Shown: piece by piece, positions 1 to 64,000 of the stretch | How positions within the stretch are numbered: the first letter of the stretch is position 1 | Layout: the number at the start of each line of letters is the position of its first letter | Origin: Pseudomonas fulva 12-X | Lineage (GTDB): Bacteria > Pseudomonadota > Gammaproteobacteria > Pseudomonadales > Pseudomonadaceae | DNA: 64,000 nt | Assembly: GCF_000213805.1 (NCBI RefSeq) | Contig: NC_015556.1 | Coordinates: 4,851,001-4,915,000, forward strand | Direction of reading: 5' to 3' | Notes under the pieces: generated by a model | Seen by the model: the letters and a program-made list of their open reading frames with translations, nothing else | Database searches by the model: none | Told to the model about the DNA's origin: nothing | Translations under genes and position numbers: made by a program

Positions 1-2227
1 TGTGGTTGATGATCTTCGCCGCGCGGGTGATCTGCTGCTCGATACGGCCAAGCTTGTTCTTCAGGTATTCGGGGTTGGCCGAGCCGTTTTCCACACCCTT
101 GAGAGTGTTGGTCAGGGCGATGCGCATCACGTTGAGCGGCTGGTTGATCTCGTGGGCCAGGCCCGTGGCCATTTCGCCGAGCACCGCCATCTTGGCGCTC
201 TGGTTGAGCATCTGCCGGGCTTTCTGTAGCTCGGTGTCGTCACGGCCGACGGCCTGTACTTCGATCAATTTGCCCTGCTCGTCGAACACACCGCGCTCGG
301 ACAGCACCCACCAGATGTGCTCGCGGCCGGGCAGGTCCATGCGCACCAGCGCGGTACCGACCGGCTCATCGGGCGTCAATTGGCGGTGGCGTTCGCGGAA
401 CTGAGTCAATTCCTGAGCCGACAGGTAGGTGGCCAGGCTGGTGCCGGGCAGGTTCTCCTGGCGAATGCCCAGGTAATGGGCCAGCGGCCGGTTGGCATAG
501 ACCAGGGTAAGGTCCGGGCGGTAGCGGCAGATGATCGCCGGCGAATCCTCGACCAGGATGCGATAGCGCTCCTCGCTCTCGCGCACACGCTCGGCAGCCT
601 GGGCGGCGTCGGTCACGTCCAGGCACAGGCCGACTGCCTCGAGGGGAATGCCGCGCTCGTCGCGTAGTAGCTTGGCCTCGTCCTGCAGCCAGTGATAGCG
701 GCCCTCGCGGTCGATCAGTCGGTAACGGCAGCTGGCCAGGCCCTGGCTGAGCAGCGTGCGGGTATGGGCGAAGTAGATGTCGCGGTCATCGGGGTGGATG
801 AAGTCGGCCATGCCGCGCTGCACGAAGTCGTCCAGTGTCCAGCCCAGCAACGCGCTGCTGCTGTCGCTGCAGAACACCGGCACGAACACGCCGTCGTCGT
901 AGCGATGCACGTAGATCAGCGCCGGCGCACTGGCCACCAGGCTCTTCAGGCGCGTGGTGGCAGCGTCCGCCTCGACCTCCTTGAGCTTCATGTCGTTGAT
1001 GTCCAGCACCGCGCCGACGATACGCCTCTGGCCATTGGCATTGAGGATGCGTGTGTGGATGCGGAACCAGCACAGCGCATCGTCGGCATCACGCAGACGC
1101 ACCACCTGCTCGAAGGCGCGGCCGCTCAGTTCGGCATCGCCCAGACGGATGCGGAATTCGTCGCGATCCGCCGGGCTGAGCAGTTCCAGCCAGTCCGCGA
1201 GGGTCACCGCCTCATCCTGGCTGAAACCGAAACGCTGGGTCAGGCAGGGCGCCAGCAGGAAGGCACCGGTGCGCGGCACGTATTCCCACCAGCCGGTGCC
1301 CAGCAGGCTCTGCAGGATATCCACACGCTCGCCGTGCACCTTGCGATTCTGCTCATCGAGGCGTTGCAGCAGCGGCGCGGCGACGTGGGCGAACAGATCC
1401 AGCCAGTCACGGGTATTGAGCTCGGGCATGCTCTGGTGGGCGACGTAGGGCGAGCACAGCAGCCAGGCGCGGATGCCCTGGTGGTCGGCGTAGGGCACCA
1501 GCCACACCGAATCTGCGGCATGCCATTCGGTAGCCCCGGCATCACCGCGCAGCCACTGCACCGGCTGGTCGCCGGCATAGTGCTGCAACTCCCGTGGCAA
1601 GTGCTGGCCATCGTCCCAGAACACCGGTGTTAGCGCATCGCGATAATGGCCGACGACCTGCCAGCCGCCGCGCACGGCATCCGGCAGCGCCAGGGCAACG
1701 CAAGCCATGCGCAGGGCCTGGGCCATGGCACCCAGCCAGTCGTGAATATGGCGGGGCAATTCGACGCGCTCGGTGCCGCGCACGGTCTGCGCCACGGCAC
1801 TGATCTGCGAGAACACCTGCAGGCGCTGTTCGCAGGCGTGCAGCCGGGCCAGGAAGTCGCCCACCTCGAAGGCCTGCAGCGACCAGCCGTGCGCTTCGGG
1901 CTTGAGCCAGCCGCGGGTGTGCAGGATGCCGCCATCGCGGGTGACGAAGGACAGATCGAGCATCTGCTGCACGAAGGCCGCCAGGTCGGTGACCAGATAG
2001 CGGCTCTGCCCGTGCAGCAATTGCTCCAACGGCAGGACCTGGGAAAGGGCGATAGGCAGGCGATCGGAGAGGCTGCCGGAGACTTCGAATACGCGCCCCA
2101 GGACATCGATGGACAGGTTCAGGCAAGGGCTGTTGGCCGATATGGGGGGCGACGGTGAGACGATGCCTGTCTCAAGCGGCGCCTGAGTTTCCTCGCCGCG
2201 TTTGAACCAATCCTTGAACACTTGCAT
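1..2227 (-). CDS. pprA: PprA-type PAS sensor histidine kinase (3' part cut by window)
   Basis: Sensor kinase of the two-component system that activates Flp pilus genes. The reading frame opens at an ATG at 2227 (protein begins MQVFKDWFKRGEE) and is still open at position 1, so about 742 residues are visible and the ATPase domain lies outside. The N-terminal ~330 residues look like a sensory region, followed by PAS/PAC domains (one with FIHPDDRDIYF, the next with YRILVEDSPAIICRY). An HisKA H-box follows near positions 120-175 (motif GLAHEINQPLNVMR, His being the phosphoacceptor). No membrane segment is obvious, suggesting a cytoplasmic sensor. It diverges from fppA across 100 bp. The identification as pprA rests on synteny with fppA-pprB-tad in P. 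aeruginosa. The sensed signal cannot be read from the sequence. Confidence 0.85.
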   Translation of the reverse strand, partial: MQVFKDWFKRGEETQAPLETGIVSPSPPISANSPCLNLSIDVLGRVFEVSGSLSDRLPIALSQVLPLEQLLHGQSRYLVTDLAAFVQQMLDLSFVTRDGGILHTRGWLKPEAHGWSLQAFEVGDFLARLHACEQRLQVFSQISAVAQTVRGTERVELPRHIHDWLGAMAQALRMACVALALPDAVRGGWQVVGHYRDALTPVFWDDGQHLPRELQHYAGDQPVQWLRGDAGATEWHAADSVWLVPYADHQGIRAWLLCSPYVAHQSMPELNTRDWLDLFAHVAAPLLQRLDEQNRKVHGERVDILQSLLGTGWWEYVPRTGAFLLAPCLTQRFGFSQDEAVTLADWLELLSPADRDEFRIRLGDAELSGRAFEQVVRLRDADDALCWFRIHTRILNANGQRRIVGAVLDINDMKLKEVEADAATTRLKSLVASAPALIYVHRYDDGVFVPVFCSDSSSALLGWTLDDFVQRGMADFIHPDDRDIYFAHTRTLLSQGLASCRYRLIDREGRYHWLQDEAKLLRDERGIPLEAVGLCLDVTDAAQAAERVRESEERYRILVEDSPAIICRYRPDLTLVYANRPLAHYLGIRQENLPGTSLATYLSAQELTQFRERHRQLTPDEPVGTALVRMDLPGREHIWWVLSERGVFDEQGKLIEVQAVGRDDTELQKARQMLNQSAKMAVLGEMATGLAHEINQPLNVMRIALTNTLKGVENGSANPEYLKNKLGRIEQQITRAAKIINH

Positions 2228-2327
2228 TGCCCGGCCCACCTACCATGATTAGTGCCGCGGACGGATCAAACTCCGCCAACCTGAATCGGGCTGCCACGCC
2301 CTACTTCCCTGGATGCCCGTTGTCGCC

Positions 2328-2792
2328 ATGTCCTACTTCTTACTGCTCGGCTGGCTGGCTGCCTGTGCGTTGCAAGATGCCCAGCAGCGGCGCATCAGCA
2401 ACCTGTTGACGCTGGGCGGCCTCGCCGTTGCCCTGGCGCATCTGCTGCTCTGGGGCAGCAGTTTCACCGGGGCTTCCTTCAAGGCTGCCGCACTGGCGAT
2501 GGGCGTTGCCTGCCTGCTGTCGCTGCCCGGCTATCTGACCCGCCAGATGGGCGCTGCCGATGTGAAAATGCTCATTGCCCTGGGCGCCGCCAGCGACGGC
2601 AGCCATGTACTGTTCAGCGTGATCGGCGCAGCTCTTGTACAACTCAGCTGGCTGGCGCTGATACGCATCAACCCCACCATTGGGCAGGCACTTCCCGAAA
2701 AATGGATATTCATCAGAACAGCTACAGCCAGAAAGGCGCCCTATGCACCCTTTCTATTTGCAGGCTTTGCACTGACCGCTATCTGGTTATAG
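2328..2792 (+). CDS. fppA: Tad-type prepilin peptidase FppA (A24 family)
   Basis: Inner-membrane aspartyl peptidase expected to cut the leader of the Flp pilin and Tad pseudopilins. The chosen ATG gives 154 residues starting MSYFLLLGWL; an ATG 15 bp upstream is possible. The protein is short, as in Tad/CpaA peptidases that lack the N-terminal methylase domain of PilD. Hydrophobic segments alternate with short loops. The two candidate catalytic aspartates are D17 (in LQDAQQRRISN) and D78 (in GAADVKM). The second motif reads GAAD and not the usual GxGD. It is divergent from pprA and about 160 bp upstream of pprB. The Tad assembly genes beyond pprB and the flp gene at 12409 supply its likely substrates. 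Confidence 0.85.
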   Translation: MSYFLLLGWLAACALQDAQQRRISNLLTLGGLAVALAHLLLWGSSFTGASFKAAALAMGVACLLSLPGYLTRQMGAADVKMLIALGAASDGSHVLFSVIGAALVQLSWLALIRINPTIGQALPEKWIFIRTATARKAPYAPFLFAGFALTAIWL

Positions 2793-2892
2793 CCAGAAGG
2801 ATAGTTACCCGAGGATAACCAAGGCGTTGCACTTCTCCTATAACACCAAAGTGATAACTCGACTTGGGCGAAACCTGTACAACTGTTCACTT

Positions 2893-2921
2893 TTGACACT
2901 AACTTGACCCCTGACTATTCT
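2893..2921 (+). promoter_or_regulatory. Consensus-like sigma70 promoter of pprB
   Basis: TTGACA at 2893-2898 and TATTCT at 2916-2921 are separated by exactly 17 bp, which predicts a transcript start near 2928, about 22-31 bp ahead of the pprB start codons. It sits in the 157-bp gap between fppA and pprB, so pprB can be transcribed independently of fppA. This is inferred from motif matching only. Confidence 0.65.
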
Positions 2922-2949
2922 GCGATTTGGTACCTTTTCCAATAGGTAG

Positions 2950-3681
2950 ATGCTTCGCATGGAACGCATTAATGCCCTGCGAATAATGATCGTTGACGAC
3001 GAACCCATGATTGTCGAGGAACTCGCCGAGTTTCTCGGCCAGCAGGGTTATGACGTCACTTCATGCCATAACGCACACGATGCGCTGCAGGCCTTTCAGG
3101 GTGACGAAAGCATCGCCGTCGTGCTCAGCGACATGCACATGCCAGGGCTTACCGGCTTGCAACTGGTCGCCGAGCTGGCGCGACTCGCAACGCCCGGAAG
3201 GTTGTATGAAACCGCCATCTTCACGGGCAGCACCGACAAGCAGGACGTCATCCTGGCCCTGCGCGCTGGCGTCAGTGACTACTTCCAGAAGCCGGTGGAT
3301 CTGCAAGAGCTGTTGGCGGGTATCAAGCGCCTGCTGGATCGCGTGGAGCAAAAAGCCAGGGAGCAGCAGATCCGCCAGCAGATTCAGGATCTCGCAGCGT
3401 CACTGCATGAAATGCACAGCGAGCTGATCCCCACCATGCCGATCAAGAACGTCGCGCAGATGAGTACATCGGCGGACAAGGTGCCCGAGCCATTCGACAA
3501 GTTGTCACGTCGGCAACTTGCAGTGGCGCAACTTATCGCCAAAGGGATGACCAACTATCAGATATCCTGCGAACTGGGCATTACGGAAAACACCGTCAAA
3601 CTTTATGTCTCGCAGATATTGAGATTGACCCGCGTGCATAACCGCACTCAGTTGGCGTTGTCTTATCCATCCCACGGGTAA
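2950..3681 (+). CDS. pprB: Response regulator PprB (REC + LuxR-type HTH)
   Basis: DNA-binding response regulator paired with PprA. Residues ~11-125 form a receiver domain with the acidic DDE cluster (16-18), phospho-acceptor D61 in VLSDMHMPG and the conserved Lys at K114 (FQKPVD). A coiled linker (~125-180) leads to a LuxR/FixJ-type helix-turn-helix at ~186-238 (LSRRQLAVAQLIAKGMTN, then ITENTVKLYVSQI). There are two possible starts, ATG 2950 and ATG 2959; the second is preceded by AGGTAG at a workable distance. In P. aeruginosa PprB activates flp-tad, cupE and bapABCD. In this window both tad/flp and bapABCD lie within 34 kb of it. It converges on the DUF3613-type gene at 3784. Confidence 0.9.
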   Translation: MLRMERINALRIMIVDDEPMIVEELAEFLGQQGYDVTSCHNAHDALQAFQGDESIAVVLSDMHMPGLTGLQLVAELARLATPGRLYETAIFTGSTDKQDVILALRAGVSDYFQKPVDLQELLAGIKRLLDRVEQKAREQQIRQQIQDLAASLHEMHSELIPTMPIKNVAQMSTSADKVPEPFDKLSRRQLAVAQLIAKGMTNYQISCELGITENTVKLYVSQILRLTRVHNRTQLALSYPSHG

Positions 3682-3723
3682 AGTTTGTAAATATCGGCTG
3701 CTGTCACACGGCTTCGATTGTTA

Positions 3724-3758
3724 CGAAGTTGTTAACAGCCACTGGCCGTACAACTTCG
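3724..3758. terminator. Inverted repeat between convergent pprB and the tad operon
   Basis: CGAAGTTGT (3724-3732) and ACAACTTCG (3750-3758) form a perfect 9-bp stem with a 17-nt loop, midway between the convergent ends of pprB and the minus-strand tad operon. It lacks a clear T-tract on either side, so it may be a weak bidirectional terminator or a 3'-end stabiliser. Confidence 0.4.
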
Positions 3759-3783
3759 ATAACACTTTCGAGAGCCCATAACC

Positions 3784-4065
3784 CTATTCGCCAAGTTCAC
3801 CGCCTGCGTCCTGCGCGAAGAACGGCGGGATCGGGTGCTTGTGGCTGTCCAGCCAGCGTTGCGAGGCCAGCTCACGCTCAGCGGGGGTAGACACCTGCGG
3901 GTGCGGTGATGCCAGCTGGCCCTCGCGCTGTAGGCGCAGCCAGTGGGCGGTCTGGGTTTGTACATCATTGCCCACCAGCCCTCGTCCATCACCCTCGTCC
4001 GCCGCCAGGCACAAGGCTGGTAATGCGGCGGCCAACACTGCACAGCCGATGATCGATCCTTTCAT
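3784..4065 (-). CDS. DUF3613-type small exported protein of the tad operon
   Basis: A 93-residue protein with an N-terminal signal peptide (MKGSIIGCAVLAAALPALCLAA, probable cleavage after the second Ala cluster) and a polar mature part ending in PIPPFFAQDAGGELGE. The start at 4065 is chosen because AGGAGG lies just upstream; a start 39 bp earlier would add a non-signal extension. Small proteins of this kind (I think DUF3613) are found as the last gene of tad loci in Pseudomonas and Burkholderia. The periplasmic location is inferred from the signal. It follows tadD by 36 bp on the same strand and is probably co-transcribed. The function is unknown. Confidence 0.7.
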   Translation of the reverse strand: MKGSIIGCAVLAAALPALCLAADEGDGRGLVGNDVQTQTAHWLRLQREGQLASPHPQVSTPAERELASQRWLDSHKHPIPPFFAQDAGGELGE

Positions 4066-4100
4066 GGTGCTTTCCTCCTGGCCGCCGGCGAGTGGCTGAA

Positions 4101-5615
4101 TCAATTAACGCTAGCGGACGTTTCTTCGATGGGGACCACGCGCACGAAGCCGCCATCGTCCGGCACGATCAGACGACCTGCACGCATCTCGATGCCGAAG
4201 CGCGACGACGACGGCGTAGCGGCGGCTGGCGCAGGTGTGCGTGCAGGCGCTGGCGCACTGGCGACCACCGGAGCAGCGGCAACGGGTGCCGGCGTGGCGG
4301 GCGGGGTTGGAGCCCTGGATGCTGCGGCTACTACAGGTGGCGTCGCAGAAGCGGCTGATGCCGGTTGCGGCGCAGCAGCGGTTGGCGCAGGTGTGCCTGC
4401 AGGCGCTGGCGCACTGGCGACCACCGGAGCAGCGGCAACGGGTGCCGGCGTGGCGGGCGGCGTTGGCGCCTTGGGTGCTGCGGCTACTACAGGTGGTGTC
4501 GCAGAAGCGGCTGGCGCCGATTGCGGCGCAGCAGCGGACGGCGTGACCAGCGGTGCTGAAGCACGAGCGATAACCGGCTGAGCGGCGACGGGAGCGGCGT
4601 CAGCGCGAGCCGAAGGTGCAGGCGGCGTATTGGCAGCCGGCTCTGCTTTGGCGACAACCGCCGGTGCCGGCGCAGCCGATCTGGCTGAAACGCCCGCCAA
4701 CGACAACGGAACCACGGGCGCCGGCCGGAAGTTGGACAACCGCGGCGCCGGAACGGCAGGTGGTGCCGCAGCCACAGTCGGCTGCGCGGCCGGTGCGACA
4801 GGCGCGCTGACCGACACAACCTTTGCCGGTGCCGGAGCAACCGGTACAACGCTGGCAGGTGCCGGGGCATCCTGAGGAATGACCTGAATCACTGGTGCCT
4901 TGGTTGCCGGCGTGGCCGCAGTTGGTGACGACATCGGCAAACCGGCGTTCTTGCTGCGCATCGCTTCGGCGCGCTCTTCAGCAGCGCGCATCTGGCTGGC
5001 CGAAAAGCCCATGCGCTTGGTCAGGGCGTCGGCCTGCGGGCGCTTGCCCTGGTAGATCAGCAGGGTCAGCAGGTTCAGCGCCGGCTGTTGCTCGGTCTCA
5101 TTGAGTTCCAGGGCGGTCAGCAGTTCGAAGCGGGCTTCGTCCAGACGCCCGAGGTTCATGTACACCACACCCAGGTCGTTGCGAATCGGCGCGCTGGTCG
5201 GGTCCAGGGTAGCGGCCAGGCGCAGGTGTTCGAGGGCTTCGGGGTAGCGCCCGGCGGCGCTGGCGAGTTGGCCGAGGCCCTGCTCGCCCTGGGCCTTGAG
5301 GCAGGTGCGGGTCAGGCTGGCGTATAGCTCGCCGGCTTCCGGGCGGTTCAGTGAGCGCAGGATGCGCGCTTTCGCCAAGCGCGCCTGGGGCAGGTTGGCA
5401 GGCAAGCGCTCCAGGTTGGCCAGCGCTCCATGCAGGCGGCCTTCTTCGGCCGTTTTTTGCGCGAGGTTCAGCGCCAGCTCCTGATCCTGGGACAGCGGCG
5501 CACAGGTCATCGGCGTCGCATCGGCCTTGCCTGTCAGCCAGGGCGACTGCGCCTGGCCGCTCGCACAGCCGGCCAGCAGCCCCATCACGCCCACCATGGT
5601 CACAACACGTTTCAT
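4101..5615 (-). CDS. tadD: TadD-like TPR lipoprotein with long Ala/Pro-rich tail
   Basis: Probable outer-membrane-associated TPR lipoprotein needed for Flp pilus assembly. It starts MKRVVTMVGVMGLLAGCAS, with lipobox LLAGC (Cys 17). TPR-like helices cover about residues 45-215, with recognisable units such as YPEALEHLRLAATLDPTSAP and LGRLDEARFELLTALELN. The remaining ~280 residues are a low-complexity Ala/Pro/Val segment ending in a short ordered tail (FGIEMRAGRLIVPDDGGFVRV), much longer than a usual TadD. The tail includes a recent 156-bp duplication at 4231-4542. Its ATG overlaps the tadC stop (ATGA), showing translational coupling. The tail could span the periplasm or contact peptidoglycan, which is inference only. 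Confidence 0.85.
   Translation of the reverse strand: MKRVVTMVGVMGLLAGCASGQAQSPWLTGKADATPMTCAPLSQDQELALNLAQKTAEEGRLHGALANLERLPANLPQARLAKARILRSLNRPEAGELYASLTRTCLKAQGEQGLGQLASAAGRYPEALEHLRLAATLDPTSAPIRNDLGVVYMNLGRLDEARFELLTALELNETEQQPALNLLTLLIYQGKRPQADALTKRMGFSASQMRAAEERAEAMRSKNAGLPMSSPTAATPATKAPVIQVIPQDAPAPASVVPVAPAPAKVVSVSAPVAPAAQPTVAAAPPAVPAPRLSNFRPAPVVPLSLAGVSARSAAPAPAVVAKAEPAANTPPAPSARADAAPVAAQPVIARASAPLVTPSAAAPQSAPAASATPPVVAAAPKAPTPPATPAPVAAAPVVASAPAPAGTPAPTAAAPQPASAASATPPVVAAASRAPTPPATPAPVAAAPVVASAPAPARTPAPAAATPSSSRFGIEMRAGRLIVPDDGGFVRVVPIEETSASVN
4231..4542. repeat. 156-bp near-perfect tandem duplication inside tadD
   Basis: Copy A (4231-4386) and copy B (4387-4542) each begin GCAGGTGTGC and differ at only about ten positions. 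The unit is a multiple of three (52 codons), so the frame is kept and a 52-residue Ala/Pro-rich block is doubled. The flanking tail is similar in composition but not in phase. Confidence 0.85.
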
Positions 5616-6502
5616 CTCAACTCCCCCAGAGCCCCGACGATCGCAATGAATCCGGGCCCCGCCAATACGATCAACAACGCCGGAAACAGAAACATCATCA
5701 TGATGACGGACATCTTGCCGGACAGTTTGGAAACCCTTTCCTCGAGCGCCGTGTGATGGCGGTCATCGATCAGCTCCTTGAGCCGCAACAACGAGGCCAT
5801 GGCGCCGCCGCCCTGGACGATAAGCTGTTCGAGGATCACCACGCAATCGGTCACCTCGTAGACTTCCAGCGCCGCCGCCATGTCACGTAATTCGCGGCCC
5901 AGTTCGAGGCCGGCATCGACGCGGGTCAGCACCTGGCGCAGTTCGGTGCTGAGGTTGGGCAGGATGGTTTCAGCCTCCTTGGCCAGCACACGCAGACCCT
6001 GTTCGACGGTCATGCCGACATCGAAAAGGATGCGCAGCAGCGGGATGAAGGTGGTCACCTCCTCTGCCAGCGCTTCCTGACGATTCTTCGCTGCCCAAGC
6101 CAGCCAGCGTTTGGGCAACAGATAGCCGATGCCCAACGCGAACACCGGCGCCAGCCAGGCCGGCTGGGGCGGCCGGCTCATCAGCAACTGGACGATCAGC
6201 ACCAGCGCCAGCAGAACGATCGGTGTGCCCAGCTGGATGGCCGAGAACATCGACTGCTGGCTGCGCTTGCGCCAGCCCAGGCGGTTGAGCAGCTGCAAGG
6301 TTTCGCCATCCATGCTCAGGGTGCGGCGGCCCAGTGAGCTGCCGCCGATGCCGCGCATGACGCCGCCACCCGACATCCGCGACAGCGTGCCCATGCGCTG
6401 GCTGAACTGGCGCCGCGCGCGCAGATCCGCATAGGCCAGGTACAGGAACAGCAGCGCCAGGACCAATTGCAGCAGGGCACTGAGCAGCAGCAGCGCGCTC
6501 AT
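5612..6502 (-). CDS. tadC: TadC inner-membrane platform protein
   Basis: Type II secretion F-family (GspF/TadC) membrane protein of 296 residues. With TadB it forms the inner-membrane platform on which the TadA ATPase works. There is an N-terminal hydrophobic helix (MSALLLLSALLQLVLALLFL), a pair of central hydrophobic segments, a cytoplasmic T2SSF domain (containing FDVGMTVEQGLRVLAKE and AALEVYEVTDCVVILEQL) and a final C-terminal helix. The start at 6502 overlaps the tadB stop by one base (TGATG); an upstream in-frame ATG would run into tadB. It is coupled to tadD by an ATGA overlap. Confidence 0.9.
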   Translation of the reverse strand: MSALLLLSALLQLVLALLFLYLAYADLRARRQFSQRMGTLSRMSGGGVMRGIGGSSLGRRTLSMDGETLQLLNRLGWRKRSQQSMFSAIQLGTPIVLLALVLIVQLLMSRPPQPAWLAPVFALGIGYLLPKRWLAWAAKNRQEALAEEVTTFIPLLRILFDVGMTVEQGLRVLAKEAETILPNLSTELRQVLTRVDAGLELGRELRDMAAALEVYEVTDCVVILEQLIVQGGGAMASLLRLKELIDDRHHTALEERVSKLSGKMSVIMMMFLFPALLIVLAGPGFIAIVGALGELR

Positions 6503-7383
6503 CACAGGCTCCTCAGCATGCGCCACAGCGCCAGGCTGCCGGCCGCCTGCAGCACGAACGCCAGAAACAGCACCATGCGCCCCGTGGACTCATGCCACAT
6601 GCCCAGCATGAACTGCGGGTTGGTGACGAAGATGTACAGGGCCAGGGCCAGCGGCAAACCGCCCATCACATAGGCGCTGATGCGCGTCTCGCCGGTCAGC
6701 GCACGCAGGCGACGCGCGCTGTGTTCACGCTCACGAATCAGGCGGATCAGGTTGTTGAGCAGTTCGCTGCTGTTGCCGCCGTAACGCTGGTTGACCCGCA
6801 CGCCCAGGGCCAGCACCTGAAATTCATCACGCTCGTAAAGGTCGGCGAAATCCTGCAGGGCATCGCCCAGGCTCATGCCCCGCTGCACGTTGCGCCGGGT
6901 GCGGGCCATGGCGCTGCGTAGCGGTTGCGGGGCCGTTTCCATGGCCAGCATCAGGGCGTCGCCCAATGGCCGGCCGGACTTGAGGCTACGAATCACATGG
7001 TCGAGAAACACCGGCAACTGCTCGATCATGCGCAGCACCCGGCGCCGGTAACGCAGGGCGATGAACAGCCGGCCAAGCAGCAGCGGGCCGAGCAGCATGA
7101 TCAACAGGCCCAGCCAGTGCCCGACGATCAGCCCCAGCACGGCGCCCAGCAACCAGATGAACAGCCACAGGCGCAGGCCCTGGCTCGGTTTGCTGAAACC
7201 AGCGCGCAGCAGCAGCTTGTCCAGATGGCTGATGACCGCCGCCTGCAAGGGCTCCGGCTGGTCGGCCAACAGACGCTGCAGCACCTGCTCCGAAGCGGCC
7301 TGGTCGCGGCTCTTGCGTAGCATCAACAGCCCCAGGCCCAGAAGCGTCAGGCAGATGATTCCCAGCAATATCGGTGCAGTCAT
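6502..7383 (-). CDS. tadB: TadB inner-membrane platform protein
   Basis: A 293-residue T2SSF-family protein, partner of TadC in the Flp pilus platform. It shows an N-terminal membrane helix (ILLGIICLTLLGLGLLML), a hydrophobic pair at ~90-125, the cytoplasmic T2SSF domain (IEQLPVFLDHVIRSLKSG, then RGMSLGDALQDFADL and VNQRYGGNSSELLNNL) and two C-terminal membrane helices. It lies 20 bp after tadA and ends in a one-base overlap with tadC. Length and order match the standard tadA-B-C-D module. Confidence 0.9.
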   Translation of the reverse strand: MTAPILLGIICLTLLGLGLLMLRKSRDQAASEQVLQRLLADQPEPLQAAVISHLDKLLLRAGFSKPSQGLRLWLFIWLLGAVLGLIVGHWLGLLIMLLGPLLLGRLFIALRYRRRVLRMIEQLPVFLDHVIRSLKSGRPLGDALMLAMETAPQPLRSAMARTRRNVQRGMSLGDALQDFADLYERDEFQVLALGVRVNQRYGGNSSELLNNLIRLIREREHSARRLRALTGETRISAYVMGGLPLALALYIFVTNPQFMLGMWHESTGRMVLFLAFVLQAAGSLALWRMLRSL

Positions 7384-7403
7384 CAGGGCGCTCCTTGCCA
7401 GCC

Positions 7404-8645
7404 TCAGTCGCGGCGCAACTTGTGCCCGGCCGGGTTCGGCGCGTCGCGGCAGAAGGTGCCGCTGCCCGTGCGGTCGAGACGGAACAGGGTGTTGATGACG
7501 TACTGATCTTCACGCAGGCCGAGCACCTCCACCACCTCACTGACGCAGCGGCGGCCATCGGGCAGGCGGGTCAGCTGGATGACTACATCCAACGCCGCGC
7601 AGATGGTCTGCCGCAGGGTACGCTCGCCCATCTTGGCGCCGGAGAAGCCGACCAGGGTTTCCAGGCGCAGCAGGGCGTCCTGGGCGTTGTTGGCGTGCAC
7701 GGTGCTCATCGAGCCGTCGTGGCCGGTGTTCATGGCGGTCAGCACGTCGAGCACCTCGGCGCCGCGGATCTCGCCCAACACGATGCGGTCCGGGCGCATG
7801 CGCAGGGCGTTGCGTACCAGCTCACGGGCGGCGATCTGGCCGAAGCCCTCGGCATTCGGCGGCCGGGTTTCCAGGCGCACCACGTGGTCGTGCAGCAGCT
7901 CCAGCTCGGCGGTGTCCTCGATGGTGACGATGCGCTCGCGGGGGTCGATCATCTGGCTGAGCATATTCAGCAGCGTGGTCTTGCCGGTGCCGGTGCCGCC
8001 GCTGACCATGATGTTGCAGCGCCGCCGGACCATCAGCTCCAGACAGCTGAGAATCGCCTGATCCAGCGAATTGCTGGCCAGCAGGTCGGCGCTGCGCAGC
8101 ATGTCCTTGCGGAACTTGCGCACCGAGATGCACGGGCCGTCCAGCGCCACCGGCGGGATGATGGCGTTGATACGGCTGCCATCGGGCATGCGCGCATCGA
8201 CCATCGGCGAGGATTCGTCCAGGCGCCGGCCCACTGGGGCGAGAATGCGCTGGATGACCCGCAGCACGTGCTGATCATCAATGAAACGCAGGTCGCTGAG
8301 CTGCAACACCCCGCCTCGCTCGACGAACACCCGATGCGGGCCGTTGACCAGAATTTCGCTGACCGCGTCGTCCTTGAGAAGAATTTCCAGCGGGCCGAAG
8401 CCGGTGAGTTCGTCGACCAGCTCCTCGGCCAGACGATCCACCTCATAACGGGAAATGGCGATCTGCCGGCGACTGACGTATTCACTGACCTGCTCGGAGA
8501 CGAACAGCGCCAGAGCGGTGCGCGTACCTTCCAGCAGGTTCTCGCCCTTGTCTTCCAGGGCATCGATCAGATAGCGGTGCAGCACCGGTTTGAGATCGTG
8601 CACGCCGATCCGCGCACTGCTACCGCCGAATGGTCCTATGGGCAT
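7404..8645 (-). CDS. tadA: TadA/CpaF secretion ATPase
   Basis: Hexameric cytoplasmic ATPase of the GspE/VirB11 superfamily that powers Flp pilus assembly. It has 413 residues from the ATG at 8645 (MPIGPFGGSS). That start overlaps the tadZ stop by one base (TGATG) and is preferred to one 30 bp upstream inside tadZ. A CpaF-like N-terminal domain precedes Walker A GGTGTGKTT at ~216-224. The Asp-box region (IVTIEDTAELEL), Walker B (PDRIVLGEIRG) and His-box (GHDGSMSTVHANN) follow in order. All motifs needed for activity are present. Confidence 0.95.
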   Translation of the reverse strand: MPIGPFGGSSARIGVHDLKPVLHRYLIDALEDKGENLLEGTRTALALFVSEQVSEYVSRRQIAISRYEVDRLAEELVDELTGFGPLEILLKDDAVSEILVNGPHRVFVERGGVLQLSDLRFIDDQHVLRVIQRILAPVGRRLDESSPMVDARMPDGSRINAIIPPVALDGPCISVRKFRKDMLRSADLLASNSLDQAILSCLELMVRRRCNIMVSGGTGTGKTTLLNMLSQMIDPRERIVTIEDTAELELLHDHVVRLETRPPNAEGFGQIAARELVRNALRMRPDRIVLGEIRGAEVLDVLTAMNTGHDGSMSTVHANNAQDALLRLETLVGFSGAKMGERTLRQTICAALDVVIQLTRLPDGRRCVSEVVEVLGLREDQYVINTLFRLDRTGSGTFCRDAPNPAGHKLRRD

Positions 8646-9811
8646 CAGTTGTTCCTCAGCAGGCGGCGCCACCACGAACCGGCTGCGCCGTGGCGGGGCT
8701 CGAACAGGCCGTTGGCCAGAGCCAGCAGGCCCTGGGTCAGGCCGTCACGGGGGGCGAACTCGAACAGCGGCACGCCCTGGTTCTTGGCCTTGAGGCGGGT
8801 GACCGGGCTCAGCGGCAGGCCGGCTTCGAGCGGCAGCGCGAAGGTCTTGCTGAGCTCCGGCAACCCAGGCGCCACCGCAGGCTGGTAACGGTCGACCAGG
8901 AGCCGCGCGTGGTCGAGTTTGATGCCCTTGCTGCGCCACAGGTTGAGCAGCGCCAGGTTGCGCCGGCAGTTGGGCACGCTCTGGTCGACGCACCAGAACA
9001 TGCGCTGCGCGTGGTTGACGAAGGAGCGCAGGCCATCGCAGTCCGGCTGGCCGCACAGATTAACGAACACGTGCTGGAAATGCTGGCGCAGACTGCCCAG
9101 CAGCAGGAACAGCTCGCCGAGGCTGAAGCGCTCCAAGGCGTCGTCGTCCGGGCCGTGGGGCAACACGCGCAGGCCATCGGGATGGCGGGCGAAGGCGCTT
9201 TCGATCAGGTTGGAATCCAGACGGCGGATATGGCGCAGCGCATCGCCGAAGCAGAACGACGACTCCATGCCGAACAGCTCCAGGCTTTCGCCGCGCGGAA
9301 TGCCCAGGTCGACGTACAGCGTGCGCTGACCACGGGCCTGGATCTGCAGGGCCAGATGCACGGCCAGCAGCGCCGCGTCGGCATCCGGCTGCAGGCCGTA
9401 GAGCAGCGTCAGCTCACCCTGCTCGCGGGACGGCGGCAGCTGCGGCAGGCGCTGGGTCAGACGGCGCACGAGCCCCAGCACCTCGCTGCTGCGCGAGCCA
9501 TAGGCAATGAAATCCCGTGCACCGGCGCGCATGGCGTTGAGCACCAACTGGTTGTCCAGACCGTCGCCCAGGGCTACCACCACGACCATCGGACGCATGT
9601 CGAGCAGCGCCTCGATCAGCGCGCACTGGCCGGTCTGCCCCTCACGGCTGAGGCCGACGAACACCAGGCAGCTGCCGGTCATGTCCATCAGGCCCAGCAC
9701 TTCGTCGAGGGTGTCGCCGACGTTGAGCACCTGGCCCTGGCCGGCCAGCGCCGCCTGCAGCCATTCCAGGTCCTGTTTGCGACGGGTCTGCGCGAGAAAG
9801 ATCTGTTCCAT
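8645..9811 (-). CDS. tadZ: TadZ/CpaE-like ATPase-fold localisation protein
   Basis: A 388-residue protein with an atypical receiver-like N-terminal domain (~1-130) and a ParA/MinD-like C-terminal domain. TadZ proteins set the polar site of the Tad machine. Here the usual deviant Walker A (KGGxGKT) is not present: the equivalent place after the receiver domain reads LTLLYGLQPDADAALLAVHL, so ATP binding is doubtful. The ATG at 9811 has AGGGAG five bases upstream; a GTG six bases earlier is also in frame. It ends in an aromatic/basic tail (GSWWRRLLRNN). It lies 9 bp after rcpA and overlaps tadA. Confidence 0.85.
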   Translation of the reverse strand: MEQIFLAQTRRKQDLEWLQAALAGQGQVLNVGDTLDEVLGLMDMTGSCLVFVGLSREGQTGQCALIEALLDMRPMVVVVALGDGLDNQLVLNAMRAGARDFIAYGSRSSEVLGLVRRLTQRLPQLPPSREQGELTLLYGLQPDADAALLAVHLALQIQARGQRTLYVDLGIPRGESLELFGMESSFCFGDALRHIRRLDSNLIESAFARHPDGLRVLPHGPDDDALERFSLGELFLLLGSLRQHFQHVFVNLCGQPDCDGLRSFVNHAQRMFWCVDQSVPNCRRNLALLNLWRSKGIKLDHARLLVDRYQPAVAPGLPELSKTFALPLEAGLPLSPVTRLKAKNQGVPLFEFAPRDGLTQGLLALANGLFEPRHGAAGSWWRRLLRNN

Positions 9812-9820
9812 GACCACTCC

Positions 9821-11059
9821 CTAGCGCGACAGGCCGTCGGGGCGAAGAAAATCGCCGTTCTCGAGAAACAGCTGGCGGAACACACCCGGATCGTAATTGC
9901 GATACTGCTCGCCCGGCAGATCCGGCAGCTGCACGTTGGCCGCCAGGGGCTGCACCAGGCGCGGGGTGACCACCATCAGCAGCTCGCGCTCGTCGCGCTC
10001 GATGCGCGAGGAGCGAAAGAACGCACCGAGCACCGGCACGTCGCCAAGGAATGGCAACTTATCCACAACCGAGGAGCTGTTGGTGGAAATCAGCCCGCTG
10101 ATCACGAAGCTCTCGCCATCGGCCAGGGACACGCTGGTGTCGGTGCGCCGCACGTTGAGCGCCGGAACCTGGGTGCCGGCGATGGTGATGCCGGCGGTGA
10201 AATCCAGCTCGCTGACCTCGGGCGCCACCTTCAGGCTGATGCGATTGCGCCCCACCACAGTGGGCGTGATGGTCAGGCGTACGCCGAACTCCTTGTACTC
10301 GATGGACAGCGAATCGCTGCCGCTGCTGGGCACCGGAATCGGGAATTCGCCACCAGCCAGGAAGCTCGCACTCTGGCCGTTGAGCGCCACCAGGCTGGGC
10401 TGCGCCAGGGTGTAGGCGAAGCCGCTGTTTTCCAGGGCATCGAGGCCAAGCAGGAACTTGCTGCTGCCACCGCCCCAAAGGATGTTGAAGCCATCGCGCG
10501 ACAGCGGAAACGATGCGCCGGGGCCTACACCACTGACGCCACCGACAGGCACGGTCGCCGGCCCGGTGCCAGGCGCGCCGATCAGAAAATTGTTGGACGC
10601 GGTGCCAAAGATGCGCAGGCCCACCTCACGCAGCTTGCTGCGCCGCACTTCGACAAAGCGGATATCGGTCTGCACCTGGCTCGGCACGAGCTCTTCATCG
10701 AAGCGCACCAGCGGCTCGGCGAGCGCAGCCGTGGCGGCGCCCTGCACCAGCACCTGACTCTGCCGCGGTTCGCGGTCACAGGCCGTCCACACCAGCAGGC
10801 TGGTGCTACCGCCGCGCTTGCCGACCAGCAGGAAGCTGTCCTTGCTGTTGAGGCTGACGTCCGCCACCTCCGGGTCGCCAATCGCCAGACGGGTGATGGG
10901 CACCGCAAAGCGCAGTTCGCTCTGCATGCCCTGGGTCACCTCCAGCACCGCCGGTACCGGCTCCAGGCCGGCGCAGGAGGCGAACGCCGCACCCGGTAGC
11001 GCGAGCATGGCCGCCACCAGGCTCGTCAACAGACGGGAAATGCGCAGACCATCGTTCAT
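9821..11059 (-). CDS. rcpA: RcpA/CpaC outer-membrane secretin
   Basis: Secretin channel of the Flp pilus, 412 residues. It begins MNDGLRISRLLTSL with a signal peptide ending near ALPGAAFAS. A pilus/secretin N-domain with repeated beta strands (residues ~30-130, including SELRFAVPITRLAIGDPEVA and SFLLVGKRGGSTSLLVW) is followed by the type II/III secretin domain (~200-385) with VALNGQSASFLAGGEFP and LPFLGDVPVLGAFFRS, the conserved end of secretins. The start is chosen because AAGGAAGC precedes it and it opens a proper signal sequence; longer in-frame starts run into rcpC. It lies 19 bp after rcpC. Confidence 0.93.
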   Translation of the reverse strand: MNDGLRISRLLTSLVAAMLALPGAAFASCAGLEPVPAVLEVTQGMQSELRFAVPITRLAIGDPEVADVSLNSKDSFLLVGKRGGSTSLLVWTACDREPRQSQVLVQGAATAALAEPLVRFDEELVPSQVQTDIRFVEVRRSKLREVGLRIFGTASNNFLIGAPGTGPATVPVGGVSGVGPGASFPLSRDGFNILWGGGSSKFLLGLDALENSGFAYTLAQPSLVALNGQSASFLAGGEFPIPVPSSGSDSLSIEYKEFGVRLTITPTVVGRNRISLKVAPEVSELDFTAGITIAGTQVPALNVRRTDTSVSLADGESFVISGLISTNSSSVVDKLPFLGDVPVLGAFFRSSRIERDERELLMVVTPRLVQPLAANVQLPDLPGEQYRNYDPGVFRQLFLENGDFLRPDGLSR

Positions 11060-11078
11060 CGCGTTGCTTCCTTGCCGA

Positions 11079-12029
11079 TCAGGGCGTTTGCCGGGTGGCG
11101 TCATTGCCGCGGTACACCGGGATACCGGCAGGCGCCTGGCGTACCGGCTCGGGCTGGGCGACGGGCGCCGGTGCGGGGCCGCGCACGGCCAGTTGCTCGA
11201 ACTGGAACAGCTGGCGTTGCACCTCGCCGACATCGGCCTGGGGCTCTTTTCCAGCGTAGTAATCCGCCAGGCGCTTTTCATCCGCGCTGCGCACCGCCAG
11301 GCGCAGGCTACCCACCTGGGTGGCGAGCATGAAACGCGTGAGCAGGGCTTCGGGAACGGCCAGTACGGCAGTGGTCGGGGCGTTGCGACGACGCCGGCGT
11401 TCTTCGTCGGCATCAGCCGGTAGCTGGGCGGCTTCGCCTTCGTTGGTAATGCCCAGGGTGTCGCCGACGCTCAGCAGGCGCAGCGCCGGAATCACCACCT
11501 GGGCAGTCTGCTCGGCATTGCCCTCGCCCTGACGCAAGTAGATCAGCACGTCGACGTAATCGCCCGGGCTCAGGTGGCCGCCGCCGCCGATCACTTCATC
11601 CACGGCCACGGCCAGAGCCCGCTCATGGGGGCGAATCATCCGTGCCAGGGGCCCGGCCATTTCGAAGGCAGCCTGGCTCAACACGGTGCCGGCCGGCATG
11701 GGCTGCCACAGGGAGCGACCGATCAATTGCTCGGGGCTGGCAAAGCTGCCTGGTGGTGCGATACGCAGGCGCTCCACGGCAAGGTCATCACGGGTGATGG
11801 GCGCCAGTGCCTGCACAGCCCTGGCCAGCACCACAACATTGACGCGCTGCTGCTCATCGACCTGGGCCTGCAACTGGCTGCCGACTGCAGCCGCTGGCGC
11901 CACAACGGGCGCAGATGGCAAGGCTGCCGGCTGTGCATGCTGCCGACCGAGGGTGATGCCCCAATAGCCGGTGATCACCGCACCCACCAGCAGCACGCCG
12001 GCCAGCACCAGCGTCAATCGACTATTCAT
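11079..12029 (-). CDS. rcpC: RcpC/CpaB pilus assembly protein
   Basis: A 316-residue Flp pilus assembly protein. It has an N-terminal membrane anchor (MNSRLTLVLAGVLLVGAVITGYW), then a SAF/AFP-like beta-clip domain (VVVLARAVQALAPITRDDLAVERL) and an RcpC/CpaB domain (GGGHLSPGDYVDVLIYLRQG). The end is Pro/Ala-rich. The start at 12029 is preceded by AAGGAGCG at good distance. It is the first gene of the minus-strand tad operon and diverges from flp across 378 bp, where the operon promoter must lie. Confidence 0.9.
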   Translation of the reverse strand: MNSRLTLVLAGVLLVGAVITGYWGITLGRQHAQPAALPSAPVVAPAAAVGSQLQAQVDEQQRVNVVVLARAVQALAPITRDDLAVERLRIAPPGSFASPEQLIGRSLWQPMPAGTVLSQAAFEMAGPLARMIRPHERALAVAVDEVIGGGGHLSPGDYVDVLIYLRQGEGNAEQTAQVVIPALRLLSVGDTLGITNEGEAAQLPADADEERRRRRNAPTTAVLAVPEALLTRFMLATQVGSLRLAVRSADEKRLADYYAGKEPQADVGEVQRQLFQFEQLAVRGPAPAPVAQPEPVRQAPAGIPVYRGNDATRQTP

Positions 12030-12167
12030 GACAGCACGCTCCTTGTTGCCAACTACCCGGTACAACCCGCCATGGATTTGATCGATTAAAGGCGACTTGC
12101 AAGTTCGCCTCAAGTATCGGCACGTCGTTATTTTGGTTTAGGAATTATTGTGAAACTTATGGCGAAC

Positions 12168-12193
12168 CATACCGTCAATGTAGAACATACCGT
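12168..12193. promoter_or_regulatory. Direct repeat CATACCGT x2 in the rcpC-flp intergenic region
   Basis: CATACCGT occurs at 12168-12175 and 12186-12193, an 18-bp period that places both copies nearly on the same helix face. The 378-bp gap between the divergent rcpC and flp (12030-12408) also has an ATTAGaaCTAAT palindrome at 12270-12281 and a lower GC content than the genes. A PprB-type activator site is a reasonable guess but unproven. Confidence 0.4.
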
Positions 12194-12408
12194 TCGTCGC
12201 TGATAAAGTGCTCAACACCCTCGCCACAACTTTGGCACACCGAATCATAGTGCCTTAGCCATTGAATTTATTAGAACTAATAGTTGTGATTAATACTTTG
12301 GAAGTAATACCAAGGTAAGTTTGCGAGCAACCCCTTCCCCTCTCACACTTTCCCTGCAAGCCCCTTACACAGGCGTCCCTGCCTGCCTTGGCTACAGAGG
12401 AAGTACCC

Positions 12409-12639
12409 ATGTTCACGCTCATCATCCTTCGCGAAAAAATTCGCGCCTTCTTTAAAAACGAAGAAGGAGCGTCGGCGATTGAATACTCCATTATCGCGGC
12501 ATTGATTGCTGTGGTTATGGTCGGCAGCGCCACCACTGTTGGCACCGATGTAAAAAGTGTTTTCACGTCGGTATCTACCGCATTGAAAGGCACTACAACT
12601 ACCGGATCGGGGTCGGGGTCGGGCACCGGAACTAACTAA
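12409..12639 (+). CDS. flp: Flp major pilin
   Basis: A 76-residue type IVb pilin. It has a short basic leader (MFTLIILREKIRAFFKNEEG), predicted FppA cleavage after the last Gly, then a hydrophobic helix beginning ASAIEYSIIAALIAVVMVG with the Glu-Tyr pair typical of Flp pilins. The tail is Thr/Gly/Ser-rich. AGAGGAAG lies just upstream of the ATG at 12409; a start 21 bp earlier is less likely. It faces away from the rcpC-tad operon and is followed 21 bp later by a receiver-only protein gene. Confidence 0.95.
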   Translation: MFTLIILREKIRAFFKNEEGASAIEYSIIAALIAVVMVGSATTVGTDVKSVFTSVSTALKGTTTTGSGSGSGTGTN

Positions 12640-12660
12640 CCACTATTCAGGTGCAACGGT

Positions 12661-13050
12661 ATGCGCGAGCACATCTTACTGGTAGATGACGAAACCGATG
12701 CCCTCGAAGAACTCGGCGAGTTGCTCGAGGGCGAAGGCTTTCAGTGTCATTGCGCCAACAATGTCGCTGACGCCATGGCCTGCCTCACCACCTGGCCGGA
12801 TATCGCGTTGCTGATCACCGATCTGCGCATGCCCGATGAAAGCGGCCTGCGCCTGATCCAGAATCTGCGCGCCGCGCCCCGTTATGCCACCTTGCCGATC
12901 ATCGTCATGTCGGGTCACGCCGACATGAACGATGTGATCGGGCTGCTGCCGCTGCAGGTGGTGGATTTCCTGCCCAAACCCATCTACCAGGAACGCCTGA
13001 TCGAAGTGCTCAATCAGCGGTTTCCGATTCCCAAGGTTGCGATCGCCTAG
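12661..13050 (+). CDS. Single-domain (CheY-like) response regulator
   Basis: A 129-residue receiver domain with nothing after it. The acidic pair is D9/D10, the phospho-acceptor is D54 (LLITDLRMPD), the Ser switch lies in IIVMSGHAD and the conserved Lys is K106 (FLPKP). With no output domain it must act by protein contact or as a phosphate sink. Its position 21 bp behind flp, on the same strand, suggests co-transcription and a role in controlling the pilus or relaying from PprA. No partner can be named from sequence. Confidence 0.85.
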   Translation: MREHILLVDDETDALEELGELLEGEGFQCHCANNVADAMACLTTWPDIALLITDLRMPDESGLRLIQNLRAAPRYATLPIIVMSGHADMNDVIGLLPLQVVDFLPKPIYQERLIEVLNQRFPIPKVAIA

Positions 13051-13167
13051 ACAACGTCTGCTCTTTCCTCCCTCGTTTTACCCGAGGCGACGTCATACGC
13101 AGCGATGACACCGGTGCCCCGGCAGCGGTAGAGTCGCCAGCTGATTTCTGGCCGCCACGGACCCACC

Positions 13168-15879
13168 ATGCAGGACCACGACGCACGGATTGCCCGCCTG
13201 CTGGCCTTCTACCGCAGCGCCTACCTGGCCGACAGCCGCGACCTCAATCTCGACAATCTCTCCGCACTGCCGGCAGGCCGCCTGGCCTGGCTCGATGGCC
13301 GCGAAGAGCTGGCCAGCGGCGCCCTGCCATTACTGGCGCTGCCACCGGGCATCGGCGCCGAACTGGAGCGCCAGCAGCGCCTCTATCAACGCGAACTGCA
13401 GCTGGTCTACGGCGTGTTGCCGGTATGCGGACGACTCACTGGCGAGGGCGGCCCGTCGACGGCGTTCTGCGCACCGCTGGTTTACTACGAGGCCAGCCTG
13501 AACAACGGCAGCGAAGGCGACGCCCATCTGCTGGCCATCGACCCCAGCCAGCCGCTGGCGAACTGGCGTCTGCTACGCCAGCTGATCGACGGCGACAATG
13601 CCTTGCTCGACGACCTGCCGCTGGCCGATGCACCCATCGACGCCCATGTGCTGGGCGATCTGCTGGGCTGGATAAGCCAGCGTACGAAGGTGACTGACGT
13701 ACTCACCGCCAGCGGTTTCCCGGCTCTGGAAGACCAGGATTCGGTGACCAAGGCTCTGCGGCGCCGCAGCCTGTCGCTGCGCGCCGCGGCCGTCGTCGCG
13801 CTGGTGCCACGGGGCAGCGGCAGCCGCGGTATCGTTCATGAGTTGCAGCAATTGCAGGAAACCCGCGAATGGTCGGCGCCCTTACGCCAGCTGCTCGGCG
13901 AGCCGCAGCCGCCAGCACCTCAGGGTGAAAGCTCGCCCGAAGCCCTGCCGGCCCAGCTCAGCAATGCCCAGAGCCAGGCGCTGGCCAACGCCGCGCGCTA
14001 CCCGCTGAGCCAGATTTCCGGCCCGCCTGGCACCGGTAAAAGCTACACCCTGGCCGCCCTGGCGCTGGACCGTTATCTGCACGGCGAATCGGTGCTGCTG
14101 GTCAGCCGTAGCGCCCAGGCGGTGCGGGTCATCGGCCAGAAACTGCGCGAGGATTTCGGCCTGCGCGATGCGGTGCTGGAAAGCGACGGCGGCAGCCTGC
14201 AGCAAACCCTGCGCGACCGTCTGGCCAGCCTGCTGCAGGGGCAGGTGCCAGCCACATCGACCGATGTCGAGCAAGGCCTGCAGCGCGAATTGCGCCACCT
14301 GATCAAACTCGAACGGCGCCAGGCCAGGGATCTGGCGACCCGCTGCGGGCAGGCGCTGCGCTGGAGCCGGCTGATCCTCAAGGCCGAGCGCGGCACCCTG
14401 GATGTCGTCAGGCGTCACCTGCTACTGCCCTGGGTGCGCTGGCGTGTGCGCGACAGCGTGCGGCCCTGGGCGTTGCTCGACGAACTGCGCGACTGCCAGC
14501 AGCGTCGTGAGCGCCTGAGCCGTGACTACATCAATGCGCGTCGCGCCTCGAGCCTGGGCGGTCTGCTGGCGGGCAAGCGCCAGCTGTTCGTGCAGTACAA
14601 CCAGGCAATTCGCGCCCGCCAGTCGCAACGGCAACTGGCGCTTTTCGAGGACATCAACCCGCAGACGCTGCTGGCCGCCTTTCCGATCTGGGTGGTGACC
14701 CTCGATGAGCTGCACCGCCTGCTGCCGCTCAAGGCCGGGCTGTTCGACGTGATGGTGATGGACGAAGCCACCCAGTGCGATATCGCCTCGGCGCTACCGG
14801 CCTTCCAGCGTTGCCGCCGCGCGGTGATCACGGGTGATGCCCGGCAGCTGCGCCACCTGTCGTTCCTGTCGCGCAACCGCGAGGTTCAGTTGCTGCAGCG
14901 CAGCGGCCTGCCAAGTGAAGAACGCGAGCGCTGGAGTTACCGCGACAACAGCGTGCTCGACCTGGTGGGCCTGTACCTGCCGGAGCAGAGCGCGCTGACC
15001 TTTCTCGACGAGCATTTTCGCAGCCGCCCGGCGTTGATCCGCTTCAGCAACCAGTGGTTCTACGCCAACCGCCTGCGGGTGATGAAGGAGCGCCCGAGCC
15101 TGGCCCACTGCGACAGCCTCCAGGTACAGCGCCTGGACGGTGAGCGCGCGCGCAATGGCGTCAACCAGGTGGAGCTCGAACGCGTGCTGCAGCTGGTCGA
15201 CGAACACATCACCCGCTACGCCGACAGCCCGGTCAAGCCGAGCATCGGCGTGGTATCGCCGTTTCGCGATCAGGTCGACGCGATCCGCCAGCGTATCGCC
15301 GATCTCGACCTGCAGCGCCTGCGCGATTTTCGTGTGCTGGTGGATACGCCCTACGGCTTTCAGGGCGAGGAGCGCGACCTGATGATCATCAGCTTCGCAC
15401 TCGACGCCAATGCCAGCCAGGCCGCGGCGTACCTGAACCGCCCGGATATGTTCAACGTGGCGATCACCCGGGCCCGCGAGCGTCAGGTGCTGCTGTTCAG
15501 CGGCGACGAACGCCAGCTGCCCACCGACCATCTGCTGCGCCGTTACCTGGAAAGCGCCAGCGAAACGCCGACGGCCACTCACCAGCAACCCGAGCAGGAT
15601 GCGTTCGAAACCGCCCTGTGTGCGGCGCTGCAGGCGCACGGCGTGACCACCTGGACTCGTTACCCGCTGGCTGGCCTGCTGCTCGATGTGTTCTGCCAGC
15701 GCGGCGACAAGTGCCTGGCCATTGACCTGATCGGCTTTCCCGGCGAGGGCGAAGGCTTTCTCGAACTGGAGCGCTACCGCGTGCTGGCACGCGCCGGTCT
15801 GGAAGTGTTGCCGCTGAGCTACGGGCTGTGGAGCCAGGAACCGGAGCGCGCGCTGCAGGCACTGCTGCAGCGCCTGTAG
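13168..15879 (+). CDS. SF1 (DNA2/Upf1-like) helicase with C-terminal nuclease-like domain
   Basis: A 903-residue protein. The N-terminal ~260 residues are not recognisable. The helicase core carries Walker A GPPGTGKSYT (~290), motif II MDEATQ (~532), the STGDARQLRHL-like motif III, a motif IV region SIGVVSPFRDQV, motif V GFQGEERDLMIISF and motif VI NVAITRARERQVLLFSG, all typical of the AAA_11/AAA_12 (Upf1/DNA2) group. The last ~95 residues resemble the MTES_1575/Vsr-type endonuclease fold (LLLDVFCQ, then CLAIDLIGF), but the expected ExDG centre reads IDLIG, so nuclease activity is doubtful. The substrate, RNA or DNA, cannot be told. It stands alone between the flp group and convergent plpD. 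Confidence 0.85.
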   Translation: MQDHDARIARLLAFYRSAYLADSRDLNLDNLSALPAGRLAWLDGREELASGALPLLALPPGIGAELERQQRLYQRELQLVYGVLPVCGRLTGEGGPSTAFCAPLVYYEASLNNGSEGDAHLLAIDPSQPLANWRLLRQLIDGDNALLDDLPLADAPIDAHVLGDLLGWISQRTKVTDVLTASGFPALEDQDSVTKALRRRSLSLRAAAVVALVPRGSGSRGIVHELQQLQETREWSAPLRQLLGEPQPPAPQGESSPEALPAQLSNAQSQALANAARYPLSQISGPPGTGKSYTLAALALDRYLHGESVLLVSRSAQAVRVIGQKLREDFGLRDAVLESDGGSLQQTLRDRLASLLQGQVPATSTDVEQGLQRELRHLIKLERRQARDLATRCGQALRWSRLILKAERGTLDVVRRHLLLPWVRWRVRDSVRPWALLDELRDCQQRRERLSRDYINARRASSLGGLLAGKRQLFVQYNQAIRARQSQRQLALFEDINPQTLLAAFPIWVVTLDELHRLLPLKAGLFDVMVMDEATQCDIASALPAFQRCRRAVITGDARQLRHLSFLSRNREVQLLQRSGLPSEERERWSYRDNSVLDLVGLYLPEQSALTFLDEHFRSRPALIRFSNQWFYANRLRVMKERPSLAHCDSLQVQRLDGERARNGVNQVELERVLQLVDEHITRYADSPVKPSIGVVSPFRDQVDAIRQRIADLDLQRLRDFRVLVDTPYGFQGEERDLMIISFALDANASQAAAYLNRPDMFNVAITRARERQVLLFSGDERQLPTDHLLRRYLESASETPTATHQQPEQDAFETALCAALQAHGVTTWTRYPLAGLLLDVFCQRGDKCLAIDLIGFPGEGEGFLELERYRVLARAGLEVLPLSYGLWSQEPERALQALLQRL

Positions 15880-15897
15880 CCGCGCCGGCACCCGGCC

Positions 15898-16118
15898 TTA
15901 GAAGCTGTTTACGATCCTTATGTGCCCAAATCGACAGGTAGAAGGCAGGAGCGGATATCGCTGCTTTACCCGTGGGAACGGGCGGGGACGCCCAGTCCAT
16001 GCCCGTGATTTTTCGCGGGCATGGCCCGCTCCCACAGATACTGCGCCGACGGCTGCTACCGCCACTTTGTTGCCAAAATCACCGGGTCTGAACTGAAAGT
16101 TCATGAACAGGCCCTTAG
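15898..16118. mobile_element. MITE-like element with REP hairpin, copy 1
   Basis: An element of about 220 bp between the helicase gene and plpD. The left end TTAGAAGCTGTTTACGATC and the right end, read from the other strand (CTAAGGGCCTGTTCATGAAC), are imperfect terminal inverted repeats. The centre carries a REP hairpin, CCATGCCCG (15997-16005) and CGGGCATGG (16016-16024), with GCTCCCAC alongside. The same layout recurs at 36876-37103. The right end overlaps the plpD stop codon (16115-16117). No transposase is encoded, so any movement would be in trans. Confidence 0.6.
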
Positions 16119-18298
16119 AAGCTGTGGCCAAGGTTCAGGTACAGGGCCTTCTCGTTTTCGTCGTTGAGGCCGTAGCTGAAATTCAGCGGTCCCAGCGGCG
16201 TCTCGTAGCCCAGGAATACGCTCGCCGCGTTGATGTAGCCGCTGTCGAAGGCGTTGTCGTTGTTCCACACCCGGCCGCGCTCCAGGGAAGCGCCGAGGTA
16301 GAGCGGGAAATCCAGCGGCAGGAACGAGCGCGGCGTCATGCGCCGGTAGTACACCAGCCGCCCGAGGCTGACGTTCTGCCCGGACAGGGCGTCCTGGCGA
16401 AAACCCGAGAGCTGCCGCGCACCGCCCAGTTGGAAGCTGGAGGTGACGATTTCGGCGTCGTCTAGCGTGCGCCCATAGCGACCACCGATTACCAAGCTGT
16501 GGGGCCCATCGCTCAAGGCCTTGTCGAGGTTGACCTGCCATTGCCGGTAACGGTCGTCGGCGCCGAGGCTGGCGTCGTACTGGCGCAGCTTCACCTCGAT
16601 CTGCTCGCCCTCGTGGGGGAAGTCGACGTTATCCATGGTGTCGAAGGCGTACTGCAGCTCGTAGTAGCCCTCGGTAAAGCTGAACTCGGGCTGATCGCGC
16701 TCGCCGATGCGTACCTTGGCATCGCCCCAGGCCTGGCCGACGCCAAAACGCAGCTCGCCGTTGTTGGCGATCTGCCGGCCGATGTCGAACCCGTAGCCAT
16801 AGCGCTTTACCCGGTATTCGGCGATGGGATCGTTATCCAGCACCGACTCGACGTTCCAGGCATCGACCCGCACGCTGGGCGCCACGAACCAGCGCGAGCC
16901 GACATCCAGGGGCTGGTAGAACTCGCTGAACAGCTCCTGGCGATCGCCCAACTGCACTCTGGTCAGCCACTCGGCACCCAGGCGGTTGATGCCGTTCTTG
17001 CGAAAGCTCGCGCCCAGGTTGAAGACGCTGTCGCCGTTGAAATCGTCGGAGAGGTTCAGGCCCAGACGCAGGTAGTCGGTGCCGGTGCGTTTTTCCCGCG
17101 CATCGATCACCAGAGTGTTGCGCTCGTCGCGGCTGACCACCCGATACTGCACGCGCTCGAAGTAATCCAGGCCGTACAGGGTGCCCATGTCGCGCTGCAG
17201 CCTGGCCATGTCCAGCTGCTCGCCGATGGGCTGGCGGATGTAGTTGCGGATCACCTCGTCGCCGACCTTGGAGTCGTTGTCCACCTCGATGGCGTGGATC
17301 ACCGGAGCGCGCTGCTGGGCGCTGCGTGCCAGGGTCAGCGCCGGGTTGCCGCCACCTCGACGCACCAGCTGCGCAAGGCGCGGCTGCAGCACCTTTGCAG
17401 CCTGATAACCGGCCTCGATCAGTTCCTCGCTACGGCCAAAGTCGGTGACCTCGAAGCCCGTCATGTTCGGCTGCACCAGCACGTCGCTGTCGCGCAGCGT
17501 CGCCAGCTGCTGCTCGGAATTGCGCCGCGTCATCATGGTGGTCGACTGGTTGAGCACGTCGACCACGGTGAGCAGCTCCTTGCGCGGTTTCAGCGGCGTA
17601 CCGATGTCGACGACGATGACCCGGTCAACGCCCATGTCGCGCGCCACGTCGACGGGAATGTTGTCGACCATGCCGCCATCGACCAGCAGGCGACCGTCCA
17701 GCTCGACCGGCGCGAACACTGCGGGGATCGACATACTGGCGCGGATTACCTGGGGCAGATGACCGCTGCGAAACACCACCTTCTCGTCGTTGGCGATATC
17801 GGTAGCCACGGCACGGAACGGAATCGGCAGGCGGTCGAAGTCGCGCACGTCGCTGCTGCGCACCAGCAGGCGTTCGAGCAGCAGCGCCAGGTTCTGGCCC
17901 TGGATCACGCCCAGTGGCAGGCCGAGGCTGCCGTCGTCACGAAAGCTCAGGCGCTGCTTGATCAGGAAATCGCGGTCATCCTGCTTGCGGCGAAACGGCA
18001 CGTCGGTGCGCGGCGGATCATCGGAGAGCACCTCGCGCCAGTCCATGGTCAGCGCTACCTGCTCCAGTTCAGCAACGCTGTAACCCGAGGCATACAGGCC
18101 GCCGATCACCGCCCCCATGCTGGTGCCGGCGATGGCGTCGATGCGCACGCCCTGCTCCTCGAGCGCCTTGATCACGCCGATATGCGCCAGCCCGCGCGCC
18201 GCGCCGCCAGACAGCACCAGGCCGACCCTGGGCTGGGCGTCCTGAGCGATAGCGAGCAGAGGGGTCAGCAGGAGCAGCAGAACGAGCAGACGACGCAT
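16115..18298 (-). CDS. plpD: PlpD-type patatin phospholipase autotransporter (type Vd)
   Basis: A 727-residue fusion of a secreted lipolytic domain with its own outer-membrane transporter. It has a signal peptide (MRRLLVLLLLLTPLLAIAQ), a patatin domain with oxyanion motif GGAARG (~31-36), nucleophile S60 in GTSMG and partner D207 in DGGMVDN. A POTRA domain (~340-400) and a 16-strand BamA-type barrel follow, ending in LYLNLGHSF with the terminal Phe required for barrel insertion. Length and active-site positions match P. aeruginosa PlpD (S60/D207). AGGGATG precedes the ATG. The stop codon lies in the end of a MITE-like element. Confidence 0.95.
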   Translation of the reverse strand: MRRLLVLLLLLTPLLAIAQDAQPRVGLVLSGGAARGLAHIGVIKALEEQGVRIDAIAGTSMGAVIGGLYASGYSVAELEQVALTMDWREVLSDDPPRTDVPFRRKQDDRDFLIKQRLSFRDDGSLGLPLGVIQGQNLALLLERLLVRSSDVRDFDRLPIPFRAVATDIANDEKVVFRSGHLPQVIRASMSIPAVFAPVELDGRLLVDGGMVDNIPVDVARDMGVDRVIVVDIGTPLKPRKELLTVVDVLNQSTTMMTRRNSEQQLATLRDSDVLVQPNMTGFEVTDFGRSEELIEAGYQAAKVLQPRLAQLVRRGGGNPALTLARSAQQRAPVIHAIEVDNDSKVGDEVIRNYIRQPIGEQLDMARLQRDMGTLYGLDYFERVQYRVVSRDERNTLVIDAREKRTGTDYLRLGLNLSDDFNGDSVFNLGASFRKNGINRLGAEWLTRVQLGDRQELFSEFYQPLDVGSRWFVAPSVRVDAWNVESVLDNDPIAEYRVKRYGYGFDIGRQIANNGELRFGVGQAWGDAKVRIGERDQPEFSFTEGYYELQYAFDTMDNVDFPHEGEQIEVKLRQYDASLGADDRYRQWQVNLDKALSDGPHSLVIGGRYGRTLDDAEIVTSSFQLGGARQLSGFRQDALSGQNVSLGRLVYYRRMTPRSFLPLDFPLYLGASLERGRVWNNDNAFDSGYINAASVFLGYETPLGPLNFSYGLNDENEKALYLNLGHSF

Positions 18299-18384
18299 GG
18301 CACATCCCTGGCGTTGGGCGAAAAGGCGCCATTATAGGAGCCTCGATGCCAGGGATGCGCGCCGTGCGAACGCCTGTGTCGCAA

Positions 18385-18573
18385 TCAGTGCAGGCGGCGC
18401 GACTCACCCGTGAAGGGATCGTGAAAGCTGGAGATTTCCGACTGCAGACGGCGATTCTCGCCATAGGCCTCGATGGCGCGGCGGTAACGCATGCGCTGCT
18501 CGTCGAGCAGCTTGCGTCGGGCTTTCACCACGCTCTGTTCCGGGTGCAACGCTTCGTCCACATGGCGCGCCAT
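18385..18573 (-). CDS. Small conserved hypothetical protein
   Basis: A 62-residue, highly charged, probably helical protein (KARRKLLDEQRMRYRRAIEA in the middle) with no signal or membrane segment. GGAG lies at a good distance before the ATG at 18573. The charged helix and an FHDPFTGESRRLH tail suggest a small cytoplasmic binding protein, but no function can be assigned. It is 86 bp upstream of plpD on the same strand and may share its transcript. Confidence 0.6.
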   Translation of the reverse strand: MARHVDEALHPEQSVVKARRKLLDEQRMRYRRAIEAYGENRRLQSEISSFHDPFTGESRRLH

Positions 18574-18714
18574 GGCAGGTCTCCAGGTTGGTTACGGGAG
18601 ACCAGCTTCAGTGAAGGTGATGAAGCTTTAACGGCAAGTAGATGAAAGAACAGTGACAACCCAGCTGCCAACCTAGAACGCGTTGCCGCCCAGCCGTCTA
18701 CACAGACCTTATCT

Positions 18715-18990
18715 CTACATATTCCTGTTCAATACTCGCACGCCGTCCACCGGTAACAACACGGTATCCAGCGCCATATCCACCGGCAGGGACACCAGTA
18801 AAATCGGGCATGCAAAAAACATCCAGCAGTAGAGATCGCCCGTCGCTTCCACGGTCTTGTTGGTCGCCGGGTACAAATCGGTTCTCGCATCTGATCCGAG
18901 TCGCGTCACCACGCTGCTACAACCAACCAACATGCTGATCAGGCCGATGCTTACGCCTGACCTTAAAACCCACGTCATCCTTGACATCAA
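18715..18990 (-). CDS. YceK/YidQ-family (DUF1375) lipoprotein
   Basis: A 91-residue lipoprotein with signal sequence and lipobox SMLVGCSS (Cys 24), then VVTRLGSDAR, an aromatic/hydrophobic stretch (LYCWMFFACPILLVSLPVDM) and a LDTVLLPVDG motif. The spacing and the DxxxDTxLLPxD ending match the YceK/YidQ family. The starts at 18990 and 18987 are both ATG. The family function is unknown; Ser after the Cys predicts outer-membrane sorting. It is immediately upstream (4 bp) of the stop of the RpiR-type regulator, on the same strand. Confidence 0.75.
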   Translation of the reverse strand: MMSRMTWVLRSGVSIGLISMLVGCSSVVTRLGSDARTDLYPATNKTVEATGDLYCWMFFACPILLVSLPVDMALDTVLLPVDGVRVLNRNM

Positions 18991-18994
18991 AACT

Positions 18995-19906
18995 CTACTC
19001 TTCCGTAGTGCGTACCGACTTGGCCGACAGGCGCAGGCTACGCAGGCTGCGTTTGACGCTTTTCAAGTGGTTGACCAGGCTCGGGCCGCGGGCCATGGCC
19101 ACGCCCATGGCGAGCACGTCTATCACCACCAGGTGGGCGATACGCGAGGCCAGCGGTGTATAGATCTCGGTGTCTTCCTGCACGTCGATGGCAAGGTTCA
19201 CCGTGGCCAGCTCGGCCAGCGGCGTCTGGCCCGGGCACAGCGCGATCAGCGAAGCGCCGGCCTCGCGTACCACGTTGGCGGTGATCAGCAGGTCCTTGGA
19301 GCGCCCGGACTGGGAAATGCACACGGCCACGTCGGTCGGCTTGAGGGTGATGGCCGACATCGCCTGCATGTGCGGATCGGAATAGGCCGCGGCATTGAGC
19401 AACAGGCGGAAGAACTTGTGCTGGGCGTCGGCGGCCACTGCGCCCGAGGCGCCGAAACCGTAGAACTCGATACGCTGCGCCTGGGAGCAGACGGCGATGG
19501 CCTTCTCCAGCGCCACCGGATCGAGCTTCTCGCGCACCTCCATCAGCGTGTGCAGGGTGGTGTCGAAGATCTTCATGCTGAAGTCGGCGACCGAGTCGTC
19601 CTCGTGGATCGCGAACTGGCCGAAGCTGGCACCGGCGGCCAGACTCTGCGCCAGCTTGAGCTTGAGATCCTGAAAGCCGCTGCAACCGATGGCGCGGCAA
19701 AAGCGCACGATGGTCGGCTCGCTGATGCCCACCGAGTGGGCCAGTTCGGCCATGGAGCTGTGCATGACTGCAGCCGGATCGAGGAGCACATGATCGGCCA
19801 CCTTGAGTTCCGACTTGCGCAGGAGGTGACGTGACTGGGCGATGTGCTGCAACAAATTCACTGGCGGGGACTCGACTGGCAAAGGATGGTAACGCCGGCT
19901 GGACAT
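18995..19906 (-). CDS. RpiR/HexR-type regulator divergent from zwf
   Basis: A 303-residue transcription factor: N-terminal RpiR helix-turn-helix (~30-95, including ISEPTIVRFCRAIGCSGF) and a C-terminal SIS sugar-phosphate domain (FYGFGASGAVAADAQHKF at ~150, then VAVCISQSGRSKDLL). In HexR the SIS domain senses 2-keto-3-deoxy-6-phosphogluconate and releases the operator. This protein resembles HexR but is the second-copy type that pairs with a second zwf (the PA5438/PA5439 arrangement in P. aeruginosa). A perfect palindrome at 19959-19977 between the two genes is its likely operator. The start codon is not fully certain because no strong ribosome site precedes 19906. Confidence 0.85.
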   Translation of the reverse strand: MSSRRYHPLPVESPPVNLLQHIAQSRHLLRKSELKVADHVLLDPAAVMHSSMAELAHSVGISEPTIVRFCRAIGCSGFQDLKLKLAQSLAAGASFGQFAIHEDDSVADFSMKIFDTTLHTLMEVREKLDPVALEKAIAVCSQAQRIEFYGFGASGAVAADAQHKFFRLLLNAAAYSDPHMQAMSAITLKPTDVAVCISQSGRSKDLLITANVVREAGASLIALCPGQTPLAELATVNLAIDVQEDTEIYTPLASRIAHLVVIDVLAMGVAMARGPSLVNHLKSVKRSLRSLRLSAKSVRTTEE

Positions 19907-19958
19907 TGAAGCGCCGCGACTCGGTTATGATCGAGGGACGCCGCCGGGCTGTAGTGAT

Positions 19959-19977
19959 CTTGTAGTTATACTACAAG
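19959..19977. promoter_or_regulatory. Palindromic operator between rpiR-type gene and zwf
   Basis: CTTGTAGT (19959-19966), centre TAT, ACTACAAG (19970-19977) form a perfect 8-bp inverted repeat. It fits the TTGT...ACAA half-site form of HexR boxes with a 9-nt gap. It is 53 bp before the regulator start and 40 bp before zwf, and it contains TATACT, a possible zwf -10, so binding would block both genes. Confidence 0.7.
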
Positions 19978-20016
19978 CCTGGCGACCTCGCACGGACAAA
20001 CCGAATCGGAGTTCCC

Positions 20017-21471
20017 ATGCAGAGCAATTGCTGCGACATGCTGGTATTCGGCGGCACGGGCGACCTCGCCCTGCACAAGCTGCTTCCGGCCCTCTATTAC
20101 TTGCATCGTGGCGGTCGCCTGCACCGCGATACGCGCATCCTCGCCCTCGCCCGCAGCCCCCATACGCGGGCCGCCTACCAGGCCCTCGCCGAGCGCCATT
20201 GCCGCGCCCAGGTGGCCCGCGCCGATTTCGACGATGACATCTGGCGCAGCTTCGCCGAGCGTCTCGACTACTTCCCGATGGACGCCTCGCAGAGCGCCGA
20301 CTTCGGCCGCCTGGCCAAGGCGCTGGGTAGCGACCGGGAGCGCGTGCGGGTCTACTACCTGGCCACCGCGCCAGACCTGTTCGAAGCCATCGCCACCCAC
20401 CTCAAGGTCGCTGGCCTGGCTGTCGCGGGCGCGCGTATCGTGCTGGAAAAGCCCATCGGCCATTCGCTGCAATCGGCCCAGGCGATCAACGCCGGCATTG
20501 GTGCGGTGTTCGACGAATCCCAGGTGTTTCGTATCGACCACTACCTGGGCAAGGAGACCGTGCAGAACCTGATGGCGCTGCGCTTCGCCAACGCGCTGTT
20601 CGAGCCGGTGTGGCGGGCCGGGCATATCGATCATGTACAGATCAGCGTATGCGAGACCCTGGGTGTGGAAAATCGCGGCGCCTACTACGACAACGCCGGC
20701 GCCATGCGCGACATGATCCAGAACCACCTGTTGCAGCTGCTCTGCCTGGTGGCCATGGAGGCGCCGGTGCGCTTCGATGCCGAGTCAGTGCGCAACGAGA
20801 AGGTGAAGATTCTCGAAGCCCTCAAACCCATCACCGGCCAGGACGTGCGCGACAAGACTGTGCGCGGCCAGTACACCGCCGGCAAGATTGGTGGCCAGGA
20901 AGTGCCCGCCTACTACTTCGAGAAGAACGTCGATAACGACAGCGACACCGAAACCTTCGTCGCCGTGCAGGCCGAGATCAACAACTGGCGCTGGGCCGGC
21001 GTGCCCTTCTACCTGCGCACCGGCAAGCGGCTGGCCCGCAAGACCTCGGAAATCCTCATTCAATTCAAGCCCGTGCCGCACCAGCTGTTCGGCAATGGCC
21101 AGGCCAACCAGTTGCTGATCCGTCTGCAGCCCGAAGAACGCATCAGCCTGCAACTGATGGCCAAGAACCCGGGCAAGGGCATGCGCCTGCAGCCGGTGGA
21201 ACTGGACCTGAACCTGGCCGATGCCTTCAACAAGCAGCGCCGCTGGGACGCCTATGAGCGGCTGCTACTGGATGTGATCGAGGGCGACTCCACGCTGTTC
21301 ATGCGCCGCGATGAGGTAGAGGCTGCCTGGCAATGGGTCGACCCGATCATCAAGGGCTGGCAGCAGCACTACCAGAGCCCTCGCCCCTACGCAGCGGGCA
21401 GCAACGGCCCTGAACAACTCGAGCACCTGCTGGAGCGACATGGCCGACAGTGGATCGAGGAAGCTGAATAA
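20017..21471 (+). CDS. zwf: Glucose-6-phosphate 1-dehydrogenase (second-type)
   Basis: A 484-residue enzyme oxidising glucose-6-phosphate to 6-phosphogluconolactone with NAD(P)+, entry to the Entner-Doudoroff and pentose phosphate routes. The dinucleotide fold is LVFGGTGDLALHKL (~9-22), the substrate motif RIDHYLGKE is at 172-180, and EKPIG lies at ~144. GGAG precedes the ATG. No pgl or edd follows, unlike the zwf-pgl-eda operon, so this is the isolated copy controlled by the divergent RpiR-type gene. Confidence 0.95.
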   Translation: MQSNCCDMLVFGGTGDLALHKLLPALYYLHRGGRLHRDTRILALARSPHTRAAYQALAERHCRAQVARADFDDDIWRSFAERLDYFPMDASQSADFGRLAKALGSDRERVRVYYLATAPDLFEAIATHLKVAGLAVAGARIVLEKPIGHSLQSAQAINAGIGAVFDESQVFRIDHYLGKETVQNLMALRFANALFEPVWRAGHIDHVQISVCETLGVENRGAYYDNAGAMRDMIQNHLLQLLCLVAMEAPVRFDAESVRNEKVKILEALKPITGQDVRDKTVRGQYTAGKIGGQEVPAYYFEKNVDNDSDTETFVAVQAEINNWRWAGVPFYLRTGKRLARKTSEILIQFKPVPHQLFGNGQANQLLIRLQPEERISLQLMAKNPGKGMRLQPVELDLNLADAFNKQRRWDAYERLLLDVIEGDSTLFMRRDEVEAAWQWVDPIIKGWQQHYQSPRPYAAGSNGPEQLEHLLERHGRQWIEEAE

Positions 21472-21478
21472 AGCATCA

Positions 21479-21511
21479 CATCAGCGAACTGCTATCAGCA
21501 GCTCGCTGATG
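21479..21511 (+). terminator. Strong hairpin after zwf
   Basis: CATCAGCGA (21479-21487) pairs with TCGCTGATG (21503-21511), and inside it CTGCT pairs with AGCAG around a 3-nt loop, separated by a single A/C mismatch. It begins 8 bp after the zwf stop. There is no T-run behind it, so termination efficiency is uncertain. Confidence 0.5.
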
Positions 21512-21959
21512 ATGTCAGTCGGTAATACCTTCATATGGCTGTAAGTATTTAGCCATTTTCCAAGCGCTATATAAGCGTTTTCCGACTAGATAATCTGAAC
21601 TTTCTATTTCTGATTCTGCTGAAATAACTACACACCTTTTCAAGCCGATTTGAATTATTTTAATTTAATAAAATTAATCGAATCACCTAGCCCAAAATAA
21701 AATAACTATTTAATTAAAAAACAGGCACTTGAATTTAATTAGATAACTAAAGATGAATAATTATTTTGTTTTAAATACCAAAATACGCAAATAGATCGTA
21801 ATTTTTATAACTAATCGACATTAAAAATACCTTTAAAAAAAGTTCTCTCCCGCTACGTTTAAACCTTGTCGAGTTCCATCCAGCGCAATGCTGTATCGGC
21901 TTTGCCTGTGCAGAGAACGCAACTCGCCAAGTTTGAAGTCAGGTAATGGGAGATGCTTC
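21512..21959. other. AT-rich leader region upstream of bapA
   Basis: This gap has no gene. From about 21536 to 21850 it is strikingly A/T-rich, with runs such as TTTAATTTAATAAAATTAAT, in an otherwise GC-rich sequence. GTAATACC at 21521-21528 also occurs in the flp leader. It must contain the bapA promoter. AT-rich leaders of large adhesins in Pseudomonas are typical targets of the MvaT/MvaU silencers, which is inference here. Confidence 0.6.
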
Positions 21960-24900
21960 ATGGCAGTACAGGCGAAAGTCGCGCCTATTGGCCAACAGGT
22001 CAATCAGGCCAGCACGCAGGTGGTCAGCAACACGCTGCCACTTTCCGAAAGCAGCCATGTTGCGCTCAACATTCCCCCCGAAGCGGTAACCAGTTACACC
22101 CGTGAAGGCTCGGACCTGATCGTTCAGATGCAGAACGGTGAGGTGCTGCGCATCAGCAATTTCTACGCGGCCGCCGAGCAGCCCAGCCAGCTCTACCTGG
22201 TCGGCGAGGAAGAGCAGCTATTGGCTGTGGATCTGTCCCAGGCTGCAGCGTCCGATGGCATTCTCGCCGCCTCCTATGCATCGGAAGGCACCCTCTCCGG
22301 CTTTACATCGCTGACATCGGCGGCGGGCGCTGCCGGCGGGACCCTGGGCCTGGGCACCGCAGCCGTGATCGGCGGTACGGCAATTGCGGGAGGGGTCGCC
22401 GTAGCCGACGAGGTCAATCGGCGCAACGATAGCGGCAGCAATGACAACGGAGGTGGAAGCACTCAGCCGCCTGTGGATAACCAGCCACCGGCCGTCGCGA
22501 CCAACCTGCAGCTCAGCCAGGACAGCCGCTTCCTGACCGGCAATGCCGAGGCCAATGCCACCGTCAGGGTGGATGTGAACGGCACGCTGTACACCGTGAC
22601 GGCCGATGCCAATGGCCAATTCCAGGTGCAGTTTCCGGTACCGCTGACCGGCGGGCAGACCATCAGCGTGGTGGTGGTCGATGCCGCCGGCAACGTCGGT
22701 CCATCGGCCTCCATCAATGCACCGCTGGTGCTACAACCTTCCTCGGTAGACCCCAGTGATGGCACGCAACTAACCGGCTCGGCAACGCCCAATGCCACCA
22801 TAGAGTTGAGGCATGCCGACGGCCGATTGCTTGCCCAGACTAATGCCGACAGCAGCGGTAACTGGTCATGGACACCTAACCCCGCGTGGCCTGACGGCAC
22901 GATCGTAGACGTCCATACCATCGCCCCTAACGGCGTTCGTCACCCCGTAATACGGATCGTCGTCGACAAGACGCCTCCAGACGCACCGACGGTGGAAGCC
23001 AGCAACGGAACACTCCTGGTCGGCACGGCAGAGCCGGGCAGTACCGTCACACTTACGATCGATGGAAATGCACCCATTACAGTTACTGCAGCTGCAGACG
23101 GCACCTGGTCTTACCAACCGAGCACTGCCTTGGCTAACAATACGCCCATAATCATTACGGCTACCGATAGGGCAGGCAACATCAGCCAGCCAACCACGTT
23201 GAATATCGATGCTCAAGCGCCCGGTCAACCAACCGTTAGCAACAGCAATGGCACGGTGTTCAGCGGCACCGCAGAACCAGGCAGTACCGTCATCCTGAGC
23301 AACGCCAGTGGGGTTTTCGGCCAGGCGCTGGTCGACGCCAACGGCAACTGGCATTTCACTGCCAGCCCGGCGCTTGCCAATGGCGCCCAGGTCAGCGTGG
23401 TGGCCCGGGATCCGGCGGGAAATGTGGGGCAACCCGAAACGGTGGTGGTGAATAACGCCCTGCCCAATGCCCCCGTGATCGCGACAAGCAACGGTACGGT
23501 GATTTCCGGCACGGCGGACGCCAATAGCGAGGTCATCGTCAGCGTAAACGGCACAGAGATTGGCCGCACGACAGCCGACGCTAATGGCGCCTGGTCGATA
23601 GTGCCGTCACCCGCGCTTGCCAACGCTACCGTCATAACCGCCGTTGCCAGCACATCGGCGGGCACCAGCGCCGCCACCACGCTGATCATCGATGCCGCGC
23701 AGCCCCTGCCACCCGACGTGAACCCGAGCAACGGTAGCGAGCTGAGTGGAACCGCCGAGCCCGGCGGCAAGATCATCCTGATCTACAGCAATGGCGACCT
23801 GATCGGGCAGACCGTAGCCGATGCCGATGGCAACTGGAATTTCATCCCCACCACGCCGCTTGCCGATGGCGCGAACCTCGAAGTCGTGGTTCGCGATGCC
23901 GCCGGCAATACCAGCGACCCCGCTGCGGTGCAGATCGACCAGACACCACCTGCCGCACCGCAGATCGAACCCAGCAATGGCACCACGCTGAGCGGCAAAG
24001 CTGAAGCAAACAGCACGGTAGTAATTGCCGGACCAGGCGGCATCGTCATCGCAGAGGTAGCAGTCGACGGTAATGGCGACTGGAGCTTCACGCCGGCAAC
24101 GCCACTGGGCAATGGCACACCTCTGACCATCACCGCACGCGACCCCGCCGGCAATACCAGCCTGCCCGGCACCGTGGTGATCGACTCTCAGGCGCCAGCG
24201 GCGCCGACATTGAACCCTACCAACGGCAACCTCCTGAGCGGTACCGCCGAGCCGGGCAGCACGGTGATCATCCGCATCGGCACATCACCCGTCACCGAGG
24301 TAAGCGTGGTCGCGGATGCTGACGGAAACTGGAGCCATAGTCCCAGCGGGCCGTTCACCAATGGCACCACCCTCGAGGTCAGCGCCCGAGATGCCAGCGG
24401 CAACGAAAGCGGCTCCACGACGGGCAGCATAGATACTGCGGCGCCCGCGCCCCCGGTGATCAACCCCAGTAACGGCGCCCTGCTCAGCGGTACCGCCGAG
24501 CCTGGCAGCACCATCACGATCAGGGTGCCGGGCGAGGCCGACCAGACCACCATCACCAATGCCGATGGCGTCTGGAGCTTTACTCCGGCCACGCCTCTGG
24601 CCAACAGCACAACCGTGTCGGTGACCGCGACCGACGCGGCCGGCAACCAGAGCACTGCCGCAAGCCAGACCGTCGATGCCAGCTTGCCAGCCAGCCCAAC
24701 CATCGAGCCGAGCAACGGCAGCCAGTTCAGCGGTACGGCCGCGGCAGGCGCGCTGGTGGTGCTGACCGGCCCTGGCGGCGTTGCGCTGGGCCAGGCCACC
24801 GCAGACAGCAATGGCAACTGGACGATCACACCGCCCAGCCCGCAGCCAAACGGCACCATCGTCAGCGCAACCGTGGTCGCCAATGGGCTTAGCAGTGCGC

Positions 24901-27900
24901 CGGCCACCACCGTGACCGATAACGTCGCGCCAACCGTTCCAACAATCGAACCCAGCAACGGCAGCCTGCTCAGCGGAACGGCCGAAGCCGGCAGTACGGT
25001 GATTCTGACCGGCCCAGGCGGCGCGTCTATTGGCCAGGCGATTGCCGACGCCCAGGGTAACTGGAGCTTCCAGCCGGCCACACCGCTGGCCAACGGCACG
25101 GTGGTATCGGCCGTCGCCCGCGATGCCGCCGGCAACCAGAGCGCGGCAACCAGCACCACGGTGGATCGCGTCGCGCCTCAGGCGCCGGTCGTCGAGCCAA
25201 GCGATGGCACGCTCCTGGCAGGCACCGCCGAAGCCGGGAGCACGGTAATCGTCAGCGATAGCGGCGGGCGAGTGCTCGGCCAAACGACCGCTGATGCCGA
25301 CGGCAACTGGTCACTGACCCCATCACCCGCACTGGCCGACAATGTCGCCATTACCGTGGTAGCGCGTGACGCCGCCGGCAATACCAGCGCGCCCGCCAGC
25401 CTGACCATCGATGCCGCGCCGCCCTCGACACCCATCATCGAACCCAGCAACGGCATCGTCCTGCTCGGTTTCGCCGAGCCGGGCAGCACCGTCACCCTGC
25501 GCGATGGCGCCGGCAACCTGATCGCCGAAATCACCGCAGCCGCCAACGGCACCTGGAGCACCACCCTTAACGCCCAGCTGCCGGACGGCGCCCGTGTCAC
25601 GGCGACGGCCACGGATGCCACAGGCAATGTCAGCCCTGCCGCGTCCCTGACCATCGATGGTGTACCGCCGCCCGCTCCGGCGATCAACCTCAGCAACGGT
25701 GCACAACTGAACGGTAGCGCCGAACCTTGCAGCACGGTGACTCTGACCGGCGCCAACAGCGCGCTGATCGGCCAGGTAACAGCGGACGCAGGCGGCAACT
25801 GGTCATTCACCCCGGCCAGCCCGTTGCCAAACGGCACCCAGGTCAACGCCGTGGCCCGCGATGCCGCCGGCAACACCAGCGCCTCCAGCAGCGTGACAAT
25901 CGACAGCGTCGCACCGGCGGCGCCTACCATCACGCCCAGTAATGGCGAGCAGCTCAGCGGTACCGGCGAGGCCGGCAGCCTGCTGATCATCAGCGTCGGC
26001 GGTGTGGTGGTCGGCCAGGTGCAGGTCAACGCCCAGGGCACCTGGAGCTTCACACCCGACACACCGCTGGCCAACGGCGCCGCGGTCAGCATCGTCGCCC
26101 GCGACCCGACCGGCAACCAGAGCGCCCCGGTGGCCATAACGATCGATGCCGTGGCGCCCAACACGCCCACCATCGCGCCCAGCAACGGCGGCCAGCTCAG
26201 CGGTACCGCCGAGGCCGGCAGCACCGTCATTCTCACCGGGCCTGGGGGCGTCGCCATCGGCCAGACGACGGCCGATAGCAGCGGCAACTGGTCCTTCACG
26301 CCGCCGAGCCCGCTGCTCGATGGCACCCAGGTCAACGTGGTGGCACGCGACGCCGCCGGCAACACCAGCCAGCCTGGTAGCACCGTGGTGGATGCTCAGC
26401 CTCCCGCCACGCCGACCATCTCGCCGAGCAGCGGATCGGGTGTATTGAGCGGCACTGCCGATGCCGACAGCACACTATTGCTGACCATCGGCAGTGCCGC
26501 GCCGGTAACCGTTCAGGTCAACGCCAACGGCACCTGGAGCTACCCCATCAGCGGCCAGCTGGCCAACAACACCCAGGTTTCCGTGGTAGCCCGTGATGCG
26601 GTCGGCAACACCAGCCCGGCTGCGACCACCAGCATCGACGCCCAGGCGCCCGCCGCGCCGGTAATCGATCCCAGCAATGGCACGCAGGTGACCGGCACTG
26701 CCGAAGCCGGCAGCCTGATCACCATCACTGGCCCTGGTGGTTTCAGCCAGACCACAACCGCCGATGCCACTGGCAACTGGTCGATCACACCGGCAAGTGC
26801 GCTGCCCAATGGCGCCCGGCTGACGGTGACGGCTACCGACGCAGTGGGTAACCAGAGCGCGCCGGCCAGCGTGACGGTAGATGCGACCCTGCCACCGCGC
26901 CCGACCATCGAGCCCAGCAATGGTGGCGAGCTCAGCGGTACTGCGGTACCGGGGGCCACCGTGCAGCTGACCGACGGGACGGGCGCCTTGATCGGGCAGG
27001 CCGTCGCCGACGCCCAGGGCAACTGGACCTTCACGCCGTCATCACCGCTGGCCAACGGCACCACCGTGAACGCCACGATCACGGTAGCCGGCCTGAGCAG
27101 CGCGCCGGCCTCCACGGTAATCGACAGCGTCGCTCCCAATGCCCCTACCATCGCCGCCAGCAATGGCACGCAACTCAGCGGCACCGCCGAAGCGGGTGCC
27201 ACGGTGATTCTCACCGGCTCGGGCGGCGTCAGCATCGGCCAGGCGACCGCGGACGCCAATGGCAACTGGAGCTTCACGCCCACGCCCGCCCTGGCCGATG
27301 GGCTGGTCGTCACCGCCGTGGCGCGGGACACCGCAGGCAACACCAGCGGCTCGGCCACCACCACCATCGATGCACAGCCGCCGGCCACGCCAACCATCGA
27401 TGCCAGCAACGGCACACTACTCACCGGCACCGCCGAAGCGGGCATTACCGTAGTAGTCACCGATGGCACCGGCCGGGTGATCGGCCAAACCACGGCGGCA
27501 GCAGATGGAAGCTGGACGCTATCGCCATCGCCGGCCTTGGCCAATGGCACGGTGGTCAATGCGGTCGCTCGAGACACCCTCGGCAATACCAGCGGCTCGG
27601 TGAGCACCACCGTCGATACCGTGGCGCCGGTCACTCCGACCATTTCGCCCAGCAATGGCGTCGAACTGAGCGGCACGGCAGAGGCCGGCAGTACCGTGCT
27701 GATCACCGGCCCCGGTGGCACGACTATTGGTCAGGTAACAGCCGACGAGGCTGGCACCTGGAGCTTCAGGCCTTCTCCGTCCCTCGCTGACGGTACCGAA
27801 GTAACGGTGGTGTCGCGAGATGCCGCCGGCAACACCAGCCCATCCGCCAGCACCGTGATCGATGCCCAGGTGCCGGAGCATCCGACCATCAATCCGAGCA

Positions 27901-30900
27901 ATGGCGTCTCGCTGAGCGGTACGGCGGAAGCCGGAGCCACCATCATTCTCACCGGAGCCGGTGGCGTACCGATCAACACCGGACCCATCACGGCCGATGT
28001 CGACGGCAAATGGAGCGTCACCCTGAACCCGGCCTTGCCTGACGGCAGCCTGGTCACCGTGATCGCCCGCGATAACCTGGGTAATGAAAGCGCGCCGGCG
28101 AGCATTCTGATCGACGCCATCGCACCGGACGCGCCAGTGATCGCGCCAAGCAACGGCCTGGTCATCACCGGCACCGCCGAGGCGGGCAGCCTGGTGACGG
28201 TCAGCGCAGGTGGCGCTGTCATCGGGACAGCGCAGGCCGGTGCCAATGGCAACTGGACCCTCACCCCAAGCCCCGCCGTGGGCAACGCCATCAGCCTCAC
28301 CGCCACGGCAACCGATGCCGCGGGCAACCCGAGCCTGGCATCGGCAGTGGTGGTCGTCGATAACCAGGCGCCGTCACGGCCAACCATCGAGCCCAGCAAT
28401 GGCGTTGTTCTCAGCGGCACGGCCGAAGCGGGTAGCACCGTCATCATCACCGGTGCAGGCGGCGTCGCCATCGGTCAGGCACTGGCCGACGGCGACGGCA
28501 ACTGGTCGCTCGTGCCGCCCGTGGCACTCACCAACAACACCCAGGTCAGCGTGGTGGCCCGGGATGTGGCCGGCAACACCAGCCCGGCGGCCAGCCTGAT
28601 CATCGATACCGTACCGCCTGCCGCCCCGGTGGTTCAGCCGAGTAACGGCTTACAGCTCAGCGGTACGGCTGAAGCCGGCAGCATGGTGATCATTACCGGC
28701 CCCGGTGGCGTGGTAATTGGCGAAGCCGCAGTGGGCGCAGGTGGCACTTGGACCTTCCCTGTGGGAACCCCCTTGCAGCATGGCGCGGTGATCAGCGTCA
28801 GTGCCCGTGATGCGGCCGGCAACACCGGCTCGGCCACCGCCATCACCATCGACTCAGTCGCTCCGGCGATACCAACCATTGAGGCCACCAACGGCCTGGC
28901 GCTGCGCGGTACCGCCGAAGCCGGCAGCACGGTGACGCTCACCGCCAATGGCAACACCATCGCCACCCTGACCGCTGACAGCGGCGGCAACTGGAGCTTC
29001 ACGTCCAACACCGCGCTGGCCGATGGCGTAGTGGTCACGGTACGAGCGCAGGATGCGGCCGGTAACCAGAGCCCCATCGCCAGCACCACGGTCGACAACG
29101 TCGCCCCATTCCCGCCGGTGATCGCTGCCAGCAACGGCAGCGAACTCAGCGGCACCGCGGAAGCCGGTAGCACCATTCGGTTGAGTGTGGCGGGCGTGCA
29201 GATCACCACGGTGGCCGTGGACGCCAATGGCAATTGGCATTACAAACCCACGCTGCCGTTGGCAGACGATACCGTCGTCGAGGCGGTTGCCGTGGATGCG
29301 GCCGGCAACGTGAGCAATCCGGCCCGCGTGACCGTGGACGATACAGTGCCCGACCTGCCGACCGTGCAGCCCAGCAACGGTAGCCTGCTCAGCGGTACGG
29401 CAGAGCCAGGTAGCACCATCACCATCCGTATCGCGGGTCAGGCAGACGTACAACTGACCGCCGATCCCACCAGCGGTGCCTGGTCACAGCCCTTCACACC
29501 CGCCATTCCCAACGGCACCTCGGTCAGCATCACCGCCACCGACGCCACCAATAACGTCAGCGCGCCGGCCATCGTGGTGATCGACAGCACGCCGCCAGCT
29601 GCACCGACCATCGAGCCCAGCAATGGCAACGTGCTAAGCGGTACGGCCGAAGCAGGCAGCACGGTGATCCTGACCGGCACCGGTGGCAACCCGATTGGCA
29701 CCACCACCGCCAGTCCAGACGGTTCTTGGAGTTTCACACCCACTGCGCCTCTGGCTGACGGTACTGTGGTGAGCGTGACCGCGCGTGATGCTGCCGGCAA
29801 CACCAGCGCAGTGGTCAGCATGACGGTCGATAACGTGGCGCCCTCAGTACCCACTATCCAGGCCAGCAACGGCACGTTGCTTAGTGGCACTGCCGAAGCC
29901 AACAGCACGGTGATCCTGACCGGTCCAGGGGGCGTTCGCATAGGGACTGCAACCGCCGACGGCAATGGCGCCTGGAGCTTTACCCCAAGCCCGCCCCTGG
30001 CCAATGGCGTGGTGGTGACGGCGGTCGCTCGGGATGCGGCCGGCAATACCAGCACCTCGATCAGCACCACGGTCGATGCCATCGCGCCCAATGCACCAAC
30101 CATCCAGGCAAGCAACGGCGCCGCGCTAAGCGGCACTGCCGAGGCCGGCAGCATCGTGACCGTCACGGGCCCGAGCGGCGACGTTATAGGTCAAACGACC
30201 ACCGCTGCCAACGGAACCTGGACTATTAACCCGGCTAGCACATTAGCCAATGGCACCGTCGTCACCGCCGTGGCCAAAGACGCGGCCGGCAACAGCAGCG
30301 CCTCGACCAGCACCACCATCGATAGCGTCCCGCCCAATACCCCAACCATCCAACCCACCCGAGGCACTGTGCTTACCGGCACGGCCGAGGCCGGCAGCAC
30401 GCTCATCCTGACTGACGGTAATGGCGTGCAGATCGGTAGCACCACCGCTGCCGCCAACGGCATCTGGAGCTTCACGCCCGCGACGCCACTGGCTAACAAC
30501 ACCGTGGTCAATGCCGTGGCGCAGGATGCGGCGGGTAATAGCAGCGGTGCGGCCACTACCACAGTCGACAGCCAGGCTCCGGGCGCACCGAGCAACCTGT
30601 TCGTCAGCGCCGACGGCACTCTGCTTACCGGGAACGCCGAAGCGGGCAGCCAGGTGCGGATCGTGGTCAATGGCAACGTAGCCAGCCCAATCACCGTGAC
30701 CGCCACTGCAGCAGGCACCTTCGCAGCGGTGCTGATTCCAGCCTTGGTGGCGGGCCAGCCGATCAGCGTGACGGCCACCGATTTGGCCGGCAACGTCAGC
30801 GTGTCGGCAGGCACCTTCGCACCCAACCTGTCGGCACCGGTCATCAGCGTGCCGGAGGCGCTCGACACCTACATCAACGCGGCCGAGGCCGCCGACGGCA

Positions 30901-32297
30901 TCCAGGTGCGTGTCGGCCTGGCCACCGGTGTGCGTGCCGGCGACACGGTCACGCTCACCTACACCGGCGGCGGTGGCTATAGCTTCAACCAGACTCATAC
31001 GGTAACGGCGGCCGAGGCCACCGCCGGCGCTGCCGTGGTGTCCGTGGTACCACCGGGCGGAAGTTTTCCACAGGGCGCGGCGTCGGTTACCGCGCATATC
31101 AACAACGGCGCCAATTCCCAGGCCGCAAACTTCACGGTCGACACCATCGCGCCTACCTCTCCGGTGCTGAGCCTGGCCGGCAATTTGCTGACCATCTCCA
31201 GCGAGCCGAACAGCCAACTGACCGTGCGTATCGACCTGGGCGGCACCGTCGCCACCGCTACCGTCACGGCCAACAACGCCGGGCTGGCTTCGGTGAACCT
31301 GCTCAGTGGGCTGAATATCAACCTGACCTGGGACCAGTTGCTCAGCGCCCAGGTGACGGTGTCGGCACGGGATCAGGCCGGCAACCAGAGCAACCTCGCC
31401 GCTCTGGGCCTGGGCACCAGCCTGCTGCAGCAACCGATCACCCTCGGCAACCTCGCCGTGGATGCCAATCTGGGCCTGACCGGATCGAAACTCGGCATCA
31501 GCGGCAAGACCGTAGCCGGCGCCGCCCTGGCAGTGGAGGTGCTGACCCCGGCAGGCTACATCGGCCTCGCGCCACTAGCTGCAGATGCCAATGGCAACTT
31601 TTCCATCAACCTGCTCAGCCCCAGCGTATTGAGCCAGCTCGGCCTGTCGCTGAGCCAGGTGCTCAACCTGGGGGCCGACCTCGCCCTGCGTATCACCGCC
31701 ACTTCGGGCGGCAAGACCAGCGGCCAGTACACCGTGGATCTCGATCCGCTGGGCCTGCTCGGCCTGAGCATCGGCACCGTGCGCGTCGATGGTACAGCGG
31801 CCGACGACATCCTCTCCGGCAGCGCCACCATCGCCAACGAGCGGATCTTCGCCGGCAACGGCAGTGACCTGATCCTCAACGTTGGCGCCGGTGATCGCGT
31901 GGATGCGGGGGCCGGCAACGACACCATCCAGATCCGTACCACCAATTTTGGCAGCGTCGACGGCGGTGCCGGCTTCGACACCGTGGTGTTCGACGGCGGT
32001 ATCGACATCAATTACGGCGCCGCCGGCATCGGCACGCTGAGCAATATCGAGCGTATAGACCTGGGCACCGGTGATTCGGGCAGTACCCTGACGCTCACCG
32101 CGGCGGCGGTGGATGCGATCACCGACTCACGCAACATCCTGCAGATCACCGGGGAGAGCAACGACACCTTGCGGGTCACCAGCAGTGCCGTGAAGGGGGC
32201 TACGCAGACGATTGACGGCATCGTTTACGACGTCTATTCCTACGGGAACACCACGCTGCTTGTGGAAGAGAACACGGTACAGGTCGTGGTCAGTTGA
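21960..32297 (+). CDS. bapA: BapA-type giant Ig-repeat adhesin, type I secreted
   Basis: A 3445-residue surface adhesin for biofilm formation. The start at 21960 (MAVQAKVAPIGQQVNQ) follows GGGAGA; a start 72 bp upstream adds an unlikely Cys-rich stretch. Residues ~1-75 resemble the BapA prefix domain and ~115-155 form a Gly/Ala hydrophobic segment with SAAG (120-123) and TAAV (133-136). About 34 Ig-like repeats of ~82 residues follow, each with PSNG...LSGTAEAGSTV, DGNWSFTP and ARDAAGNTS. After a non-repetitive region, RTX-like Ca-binding nonapeptides lie near 3280-3345 (GNGSDLILN, GAGNDTIQI, GGAGFDTVVF), then a type I secretion tail. One Cys was noticed, in repeat 13 (AEPCS). It is followed by its own secretion genes. 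Confidence 0.92.
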   Translation: MAVQAKVAPIGQQVNQASTQVVSNTLPLSESSHVALNIPPEAVTSYTREGSDLIVQMQNGEVLRISNFYAAAEQPSQLYLVGEEEQLLAVDLSQAAASDGILAASYASEGTLSGFTSLTSAAGAAGGTLGLGTAAVIGGTAIAGGVAVADEVNRRNDSGSNDNGGGSTQPPVDNQPPAVATNLQLSQDSRFLTGNAEANATVRVDVNGTLYTVTADANGQFQVQFPVPLTGGQTISVVVVDAAGNVGPSASINAPLVLQPSSVDPSDGTQLTGSATPNATIELRHADGRLLAQTNADSSGNWSWTPNPAWPDGTIVDVHTIAPNGVRHPVIRIVVDKTPPDAPTVEASNGTLLVGTAEPGSTVTLTIDGNAPITVTAAADGTWSYQPSTALANNTPIIITATDRAGNISQPTTLNIDAQAPGQPTVSNSNGTVFSGTAEPGSTVILSNASGVFGQALVDANGNWHFTASPALANGAQVSVVARDPAGNVGQPETVVVNNALPNAPVIATSNGTVISGTADANSEVIVSVNGTEIGRTTADANGAWSIVPSPALANATVITAVASTSAGTSAATTLIIDAAQPLPPDVNPSNGSELSGTAEPGGKIILIYSNGDLIGQTVADADGNWNFIPTTPLADGANLEVVVRDAAGNTSDPAAVQIDQTPPAAPQIEPSNGTTLSGKAEANSTVVIAGPGGIVIAEVAVDGNGDWSFTPATPLGNGTPLTITARDPAGNTSLPGTVVIDSQAPAAPTLNPTNGNLLSGTAEPGSTVIIRIGTSPVTEVSVVADADGNWSHSPSGPFTNGTTLEVSARDASGNESGSTTGSIDTAAPAPPVINPSNGALLSGTAEPGSTITIRVPGEADQTTITNADGVWSFTPATPLANSTTVSVTATDAAGNQSTAASQTVDASLPASPTIEPSNGSQFSGTAAAGALVVLTGPGGVALGQATADSNGNWTITPPSPQPNGTIVSATVVANGLSSAPATTVTDNVAPTVPTIEPSNGSLLSGTAEAGSTVILTGPGGASIGQAIADAQGNWSFQPATPLANGTVVSAVARDAAGNQSAATSTTVDRVAPQAPVVEPSDGTLLAGTAEAGSTVIVSDSGGRVLGQTTADADGNWSLTPSPALADNVAITVVARDAAGNTSAPASLTIDAAPPSTPIIEPSNGIVLLGFAEPGSTVTLRDGAGNLIAEITAAANGTWSTTLNAQLPDGARVTATATDATGNVSPAASLTIDGVPPPAPAINLSNGAQLNGSAEPCSTVTLTGANSALIGQVTADAGGNWSFTPASPLPNGTQVNAVARDAAGNTSASSSVTIDSVAPAAPTITPSNGEQLSGTGEAGSLLIISVGGVVVGQVQVNAQGTWSFTPDTPLANGAAVSIVARDPTGNQSAPVAITIDAVAPNTPTIAPSNGGQLSGTAEAGSTVILTGPGGVAIGQTTADSSGNWSFTPPSPLLDGTQVNVVARDAAGNTSQPGSTVVDAQPPATPTISPSSGSGVLSGTADADSTLLLTIGSAAPVTVQVNANGTWSYPISGQLANNTQVSVVARDAVGNTSPAATTSIDAQAPAAPVIDPSNGTQVTGTAEAGSLITITGPGGFSQTTTADATGNWSITPASALPNGARLTVTATDAVGNQSAPASVTVDATLPPRPTIEPSNGGELSGTAVPGATVQLTDGTGALIGQAVADAQGNWTFTPSSPLANGTTVNATITVAGLSSAPASTVIDSVAPNAPTIAASNGTQLSGTAEAGATVILTGSGGVSIGQATADANGNWSFTPTPALADGLVVTAVARDTAGNTSGSATTTIDAQPPATPTIDASNGTLLTGTAEAGITVVVTDGTGRVIGQTTAAADGSWTLSPSPALANGTVVNAVARDTLGNTSGSVSTTVDTVAPVTPTISPSNGVELSGTAEAGSTVLITGPGGTTIGQVTADEAGTWSFRPSPSLADGTEVTVVSRDAAGNTSPSASTVIDAQVPEHPTINPSNGVSLSGTAEAGATIILTGAGGVPINTGPITADVDGKWSVTLNPALPDGSLVTVIARDNLGNESAPASILIDAIAPDAPVIAPSNGLVITGTAEAGSLVTVSAGGAVIGTAQAGANGNWTLTPSPAVGNAISLTATATDAAGNPSLASAVVVVDNQAPSRPTIEPSNGVVLSGTAEAGSTVIITGAGGVAIGQALADGDGNWSLVPPVALTNNTQVSVVARDVAGNTSPAASLIIDTVPPAAPVVQPSNGLQLSGTAEAGSMVIITGPGGVVIGEAAVGAGGTWTFPVGTPLQHGAVISVSARDAAGNTGSATAITIDSVAPAIPTIEATNGLALRGTAEAGSTVTLTANGNTIATLTADSGGNWSFTSNTALADGVVVTVRAQDAAGNQSPIASTTVDNVAPFPPVIAASNGSELSGTAEAGSTIRLSVAGVQITTVAVDANGNWHYKPTLPLADDTVVEAVAVDAAGNVSNPARVTVDDTVPDLPTVQPSNGSLLSGTAEPGSTITIRIAGQADVQLTADPTSGAWSQPFTPAIPNGTSVSITATDATNNVSAPAIVVIDSTPPAAPTIEPSNGNVLSGTAEAGSTVILTGTGGNPIGTTTASPDGSWSFTPTAPLADGTVVSVTARDAAGNTSAVVSMTVDNVAPSVPTIQASNGTLLSGTAEANSTVILTGPGGVRIGTATADGNGAWSFTPSPPLANGVVVTAVARDAAGNTSTSISTTVDAIAPNAPTIQASNGAALSGTAEAGSIVTVTGPSGDVIGQTTTAANGTWTINPASTLANGTVVTAVAKDAAGNSSASTSTTIDSVPPNTPTIQPTRGTVLTGTAEAGSTLILTDGNGVQIGSTTAAANGIWSFTPATPLANNTVVNAVAQDAAGNSSGAATTTVDSQAPGAPSNLFVSADGTLLTGNAEAGSQVRIVVNGNVASPITVTATAAGTFAAVLIPALVAGQPISVTATDLAGNVSVSAGTFAPNLSAPVISVPEALDTYINAAEAADGIQVRVGLATGVRAGDTVTLTYTGGGGYSFNQTHTVTAAEATAGAAVVSVVPPGGSFPQGAASVTAHINNGANSQAANFTVDTIAPTSPVLSLAGNLLTISSEPNSQLTVRIDLGGTVATATVTANNAGLASVNLLSGLNINLTWDQLLSAQVTVSARDQAGNQSNLAALGLGTSLLQQPITLGNLAVDANLGLTGSKLGISGKTVAGAALAVEVLTPAGYIGLAPLAADANGNFSINLLSPSVLSQLGLSLSQVLNLGADLALRITATSGGKTSGQYTVDLDPLGLLGLSIGTVRVDGTAADDILSGSATIANERIFAGNGSDLILNVGAGDRVDAGAGNDTIQIRTTNFGSVDGGAGFDTVVFDGGIDINYGAAGIGTLSNIERIDLGTGDSGSTLTLTAAAVDAITDSRNILQITGESNDTLRVTSSAVKGATQTIDGIVYDVYSYGNTTLLVEENTVQVVVS
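22485..30840 (+). repeat. ~34 tandem Ig-like repeats in bapA
   Basis: Units of about 82 codons, recognised by the recurring PSNG/GTAEAGS/GNWSFTP/DAAGN motifs. The first and last few are the most diverged (LTGNAEANA; SADGTLLTGNAEAGS). DNA copies are well diverged, so this is an old array and assembly collapse is not suspected from the window itself. Confidence 0.85.
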
Positions 32298-32317
32298 TAG
32301 GGAAATCGTCGTACCGC

Positions 32318-33568
32318 ATGGATATGTCTCATTGTCGATGGGCCGCGCGCCTGGCATTCACGCTCTGTTTGCCGGCCTCGGCCCTGGCCATGCCGCTGGA
32401 TCAGGCCGTGCGCAACGGCCTGGCGATTCACCCCCAGGTACGCGCCGCGGTCGCCGAAGCGGCCCGTGCCGAGACCGAGGTGAAGATCGCCAAGGGCGGT
32501 TACTACCCGTCGCTGTCGCTGTCCGGCGGCCCCCAGGAATTCGATATCGGCGAGACCGTCTACGACGTCACCGTCTCGCAGATGCTCTACGACTGGGGCC
32601 GCGTCGACAGCCAGGTGGACAGCGCCAAGGCGACCCAGCGCCAGCTGTCGGCCAGCGCCGAGGTGACTCGCGAAGATGCCGCCCTGGATATCGTCGAAAC
32701 CTACCTGGACGTGCTGGTCGCCCAGCGCCGTATCGAGGCCGTGCGCCGGCATATTCGCCTGCTCGACGACATCCGTGGAATGACCGAAGCGCGCGGCGCC
32801 GACGGCTATTCGGACCGCAGCGAGCAGGACCGCGCCGGCCTGGAAATCGCCCGCGCCCAGGAGCAACTGGCCCTGGAAAAAGGCGCCCTGCTCGATGCCG
32901 GCAACCAGTTCGCGCTGCTGGTCGGCGCGCCAGCGGAGGGCCTCGCCGAACCGCGCCCGCAGTCCATGCAGCGCTACCTGGCGACCCGCGATCTACCACG
33001 GCTGATCACCGGCTCGCCGCTCTACCAGCGCGCCCTGGAAGACACCAACCTGGCCCAGGCCGAACTGCGCGGCACCAAGGCGGCGCTGCTGCCGCAACTG
33101 AATCTGGAAGCCTCGGCCACACGCCGAGAAATCGGCGGGCGCCTGCAGAACGATTCGATGGTTAATCTGCGCCTGCGCATGGACACCATTCAGGGCCTGT
33201 CCAACTTTCAGCGTCCCACCGCGGCCGCCCAGCGCCTGGAGTCCGCGAGCTGGGGCCAGGATGCCATCCAGCGCGATATTCGCCGACAGCTGCAGAGCCT
33301 GTTCGACATCGGCGATTCGCTGCTCTGGCGCGAACATGCGCTGGCCGTGCAGGTACGTGATTCCGAGCAGGTCGGCGGCCTGTACCGCGAGCAGTTCGAA
33401 GTGGGCCGCCGCGACGTGATCGACCTGCTCACCGTGCAGCGCGAGCGTTTCGAAGCCGAGCGCCAGCTGATCGTGCTGCAGGTCGAGCGCCTGCGCCTGG
33501 AATACCGCGCCGCCGCGCAGATCGGCCTGCTCGGCCCCCTGCTGGAGAACGGCCTGAATGGATCCTGA
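32318..33568 (+). CDS. bapB: BapB TolC-family outer-membrane channel
   Basis: A 416-residue outer-membrane efflux protein of the adhesin's type I system. It has a signal peptide (CRWAARLAFTLCLPASALA, cleavage before MPLDQAV) and two TolC-type repeats with long alpha-helical segments and beta strands such as YYPSLSLSGGPQE and VYDVTVSQMLYDWGRVD. The ATG at 32318 is used; a TTG at 32294 overlaps the bapA stop and is weaker. It starts 21 bp after bapA and overlaps bapC by 11 bp, a single operon. Confidence 0.88.
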   Translation: MDMSHCRWAARLAFTLCLPASALAMPLDQAVRNGLAIHPQVRAAVAEAARAETEVKIAKGGYYPSLSLSGGPQEFDIGETVYDVTVSQMLYDWGRVDSQVDSAKATQRQLSASAEVTREDAALDIVETYLDVLVAQRRIEAVRRHIRLLDDIRGMTEARGADGYSDRSEQDRAGLEIARAQEQLALEKGALLDAGNQFALLVGAPAEGLAEPRPQSMQRYLATRDLPRLITGSPLYQRALEDTNLAQAELRGTKAALLPQLNLEASATRREIGGRLQNDSMVNLRLRMDTIQGLSNFQRPTAAAQRLESASWGQDAIQRDIRRQLQSLFDIGDSLLWREHALAVQVRDSEQVGGLYREQFEVGRRDVIDLLTVQRERFEAERQLIVLQVERLRLEYRAAAQIGLLGPLLENGLNGS

Positions 33569-35714
33569 AACGCTGACCAAACCAGGCAAGAACCAGGACC
33601 CGCTGCGCCAGGGCCTGGTGCTGCTGTGCCGGCAGCTCGGTCGTCCGGTGACCGACGCCGAACTGGCCGACGGCATCGCCCTGGAGCAGGGTCGCCTGCC
33701 GCTGCGTATGGTGCCCCGCGCCCTGCGCCGTGCCGATATCGTCGCTCAGGTCACTGAAGAAAAACTGCAGCGCATCGACGGCTACCTGCTCCCCGCTTTG
33801 CTACTGCTCAACGACGGTCGCTGCGTGGTGCTGGTCGGTCAGCACGGTGAGCAGGCCGAGATTCTCGTACCCCACAGTGATGGTGGTGTGCAGCAGTTGC
33901 CGATTGCCGACCTGCAGCCGCTGTACAGCGGCATGGCGGTGTTCGCCAAGTGCCGCTATCGCCCGGACGGCCGTGCCGAGGAATTCGCCAGCCCGACCCG
34001 CGAACACTGGTTCTACGGCGCGCTCAAGCGCCTGCGCCGCTCTTATGTGGAAGTGGCCGTGGCAGCCTTCATCGCCAACCTGCTGGCCATCGCCGCCGCC
34101 CTGTTCGCCATGCAGGTCTATGATCGCGTGGTGCCCAACGCGGCCTTCGACACCCTGTGGGTGCTGGCCAGCGGGGTGGCCCTGGCCATCGTGCTGGAAA
34201 GCCTGCTGCGCGGCCTGCGCGCCCACCTGCTCACCACCCTGGGCAAGCGCCTGGATCTGCAGCTTTCATCCTTGTTGTTCGAGCGCGTGCTCAATACACG
34301 GCTGGGTGCCAAGCCGGCGTCGGTGGGCGCCTTCAGCACGCAGATTCGCGAGTTCGAGTCGGTGCGCGAATTCTTCACCTCATCGAGCGCGGCGGTGATC
34401 AGCGACCTGCCGTTCGTGTTCATCTTCCTGCTGATCATCGCCCTGATCGGCGGCCATGTGGTCTGGGTGCCGGTGGTCGCCGCGGTGCTGATGATCCTCC
34501 CCGGCCTGCTCGCCCAGGGCCGCCTGGCACGGCTGTCGCGCCAGAACCTGCGCGAAGGTTCGGTGAAGAACGGCATCCTGCTCGAATCCATCGAGCACCT
34601 GGAAACGGTCAAGGCCAGCCGCGCCGAAGGCCGCTGCATGCACCTGTGGGAAACCCTCACCGCGCAGCTCGCCGGCAGCGCCATGAAGACCCAGAGCCTG
34701 ACCTCGGCGCTCAGCTACGGGGTCAGCACCGTGCAGCAGCTGTGCTACGTGGGCGTGGTGGTATTCGGCGTGTACCGCATCAGCGACGGCTACCTGAGCA
34801 TGGGCGCCCTGGTCGCCTGCTCGATCCTGGCCGCGCGCACCATCGCGCCGCTGTCGCAAATCGCCGGCATTCTCGGCCGCTGGCAGCACACCAAGGTCGC
34901 CCTCGAAGGCCTCGACCAGCTGATGACCGGTCCGGTCGAGCGCCCGGCCGGGCAGCGTTTCGTGCGCAAGGAACAGCTGACCGGCGACTACCGCCTCGAG
35001 CAGTTGCGTCTCGCCCATGACGATGCGCCGCCCATCGTCGACATCAATGCCCTGAGCATCCGCGCCGGCGAACGGGTCGCCCTGCTGGGCGGCAACGGCG
35101 CCGGCAAATCCACCCTGCTGCGCCTGCTCGCCGGGCTGCTCGACCCCAGCGCCGGGCGGGTGATGGTCGACGACATCAGCCTGACCCAGATCGACCCCGC
35201 CGACCGCCGCCGACATATCGGCTACCTGCCCCAGGACATCGCGCTGTTCTACGGCACCCTGCGCGATAACCTCAACCTCGAAGGCGCGGCGGTCAGCGAC
35301 GAGGAGCTGTTCGAGGCCCTCGACGGCGTCGGTCTCGGCGCCTGGGTCCGCAGCCATCCGCTGGGCCTGGACATGCCCATCCAGGGCAATGCCAGCCTGT
35401 CCGGTGGCCAGCGCCAGGCGGTCGGGCTGGTGCGCGTGCTGGTGCAGGATCCGCCCATCGTGCTGCTCGACGAACCGACATCGTCCTTCGACCAGGCCAG
35501 CGAAAAGAACGTGGTCGAATACCTGCAACACTGGGTCAGCGGGCGCACCCTGATTCTGGTGACCCACAAGAAGGTCATGCTCTCGCTGGTCGAGCGTGCG
35601 GTGGTGATGCGCCAGGGCCGGGTGATCATGGACGGCGCCCTGGATCAGGTGGTGCAGGACAACGTCGTGAGCGCGCCGCAGGAGCCGAGAGGAGGCAACC
35701 ATGCCGTCCAATGA
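33558..35714 (+). CDS. bapC: BapC type I secretion ABC transporter (LapB/LssB type)
   Basis: A 718-residue inner-membrane ABC exporter for BapA. The N-terminal ~140 residues are a C39-like domain in which the catalytic Cys/His environment is not evident, as usual for transporters of RTX adhesins that are not leader-cleaved. The membrane domain spans ~160-440. The nucleotide-binding domain has Walker A GGNGAGKST (~511), signature LSGGQRQ (~614), Walker B IVLLDEPTS and the H-loop VTHK. It overlaps bapB by 11 bp and bapD by 14 bp. Confidence 0.93.
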   Translation: MDPETLTKPGKNQDPLRQGLVLLCRQLGRPVTDAELADGIALEQGRLPLRMVPRALRRADIVAQVTEEKLQRIDGYLLPALLLLNDGRCVVLVGQHGEQAEILVPHSDGGVQQLPIADLQPLYSGMAVFAKCRYRPDGRAEEFASPTREHWFYGALKRLRRSYVEVAVAAFIANLLAIAAALFAMQVYDRVVPNAAFDTLWVLASGVALAIVLESLLRGLRAHLLTTLGKRLDLQLSSLLFERVLNTRLGAKPASVGAFSTQIREFESVREFFTSSSAAVISDLPFVFIFLLIIALIGGHVVWVPVVAAVLMILPGLLAQGRLARLSRQNLREGSVKNGILLESIEHLETVKASRAEGRCMHLWETLTAQLAGSAMKTQSLTSALSYGVSTVQQLCYVGVVVFGVYRISDGYLSMGALVACSILAARTIAPLSQIAGILGRWQHTKVALEGLDQLMTGPVERPAGQRFVRKEQLTGDYRLEQLRLAHDDAPPIVDINALSIRAGERVALLGGNGAGKSTLLRLLAGLLDPSAGRVMVDDISLTQIDPADRRRHIGYLPQDIALFYGTLRDNLNLEGAAVSDEELFEALDGVGLGAWVRSHPLGLDMPIQGNASLSGGQRQAVGLVRVLVQDPPIVLLDEPTSSFDQASEKNVVEYLQHWVSGRTLILVTHKKVMLSLVERAVVMRQGRVIMDGALDQVVQDNVVSAPQEPRGGNHAVQ

Positions 35715-36879
35715 CCGCCTGCGCCGGCAGCTCGACGACCCCCTGCTGAGCGCCACCCACCCGCTGTTCAGACCCTTGCTGTGGACGGTGCTGGCCACCG
35801 TGCTGCTGTTCATCGGGTGGGCCGCCTGGGCCGAGCTCGATGAAGTGACCCGCGGTGACGGCCGCGTGGTGCCCTTTACCCGCATCCAGAAGATCCAGAG
35901 CCTGGAGGGCGGCATCCTCGACCGCCTGCTGGTCGGCGAGGGCGATCTGGTCGAAGTCGGTCAGCCCCTGGTGCGCCTCGACGAGACGCGCTTTCGTACC
36001 TCCTTTCAGGAATCAGCCAACCAGTCGGCGGCCCTGCGCGCCACCATCGCGCGCCTGGATGCCGAAGTGCTGGGCAAGGACCGCATCGACTTTGCCGAGG
36101 ACATCGACCCGACCAGCCCCCTCGCTCGCTCCGAGCAGGAGCTGTTCAAATCCCGGCGCGACAAGCTGCAGGACGGTGTCAGTGCGATCAACCGGCAGAT
36201 CCGCCTGGCGCAGCAGCAGCTCAACCTGGTCGAGCCACTGGTGGCCAAACGCGCCGTGAGCCAGATGGAAGCGCTCAAGCTCAGCCAGGAAATCGCCACG
36301 CTCAACGGCAAGCTGACCGAGCTGCGCAGCACCTACTTCCAGGACGCCTACACCGAGCGGCAGAGCAAGAAAAGCGAGCTCAGCGCCCTGGAGCCCATCG
36401 TCGCGCAGCGCCAGGATCAGCTGCGCCGCACCGAGATCCTGTCACCGGTACGCGGCCGGGTGAACACCGTGCTGATCAACACCCGCGGCGGGGTGATCCA
36501 GCCCGGCGAGCCGATCATGGAAGTGATTCCGGTCGAGGACCAGTTGCTCATCGAAGCGCGCATCAAACCGCGCGACGTCGCCTTTCTGGTACCCGGCATG
36601 CCCACCAAGGTGAAGATCACCGCCTACGACTACAGCATCTACGGCTACCTGACCGGCACCCTGGAGCAGATCAGCGCCGACACCATTTTCGAGGAAACGG
36701 CACAGGGCAAGGAGTTCTACTACGAAGTGCTGATCAAGACCGACGGCAGCCAGCTCAAGCGCCGCGATGAAATCCTGCCGATCATCCCCGGCATGGTCGC
36801 TGAAGTGGACATTCTCAGCGGCAAGCGCACGGTGCTGAACTACCTGCTCAGGCCGCTGCTCAAGGCGCAGCTTTATTAG
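35701..36879 (+). CDS. bapD: BapD HlyD-family membrane fusion protein
   Basis: A 392-residue periplasmic adaptor linking BapC and BapB. A cytoplasmic start (MPSNDRLRRQL) leads to one membrane helix (LLWTVLATVLLFIGWAAWA), a lipoyl half-motif (IQSLEGGILDRLLVGEGDLV), long coiled coils (~95-240), the second lipoyl half (SPVRGRVNTVLINTRGGVIQ) and a C-terminal beta domain (EVDILSGKRTVLNYLLRPL). AGGAGG is placed just before the ATG inside the end of bapC. The stop codon TAG overlaps the end of a MITE-like element. Confidence 0.93.
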   Translation: MPSNDRLRRQLDDPLLSATHPLFRPLLWTVLATVLLFIGWAAWAELDEVTRGDGRVVPFTRIQKIQSLEGGILDRLLVGEGDLVEVGQPLVRLDETRFRTSFQESANQSAALRATIARLDAEVLGKDRIDFAEDIDPTSPLARSEQELFKSRRDKLQDGVSAINRQIRLAQQQLNLVEPLVAKRAVSQMEALKLSQEIATLNGKLTELRSTYFQDAYTERQSKKSELSALEPIVAQRQDQLRRTEILSPVRGRVNTVLINTRGGVIQPGEPIMEVIPVEDQLLIEARIKPRDVAFLVPGMPTKVKITAYDYSIYGYLTGTLEQISADTIFEETAQGKEFYYEVLIKTDGSQLKRRDEILPIIPGMVAEVDILSGKRTVLNYLLRPLLKAQLY

Positions 36880-37103
36880 AGCCTGCTCACGATCTTTCTG
36901 GGCGAGCGTACGGGCAACTACAAGGCAGAACCGGCCGTTCGCCGATCTACTGTGGGAGCGCGCCATGCGCGCGAAAAATCGCGGGCATGGCCCGCTCCCA
37001 CGGGTAATCACCAGTCCATCCTGCGGGAACGAACAGCCGCTTCCGCCTTATGGCAGTCAACATGGATAAAGCCCGAGATGAAGACCCTGAACAGGTTCTT
37101 GGG
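36876..37103. mobile_element. MITE-like element with REP hairpin, copy 2
   Basis: An element of about 228 bp directly behind bapD. The left end TTAGAGCCTGCTCACGATC and the right end, from the other strand (AAGAACCTGTTCAGGGTC), are imperfect inverted repeats. The centre is a long REP hairpin from GTGGGAGCG (36952-36960) to CGCTCCCAC (36993-37001). It resembles copy 1 at 15898-16118 in ends, length and right arm. The gap 36880-37288 otherwise holds only the leader of the TadE-like gene. Confidence 0.6.
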
Positions 37104-37288
37104 CTCAAAGAAAAAACGCCTCGTCTGATTAATCACAAAGTGAGATGGAGAGCCGCCCAGACGCGTGCTATTACAAAGCCAGTGGCGCGTGCATCAGACT
37201 CTGGGGCATTTGGCTTTCGGCCGATTTATCCACAGGCCGGTCACGCCGCCGAAACGCGCGAATTCAATCGCTTTCGGGGATCAGGGAA

Positions 37289-37750
37289 GTGCCTCATTCA
37301 GCTGGGTATGGCTCGGCTTACCGGCAGCGCGGCGCTGCCGCCGTCGAGTTCTCGATCGCCTTCATCATCTTCTTCCTGATCCTCTACGGGCTGGTCGGCT
37401 ACAGCATCCCGTTTCTGCTCAGCGCCACTTATCAGGAGCTGGCCACCGAAGCTCTGCGTGACGCCATCCGCTCGCCCGACACCCGCGCCCCGACGCCAGA
37501 ACAACTCGCCCTGCATGAACAGCGTGTGCAGCAGAGCGTGCGTAATTCCTGGCTGCCGCAAGCCTGGGCACAGACCTGCGAGGGCTACGACGGCTTTCTG
37601 AAAACCGGCGCGGTGTGGAGCGTATGCGTGCGCCACGGCAACCCGGAACGCATCCTGCCGCCCTTCTCGATCTTCGGCTGGAAGGTGCCGCAGTTGCCGG
37701 AGGAAATCCGCGGCGAAGCAAAAGTCCGCCTATATGGAGCGGGGGGCTGA
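37289..37750 (+). CDS. TadE-like pseudopilin (start uncertain)
   Basis: Minor Tad pilus component. The diagnostic segment is QRGAAAVEFSIAFIIFFLI, a TadE leader in which cleavage by FppA would occur after RG, with Glu at position 5 of the mature helix. The C-terminal part has two Cys (QTCEGYDG, WSVCVRH) that may pair in the periplasm. The GTG at 37289 gives a short leader (VPHSAGYGSAYRQRG); an ATG at 37145 would add 48 residues unlike any TadE, so I prefer the GTG. It is 2 bp before the TadG-like gene. Confidence 0.8.
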   Translation: MPHSAGYGSAYRQRGAAAVEFSIAFIIFFLILYGLVGYSIPFLLSATYQELATEALRDAIRSPDTRAPTPEQLALHEQRVQQSVRNSWLPQAWAQTCEGYDGFLKTGAVWSVCVRHGNPERILPPFSIFGWKVPQLPEEIRGEAKVRLYGAGG

Positions 37751-37752
37751 TC

Positions 37753-39858
37753 ATGCAGCGCCTTCGAACGGCCCGTGACCGCCAGCGCGGCGCTTTCAGC
37801 ATGCTGAGCGCCGCGACCCTGGTGATGGCCATCCTGTTTCTGGCCCTGGTGATCGACAGCGGCCGGCTGTACCTCGAACAGCGCAACCTGCAGAAGCTGG
37901 CGGACACGGCGGCGCTGGAATCCATATCCCGGCTCGCTTCCGGCAACTGCTCGCTGGATAGCGCCCTCACCCATGTCTATGCGGTCGAGAATGCCGCGTC
38001 CTATGGTTTCGTCCAGGGCGCCGGGCGCGCGCTGAGTTCGTCCTGCGTGAGCGTTTCGATCGTCGACGGCCTGCGCGTTCCAGTCGCCGACGCCGCCAAT
38101 GGACGGGCGGTTCGTGTAGTGACCAGCAACCAGGTGCCCGCCAGCATCGTGGTACGTGCCGGCAGCCTGTTCGGGCTTGCCGAGGACAGCGTGCGCCTGC
38201 AGGCGGTGGCGGTCGCTGAGAAGGACAGCGACCCACTGACGGTCTTCAGCGTTGGCGCGCAGTTGCTGGACCTCAATACCAATGGGCTGCTGCCCCGGTT
38301 ACTCACAGCGGCCGGCGTGGATGTGAACGGGCTGACGGTGCTCGATTCAGAGGGGCTGGCAAACGCGCAAATCACGCCGAGCGGCTTGCTGCAGGCGTTG
38401 GGCGTGGATATCGGCGTCAATCAGCTGCGGGCGCTGTCAGCCGAGGGGCTGGTGGATGCGTTCGACGCCCGCCTCGGGCTGGTTGGTTTGGGCGAGTTGA
38501 TCACCGCGTCCGCCAAGGCGGTCAACCATGATCAGGCGCTGGCTACCGACATCTCCATGCTGGGCGACCGATTGCAGGCCAGCGAGCTGGGCAAGACTCA
38601 GCTCAGGCTGTTCGGCACGGAGGATCAACCGGGCTTGCTGAACCTGGGCACCGGCCCTGGCCAGCCACTGGGATCGGCTCTGGATGCCAGGCTGAACCTT
38701 AGCGAGCTGTTATCCACAGGCCTGATGACCGCGGTCCAGGGGCGTGGATTGCTGATCGAAGAAGCCTCGCTGTTCAACAGCAGCGCCAAGAAAACCGGTG
38801 CCCTGGCGATCAAGATGGGTGTGGTCGAGCCGCCCGCCTTCGGCATCGGCCCGATCGGCACCACGGCCTACAACGCGCAGATCCGCCTGCAGCTGGACGT
38901 CGACAGCAGCAATCTGCCGGTACTGGGGAGTCTGCTGAATTTTCTCGGCACATCGCTAAAGCTGCCGCTGATCGTCGACCTGGCCAATGCCAAGGGCGAG
39001 CTGACCGATATCGACTGCTCGGGCGCCCAGCCGCGGGCCACCATCGAAGTTGAATCGCGCATCGGCAACCTGTGCCTGGGCAGCATGCCGGCCAATACCC
39101 TGTGGTCGACCACCGCCAGTTGCACCGAAGCAAATCTGCAGGACGCCACGCTACTCAGGGTCGGCAACTTCGATCTGATCAGGGGCAAGGCGGCGGTACC
39201 GCTGATGAGCACCGGCAACGCGCCCATTCGTGATGTGGTGACCCTGGCCGAAGAAGAGTCTACAGAAACCGGCCGCAACGACGTGGCACTGGGCGGCGCG
39301 GTCAACACCCTGCTGAGCAAGGTACTCGACCTGATGGCCGCCGGCGTTCCGCGCTCGGGGCCGGGCAGCAGCGCAGGGTTTTCTGCAGCCCAGGCCGGGC
39401 AGATCGCGGATCGCTATATCGCTGAAAACGGCTACGACCGAAACAAGATCCGCGCGGCGCTGTTACGAGACAAGTTGGATTGGAAGAGACCAGGGTTTGC
39501 CGGCGTTCTCACCACCACCATGCCGGAAGAGTGGTACGGCAAGGCGCCGGTACTCACCTGCTCTGTGAATAAAGTCAATTGTCGCACCGCCCTGGTCGAT
39601 TCCCTGCAGAGCCAGGCGCAGAACGGCTTGCTGGGCAGCGTGGTAGACGGTGTTTCGCAGTTGCTGGGGGTCATCGGCGCCACCGCGCAACCCTTGCTGG
39701 TCAATGTGCTTGGCCCAATCGTGTCGCTGCTTGAGCCGCTGCTCGATGAGGTCGGCAAATCGGTCAGCAGCCTGCTTACCACTCTGGGCCTGGATCTCGG
39801 CAAAAGCGACATCACCGTACACAGCATCAGCTGCGGCATCCCGCAGTTGATCCGGTGA
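37753..39858 (+). CDS. tadG: TadG-like pilus assembly protein
   Basis: A 701-residue protein with an N-terminal Tad helix (RQRGAFSMLSAATLVMAILF, then LALVIDSGRLYLEQRNLQ) anchoring it in the inner membrane and leaving most of the chain in the periplasm. The sequence after ~200 is rich in short beta and loop segments and does not show the clear von Willebrand A motif of many TadG proteins. Several Cys occur late (DIDCSGAQ, GNLCLGS, TASCTEA, VLTCSVNKVNCR). The ATG at 37753 follows the TadE stop by 2 bp. It is separated from the other tad genes by 25 kb. Confidence 0.8.
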   Translation: MQRLRTARDRQRGAFSMLSAATLVMAILFLALVIDSGRLYLEQRNLQKLADTAALESISRLASGNCSLDSALTHVYAVENAASYGFVQGAGRALSSSCVSVSIVDGLRVPVADAANGRAVRVVTSNQVPASIVVRAGSLFGLAEDSVRLQAVAVAEKDSDPLTVFSVGAQLLDLNTNGLLPRLLTAAGVDVNGLTVLDSEGLANAQITPSGLLQALGVDIGVNQLRALSAEGLVDAFDARLGLVGLGELITASAKAVNHDQALATDISMLGDRLQASELGKTQLRLFGTEDQPGLLNLGTGPGQPLGSALDARLNLSELLSTGLMTAVQGRGLLIEEASLFNSSAKKTGALAIKMGVVEPPAFGIGPIGTTAYNAQIRLQLDVDSSNLPVLGSLLNFLGTSLKLPLIVDLANAKGELTDIDCSGAQPRATIEVESRIGNLCLGSMPANTLWSTTASCTEANLQDATLLRVGNFDLIRGKAAVPLMSTGNAPIRDVVTLAEEESTETGRNDVALGGAVNTLLSKVLDLMAAGVPRSGPGSSAGFSAAQAGQIADRYIAENGYDRNKIRAALLRDKLDWKRPGFAGVLTTTMPEEWYGKAPVLTCSVNKVNCRTALVDSLQSQAQNGLLGSVVDGVSQLLGVIGATAQPLLVNVLGPIVSLLEPLLDEVGKSVSSLLTTLGLDLGKSDITVHSISCGIPQLIR

Positions 39859-39866
39859 GGTGGGTG

Positions 39867-40415
39867 ATGAAACGGGAAGTAAGGAAAACCCAACGCGGCG
39901 CCGTGGCCATCGAGTTCGCTATGCTGTTCGCGGTGTTCTTCGTGGTGGTGTACGGGATCATCGCCTACAGCATTCCGATGCTGTTGCTGCTGACCTTCAA
40001 GCAGGTCAGCGCCGATGCCGCCCGCGCGACGTTGCAGGTCGATCCCGGCCATAGCGCCTATACCCAGCTGCTCAGCCGCGAAATAACCAGCGTGGTCGAG
40101 CGCAGCTGGCTACCGGAAAGCTGGCGCGGCGGCAATTGCCCGCCGCCCGGGCAGGATGTCGCCGGGCTGAACTGGAACCCTTTGCCAAGTCATGACGGCC
40201 AGCCATCCTACGGCAACATCGCACTGGACAACCGCAACCCGGCTGCACCGCGTTACGTGCTGCACGTCTGCCTGCAACGCGGCTATAACCACGATGGGCC
40301 AAGCGAGCAGCGGGCCATAGTGCCCACCTTGAGATTGCTGGGGATAAGTATCCCCAGCCTGCCCGAGGACAACGGCGAAGTGGTCATCCGCGGCGCCACC
40401 ACCGTCACCCTCTGA
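39867..40415 (+). CDS. TadE/TadF-like pseudopilin
   Basis: A 182-residue minor pilus protein. It has a basic leader MKREVRKTQRG, then AVAIEFAMLFAVFFVVVYG with the Glu-Phe pair used in TadE/TadF proteins. Two Cys (GGNCPPPG, LHVCLQRG) lie in the periplasmic part. It resembles the TadE-like gene at 37289 in layout, including a closing ISIPSLPEDNGEVVIRG that parallels VPQLPEEIRGEAKVRL there, so the two may be old duplicates. It starts 8 bp after the TadG-like gene, completing a three-gene unit, and converges on phoX. Confidence 0.82.
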   Translation: MKREVRKTQRGAVAIEFAMLFAVFFVVVYGIIAYSIPMLLLLTFKQVSADAARATLQVDPGHSAYTQLLSREITSVVERSWLPESWRGGNCPPPGQDVAGLNWNPLPSHDGQPSYGNIALDNRNPAAPRYVLHVCLQRGYNHDGPSEQRAIVPTLRLLGISIPSLPEDNGEVVIRGATTVTL

Positions 40416-40426
40416 GCAGTCTCGGG

Positions 40427-42319
40427 TCAGGCGCCGATCACGCCGCCGTCATCACGGGTGATGACCACCACCGTCGAGCGGGGATGCACGCCGGCCTGAT
40501 GATCCGGGAAGCTCGAACCGCCCTCTTCGCCCGGGTGCTGAATGCCCACGAACATGCTCCTGTAGTCCGGCGAGAAGGCCAGGCCGGTTACCTCGCAGCC
40601 CACCGGGCCGACCATGAAGCGACGGATCTCACCGGATTTCGGGTCTGCGCAGAGCATCTGGTTGTTGCCCATGCCGGCGTAGTCGCCCTTGTTGCTGTAC
40701 TTGCCGTCGGTGAGGATCCACAGACGGCCGCCCTCGTCGAAGCCGACGCCATCCGGGCTGTTGAACATGTTGTCGGCGTTGATCCCATGGCTGCCTGCCT
40801 GGGGCGTGCCGGCATGCACCACCGGGTTGCCGGCGACCACGAACAGGTCCCACTGGAAATCCAGGGCGGCAGCATCGTCGCCATGCTCGCGCCAGCGCAG
40901 GATCTGCCCGTACAAGTTGTTGGCCCGGGGGTTCGGACCGCCAACCGGCTGGCCTGGCTCACCGCGCTTGCTGTTGTTGGTCAGGGTGCAATAGACCTGG
41001 CCGTCCTTGGGGCTGACGGTGATCCACTCGGGGCGATCCATGCGCGTGGCGCCAACACGGGTGCCGGCCTGGCGCGCGCGAATCACCACCTCTGCCTGGT
41101 TGGCGAAGCCATTGTCGGCAGTCAGGCCATTTTTCCCTGCCGTCAGCTCGATCCACAGGCCACGGCCTTTCGGGTGATCGGCATCGCCGTTGCCCTCGTC
41201 GAAACGCGCCACATAGAGCGTGCCCTGATCGAGGATATGGCGGTTGGCCTTGGCGTTTTCAGGGTCCAGGCGGTCGCGGGTGATGAACTTGTAGATGAAC
41301 TCGCCGCGCTCGTCGTCGCCCATGTACACCACCACGCGGCCATCACGGGTGGTGGTCAACGCTGCGTTCTCGTGCTTGAAGCGACCCAGGGCGGTGCGCT
41401 TGATCGGCTTGGCTTGCGGGTCGAACGGGTCGATCTCGACGATCCAGCCATGGCGGTTCAGCTCGTTGGGGTTCTTGGCGATATCGAAGCGCGGGTTGAA
41501 ACGATGCCACTCGTTCTCCACGCTGGCATGCTGCACGCTGAAACGTTTCTGATCCGGGGTGAACTGCAGGTTGGCATCGCTGCTGCCAAAGCAGTCACTG
41601 AAATTTTCTTCGCAGGTCAGGTAGGTGCCCCAGGGCGTCTGGCCGCTGGAGCAGTTCTGGAAAGTGCCCAGTACTTCGACACCCAGCGGATCGGCCTGGG
41701 TCTTGAGCAGCTCATGGCCGCGGGCCGGCCCACTGAAATCGATCGGCAGGTTGCCATGCACCCGGCGGTTGTACGGCGAGCCCTGTACGAAAGCCCAGCC
41801 ATCCTTGCCGCGCCGCACCTCGATCACCGTCACCCCTTCGGCGTTCTGCGCCTTGCGCACGTCCTCGGCGGATTTAGGCAGGCCGCCATGGGCCAGCAGG
41901 TAACGGTAATTCACGTATTCGTTGTTGATGGCCATCAGCGCGCGGTCGGAATCGCCGGGCCAGGGGAAGAAGCTCATGCCATCGTTGTTGTCGCCGAACT
42001 GCAGCAACTGCTCGGCTGCCGTGTTGCTACCGTCACCCTTGAATGCCGGCCCGCCGTTGTGCAACGGCTGGCCCCAGCTGATCAATGGACGGAACGAATA
42101 ACCGGCCGGCAGCGTGATGGTGTCGGCGGTGGAAGCCGGCAGGTTATTGAAGCCCAGCAACGGGCTGGCGACGGCGGCGCTGATCGAATTGGCAAGCACG
42201 CTGCGGCTCAGCAGCCCACCGCCGAGAAACAGTGCTGCGCCGGTCAGCGCCCCGGCGCCGATGAAGCGGCGGCGGGAAAGGGTCAGGCGTTCGAGGTCAG
42301 TCAATTGATCGTCATGCAT
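40427..42319 (-). CDS. phoX: PhoX-type alkaline phosphatase (Tat exported)
   Basis: A 630-residue extracytoplasmic phosphomonoesterase of the calcium/iron-dependent PhoX (DUF839) family. The leader has a twin-arginine motif SRRRFIG followed by a hydrophobic stretch (AGALTGAALFLGGGLL), so it is exported folded. Mature motifs include WGTYLTCEENFSDCFGS, KHENAALTTTRDGRVVVYMGDDERG-type segments and GRLWILTDG. AGGAGC precedes the ATG at 42319. A PHO box 50 bp upstream indicates control by PhoB under phosphate limitation. It converges on the TadE/F gene with an 11-bp gap. Confidence 0.92.
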   Translation of the reverse strand: MHDDQLTDLERLTLSRRRFIGAGALTGAALFLGGGLLSRSVLANSISAAVASPLLGFNNLPASTADTITLPAGYSFRPLISWGQPLHNGGPAFKGDGSNTAAEQLLQFGDNNDGMSFFPWPGDSDRALMAINNEYVNYRYLLAHGGLPKSAEDVRKAQNAEGVTVIEVRRGKDGWAFVQGSPYNRRVHGNLPIDFSGPARGHELLKTQADPLGVEVLGTFQNCSSGQTPWGTYLTCEENFSDCFGSSDANLQFTPDQKRFSVQHASVENEWHRFNPRFDIAKNPNELNRHGWIVEIDPFDPQAKPIKRTALGRFKHENAALTTTRDGRVVVYMGDDERGEFIYKFITRDRLDPENAKANRHILDQGTLYVARFDEGNGDADHPKGRGLWIELTAGKNGLTADNGFANQAEVVIRARQAGTRVGATRMDRPEWITVSPKDGQVYCTLTNNSKRGEPGQPVGGPNPRANNLYGQILRWREHGDDAAALDFQWDLFVVAGNPVVHAGTPQAGSHGINADNMFNSPDGVGFDEGGRLWILTDGKYSNKGDYAGMGNNQMLCADPKSGEIRRFMVGPVGCEVTGLAFSPDYRSMFVGIQHPGEEGGSSFPDHQAGVHPRSTVVVITRDDGGVIGA

Positions 42320-42368
42320 CACGGTGCTCCTGCGTTCTTCTGATGCGCAGGCAAGCTAGGCAAAAGAG

Positions 42369-42386
42369 ATGACGATTGGATGACGA
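42369..42386 (-). promoter_or_regulatory. PHO box upstream of phoX
   Basis: On the minus strand TCGTCAT-CCAA-TCGTCAT is a 7+4+7 direct repeat with an 11-bp period, the geometry of PhoB boxes (CTGTCAT-n4-CTGTCAT), one change per half. It lies 50 bp ahead of phoX. Confidence 0.7.
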
Positions 42387-42457
42387 CCGTTCCTAGCCTG
42401 GCTTCGAGCGAGGTTGTGCACTAAATACCGGCTTTTCACAATTCTTGGGGTCGAGTC

Positions 42458-42600
42458 TGTGGATAAGCTGGTAGCGGACCTTTAGAGCCCTAGTACCATG
42501 GCCATTACGGAAGGATGTTCATTATTTGAACAGCCGCAATTCCTTATGCACAGATACCTTGGATAAAAACTTTCATCACCTGTGGATAGAACGCTGTAAG
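42458..42600. other. DnaA-box cluster in the phoX-parD intergenic region
   Basis: Perfect or near-perfect boxes: TGTGGATAA at 42458-42466, TTATGCACA at 42544-42552 and TGTGGATAG at 42581-42589. A further perfect box lies in map at 43072-43080. The 414-bp gap 42320-42733 otherwise contains the PHO box and the ParD-like operator. No origin genes are adjacent, so a DnaA-titrating or regulatory role is more likely than an origin. Confidence 0.5.
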
Positions 42601-42696
42601 TCAGTAGCTACGCTGTCTTCGCTAAATCTGGTTATTTCTTGAACAGCACCGTTAGGTCATCAAACCGACAACCCGACTGGGCAATTTAGATTAATA

Positions 42697-42722
42697 TATA
42701 TGATCCATATACGAATCATATA
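42697..42722. promoter_or_regulatory. Palindrome upstream of the ParD-like gene
   Basis: TATATGAT (42697-42704) and ATCATATA (42715-42722) form a perfect 8-bp inverted repeat with a 10-bp gap, ending 11 bp before the start codon at 42734. This placement and symmetry suit an operator bound by the encoded ParD-like protein (autoregulation), which is inference. Confidence 0.5.
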
Positions 42723-42733
42723 GAGATCTATCC

Positions 42734-42943
42734 ATGGGTATCGTCAATATCGAGGATGAGTTGCACGACCAGATCCGTCGGGCGAGCAGCGTGTCCCATC
42801 GTTCCATCAACGCCCAGGCCAGCTTCTGGATCCGTATCGGCATGCTCTGCGAGATGAACCCGACCCTGAGCTTCAACGAGGTGGTAGCCGCAGAGTTACG
42901 CGCCGCTGGTGTATCTGCGCCTGGCCTGGCGAACGCCTCATGA
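42734..42943 (+). CDS. ParD-like antitoxin-family protein
   Basis: A 69-residue protein: a short N-terminal strand (GIVNIEDELHDQIRRAS) followed by a helix pair (VSHRSINAQASFWIRIGMLCEM), the pattern of the ParD_like (ribbon-helix-helix related) family. The residues SINAQASFWIRIG resemble the RHH helix turn of antitoxins. It overlaps the next gene, a methionine aminopeptidase, by 4 bp (ATGA), as toxin-antitoxin pairs often do, but no RelE/ParE toxin is present. A palindrome lies immediately upstream. Confidence 0.75.
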   Translation: MGIVNIEDELHDQIRRASSVSHRSINAQASFWIRIGMLCEMNPTLSFNEVVAAELRAAGVSAPGLANAS

Positions 42944-43707
42944 TCAAGACAGCCGATGAAATCGCCCTGATGGCCGAAGCCGGCAGGCTACTGGCTTCGG
43001 TATTCGGCCATCTCGACGGGCTGCAGTTGTGTGGCATGTCGACCATGCAGGTCAACGATATTGTGGATAACTATATTGTCCACAAGCTGAGCGCGCGACC
43101 GGCAAGCAAGGGCCAGTACGGATACGTCTACGCCCTAAACGCTTCGCGCAACCAGGTGGTATGTCACGGCGTGCCCAGCAAAGGCGAGATTCTGCAGAAC
43201 GGCGATCTGGTGAATTTCGATATCACCCTGGAGAAGGACGGCTATATCGCCGACTCCAGCAAGACCTACCTGATCGGCGAGGTGTCGCCCGAGGCGCAAC
43301 GCCTAACCCGCGTGACCTACGAAGCACTGTGGAAAGGTATCGCTGCCGTGCGGCCCGGCGGGCGACTGGGCGACATTGGCCACGCCATCGAACGTCACGC
43401 CCGCGCCCATGGCTATACGGTGGTTCGCGAGTACTGCGGCCACGGCATCGGCAAGCAAATGCACGAGGCGCCAGAAGTGCTGCACTGGGGCAAAGCAGGA
43501 ACCGGTCTGACCTTGCGCGAAGGCATGACCTTCACCATCGAGCCGATGCTCAACCAGGGCAAGGCAGGCACCCGAACCCTAGGTGACGGCTGGACGGTGG
43601 TGACCACCGACGGCCTGCTGTCCGCACAGTTCGAGCACACCGTGGCGGTCACCGCCGATGGCGTGCGGGTGCTGACACTGCGGCCGGACGAAACACCACT
43701 GCTCTGA
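42940..43707 (+). CDS. map: Type I methionine aminopeptidase (accessory copy)
   Basis: A 255-residue dinuclear metal peptidase that removes N-terminal Met. All five metal ligands are visible at D94, D105, H168, E201 and E232 (NFDITLEKDGYIADSS, CGHGIG, FTIEPML, FEHTVAV), so it should be active. It lacks an N-terminal extension. It is translationally coupled to the ParD-like gene and away from rpsB-tsf, where the housekeeping map usually lies, so this is probably a second copy. A perfect DnaA box lies inside the gene at 43072-43080. Confidence 0.92.
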   Translation: MIKTADEIALMAEAGRLLASVFGHLDGLQLCGMSTMQVNDIVDNYIVHKLSARPASKGQYGYVYALNASRNQVVCHGVPSKGEILQNGDLVNFDITLEKDGYIADSSKTYLIGEVSPEAQRLTRVTYEALWKGIAAVRPGGRLGDIGHAIERHARAHGYTVVREYCGHGIGKQMHEAPEVLHWGKAGTGLTLREGMTFTIEPMLNQGKAGTRTLGDGWTVVTTDGLLSAQFEHTVAVTADGVRVLTLRPDETPLL

Positions 43708-43771
43708 TACGCCTTAAGCGTTCCGGGGCGGCAGCACAGTGCAAACAGCTCGAGCCTGAGCCGCTTCCCAG

Positions 43772-44418
43772 CTAGTTATCCAGCTTCACCAGCACCCACG
43801 GCAGCATCAGCTGGGTCAGCGGGCCGATGCCGAAGGCGAACAGCAGGGTGCCGAGGCCCAGCACCTTGTAGCCGGCGAGCAAGGTGCCGATCAGCAGCAC
43901 TCCCAATTCGATCGCCGTACGCATGGAGCGCAGCGAGTAACCGGTGACCCGATGCAGGCCGGTCATCAGCCCATCACGCGGGCCACGGCCCAGTTGAGCA
44001 CCGATATACAACGCCGAGCCGAAACCGCAGAGCAGCACGCCGCCCAGGGTCAGCAGCAGGCGCCAGATAAAGCCTTCCGGCGCCACCAACAGCTGCAGGG
44101 TGAAGTCCGCCACCAGGCCGATAACCACGGCGTTGGCGATGGTGCCGAGGCCGGGGATTTCTCGCAGCGGAATCCACAGCAACAGCACCGTGAAGGATAC
44201 CCCCACCACGACCCAGCCGAAGCTCAGCGGCAACAACTTGGACAGGCCGACATGCAGCGCATCCCAGGGCGAAAGCCCCAGGTTGCCGCGAATCATCATC
44301 GCCGTGGAAATACCGAAGAACGCCAGGCCGACGAACAGCTGCAGCAGCCTCAGCGGCAGGTTGCCAGCGCGCAGTTGAGCGATCGGCCCGAGCTGGGCCA
44401 GCGTAGCTTTGCCGGCCA

Positions 44419-44419
<1 letters not shown>
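43772..44419 (-). CDS. YczE/YyaS/YitT-family membrane protein
   Basis: A 215-residue multi-pass inner-membrane protein with about five hydrophobic segments (for example LLQLFVGLAFFGISTAMMI, VVVGVSFTVLLLWI, LGTLLFAFGIGPLTQLML). The family motifs GNLGLSPWDALHVGLS and LGRGPRDGLMTGL are conserved and may line a binding site. The start at ATG 44419 overlaps the glmS stop by one base (TGATG) with GGAG upstream. Its function is unknown. Coupling to glmS is conserved here but a link to amino-sugar transport is only a guess. Confidence 0.85.
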
Positions 44420-46257
<1,838 letters not shown>

Positions 46258-46267
46258 AGCGTTCTCC

Positions 46268-47041
46268 TCAGGATGCGTCAGTGGCCGCGCAGATCAGCTG
46301 GATCCCGCGGGCCAAGAGTTGTTCGCGCGCCTCGCTGTCGAGACGCTCGTCGGTAATCAGGGTGTGCACGCTGCCCCAGGGCAGCTCGAGGTTGGGAATA
46401 CGTCGGCCGATCTTGTCGCTCTCGACCATGACGATCACTTCACGGGCCACCTCGGCCATCACCCGCGAAAGGCCCAGCAATTCGTTGAAGGTGGTGGTGC
46501 CGCGCTGCAGGTCGATACCATCGGCACCGATGAACAGCTGGTCGAAATCATAGGAGCGCAGCACCTGCTCGGCGACCTGGCCCTGGAAGGATTCCGAATG
46601 CGGGTCCCAGGTGCCGCCGGTCATCAGCAGCACTGGTTCATGCTCTATATCGCGCAGCGCGTTGGCCACGTTCAGGGAATTGGTCATCACCACCAGCCCG
46701 GGCTTGTGGCCCAGCTCGGGGATCATCGCCGCGGTGGTGGTGCCGCTGTCGATGATGATCCGCGCGTGCTCGCGGATGCGCGCTACACCAGCCCGGGCGA
46801 TCGCCTGCTTGTAGCGGGACACCGGCTGGCTGCTTTCGACCATCATTTCCTGAGGCAGCGGCACCGCGCCACCATAACGGCGCAGCAGCAGGCCGTTGGC
46901 CTCCAGTGCGGCGAGGTCCTTGCGGATGGTCACTTCGGAGGTGGCGAAACGCTTGGCTAGGGCATCGACGCTCACCTCGCCCTGCTCGGCGAGCAAGGCA
47001 AGAATGGTATGGCGACGTTGCGGCGTGTTGCGTTTGGACAT
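46268..47041 (-). CDS. glmR: GlmR, DeoR-family regulator
   Basis: A 257-residue DeoR-type transcription factor. It has a winged helix at ~5-60 ([20 protein letters not shown], then [25 protein letters not shown]) and a sugar-phosphate sensor domain with [13 protein letters not shown] and [14 protein letters not shown] motifs. The ATG at 47041 gives [10 protein letters not shown]. In P. aeruginosa glmR lies between glmU and glmS. A TTTCGA-T-TCGAAA palindrome sits 8 bp upstream. It is 10 bp ahead of glmS on the same strand. Confidence 0.9.
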
Positions 47042-47048
47042 GCTTAAG

Positions 47049-47061
47049 TTTCGATTCGAAA
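47049..47061. promoter_or_regulatory. Palindrome in the glmR leader
   Basis: TTTCGA (47049-47054), T, TCGAAA (47056-47061) form a perfect inverted repeat starting 8 bp upstream of the glmR start; a similar half-site GCGAATCAAAA follows at ~47071. The position next to the start suggests autoregulation by GlmR, and the site would also control glmS. Confidence 0.4.
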
Positions 47062-47113
47062 GATAATGGTGCGAATCAAAACTCAAGGCGCTTTCGGCGT
47101 CAAGAGCAAACCT

Positions 47114-47169
47114 GCTGTGGATAACCTTTAAAGCTGCCGCTTTGCGCTGGTAGCCAGGTTATCCACAGC
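47114..47169. other. Inverted pair of perfect DnaA boxes between glmU and glmR
   Basis: A perfect 14-bp inverted repeat (47114-47127 and 47156-47169, 28-nt gap) with DnaA boxes TGTGGATAA (47116-47124) and TTATCCACA (47159-47167) facing away from each other. It lies in the 134-bp gap upstream of glmR. There is no T-tract, so a simple terminator is not favoured. Confidence 0.6.
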
Positions 47170-47175
47170 GTGCGA

Positions 47176-48540
47176 CTACGGCTTCATCTTGGTCGGACGC
47201 TGCCAGCCTTCGATATTGCGCTGCTTGGCACGGCCGACTGCCAGCGCATCTGCCGGCACCTCGCTGGTGATCACAGAGCCAGCGCCGGTGGTGCAGCGGT
47301 CGCCCAGGGTGACCGGCGCAACCAGCGCACTGTTGGAGCCGACGAAGACATCCTCGCCCATCACGGTACGGTGCTTGTTGGCGCCATCGTAGTTGCAGGT
47401 GATGGTGCCGGCGCCGATGTTGGTGCGCGCGCCGATCTCGGCATCGCCCAGGTAAGTCAGGTGACCGGCCTTGGCGCCCTCGCCCAGCACGGCGTTCTTC
47501 AGCTCCACGAAGTTACCCACATGGGCCCTGGCACCCAGCTTAGTGCCCGGACGCAAACGTGCGAACGGCCCGCAATCGGCACCTTCACCCACCTCGGCGC
47601 CTTCCAGATGGCTGTTGGCCTTGACGATCGCGCCCTTGCGCAGGGTGCTGTCCTTGATCACGCAATTGGGGCCAATCTGCACATCGTCTTCGATGATCAC
47701 GCGGCCTTCGAGGATCACGTTGATGTCGATGGTCACGTCGCGGCCCACGCTCACCTCACCGCGCACGTCGAAACGGTGAGGGTCGCGCAGGGTTACGCCC
47801 TGGGCCATCAGCCGGCGGGCCGTTCGCTGCTGAAAATGACATTCGAGCTGGGCGAGCTGGATACGGTCGTTGGCGCCGAGCACTTCCATTTCGTCGGCAG
47901 CGGTAGCGGTGGCCACCACCAGGCCGTCAGCGACTGCCATGGCGATCACGTCGGTCAGGTAGTACTCGCCCTGGGCGTTGCTGTTCGACAGCCGCCCCAG
48001 CCAATCGCCAAGGCGCTTGCCGGGCACGGCGAGAATGCCGGTGTTGCCTTCACGGATCTGCCGCTGTGCCTCGCTGGCATCCTTGTGTTCGACGATGGCC
48101 TGCACGGCGCCCTGCTCGTCACGCACGATGCGGCCGTAGCCGGTCGGGTCGGCCAGCTCCACGGTGAGCAGGCCCAGCTGATTGTCGTTGACCAGCTCCA
48201 GCAGGCGTTGCAGGGTCGCCGGCTCGATCAGCGGCACGTCGCCGTAAAGAATCAATACCGTGTCGGCACTCAGTGCCGGCTGAGCCTGGGCCACCGCGTG
48301 GCCGGTACCCAGCTGCTCAGCCTGGATGACGAAATTCAGGTCGTCGGCCGCCAGGCGCTCGCGTACCTTCTCGGCGCCATGGCCGATCACCACCTGGATG
48401 CTCTGCGGCTGCAAGCTGCGGGCGGTATCGATGACGTGGCCGAGCATGGGCTTGTGAGCGACCGGATGCAGCACCTTGGGCAGCGCCGAACGCATGCGGG
48501 TGCCCTGGCCAGCGGCGAGAATGACGATATCGAGGGACAT
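47176..48540 (-). CDS. glmU: Bifunctional GlmU (uridylyltransferase / acetyltransferase)
   Basis: A 454-residue cytoplasmic enzyme converting glucosamine-1-phosphate to UDP-GlcNAc. The N-terminal pyrophosphorylase domain has [18 protein letters not shown] (~8-25) and LYGDVPLI. The C-terminal left-handed beta-helix (from ~250) has hexapeptide repeats and the acetyl-transfer motif [10 protein letters not shown]. The start at 48540 follows the standard [11 protein letters not shown]; a longer start would run into the upstream gap. It is the only gene between the atp operon and glmR. Confidence 0.97.
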
Positions 48541-48623
48541 GGCAGATCCAGATAAACGAGAGCGGAAAGAAAGAGGGTTCACAGCAATCCGTTGCGCGAG
48601 TGTCGATCAGAAAAGGGTTAATC

Positions 48624-48643
48624 GCGGCTGAAGCCGCTCCCAC
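48624..48643. repeat. REP-type palindrome
   Basis: GCGGCT-GA-AGCCGC (48624-48637) followed by TCCCACA is the form of the common Pseudomonas REP element. It lies between glmU and atpC, next to a perfect DnaA box at 48653-48661. Confidence 0.6.
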
Positions 48644-48681
48644 ATGATCGGGTTATCCACAACCTTGGTTAAATCGCGGGC

Positions 48682-48712
48682 AAAAAAAGGGGTAGCCAAG
48701 GCTACCCCTTTT
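48682..48712 (-). terminator. Rho-independent terminator of the atp operon
   Basis: AAAAGGGGTAGCC pairs with GGCTACCCCTTTT (48685-48712), a 13-bp stem, and on the minus strand it is followed by a run of seven T residues (complement of 48682-48688). It lies 26 bp beyond the atpC stop. Confidence 0.9.
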
Positions 48713-48738
48713 CCAAGCAACGATGAAGAGCGTCGGTA

Positions 48739-49167
48739 TCAGCTACCGCCGAACTTCTTGCGCATTTGCTGGACGGTGCGCAGCTGGGCTGCGGCCTCGG
48801 CCAGACGAGCAGCGGCGGAACCGTAGTCGAACTCGGCTCCCTGCTCGCTCAGCGCTTTCTCGGCAGCCTTGACGGCTTCCTGAGCGGAGGCTTCGTCCAG
48901 GTCAGCAGCGCGCTGCACGGTATCGGCAAGAACCTTGACCATGCTTGGCTGCACTTCCAGGAAGCCACCGGAGATGTAGAACACCTCGATATCGCCACCC
49001 TGCTTGACCAGACGAATCGGGCCCGGCTTGAGGTCGGTGATCAGCGGCGCGTGGCCCGGGGTGATACCCAGATCACCCAGGTTGCCATGCGCGATCACCA
49101 TCTCGACCAGACCGGAGAAGATCTCGCCTTCTGCGCTGACGATGTCGCAATGGACTGTCATAGCCAT
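48739..49167 (-). CDS. atpC: ATP synthase epsilon subunit
   Basis: A 142-residue F1 epsilon subunit, part of the rotor and an inhibitor of ATP hydrolysis. The N-terminal beta-barrel has [16 protein letters not shown] and [19 protein letters not shown], and a C-terminal helical hairpin ([16 protein letters not shown]) follows. The ATG at 49167 opens MAMTVHC; another in-frame start is 36 bp earlier. It is the last gene of the atp operon. Confidence 0.95.
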
Positions 49168-49209
49168 ATCTAGCCTCACGTAAGCGCCCGTTGCCGGGCG
49201 CACGGGTGA

Positions 49210-50631
<1,422 letters not shown>

Positions 50632-51492
50632 TTAAACCGCGGCAGCGCCGCCGACGATTTCCGAAATTTCCTGGGTGATCGCTGCCTGACGTGCCTTGTT
50701 GTAGATCAACTGCAGGTCTTTGATGAGATCGCCAGCGTTGTCGGTAGCGTTCTTCATCGCGATCATCCGTGCGGCCTGTTCGGCTGCATTGTTCTCGACC
50801 ACTGCCTGGTACACCTGCGACTCCACGTAGCGCACCATCAGCCCGTCAAGCAGCTGCTTGGCGTCGGGTTCGTACAGGTAGTCCCAGTGGTGTTTCAGAT
50901 CCTGATCCGCATCGGCCACCAGTGGAATCAACTGCTCCACGGTCGGCTTCTGGGTCATGGTATTGATGAACTTGTTGGAAACCACGGACAAACGGTCGAT
51001 GCGCCCTTCCAGGTAAGCATCGAGCATCACCTTGACGCTGCCGATCAGATCGTTGATCGACGGCTCTTCGCCGAGGTGGCTGATCGCAGCGACCACGTTG
51101 CCACCAAAGTTGCGGAAGAATGCCGCACCCTTGCTGCCAACTACGCAGAGATCGATCTCCACGCCGCGCTCGCGGTTTGCCGACATGTCCTTGACCAGGG
51201 CCTTGAACAGGTTGGTATTCAAGCCACCGCACAGACCACGGTCCGAACTCACCACCACGTAACCGACGCGCTTTACTTCGCGTTCGATCATGAAGGGATG
51301 ACGGTATTCCGGGTTGGCGTTGGCCAGATGACCAATTACCTGGCGGATACGCTCCGCGTAGGGACGGCTAGCTGCCATGCGCTGTTGTGCCTTGCGCATC
51401 TTGCTGACCGCCACCTTTTCCATGGCGCTGGTGATCTTCTGCGTGCTTTTGATGCTCGCAATCTTGCTGCGAATCTCTTTTGCGCCTGCCAT
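50632..51492 (-). CDS. atpG: ATP synthase gamma subunit
   Basis: A 286-residue central rotor shaft of F1. The coiled N-terminus ([20 protein letters not shown]) and C-terminus ([21 protein letters not shown]) form the shaft, and [11 protein letters not shown] is the conserved core motif. It stands between atpA and atpD with short gaps. Confidence 0.96.
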
Positions 51493-51542
51493 TTCACACC
51501 TATCGGGTTAGCAGGCGGGCGTCTCCCGACGCCCGCTGCGGC

Positions 51543-53087
51543 TTACCAGGTTTGGGTGGCTTTGAACTTCTCGATACCGGCTTTGAGCTGGCCATCGATG
51601 TCGTCGTTGAAGTCACCCTTCTCGTTGATCTTCGCCATCAGGTCGGCGTGATCACGGTTGAAGAAGGCGATCAGAGCCTGCTCGAAGCTGATGATCTTGG
51701 CGACTTCGATGTCGGTCAGGAAACCACGCTCGGCGGCATACAGCGACAGCGCCATGTCCGCGATGGACATCGGAGCGTATTGCTTCTGCTTCATCAGCTC
51801 GGTAACGCGCTGACCATGCTCGAGCTGCTTGCGGGTGGCTTCGTCCAGGTCAGAAGCGAACTGGGCGAATGCCGCCAGTTCACGGTACTGAGCCAGAGCG
51901 GTACGGATACCACCGGAGAGCTTCTTGATGATCTTGGTCTGCGCAGCACCACCCACACGGGATACCGAGATACCGGCGTTGACGGCCGGACGGATACCCG
52001 AGTTGAACATGGCCGATTCCAGGAAGATCTGACCGTCGGTGATGGAAATCACGTTGGTCGGAACGAACGCGGAAACGTCGCCAGCCTGGGTTTCGATGAT
52101 CGGCAGAGCGGTCAGGGAACCGGTCTTGCCAGTCACGGCGCCGTTGGTGAACTTCTCGACGTACTCTTCGGAAACGCGCGAAGCACGCTCCAGCAGACGG
52201 CTGTGGAGGTAGAACACGTCGCCCGGGTAGGCTTCACGGCCTGGCGGACGGCGCAGCAGCAGGGAGATCTGACGGTAGGCAACGGCCTGCTTGGACAGGT
52301 CATCGTAAACGATCAGTGCATCTTCACCGCGGTCGCGGAAGTATTCGCCCATGGTGCAGCCGGCGTAAGGAGCCAGGAACTGCAGCGCAGCGGATTCGGA
52401 AGCCGAAGCAGCGACGACGATGGTGTTGGCCAGAGCGCCGGACTCTTCGAGTTTGCGAACCACGTTGGCGATGGTCGATTGCTTCTGACCAACGGCTACA
52501 TAGACGCAGAAGATACCGCTGTTCTTCTGGTTGATGATGGCGTCGACGGCCAGGGCAGTCTTACCGATCTGACGGTCACCGATGATCAGCTCGCGCTGGC
52601 CACGGCCTACCGGGATCATGGCATCGACCGACTTGTAGCCAGTCTGTACCGGCTGGTCGACCGACTTACGCCAGATCACACCTGGAGCCACTTTCTCGAC
52701 AGCGTCGGTAGCGGCGGTGTTGATCGGGCCTTTGCCATCGATCGGGTTGCCCAGTGCGTCGACGACGCGGCCCAGCAGCTCCGGACCAACCGGAACTTCC
52801 AGGATGCGACCGGTGCACTTGGCGCTCATGCCTTCGGCCAGGGTGGTGTACGCACCCAGGACAACGGCACCGACGGAGTCCTGCTCCAGGTTCAGTGCCA
52901 TACCGTAGACGCTGCCCGGGAACTCGATCATTTCGCCGTACATGACGTCGGCGAGACCGTGAATGCGCACGATACCGTCGGATACGCTGACGATGGTGCC
53001 TTCGTTACGGGCTTGGGAAGAGACGTCGAGTTTCTCGATACGTCCCTTGATGATTTCACTAATTTCGGAAGGATTGAGTTGCTGCAT
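51543..53087 (-). CDS. atpA: ATP synthase alpha subunit
   Basis: A 514-residue regulatory/nucleotide-binding F1 subunit. It starts [20 protein letters not shown], carries P-loop GDRQIGKTA (~170) and the arginine-finger segment of [20 protein letters not shown]. It matches the family length (513-514). Confidence 0.97.
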
Positions 53088-53108
53088 AGCTCTGCTGCCC
53101 CTTCAAAC

Positions 53109-53645
53109 TCAAGATTTCAATGCTTCGGCCAGCTTCGCGATCTTGCCGCGAACTGAGCCATCGATAACCAGGTCGCCGGCGCGGATCACGACACCACCAA
53201 TCAAGGCGGCGTCCTCCGCAGCGTGCAGGCGCACTTCCCGGCCGAGCCGTGCACTGAGAACCTTGGCGAGTTTGTCTTGCTGTTCATCGCTCAATGCGAA
53301 GGCACTGGTAACGTCCACGTCGATCGACTTCTCCTGCTCGGCCTTGTACAGCTCGAACAGCGCGAAGATTTCCGGCAACAGGGCCAGACGATCATTCTCT
53401 GCGACAACGTGGATGAAATTGCGTACCTGGGCGTCGAACTTGTCACCACACACCTCGACGAAGGTGGTGGCCTTGTCTGTACTCGTCAAACGCGGGGCCT
53501 TGAATACGCTCTGCAGAGTGGCGTCCTGAGACACCGCCGCTGCCAGGCCGAGCATGGCTGACCAAGAGGCCAGCTGCTGGTGGGCCTGGGCGTATTCGAA
53601 AGCCGCCTTGGCATAAGGTCGGGCCAACGTGGTCAGTTCTGCCAT
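53109..53645 (-). CDS. atpH: ATP synthase delta subunit
   Basis: A 178-residue peripheral stalk subunit joining F1 alpha to the b dimer. It begins [19 protein letters not shown] with the conserved N-terminal [10 protein letters not shown] motif and ends in the beta-rich segment [21 protein letters not shown]. It is 21 bp from atpA and 14 bp from atpF. Confidence 0.95.
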
Positions 53646-53659
53646 GATCGCGCCCTCGC

Positions 53660-54130
53660 TTAAATTTCGGCGGCCAGTTTGGAAACCAGCTCCGCATGCG
53701 CGTTTTGGTCGATGGATGCGCCCAGGATCTTCTCGGCACCGCCGACGGCCAGGGCACCCACTTGGGCACGCAGGGCGTCTTTGACGCTGTTGATTTCCTG
53801 TTCGATCTCGGCCTGAGCCTGAGCCTTCACACGATCCGCCTCGACGCGAGCCTGATCACGGGCTTCATCGACGATCTGGTTCGCGCGTTTCTTGGCTTGC
53901 TCAATGATTTCAGCAGCCTGTGTCTTGGCTTCGCGCAGTTGCTGACCCGCTTTCTCTTGGGCCAACTCCAGGTCACGAGCCGCACGACTGGCAGCGTCCA
54001 GACCTTCAGCAATCTTCTTCTGACGCTCTTGCAAAGCCGCAATGACCGGAGGCCATACGAACTTCATGCAGAACAGCACGAAGATGAAGAAGGCAACGGA
54101 CTGGCCAATCAGGGTTGCATTAATGTTCAC
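53660..54130 (-). CDS. atpF: ATP synthase b subunit
   Basis: A 156-residue membrane-anchored stator. It has an N-terminal helix ([20 protein letters not shown]) followed by a long charged coiled coil rich in Ala/Glu/Lys ([20 protein letters not shown]). The start [10 protein letters not shown] is standard for gamma-proteobacterial AtpF. Confidence 0.95.
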
Positions 54131-54188
54131 GCCAACACCTCGCTCGTTCGTTGTCCATCACACCAATCAACTCGATAAATTCGAGTGA

Positions 54189-54476
<288 letters not shown>

Positions 54477-54598
54477 TTAAGGTTTTTCTAAGGGTAAAGC
54501 GGTAAAGCAAAACCGTTACTTCCAGTGCCCTTGCGGGCGTTCCAGCCGAGGCCGGATCCATCGACAACGCCGCGCGTCGGTGACGCGCGACACGTCCA

Positions 54599-55492
<894 letters not shown>

Positions 55493-55499
55493 TTAAAAA

Positions 55500-55895
55500 T
55501 CATCTCTTCATCAGCAAGGGTGCGAACCAGTTGACCAATTGGGTCAGCAGGAATACGCCGAACAAGGCCGCCGCATCCAAAGGCTTCACACCTGCAAACA
55601 CCAGTGCGAAAAGCACCGCTGTCAAAACCAGTTTCCCTGCTTCGCCGGCGTAGAACGACCGGACGATGGCCTGGGCTGCCCGCGCTCCGGAAAACCGGAA
55701 TGCCTTATGGGCGAAATACAGATTCGGCAGCCAGGCGATCAGCCCGCCGCACAACCCGGAATAGCCGGCGGTTGTGCCCTTCCATTGCCAGCAGGCAGCG
55801 GCGAGAACCAACAGCACCAGCAGTTGCACCACGAGAATCGGAAACACCGGCAGACGATGGAGCGGCAGGCGTTTGGGCGTGCGGGTATCCATCAT
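55500..55895 (-). CDS. atpI: ATP synthase protein I
   Basis: A 131-residue accessory membrane protein that aids c-ring assembly. It has a basic N-terminus then four hydrophobic segments (VFPILVVQLLVLLVLAAACW, GLCGGLIAWLPNLYFAHKAF and two more). Two ATGs stand in tandem (55895 and 55892). It is the first gene of the atp operon, 31 bp before atpB. Confidence 0.93.
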   Translation of the reverse strand: MMDTRTPKRLPLHRLPVFPILVVQLLVLLVLAAACWQWKGTTAGYSGLCGGLIAWLPNLYFAHKAFRFSGARAAQAIVRSFYAGEAGKLVLTAVLFALVFAGVKPLDAAALFGVFLLTQLVNWFAPLLMKR

Positions 55896-55926
55896 TTTTC
55901 CCGGGGAAACAGCTCTCAGATATCGT

Positions 55927-55962
55927 TGCCAAGCTAATCAATAACTTGGCACATTTTGTGCC
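55927..55962 (-). promoter_or_regulatory. Two overlapping, mutually exclusive hairpins in the atp leader
   Basis: TGCCAAG/CTTGGCA (55927-55933 and 55945-55951) and GGCACA/TGTGCC (55948-55953 and 55957-55962) share 55948-55951, so only one can form at a time. They lie between the atp promoter and atpI. There is no T-run, so attenuation is possible but unproven. Confidence 0.35.
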
Positions 55963-55978
55963 GCCGAAATGCGCGCAG

Positions 55979-56007
55979 AGTATAGGGGTGGTTCCCACCC
56001 CATTCAA
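55979..56007 (-). promoter_or_regulatory. Sigma70-type promoter of the atp operon with palindromic spacer
   Basis: On the minus strand TTGAAT (56007-56002), 17 bp, TATACT (55984-55979). The 17-bp spacer is itself a perfect palindrome, GGGGTGG-GAA-CCACCCC. It lies 84 bp upstream of atpI and 45 bp after the parB stop. A repressor or activator bound in the spacer could govern ATP synthase output. Confidence 0.7.
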
Positions 56008-56051
56008 CTGCCCGAAAGTCTTTTCGCCGTAGTGCTCGAGGAGCAATTGTT

Positions 56052-56924
56052 TCAGCGGATGTGGGCTAGAACGCCCTGAAGTTCGTCGAGGGAATTGTAG
56101 CGAATGACCAGTTGGCCCTTGCCCTTCTGGCCATGCTTGATCTGCACGGGAGAGCCCAGCCGCTCAGCCAGGCGCTGTTCGAGCCGGCTGATATCCGGAT
56201 CGACCTTGGTAGTGGCAGTTGGCCGCTCCTGGGTATTGAGCCACTGGCGCACCAGTGCCTCGGTCTGGCGCACGGTGAGGCCTCGTGCGACAACGTGTCG
56301 CGCACCTTCGGTCTGCTGATCGACCGGCAGGCCGAGCAGTGCGCGGGCGTGGCCCATTTCCAGGTCGCCATGGGCGAGCAGGGTTTTCACTTCCTCGGGC
56401 AGGGCGATCAGGCGCAACAGGTTGGTGATGGTCACCCGCGACTTGCCGACGGCTTCGGCGACCTGCTGCTGAGTCAGCTGGAATTCCTGCTGCAGACGCT
56501 GCAGGGCCATGGCCTCCTCGATGGGATTGAGGTCTTCGCGCTGGATGTTCTCGATCAGCGCCATGGCGATGGCGGCTTCGTCCGGCAGCTCGCGCACCAG
56601 TGCCGGGATGCGGTCCAGGCCCGCCTGCTGGGTGGCTCGCCAGCGACGCTCACCGGCAACGATCTCGAAACGCCCTTCGCCCACCGGACGCACCACGATG
56701 GGCTGCATCACGCCGTGAGTCTTGATCGACTGGCTCAGCTCTTCGAGCGCGGTGACGTCCATATCGCGACGCGGCTGGTACTTGCCGCGCTGAATCAGGT
56801 CCAGAGGCAGGTGCTGCAGCTCACGGGTATCGGCCTTGACCGCTTCCTGCTCGAGCGTATCGACGCTGGTGCCTCCCAGCAGGGCGTCCAGGCCTCGTCC
56901 GAGCCCACGTTTCTTGGCAGCCAT
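56052..56924 (-). CDS. parB: Chromosome partition protein ParB
   Basis: A 290-residue CTPase and centromere (parS) binding protein. The N-terminal ParA-interaction tail is MAAKKRGLGRGLDALLGG. The CTP-binding/ParB box includes QPIVVRPVGEGRFEIVAGER and RRWRATQQAG, the HTH is near 145-200 (QQVAEAVGKSRVTITNLLRL), and a C-terminal dimer domain follows. It is 11 bp after parA. No parS site was found in this window. Confidence 0.96.
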   Translation of the reverse strand: MAAKKRGLGRGLDALLGGTSVDTLEQEAVKADTRELQHLPLDLIQRGKYQPRRDMDVTALEELSQSIKTHGVMQPIVVRPVGEGRFEIVAGERRWRATQQAGLDRIPALVRELPDEAAIAMALIENIQREDLNPIEEAMALQRLQQEFQLTQQQVAEAVGKSRVTITNLLRLIALPEEVKTLLAHGDLEMGHARALLGLPVDQQTEGARHVVARGLTVRQTEALVRQWLNTQERPTATTKVDPDISRLEQRLAERLGSPVQIKHGQKGKGQLVIRYNSLDELQGVLAHIR

Positions 56925-56935
56925 GCACAGTTTCC

Positions 56936-57724
56936 TTATACGGTTGCGGTGTGGGCGTTCGCGCGCTGGCGGCGAACCAGCTCGCCAGCCAGCGCCAGGT
57001 AGGCGATCGCACCACGGGATTGCTTGTCATAGACCAGCGCCGGCATGCCGAAGCTGGGGGCTTCGGCCAGTCGCACGTTGCGCGGGATCACGGTTTGATA
57101 GAGCGTGTCCGGGAAATGTTCCTTGAGCTGGGCAGACACGTCGCTGGTCAGGCTGATGCGCGGGTCGTACATGGTGCGCAGCAGGCCTTCGATCTTCAGC
57201 GACGGGTTGAGCAGCTTGCCGATGCGCTGGATGCTGTTGACCAGATCGCTCAGCCCCTCGAGGGCGTAATACTCGCACTGCATGGGGATGATCACCCCGT
57301 CCGAGGCGACCAGGGCGTTGATCGTCAGCATCGACAGCGCCGGCGGGCAGTCGATAAGGATGTAATCGTAGTTCTCGCGGATCGGCGCCAGGGCATAACG
57401 CAGGCGGCTCTCCTTCATCTTCATTTCCAGCAGCGACACTTCCGCGGCGGTCAGGTCGCGGTTGGCCGGCAGCAACTGATAGCCACCGTGCTCGGAGAAC
57501 TGCATGGCTTCGACCAGGTTGCAGTCGCCGACCAGCACGTCGTAGATGGAGTGTTCCAGCGTCTGCTTGTCGATGCCGCTGCCCGTGGTGGCGTTGCCCT
57601 GCGGATCGAGGTCGATGAGCAGCACACGGCGTTTGGTCGCAACCAGAGACGCCGCCAGGTTGATGCAGGTCGTGGTCTTGCCCACGCCGCCTTTCTGGTT
57701 GGCGATTGCGAATACTTTAGCCAT
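56936..57724 (-). CDS. parA: Chromosome partition ATPase ParA
   Basis: A 262-residue Walker-type (Soj) ATPase that moves ParB-parS complexes. The deviant Walker A KGGVGKTT (~11-18) follows MAKVFAIANQ, and Walker B-like DYILIDCPPALS lies at ~118. It starts 13 bp after rsmG, in the mnmG-rsmG-parA-parB order seen near most Pseudomonas origins. Confidence 0.96.
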   Translation of the reverse strand: MAKVFAIANQKGGVGKTTTCINLAASLVATKRRVLLIDLDPQGNATTGSGIDKQTLEHSIYDVLVGDCNLVEAMQFSEHGGYQLLPANRDLTAAEVSLLEMKMKESRLRYALAPIRENYDYILIDCPPALSMLTINALVASDGVIIPMQCEYYALEGLSDLVNSIQRIGKLLNPSLKIEGLLRTMYDPRISLTSDVSAQLKEHFPDTLYQTVIPRNVRLAEAPSFGMPALVYDKQSRGAIAYLALAGELVRRQRANAHTATV

Positions 57725-57737
57725 GTTGCCGTTCCCC

Positions 57738-58382
57738 CTAAACCGAGCGACGCAGTATCAACAGATGGCGCTGGCCTTGGCAACCGGGAACCTTGAGCAC
57801 GTGGGTGGCGGTGAGACGGAAGTCCGCCGGCAGCGCCTGCAGCTCATCGTCCGGGTGCACGCCTTTCATGGCCAGCCACTGGGTGTGGCCATCGCCCAGG
57901 TGGCGCGTCCAGTTGGAGAAATCTTCCAGTGAGCTGAACGCCCGCGAGCAGATACCGCTGAACGGCTGCTCGGGCGTAAAGGCTTCCACTCGACTGTGGA
58001 TAACATCGAGATTGGTCAGCTTGAGCTCGAGCTTCACCTGGGTGAGGAAGCGCGTCTTCTTGCCATTGGAATCGAGCAAAGTAAAGCGCCGCTCGGGAAA
58101 CAGGATGGCCAACGGGATGCCCGGCATGCCGCCGCCACTGCCGACGTCCAGCCAGTTATCCCCAGCCTCGGCGACGAAAGGCACCACGCTGAGGCTGTCG
58201 AGCAGATGGCGCGACACCATCTCGTCCGGATCGCGCACGGCGGTCAGGTTGTAGGCCTTATTCCACTTGATCAGCAGCGCCAGGTAACCCAGCAGCTGCG
58301 TTTGCTGCTGCTCGGTCAGATCGACGCCCAGTTCACGGGCGCCTTGTTGCAGTTCTTCGGCGTGGCGAGCGGTAACGGACAT
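57738..58382 (-). CDS. rsmG: 16S rRNA (guanine-527-N7) methyltransferase RsmG
   Basis: A 214-residue SAM-dependent methyltransferase that modifies 16S G527. The SAM motif is [17 protein letters not shown] (~72-88), with the conserved core [15 protein letters not shown]. Its ATG overlaps the mnmG stop by one base (TGATG). Loss gives low-level streptomycin resistance in other species. Confidence 0.95.
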
Positions 58383-60274
58383 CAGGCGCTCTGCTCCAGC
58401 TGGCGACCAGCGCCGCGCTTTTTCAGATGGATCAGCAGCAGCGAGATAGCCGCCGGGGTGACACCCGGAATCCGCGAGGCCTGACCGAGGGTCTGCGGCC
58501 GAGCGTTGCCGAGTTTGTGCTGGATCTCCTTGGACAGCCCGGAAATGGTCGCGTAGTCGATATCCACAGGCAGCTCAGTTTCCTCACTGGCGCGCAAGCG
58601 GGCGATCTCGTCCTGCTGACGCTCGATGTAGCCGGCGTATTTGGTCTTGATCTCCACCTGCTCGGCGACCTGGGGATCTTCGGCGCCTTCGCCAGTCACT
58701 TCGACCAGGCCGGCATAATCGACTTCCGGGCGCGACAGCAGGTTGAGCAGGTTGTACTCGTGGGTCAGCGGCGTGCCGAAGCGCTCGACGATGGCCTCGC
58801 CCTGGGGCGTGTTCGGGCGCACCCAGGTGCTTTTCAGGCGCTGCTCTTCCTTGGCGATGGCTTCGCGCTTTGCCTCGAAGGCTGCCCAGCGGGCGTCGTC
58901 GACCAGACCCAGCTCGCGGCCTTTCTCGGTTAGGCGCAGATCGGCGTTGTCTTCGCGCAGGATCAACCGGTATTCGGCCCGCGAAGTGAACATGCGGTAC
59001 GGCTCCTGGGTACCCAGGGTGATCAGGTCGTCGACCAGCACACCGATGTAGGCTTCGTCACGGCGTGGGCACCATGCCTCTTTGCTCTGGGCGCGCAGCG
59101 CGGCGTTGGCACCGGCGAGCAAGCCCTGGGCCCCGGCTTCTTCGTAACCGGTGGTGCCGTTGATCTGGCCGGCGAAGAACAGGCCACCGATGACCTTGGT
59201 CTCGAGGCTGTACTTGAGGTCGCGCGGGTCGAAGTAGTCGTATTCGATGGCGTAGCCCGGGCGCACGATATGGGCGTTTTCCATGCCGCGGATGCTCTGC
59301 ACGATCTGCAACTGCACATCGAACGGCAGCGACGTGGAAATCCCGTTGGGGTACAGCTCATGGGTGGTCAGGCCTTCCGGCTCGATGAACACCTGGTGGC
59401 TGTCCTTCTCGGCGAAGCGATGGATCTTGTCCTCAATCGACGGGCAATACCGCGGGCCCACGCCTTCGATCACCCCCGAGTACATCGGCGAGCGGTCGAG
59501 GTTGGCAGCGATGATCTCGTGGGTGCGCGCATTGGTGTGGGTGATCCAGCAACTCACCTGGCGTGGGTGCTGTTCCTTGTTGCCCATGAACGACATCACC
59601 GGAATCGGCGTATCGCCCGGTTGTTCGGTCATCTGGGTGAAGTCGACCGAACGACCGTCGATGCGTGGCGGCGTGCCGGTCTTCAGGCGACCGACGCGCA
59701 GCGGCAATTCACGCAGGCGCTTGGCCAGGGAGATCGAGGGCGGATCCCCTGCACGGCCGCCAGAGTAGTTCTGCAGGCCGATGTGGATAAGTCCACCGAG
59801 GAAGGTGCCGGTGGTCAGCACCACGGAGTCGGCGAAGAAACGCAGCCCCATCTGGGTGACCACACCTTTGACTTCGTCCTGTTCGACGATCAGGTCATCG
59901 GCGGCCTGCTGGAATATCCACAGGTTGGGCTGGTTTTCCAGAATCTCGCGTACTGCCGCCTTGTACAGAATGCGGTCAGCCTGGGCACGAGTGGCACGTA
60001 CTGCCGGGCCTTTACGGCTGTTGAGCACGCGGAACTGGATGCCGCCCAGATCGGTAGCGGTCGCCATGGCGCCGCCGAGGGCGTCGATTTCCTTGACCAG
60101 GTGGCTCTTGCCGATCCCGCCAATGGCCGGGTTGCAGCTCATCTGCCCGAGGGTTTCCACGTTGTGGGTCAGCAGCAGGGTTTTCACGCCCATGCGCGCC
60201 GCTGCAAGCGCAGCCTCGGTACCGGCATGACCGCCGCCGATGACGATCACTTGAAAACGGGAAGGGAAATCCAC
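58382..60274 (-). CDS. mnmG: tRNA uridine-34 modification protein MnmG (GidA)
   Basis: A 630-residue FAD enzyme that with MnmE adds 5-carboxymethylaminomethyl to wobble uridine. A GTG start at 60274 gives [20 protein letters not shown], matching the family N-terminus and length; the frame is open upstream but without homology. The FAD motif [34 protein letters not shown] and the conserved [20 protein letters not shown] tail are intact. mnmE is not in the window; in this genus it usually lies just upstream, and an Rhs gene occupies that side here. Confidence 0.96.
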
Positions 60275-60449
60275 CACGCACCTCGTGCCTGTTGAGAAGG
60301 GAGCTTTTAGGAAAGGGCGGCAAGTATAGGGATTTAGCAGGGCTGAAAGAAGCCTTTTGCACAAAAAATAGCCAACTGGTCTTGCCTTCAAGAAAGGAGC
60401 GTTTGGTTGCGGACCGTTTCCCATTGGTACGTGGTGCAGGGCTGGGAAG

Positions 60450-60802
60450 TAAATAAAGAAAAAGGAATGATTTTTTTAAAAGGCTTGTTTTTATGTTTAT
60501 AAATGGTTCTCGCGACATCTGTGGATAGATCGCTACAAGCCTTTATTCATGAGATGTACAGCGATGTATGAAAGCGGGATTATCCTGCGCGGCTCATGTG
60601 CGATGACAGTGATCAGCCTGTGCATAAAAGTTATCGTTATTCACAGAGTGGTTTATCCCTGGCTTGATCACCGGGTTATCGGCAAGGCTCAGGCGTACTT
60701 TTCCACAGGGTTCATTTGCCCTGTGAATTCTTCTGGAGATCGATGGATTTGCTGAAGATTCGCACGACCCCCGTGGCGTCGTGGCCAAGGGGGTGTGGAT
60801 AA
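60450..60802. other. DnaA-box cluster with AT-rich stretch upstream of mnmG (origin-like)
   Basis: The 539-bp gap 60275-60813 contains an AT-rich run at ~60450-60504 and DnaA boxes TGTGGATAG (60520-60528), TGTGCATAA (60619-60627), TTATTCACA (60637-60645), TTTTCCACA (60699-60707) and TGTGGATAA (60794-60802); three match TTATNCACA exactly. In E. coli oriC is beside mnmG, but in Pseudomonas oriC is normally at rpmH-dnaA, which is outside this window. It could be a minor origin, a titration site or a regulatory region. Confidence 0.5.
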
Positions 60803-60813
60803 GAGGGAGGACG

Positions 60814-61269
60814 TTACTGGGGAGCGCGAGCGCCCTGCTCGATCATCTTCTTCATGAGCGTGTCGGATTTGACGTCATAGCGAAACAGCAGAGGCTTGCC
60901 GTCCACATTTTCCAGGTAAAAGGATTCGGTGCCCTCCCCCTCGGCAAAGCGGGTGTTGTACAGCAGCAGGGTAAGCGGCTGTCCGGTATCGGCCTTCACG
61001 GAAGCCTGGCTCATCAACCGTGTTTCCTGCGGTTCTCCCAAACCACGATTGACCACCGTCAGCAGGTCGACGAATTCCTGCTCGCTGGCATTGGCTTTCA
61101 AGCCTTGCCCCGAAGCCTGGTAGATGGCCGCGTAGCGACCCTGCTGCATATCCTGATGGAATCGTTCCACGTAGTCGTTGCCGGCGCTGGTGAAGTCATC
61201 ATCACCTGCCGAGCAGCCGATCAAGAGCACGCAGCCCAGTGCCGCCAGGGCTTTGCCGATCCAGTTCAT
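60814..61269 (-). CDS. DUF4019/DUF3887-like lipoprotein, candidate Rhs immunity protein
   Basis: A 151-residue lipoprotein. Its signal MNWIGKALAALGCVLLIGC ends in lipobox LIGC (Cys 19), then AGDDDFTSAG; the acidic residues after Cys would favour inner-membrane retention in the E. coli rule (Pseudomonas differs). The mature domain has the alpha/beta layout of the DUF4019/NTF2-like group (YVERFHQDMQQGRYAAIYQA, VVNRGLGEPQETRLMSQAS, TESFYLENVDGKPLLFRYDV). It begins 1 bp after the Rhs stop codon, the classic place for an immunity gene, so it may protect the periplasm from the Rhs tail. Homology is inferred by eye. Confidence 0.65.
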   Translation of the reverse strand: MNWIGKALAALGCVLLIGCSAGDDDFTSAGNDYVERFHQDMQQGRYAAIYQASGQGLKANASEQEFVDLLTVVNRGLGEPQETRLMSQASVKADTGQPLTLLLYNTRFAEGEGTESFYLENVDGKPLLFRYDVKSDTLMKKMIEQGARAPQ

Positions 61270-61270
61270 A

Positions 61271-64000
61271 TCAATCCCTCAAACAAATCTGTTTTTGTTC
61301 ACAGGCCATCACGCCGCCAGAAGCACCACCTCCGATGCTCGCGCCGCCACTTACCGTGACGTTGCTGGGTTTGCCTATTTCGGACATCACACTGCCGCCA
61401 AATTTTCCCAGGAATCCGCCACCGCCAAACACGCCGACGCTTTTTGTCGTACCACTGGTTGGAGGCGCGTTGCTTGCCGATACGTTGCCGCCGACACCGA
61501 AGGACGCACCGGGGCCAAGCGTTCCACAGGTCGTGTAATACACGCAGAGGTTGAACCACTGGTCCTTCTTCTTTTTTCCTGTGGCTATGCCGAAGGCGCC
61601 AGAGCCACCGCCACCAGCGTTACCCGCCATGCTGACATCGGCCGAAATGGAACCCTCGAAGCCTCGAGTTGGATACAGCGCCTCGCTGACCTGCTCCGGT
61701 GTCGCACCGTTCTGGTACATGTACTGAGCCAGCGAAACCTGCTGCTGTATGCCAGGGCTATTGGTGATGAAATCCCACAGCCCTAGGGGATCCACGCCCA
61801 GCGTCGGCAGCTCCGTATAGCGATAGGTGTTCACGCCGGCCAGCAGTCCCAGTGGGTCCTGGGTCAGATAGCGCCCGGCCTGCGGATCGTAGTAGCGGAA
61901 GCGGTTGTAATGCAGGCCGCTTTCCACATCCAGGTACTGACCCTGGAAGCGAATCGGCTGATCCGTGCTGCCCTGTTCGTTACCGATGGCATGCCAATCG
62001 CTCGATTCGCCGCTCCACAGCAGGTTGCCGTGGGTGTCGGTCAGGCGCAGCGGCGTACCCAGATGATCGGTGTGGAAGAACGCCAGATGCAGATTCTCGC
62101 CCGCAGGGCGCATCTCCTCTGGTAGAGGCTGCCCTTCGTGGCCCAACTGCCGGCGGATCTCCAGAACCTCGGCACTTTCCTGCTGGCGTAGCTGTTCCAT
62201 ACGTAACAAAGGGACGAAGCTGTTTGGCTGATGCACGGTGGTGCGCAACCGATCTGTGTGCGCTTCAGCGCACTGACGATGGTTGTCCCAACCGTAATAA
62301 GTGCGTTGTTGCTGGCCATCGCGCCACACGTCCTTGGCGATGCGCCGCGACAGGCCGTCATAGTGATAACGGGCCTGCAGCGTCCGACCATCGGATTCGA
62401 CACGCTGTAGATGAACCAGGCGGTTGGCGCCGTCATAGCCGAACAGCATACGGGCTCCATCGGGCTCGACGCGCTCGATCAAGTTGCCGACTCTGTCATA
62501 GCGGAACTGGTAGCCGTCCAGATGAGCGATACGGTTATCCGCGCAGTGTTGGCCAAAGTTATCCACACGGTTACCGGCCGGATCGAAGTGGTAGTAACGG
62601 GAAAGATCACCCTGCGTGCTTGCGACTAGACGGCCAGCCTGGTCGTAGCGGTACTCGATAACCGGCGCGGTAGTGTCATGGATAGAAACGAGGTCGCCCT
62701 GAGCGCCGTACTGATAGCGACGCTGCCACTGTGCTCCGCCTGAGGTTTTCAGTGCACCGGCAATCAGTCGGTTGGCCTGATCGTGTTGGCGGGACTCGCT
62801 GAACAGTACGCTGCCATCGGTTCGGCGGCGGGCATCGCGATGGATCTCCCGGTGGCCGGCATCACGTTCGAAGGCCAGCTCGACCGCGTCGACCACCACG
62901 CCGTGCAGATACCCTGATCCATAGAGTAGCCAGTTGACCCGCGGGGCATCACCGTAGCGGCTGCTTTCCCTGTTGCCCAATGGGTCGAGCTGATGCTCAA
63001 CGTCGTATACCCAGTCTGTGCCGAGGGTTTGCAGCTCATGGACGATCCGACCGGCCGCGTCATACCTGAAGCGCACATCGCTGTCCTGGGATTTCACACC
63101 CAGTAGCTGACCTCCGGGGCTCCAAGTATAGCTTTCGCTGAACGCTTCGGCATGCTCGGTGGCGGGCAGATGCCGACACAGCAACCTGCCCTGCGCATCG
63201 TATTCGAAGCGGATCAGGCGGCCTTCGTCATCACGTTCTTCCAGCAGGTTGCCGGCCGCATCGTAACGGTACTGGCGAACGCGGCCGTCGAGATCCTGCT
63301 GCTGAATCAGGCGATCCACTTCGTCGTAGGCAAAGCGAATCTGTGCGCCGTTCTCGTTCTGCACACTGATCAGGCGCCCTGCCGGGTCATAGGCGTAGTG
63401 CTGGGTACCGCCGTTCGGGTTGGTCAGGCTGGTCAGCCTGTTGAAGCGGTCCCAGGTAAAGCTCGCCTGCTTGCCCTGGCTGGCAGCCCCAACCATGCGG
63501 CCAAGGTGATCGTAGGTGAAGTCGATCTGGGTACCATCGGGCTCGACTCGTCTGAGCGAACGGCCCATGGCGTCGCGTTGATAGCGAACGCATTGTCCGA
63601 GTGGCCCCGTTTGCGAAATCAGCCAGCCATTACTGTCGTATTCGCAGGTTGTGGTGTGCCCGGAACAGTCGGTGTAGCGCTCCAGGGCGCCAAAACGATT
63701 CCAGGCCAGGTGCCGCGTACCGCCTTTGCCATCGGTGATCGTTGTCGGGCGATCGGGCAGACGTGGATCCCGATACGCCCGTTGTGTCTGCGCACCCAGC
63801 GGGTCGATAAAGCTGATCAGATTGCCGCGCTCGTCGCGCAGCATCTGCCATTCATGGTCGTCAGCGTTGCGTATGCCGGTGACGAAGCCGTTGCCGTCAT
63901 CAAGAAAGTAGCGAGTACCGGTCTTGCCGGGTTCCTCGAGCTCTGCTCGCATGCCCTCGCCATTGAAGCGCGCCTGCATGACCCGCTGCAGCGGGTCCTT
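61271..64000 (-). CDS. Rhs repeat protein with variable glycine-rich C-terminal tail (5' end outside window)
   Basis: The 3' 910 codons of a large Rhs/YD-repeat gene; the frame is open to 64000, so the N-terminus (possible PAAR/T6SS domain) is missing. Many YD repeats are visible (for example RQYRYDAAGNLLEERDDEGR). The Rhs core ends with HTDHLGTPLRLTD, YYDPQAGRYLTQDPLG and PTLGVDPLGL; in other Rhs proteins the chain cleaves itself there. The following 168 residues (61271-61777) are the variable tail: a helical part (QQQVSLAQYMYQNGATPEQV), then a Gly/Ser-rich part with a KKKK patch, CVYYTTCGT and a final CEQKQICLRD. I recognise no toxin family. The neighbouring lipoprotein gene is the candidate immunity partner. 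Confidence 0.88.
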   Translation of the reverse strand, partial: KDPLQRVMQARFNGEGMRAELEEPGKTGTRYFLDDGNGFVTGIRNADDHEWQMLRDERGNLISFIDPLGAQTQRAYRDPRLPDRPTTITDGKGGTRHLAWNRFGALERYTDCSGHTTTCEYDSNGWLISQTGPLGQCVRYQRDAMGRSLRRVEPDGTQIDFTYDHLGRMVGAASQGKQASFTWDRFNRLTSLTNPNGGTQHYAYDPAGRLISVQNENGAQIRFAYDEVDRLIQQQDLDGRVRQYRYDAAGNLLEERDDEGRLIRFEYDAQGRLLCRHLPATEHAEAFSESYTWSPGGQLLGVKSQDSDVRFRYDAAGRIVHELQTLGTDWVYDVEHQLDPLGNRESSRYGDAPRVNWLLYGSGYLHGVVVDAVELAFERDAGHREIHRDARRRTDGSVLFSESRQHDQANRLIAGALKTSGGAQWQRRYQYGAQGDLVSIHDTTAPVIEYRYDQAGRLVASTQGDLSRYYHFDPAGNRVDNFGQHCADNRIAHLDGYQFRYDRVGNLIERVEPDGARMLFGYDGANRLVHLQRVESDGRTLQARYHYDGLSRRIAKDVWRDGQQQRTYYGWDNHRQCAEAHTDRLRTTVHQPNSFVPLLRMEQLRQQESAEVLEIRRQLGHEGQPLPEEMRPAGENLHLAFFHTDHLGTPLRLTDTHGNLLWSGESSDWHAIGNEQGSTDQPIRFQGQYLDVESGLHYNRFRYYDPQAGRYLTQDPLGLLAGVNTYRYTELPTLGVDPLGLWDFITNSPGIQQQVSLAQYMYQNGATPEQVSEALYPTRGFEGSISADVSMAGNAGGGGSGAFGIATGKKKKDQWFNLCVYYTTCGTLGPGASFGVGGNVSASNAPPTSGTTKSVGVFGGGGFLGKFGGSVMSEIGKPSNVTVSGGASIGGGASGGVMACEQKQICLRD

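Follow-up and report, generated by a model that had tools for sequence, protein, structure and literature searches.

A new Rhs tail and its lipoprotein partner in Pseudomonas fulva 12-X as a candidate envelope-acting toxin and immunity pair

The rhs gene located between mnmE and mnmG in Pseudomonas fulva 12-X encodes a new C-terminal tail which, judged from its sequence and its distribution among genomes, very probably forms a toxin and immunity pair with the lipoprotein encoded directly behind it. This pair had been proposed in an earlier note on the window, i.e. the whole stretch of 64,000 nt that was analysed (contig NC_015556.1, positions 4,851,001 to 4,915,000). The proposal of a new tail with a lipoprotein partner of its own is now backed by the adjacency of both genes, by the exchange of a common block in one lineage and by the absence of the lipoprotein from the 27 nearest mnmE loci without rhs, while the toxin and immunity functions remain assignments by sequence. 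Action of the tail in the envelope is probable, and the proposal as a whole, an envelope-acting T6SS toxin that is blocked by the lipoprotein and travels on a Tse5-type Rhs carrier, appears reasonably likely. No published description of such a tail-lipoprotein weapon was found. The features are compiled in Table 1.

Table 1. Features of the rhs tail locus in window coordinates
Feature	Coordinates	Strand	Description
rhs gene, 3′ part	61271..64000	-	909 codons within the window; PAAR-like N-terminus, DUF6531 plug, Tse5-type YD-repeat shell, tail
C-terminal plug motif DPLG-X18-DPLG-L	61778..61858	-	residues 1106-1132; Rhs self-cleaving aspartyl protease motif
C-terminal tail, candidate toxin	61271..61777	-	168 aa (W1-D168) plus stop, directly after DPLGL
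Tail N-module	61649..61777	-	approximately residues 1-43, with two predicted helices (8-22, 27-34); common to a second Rhs tail family
Gly-rich beta domain	61283..61651	-	residues 43-165; predicted eight-stranded barrel
C78-x5-C84	61526..61546	-	on predicted strand 3 (strand 76-87); conserved in 9/9 aligned close tails
C159-x5-C165	61283..61303	-	on last predicted strand; conserved in 9/9 aligned close tails
GAGGGA, probable ribosome-binding site for translation of the lipoprotein	61275..61280	-	within the last tail codons; from sequence
Lipoprotein, candidate immunity protein	60814..61269	-	151 aa, NTF2-like fold
Lipobox LIGC (C19), then Ser	61213..61224	-	C19 invariant, next residue S or T in 14/14
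G183 divergent block	61123..61777	-	whole tail and roughly the N-terminal third of the lipoprotein; by DNA identity

The rhs gene extends past the window to coordinate 65173, and the whole protein comprises 1300 aa. The PAAR-like start was aligned with chain 8cp6_A of Pseudomonas aeruginosa Tse5 (PDB 8cp6) over residues 1-46 (E 1.3e-11) and the shell with chain 8cp6_B over residues 48-1132 (1172 bits); DUF6531 (E 2.3e-16) and RHS_repeat (E 2e-66) were also matched. The shell alignment stops at residue 1132, which corresponds to the last residue (1121) of chain 8cp6_B, and DPLG-X18-DPLG was counted at residues 1106-1131, immediately ahead of the tail. By alignment, the carrier shell is of the Tse5 type with the tail starting at the Tse5 cleavage point, and a cut by the shell is predicted between L1132 and W1133. 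VipB scored above the Pfam cut-off in 6/6 genomes; in the source genome the T6SS sheath gene is located away from the rhs locus. The genome search of the source strain (G000) gave two VgrG matches, at 274539 and 4768813, both away from the tail at 4912274, and no vgrG at the rhs locus. The window was without match in Rfam.

The coordinates and reading frame of the tail were confirmed, as were the features ascribed to it beforehand, i.e. 168 residues after the Rhs core with four Cys, a KKKK patch (residues 68-71) and a composition rich in Gly (35/168, 20.8%) and Ser (18/168). The only Trp residues are W1 and W74, and the stop codon TGA is located at 61271-61273. All four Cys are retained in 9/9 aligned close tails, which represent eight distinct sequences because the P0015 tail is identical to the G001 tail. 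In three pairs among G000, G430 and G001, dN/dS was 0.02-0.03 for the tail compared to 0.10-0.12 for the Rhs core and 0.11-0.17 for the lipoprotein. This purifying selection, stronger than on the core or the lipoprotein, and the conserved Cys argue against a chance product. Besides Gly and Cys, the invariant columns revealed no evident catalytic set by eye.

A large number of the known Rhs tails act as enzymes in the cytoplasm. In the profile searches suggested in the earlier note, neither the tail nor the lipoprotein exceeded any Pfam or NCBIfam cut-off, and the tail had no match in these two collections at E ≤ 10. PADLOC assigned neither protein, the plasmid and phage records contained no match to the tail at E ≤ 0.01, and no sequence match at E ≤ 0.001 was obtained among the solved structures searched, a set that may not include the Tse5-CT chain. 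The single PHROGs match of the tail (E 0.03) was regarded as chance, and so was the one row that each of two structure searches gave at E ≤ 10, with E 0.81 for a phage coat protein in one and E 0.77 for a 'subunit a' in the other.

Structure prediction, which had likewise been proposed, was run on single chains. For the tail a two-helix module followed by a Gly-rich beta-barrel was obtained with moderate confidence (pLDDT 69, pTM 0.54; alignment of 9 rows, 8 distinct), the chain being predicted all-beta past residue 43. The N-module is shared with the second Rhs tail family (profile-profile comparison over 43 columns, probability 98.1, E 7.1e-14); beyond it the comparison of the two profiles, both of them shallow, detected no homology, and in the two loci read the partners of the second family are membrane proteins, not lipoproteins. 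With the tail model no Foldseek match at E ≤ 0.001 was found. The best matches were VapD (E 0.004, TM 0.27) and VapB (E 0.015, TM 0.33). In the list of structural alignments, outer-membrane barrels and other small barrels were placed lower than the Vap proteins. A test of strand amphipathicity gave a fraction of 0.0018, which is supportive only, as the strands were taken from the prediction itself. On the predicted strands, C78/C165 and C84/C159 would lie in register of an antiparallel strand pair (78 + 165 = 84 + 159 = 243).

The lipoprotein of 151 residues starts, as described before, one base behind the tail stop, with its ATG at 61267-61269 and a single spacer base at 61270. Its lipobox and signal peptide were identified by eye from an alignment of 14 rows. 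It is the residue after the lipobox Cys that serves as the rule for sorting to the outer membrane. The predicted structure is NTF2-like (VIA-align). The DUF4019-like fold recognised in the earlier note is a real resemblance, the model PF13211 being matched by 14/14 aligned relatives at E ≤ 0.1 (best 1.2e-5), but a weak one in the present protein (E 2.7e-4; 21.8 bits, under the gathering cut-off of 26.5); this domain is precomputed in 2/11 database relatives. No Pfam immunity model was matched at E ≤ 10, and matches to SIR2_2, TraV, Pif1 helicase and adenylate kinase, none of them stronger than E 0.012, were dismissed as chance.

A close tail was detected in at least 5/398 genomes of the genus, with the lipoprotein directly behind it in 5/5, and the lipoprotein in at least 6/398; both counts are lower bounds, since at most 9 candidates per genome were scored. 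A second search of the 398 genomes gave matches in 9/398, from which G257 (E 0.004) and G197 (E 0.0068), with in-frame stops, were dropped. Further genome sets, which overlap and were not summed, yielded 3/298 (at most 13 candidates scored), 2/12, 2/95 and 2/95. In a look for tail swaps on similar cores, which covered 8 of 30 loci, the border between core and tail was located in one of the eight. In G183 the DNA is 83% identical ahead of the tail but only 57% from the tail start onwards, and within the lipoprotein gene the identity recovers to 75-93%; the tail is 52% identical, and the lipoprotein is 49% identical over residues 1-65 and 88% over residues 66-151. This pattern supports an exchange of the tail and the start of the lipoprotein as one block in this lineage. 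In G392 the whole gene has diverged and no block could be distinguished.

The lipoprotein could also be a resident gene of the mnmE-mnmG region, unrelated to an Rhs gene that merely inserted ahead of it, and a lipoprotein beside mnmG in strains without the Rhs gene had been named at the outset as the case against the pair. Such a case exists in one genome, G394 (1/6 genomes with the lipoprotein), but there the spacer ahead of the lipoprotein gene retains ~42 nt from the 3′ end of the tail gene. Because of this remnant the G394 gene is read as an orphan immunity gene, as expected if an intact antidote outlived its toxin; alternatively, it may have been imported together with the tail-gene fragment instead of arising by loss in place. 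The lipoprotein was not found at 27/27 nearest mnmE loci without rhs (mnmG reached in 25), which together with the remnant largely refutes a resident gene, and its rarity within the genus and the joint exchange in G183 leave that origin highly improbable. Just as small is the probability that the tail is decayed or non-toxic cargo that is kept to plug the shell structurally: a Gly-rich composition and the lack of a known toxin domain would suit such a role, but the tail evolves under a lower dN/dS than the shell, switches abruptly in G183 along with part of its partner, and in G394 the orphan partner was retained.

Regarding the mode of action of the tail, membrane disturbance, which the earlier note had suggested as a possibility, is favoured only tentatively, at slightly less than an even chance, by analogy. 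A pore former with a glycine zipper or hydrophobic helices like EsxX/TelE or Tse5-CT would agree with the Gly-rich tail and the Tse5-type carrier, as EsxX and Tse5 are reported to depolarise membranes. However, the GxxxG count of 10 in residues 37-168 does not exceed that of shuffled sequences (7.9 ± 2.1, p 0.23), nor is an extended zipper in excess (p 0.13), so a glycine zipper was rejected, and the tail has no transmembrane helix, its highest 19-residue hydropathy being 0.97 and none above 1.6. Given also the beta prediction and a lipoprotein as partner in place of a two-helix membrane protein, such a pore former is improbable. As neither transmembrane helix nor zipper excess is present, membrane action rests on the analogy of folds. 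The absence of a transmembrane helix is in line with a periplasmic toxin without membrane attack. Its barrel would bind or inhibit an envelope protein or enzyme, e.g. one that assembles the cell wall or the outer membrane, and the lipoprotein would protect against this toxin. The lipoprotein partner and the Cys pairs indicate the envelope rather than lipid, and the fold list includes outer-membrane and other small barrels. On the other hand, no specific target is indicated and no catalytic set is evident, and this mode of action is considered unlikely, though clearly less so than a pore former.

The preferred proposal of an envelope-acting toxin can be described as a sequence of steps. By homology, the PAAR-Rhs protein would be loaded on the T6SS spike. 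The shell would cut itself after L1132 and keep the tail inside, as suggested by conservation of the motif and by the structure of Tse5. After release in the target-cell envelope, the four Cys may form two disulphides and the Gly-rich barrel may fold. Damage of the envelope would follow, most likely via membrane disturbance, which is the least certain step. Anchored so as to face the periplasm, the NTF2-like lipoprotein would bind and block the tail, its specificity probably residing in the N-terminal helices, as inferred from the exchanged block. The tail would offer an opportunity to test whether a cargo can remain unfolded until it has been delivered.

The closest known system is Tse5-Tsi5 of P. 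aeruginosa, with which the carrier, a small C-terminal tail (here predicted to be freed by self-cleavage) and the plug motif are shared, the latter with a spacing of X19 in Tse5 (PMC10684867). In contrast to the predicted beta tail, the Tse5 tail has membrane-inserting segments; the Tse5 immunity protein carries two transmembrane regions (PMC9637101) instead of a soluble lipoprotein domain, and tse5 adjoins vgrG4, whereas the present rhs gene is not beside a vgrG. The authors of Tse5 postulate a preferred action from the periplasmic side (PMC10684867). If the proposal is true, envelope toxins of very dissimilar nature travel in shells of a single type, here a disulphide-bearing beta-barrel tail with a lipoprotein antidote.

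The folds nearest to the modelled barrel are those of the Vap proteins of Rhodococcus equi (VapD 4csb, VapB 7b1z and 4cv7, VapG 5aeo; PMC4118825, PMC10100859), whose solved structures show a Gly-rich barrel of eight strands. These differ in that the structural alignments have 6-8% identity and no sequence match is detectable, the tail matching no Vap chain with phmmer at E ≤ 10. According to PMC4118825, Vap proteins have a Gly-rich C-terminus followed by Trp and the strand order 1-2-3-8-5-6-7-4; the tail has no Trp after its Gly-rich strand, and it has four Cys, an Rhs shell and an adjacent partner gene. VapB is reported to be less membrane-active than VapA. From the model, a Vap-fold antibacterial envelope warhead on a T6SS Rhs carrier, locked by cross-strand disulphides C78-C165 and C84-C159 formed in the target periplasm and with an NTF2-like outer-membrane lipoprotein as its antidote, is conceivable but doubtful. 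It might connect the Vap proteins with competition among bacteria, in that proteins of an intracellular pathogen would share their fold, perhaps their ancestry, with interbacterial weapons.

Protection against a T6SS effector by an outer-membrane lipoprotein is also described for Tle3-Tli3 (PMC9860674), but Tle3 is a phospholipase and the present tail matches no enzyme family. In the polymorphic toxin survey (PMC3482391), Imm65 is reported as the sole lipoprotein-like immunity protein and pairs with Tox-JAB-1, and the NTF2-fold families Imm-NTF2 and Imm-NTF2-2 pair with Tox-NucA and Tox-JAB-2, respectively; the present lipoprotein has a predicted NTF2-like fold but matches no Pfam immunity family. 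EsxX-ExiCD (PMC12744356) combines a membrane toxin with surface-side immunity genes that are also found as orphans, although it is a T7SS system with a helical glycine zipper and membrane-spanning immunity. The orphan copy in G394 would be a comparable case of an antidote outliving its weapon.

The rhs product, 1300 aa in full length, was the single match of a 909-aa Rhs query across the P. fulva 12-X genome (G000; 4.92 Mb, single contig). The one-base gap claimed in the earlier note between the stop codon of the tail, the candidate toxin, and the ATG of the 151-aa lipoprotein, the candidate immunity protein, was borne out on the sequence. Since GAGGGA, the likely ribosome binding site of the lipoprotein gene, falls within the final codons of the tail gene, the two genes are physically interlocked.

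Coordinates of features in the window and, where an L handle is given, at individually labelled loci
Feature	Coordinates	Strand
Gene order mnmE, rhs, lipoprotein gene, mnmG (from sequence)		-
Tail, last 168 residues of the rhs product	61271-61777	-
Lipoprotein gene	60814-61269	-
Lipoprotein-mnmG spacer	60355-60802	
mnmE-rhs spacer outside the window	L006:8174-8302	
Block upstream of rhs in G392	L016:11764-16942	
Second tail family	L018:5481-9022	
Second tail family	L019:7065-9025	
Gene after mnmE in G008 (another species)	L070:2074-3066	reverse-complement orientation

Querying 398 genomes of the genus with the tail gave seven matches, five close (52-100% identity) and two distant (32-34% over about 65 residues), and a lipoprotein profile matched in at least six. 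The recurrence of the pair in other genomes, proposed as a check in the earlier note, was found: all five close tails are directly followed by the lipoprotein and then by mnmG. The rhs gene is preceded by mnmE in four of the five, the exception being G392, where its place is taken by a block whose genes include one that looks integrase-like and one that looks helicase-like (as read from the sequence). A scan of genome contigs detected the same tail in one named record, Pseudomonas sp. URMO17WK12:I2.

The lipoprotein was also found beside mnmG without Rhs, the case named in the earlier note as speaking against a pair, in G394 (order mnmE, lipoprotein, mnmG). This orphan is full-length and identical to database protein P0006, recorded under Phytopseudomonas punonensis; its dN/dS was 0.14, 0.10, 0.19 and 0.30 against G000, G430, G001 and G183, respectively. 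The 56-bp spacer before it, however, still carries the 3' end of the tail gene: 45 of the 47 columns in the alignment are identical, the last four being the spacer base and the lipoprotein ATG, and the score is 82 versus at most 21 in 200 shuffles. Among the best 30 mnmE loci from 149 genomes, three carried rhs and 27 did not. In 25 of the latter mnmG followed mnmE after 390-834 bp with no lipoprotein between; in the other two no lipoprotein was present in the stretch examined, which did not extend to mnmG owing to another gene (L070) or a contig end (L077). Given this absence and the remnant in G394, the lipoprotein gene does not appear to belong to the site by origin; the simplest reading is that it arrived with rhs and can outlive it. 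The gene after mnmE in L070 is a different one, which we take to be restriction-endonuclease-like, and the mnmE-mnmG site seems to accept other insertions.

Relative to G000, protein identities of the Rhs core, tail and lipoprotein were 93.9, 98.8 and 91.4% in G430, 87.0, 95.2 and 86.1% in G001, 82.9, 51.8 and 71.5% in G183, and 60.5, 56.5 and 39.1% in G392. Among G000, G430 and G001, constraint was stronger on the tail (dN/dS 0.02-0.03) than on the core or the lipoprotein. In G183, DNA identity falls at the tail start and rises again within the lipoprotein gene, whose product is 49% identical over residues 1-65 and 88% over 66-151; the tail therefore looks as if it was replaced together with the N-terminal part of the lipoprotein. 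The exchanged block was confined to the G183 lineage, with none in G430 and G001, and G392 is diverged throughout. This joint replacement suggests that specificity may be carried by the N-terminal helices of the lipoprotein (predicted at 21-42, 46-51 and 55-60). Database relatives P0009-P0013 join clearly different N-terminal parts to a C-terminal part that hardly varies, as though the N-terminal part could be exchanged.

Among solved structures, P. aeruginosa Tse5 matched the rhs product best. Its shell chain, 8cp6_B, aligns in two stretches to residues 48-1132 of that product, residue 1132 pairing with the final residue of the chain. According to the available text on Tse5 (PMC10684867), self-cleavage occurs at Leu1168-Ile1169, the motif is DPXG-X19-DPXG, Asp1141 is essential, and the tail inside the shell is mostly flexible or disordered. 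The motif here is DPLG-X18-DPLG instead, and the tail begins at the point equivalent to the Tse5 cut. The T6SS sheath gene VipB was present in all six genomes with the pair or the orphan; both VgrG genes of G000 lie away from the rhs locus.

Conserved Cys pairs, the lipoprotein partner and the Tse5-type carrier indicate that the candidate toxin probably acts in the envelope. In the portions of the reports available, Tse5 was postulated by its authors to act preferably from the periplasmic side (PMC10684867), and the periplasm-acting T6SS effectors Ssp2 and Ssp4 need DsbA of the target cell (PMC5792426). As mechanism, membrane disturbance by the tail is tentatively ranked first, by analogy, at somewhat less than even chance; binding of the tail to an envelope protein, ranked second, appears rather unlikely. 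The Rhodococcus equi Vap proteins are nearest to the tail barrel predicted with moderate confidence, and VapA is described in the accessible text as membrane-active and neutralising vacuole pH, VapB as less or not active (PMC10100859), so that membrane action does not follow from a Vap-like fold by itself.

Literature searches, with most subscription papers outside their reach, returned only a paper on salmonellosis severity for DUF4019, and no paper joining Rhs with mnmE and mnmG, on a glycine-rich periplasmic Rhs polymorphic toxin with an immunity protein, or on "lipoprotein immunity" with a type VI secretion effector and the outer membrane. The pair was named in none of the matches listed, as excerpted, for Rhs effectors with periplasmic lipoprotein immunity. 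Lipoprotein immunity itself is known from Tli3 (PMC9860674) and Imm65 (PMC3482391), as far as the available text of each goes. As far as these searches reach, the pair thus represents a new family, of a candidate toxin and its candidate immunity protein, borne by a carrier that is already known.

A second Gly/Ala-rich Rhs tail family has the N-module (about the first 43 tail residues) in common with the G000 tail. It is accompanied by repeated neighbouring genes for proteins of about 96-124 aa, one of which, when examined, has two hydrophobic stretches; a membrane-immunity array is possible. Upstream of the rhs start, the mnmE-rhs spacer shows, by eye, an inverted repeat whose perfectly matching 7-bp arms flank a 4-bp loop. 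The lipoprotein-mnmG spacer holds a cluster of five of the 22 DnaA-box-like TTWTNCACA sites of the window (1.34 expected from shuffles). This cluster is no more than about 10 kb away from where the single-contig genome record ends, possibly near oriC.
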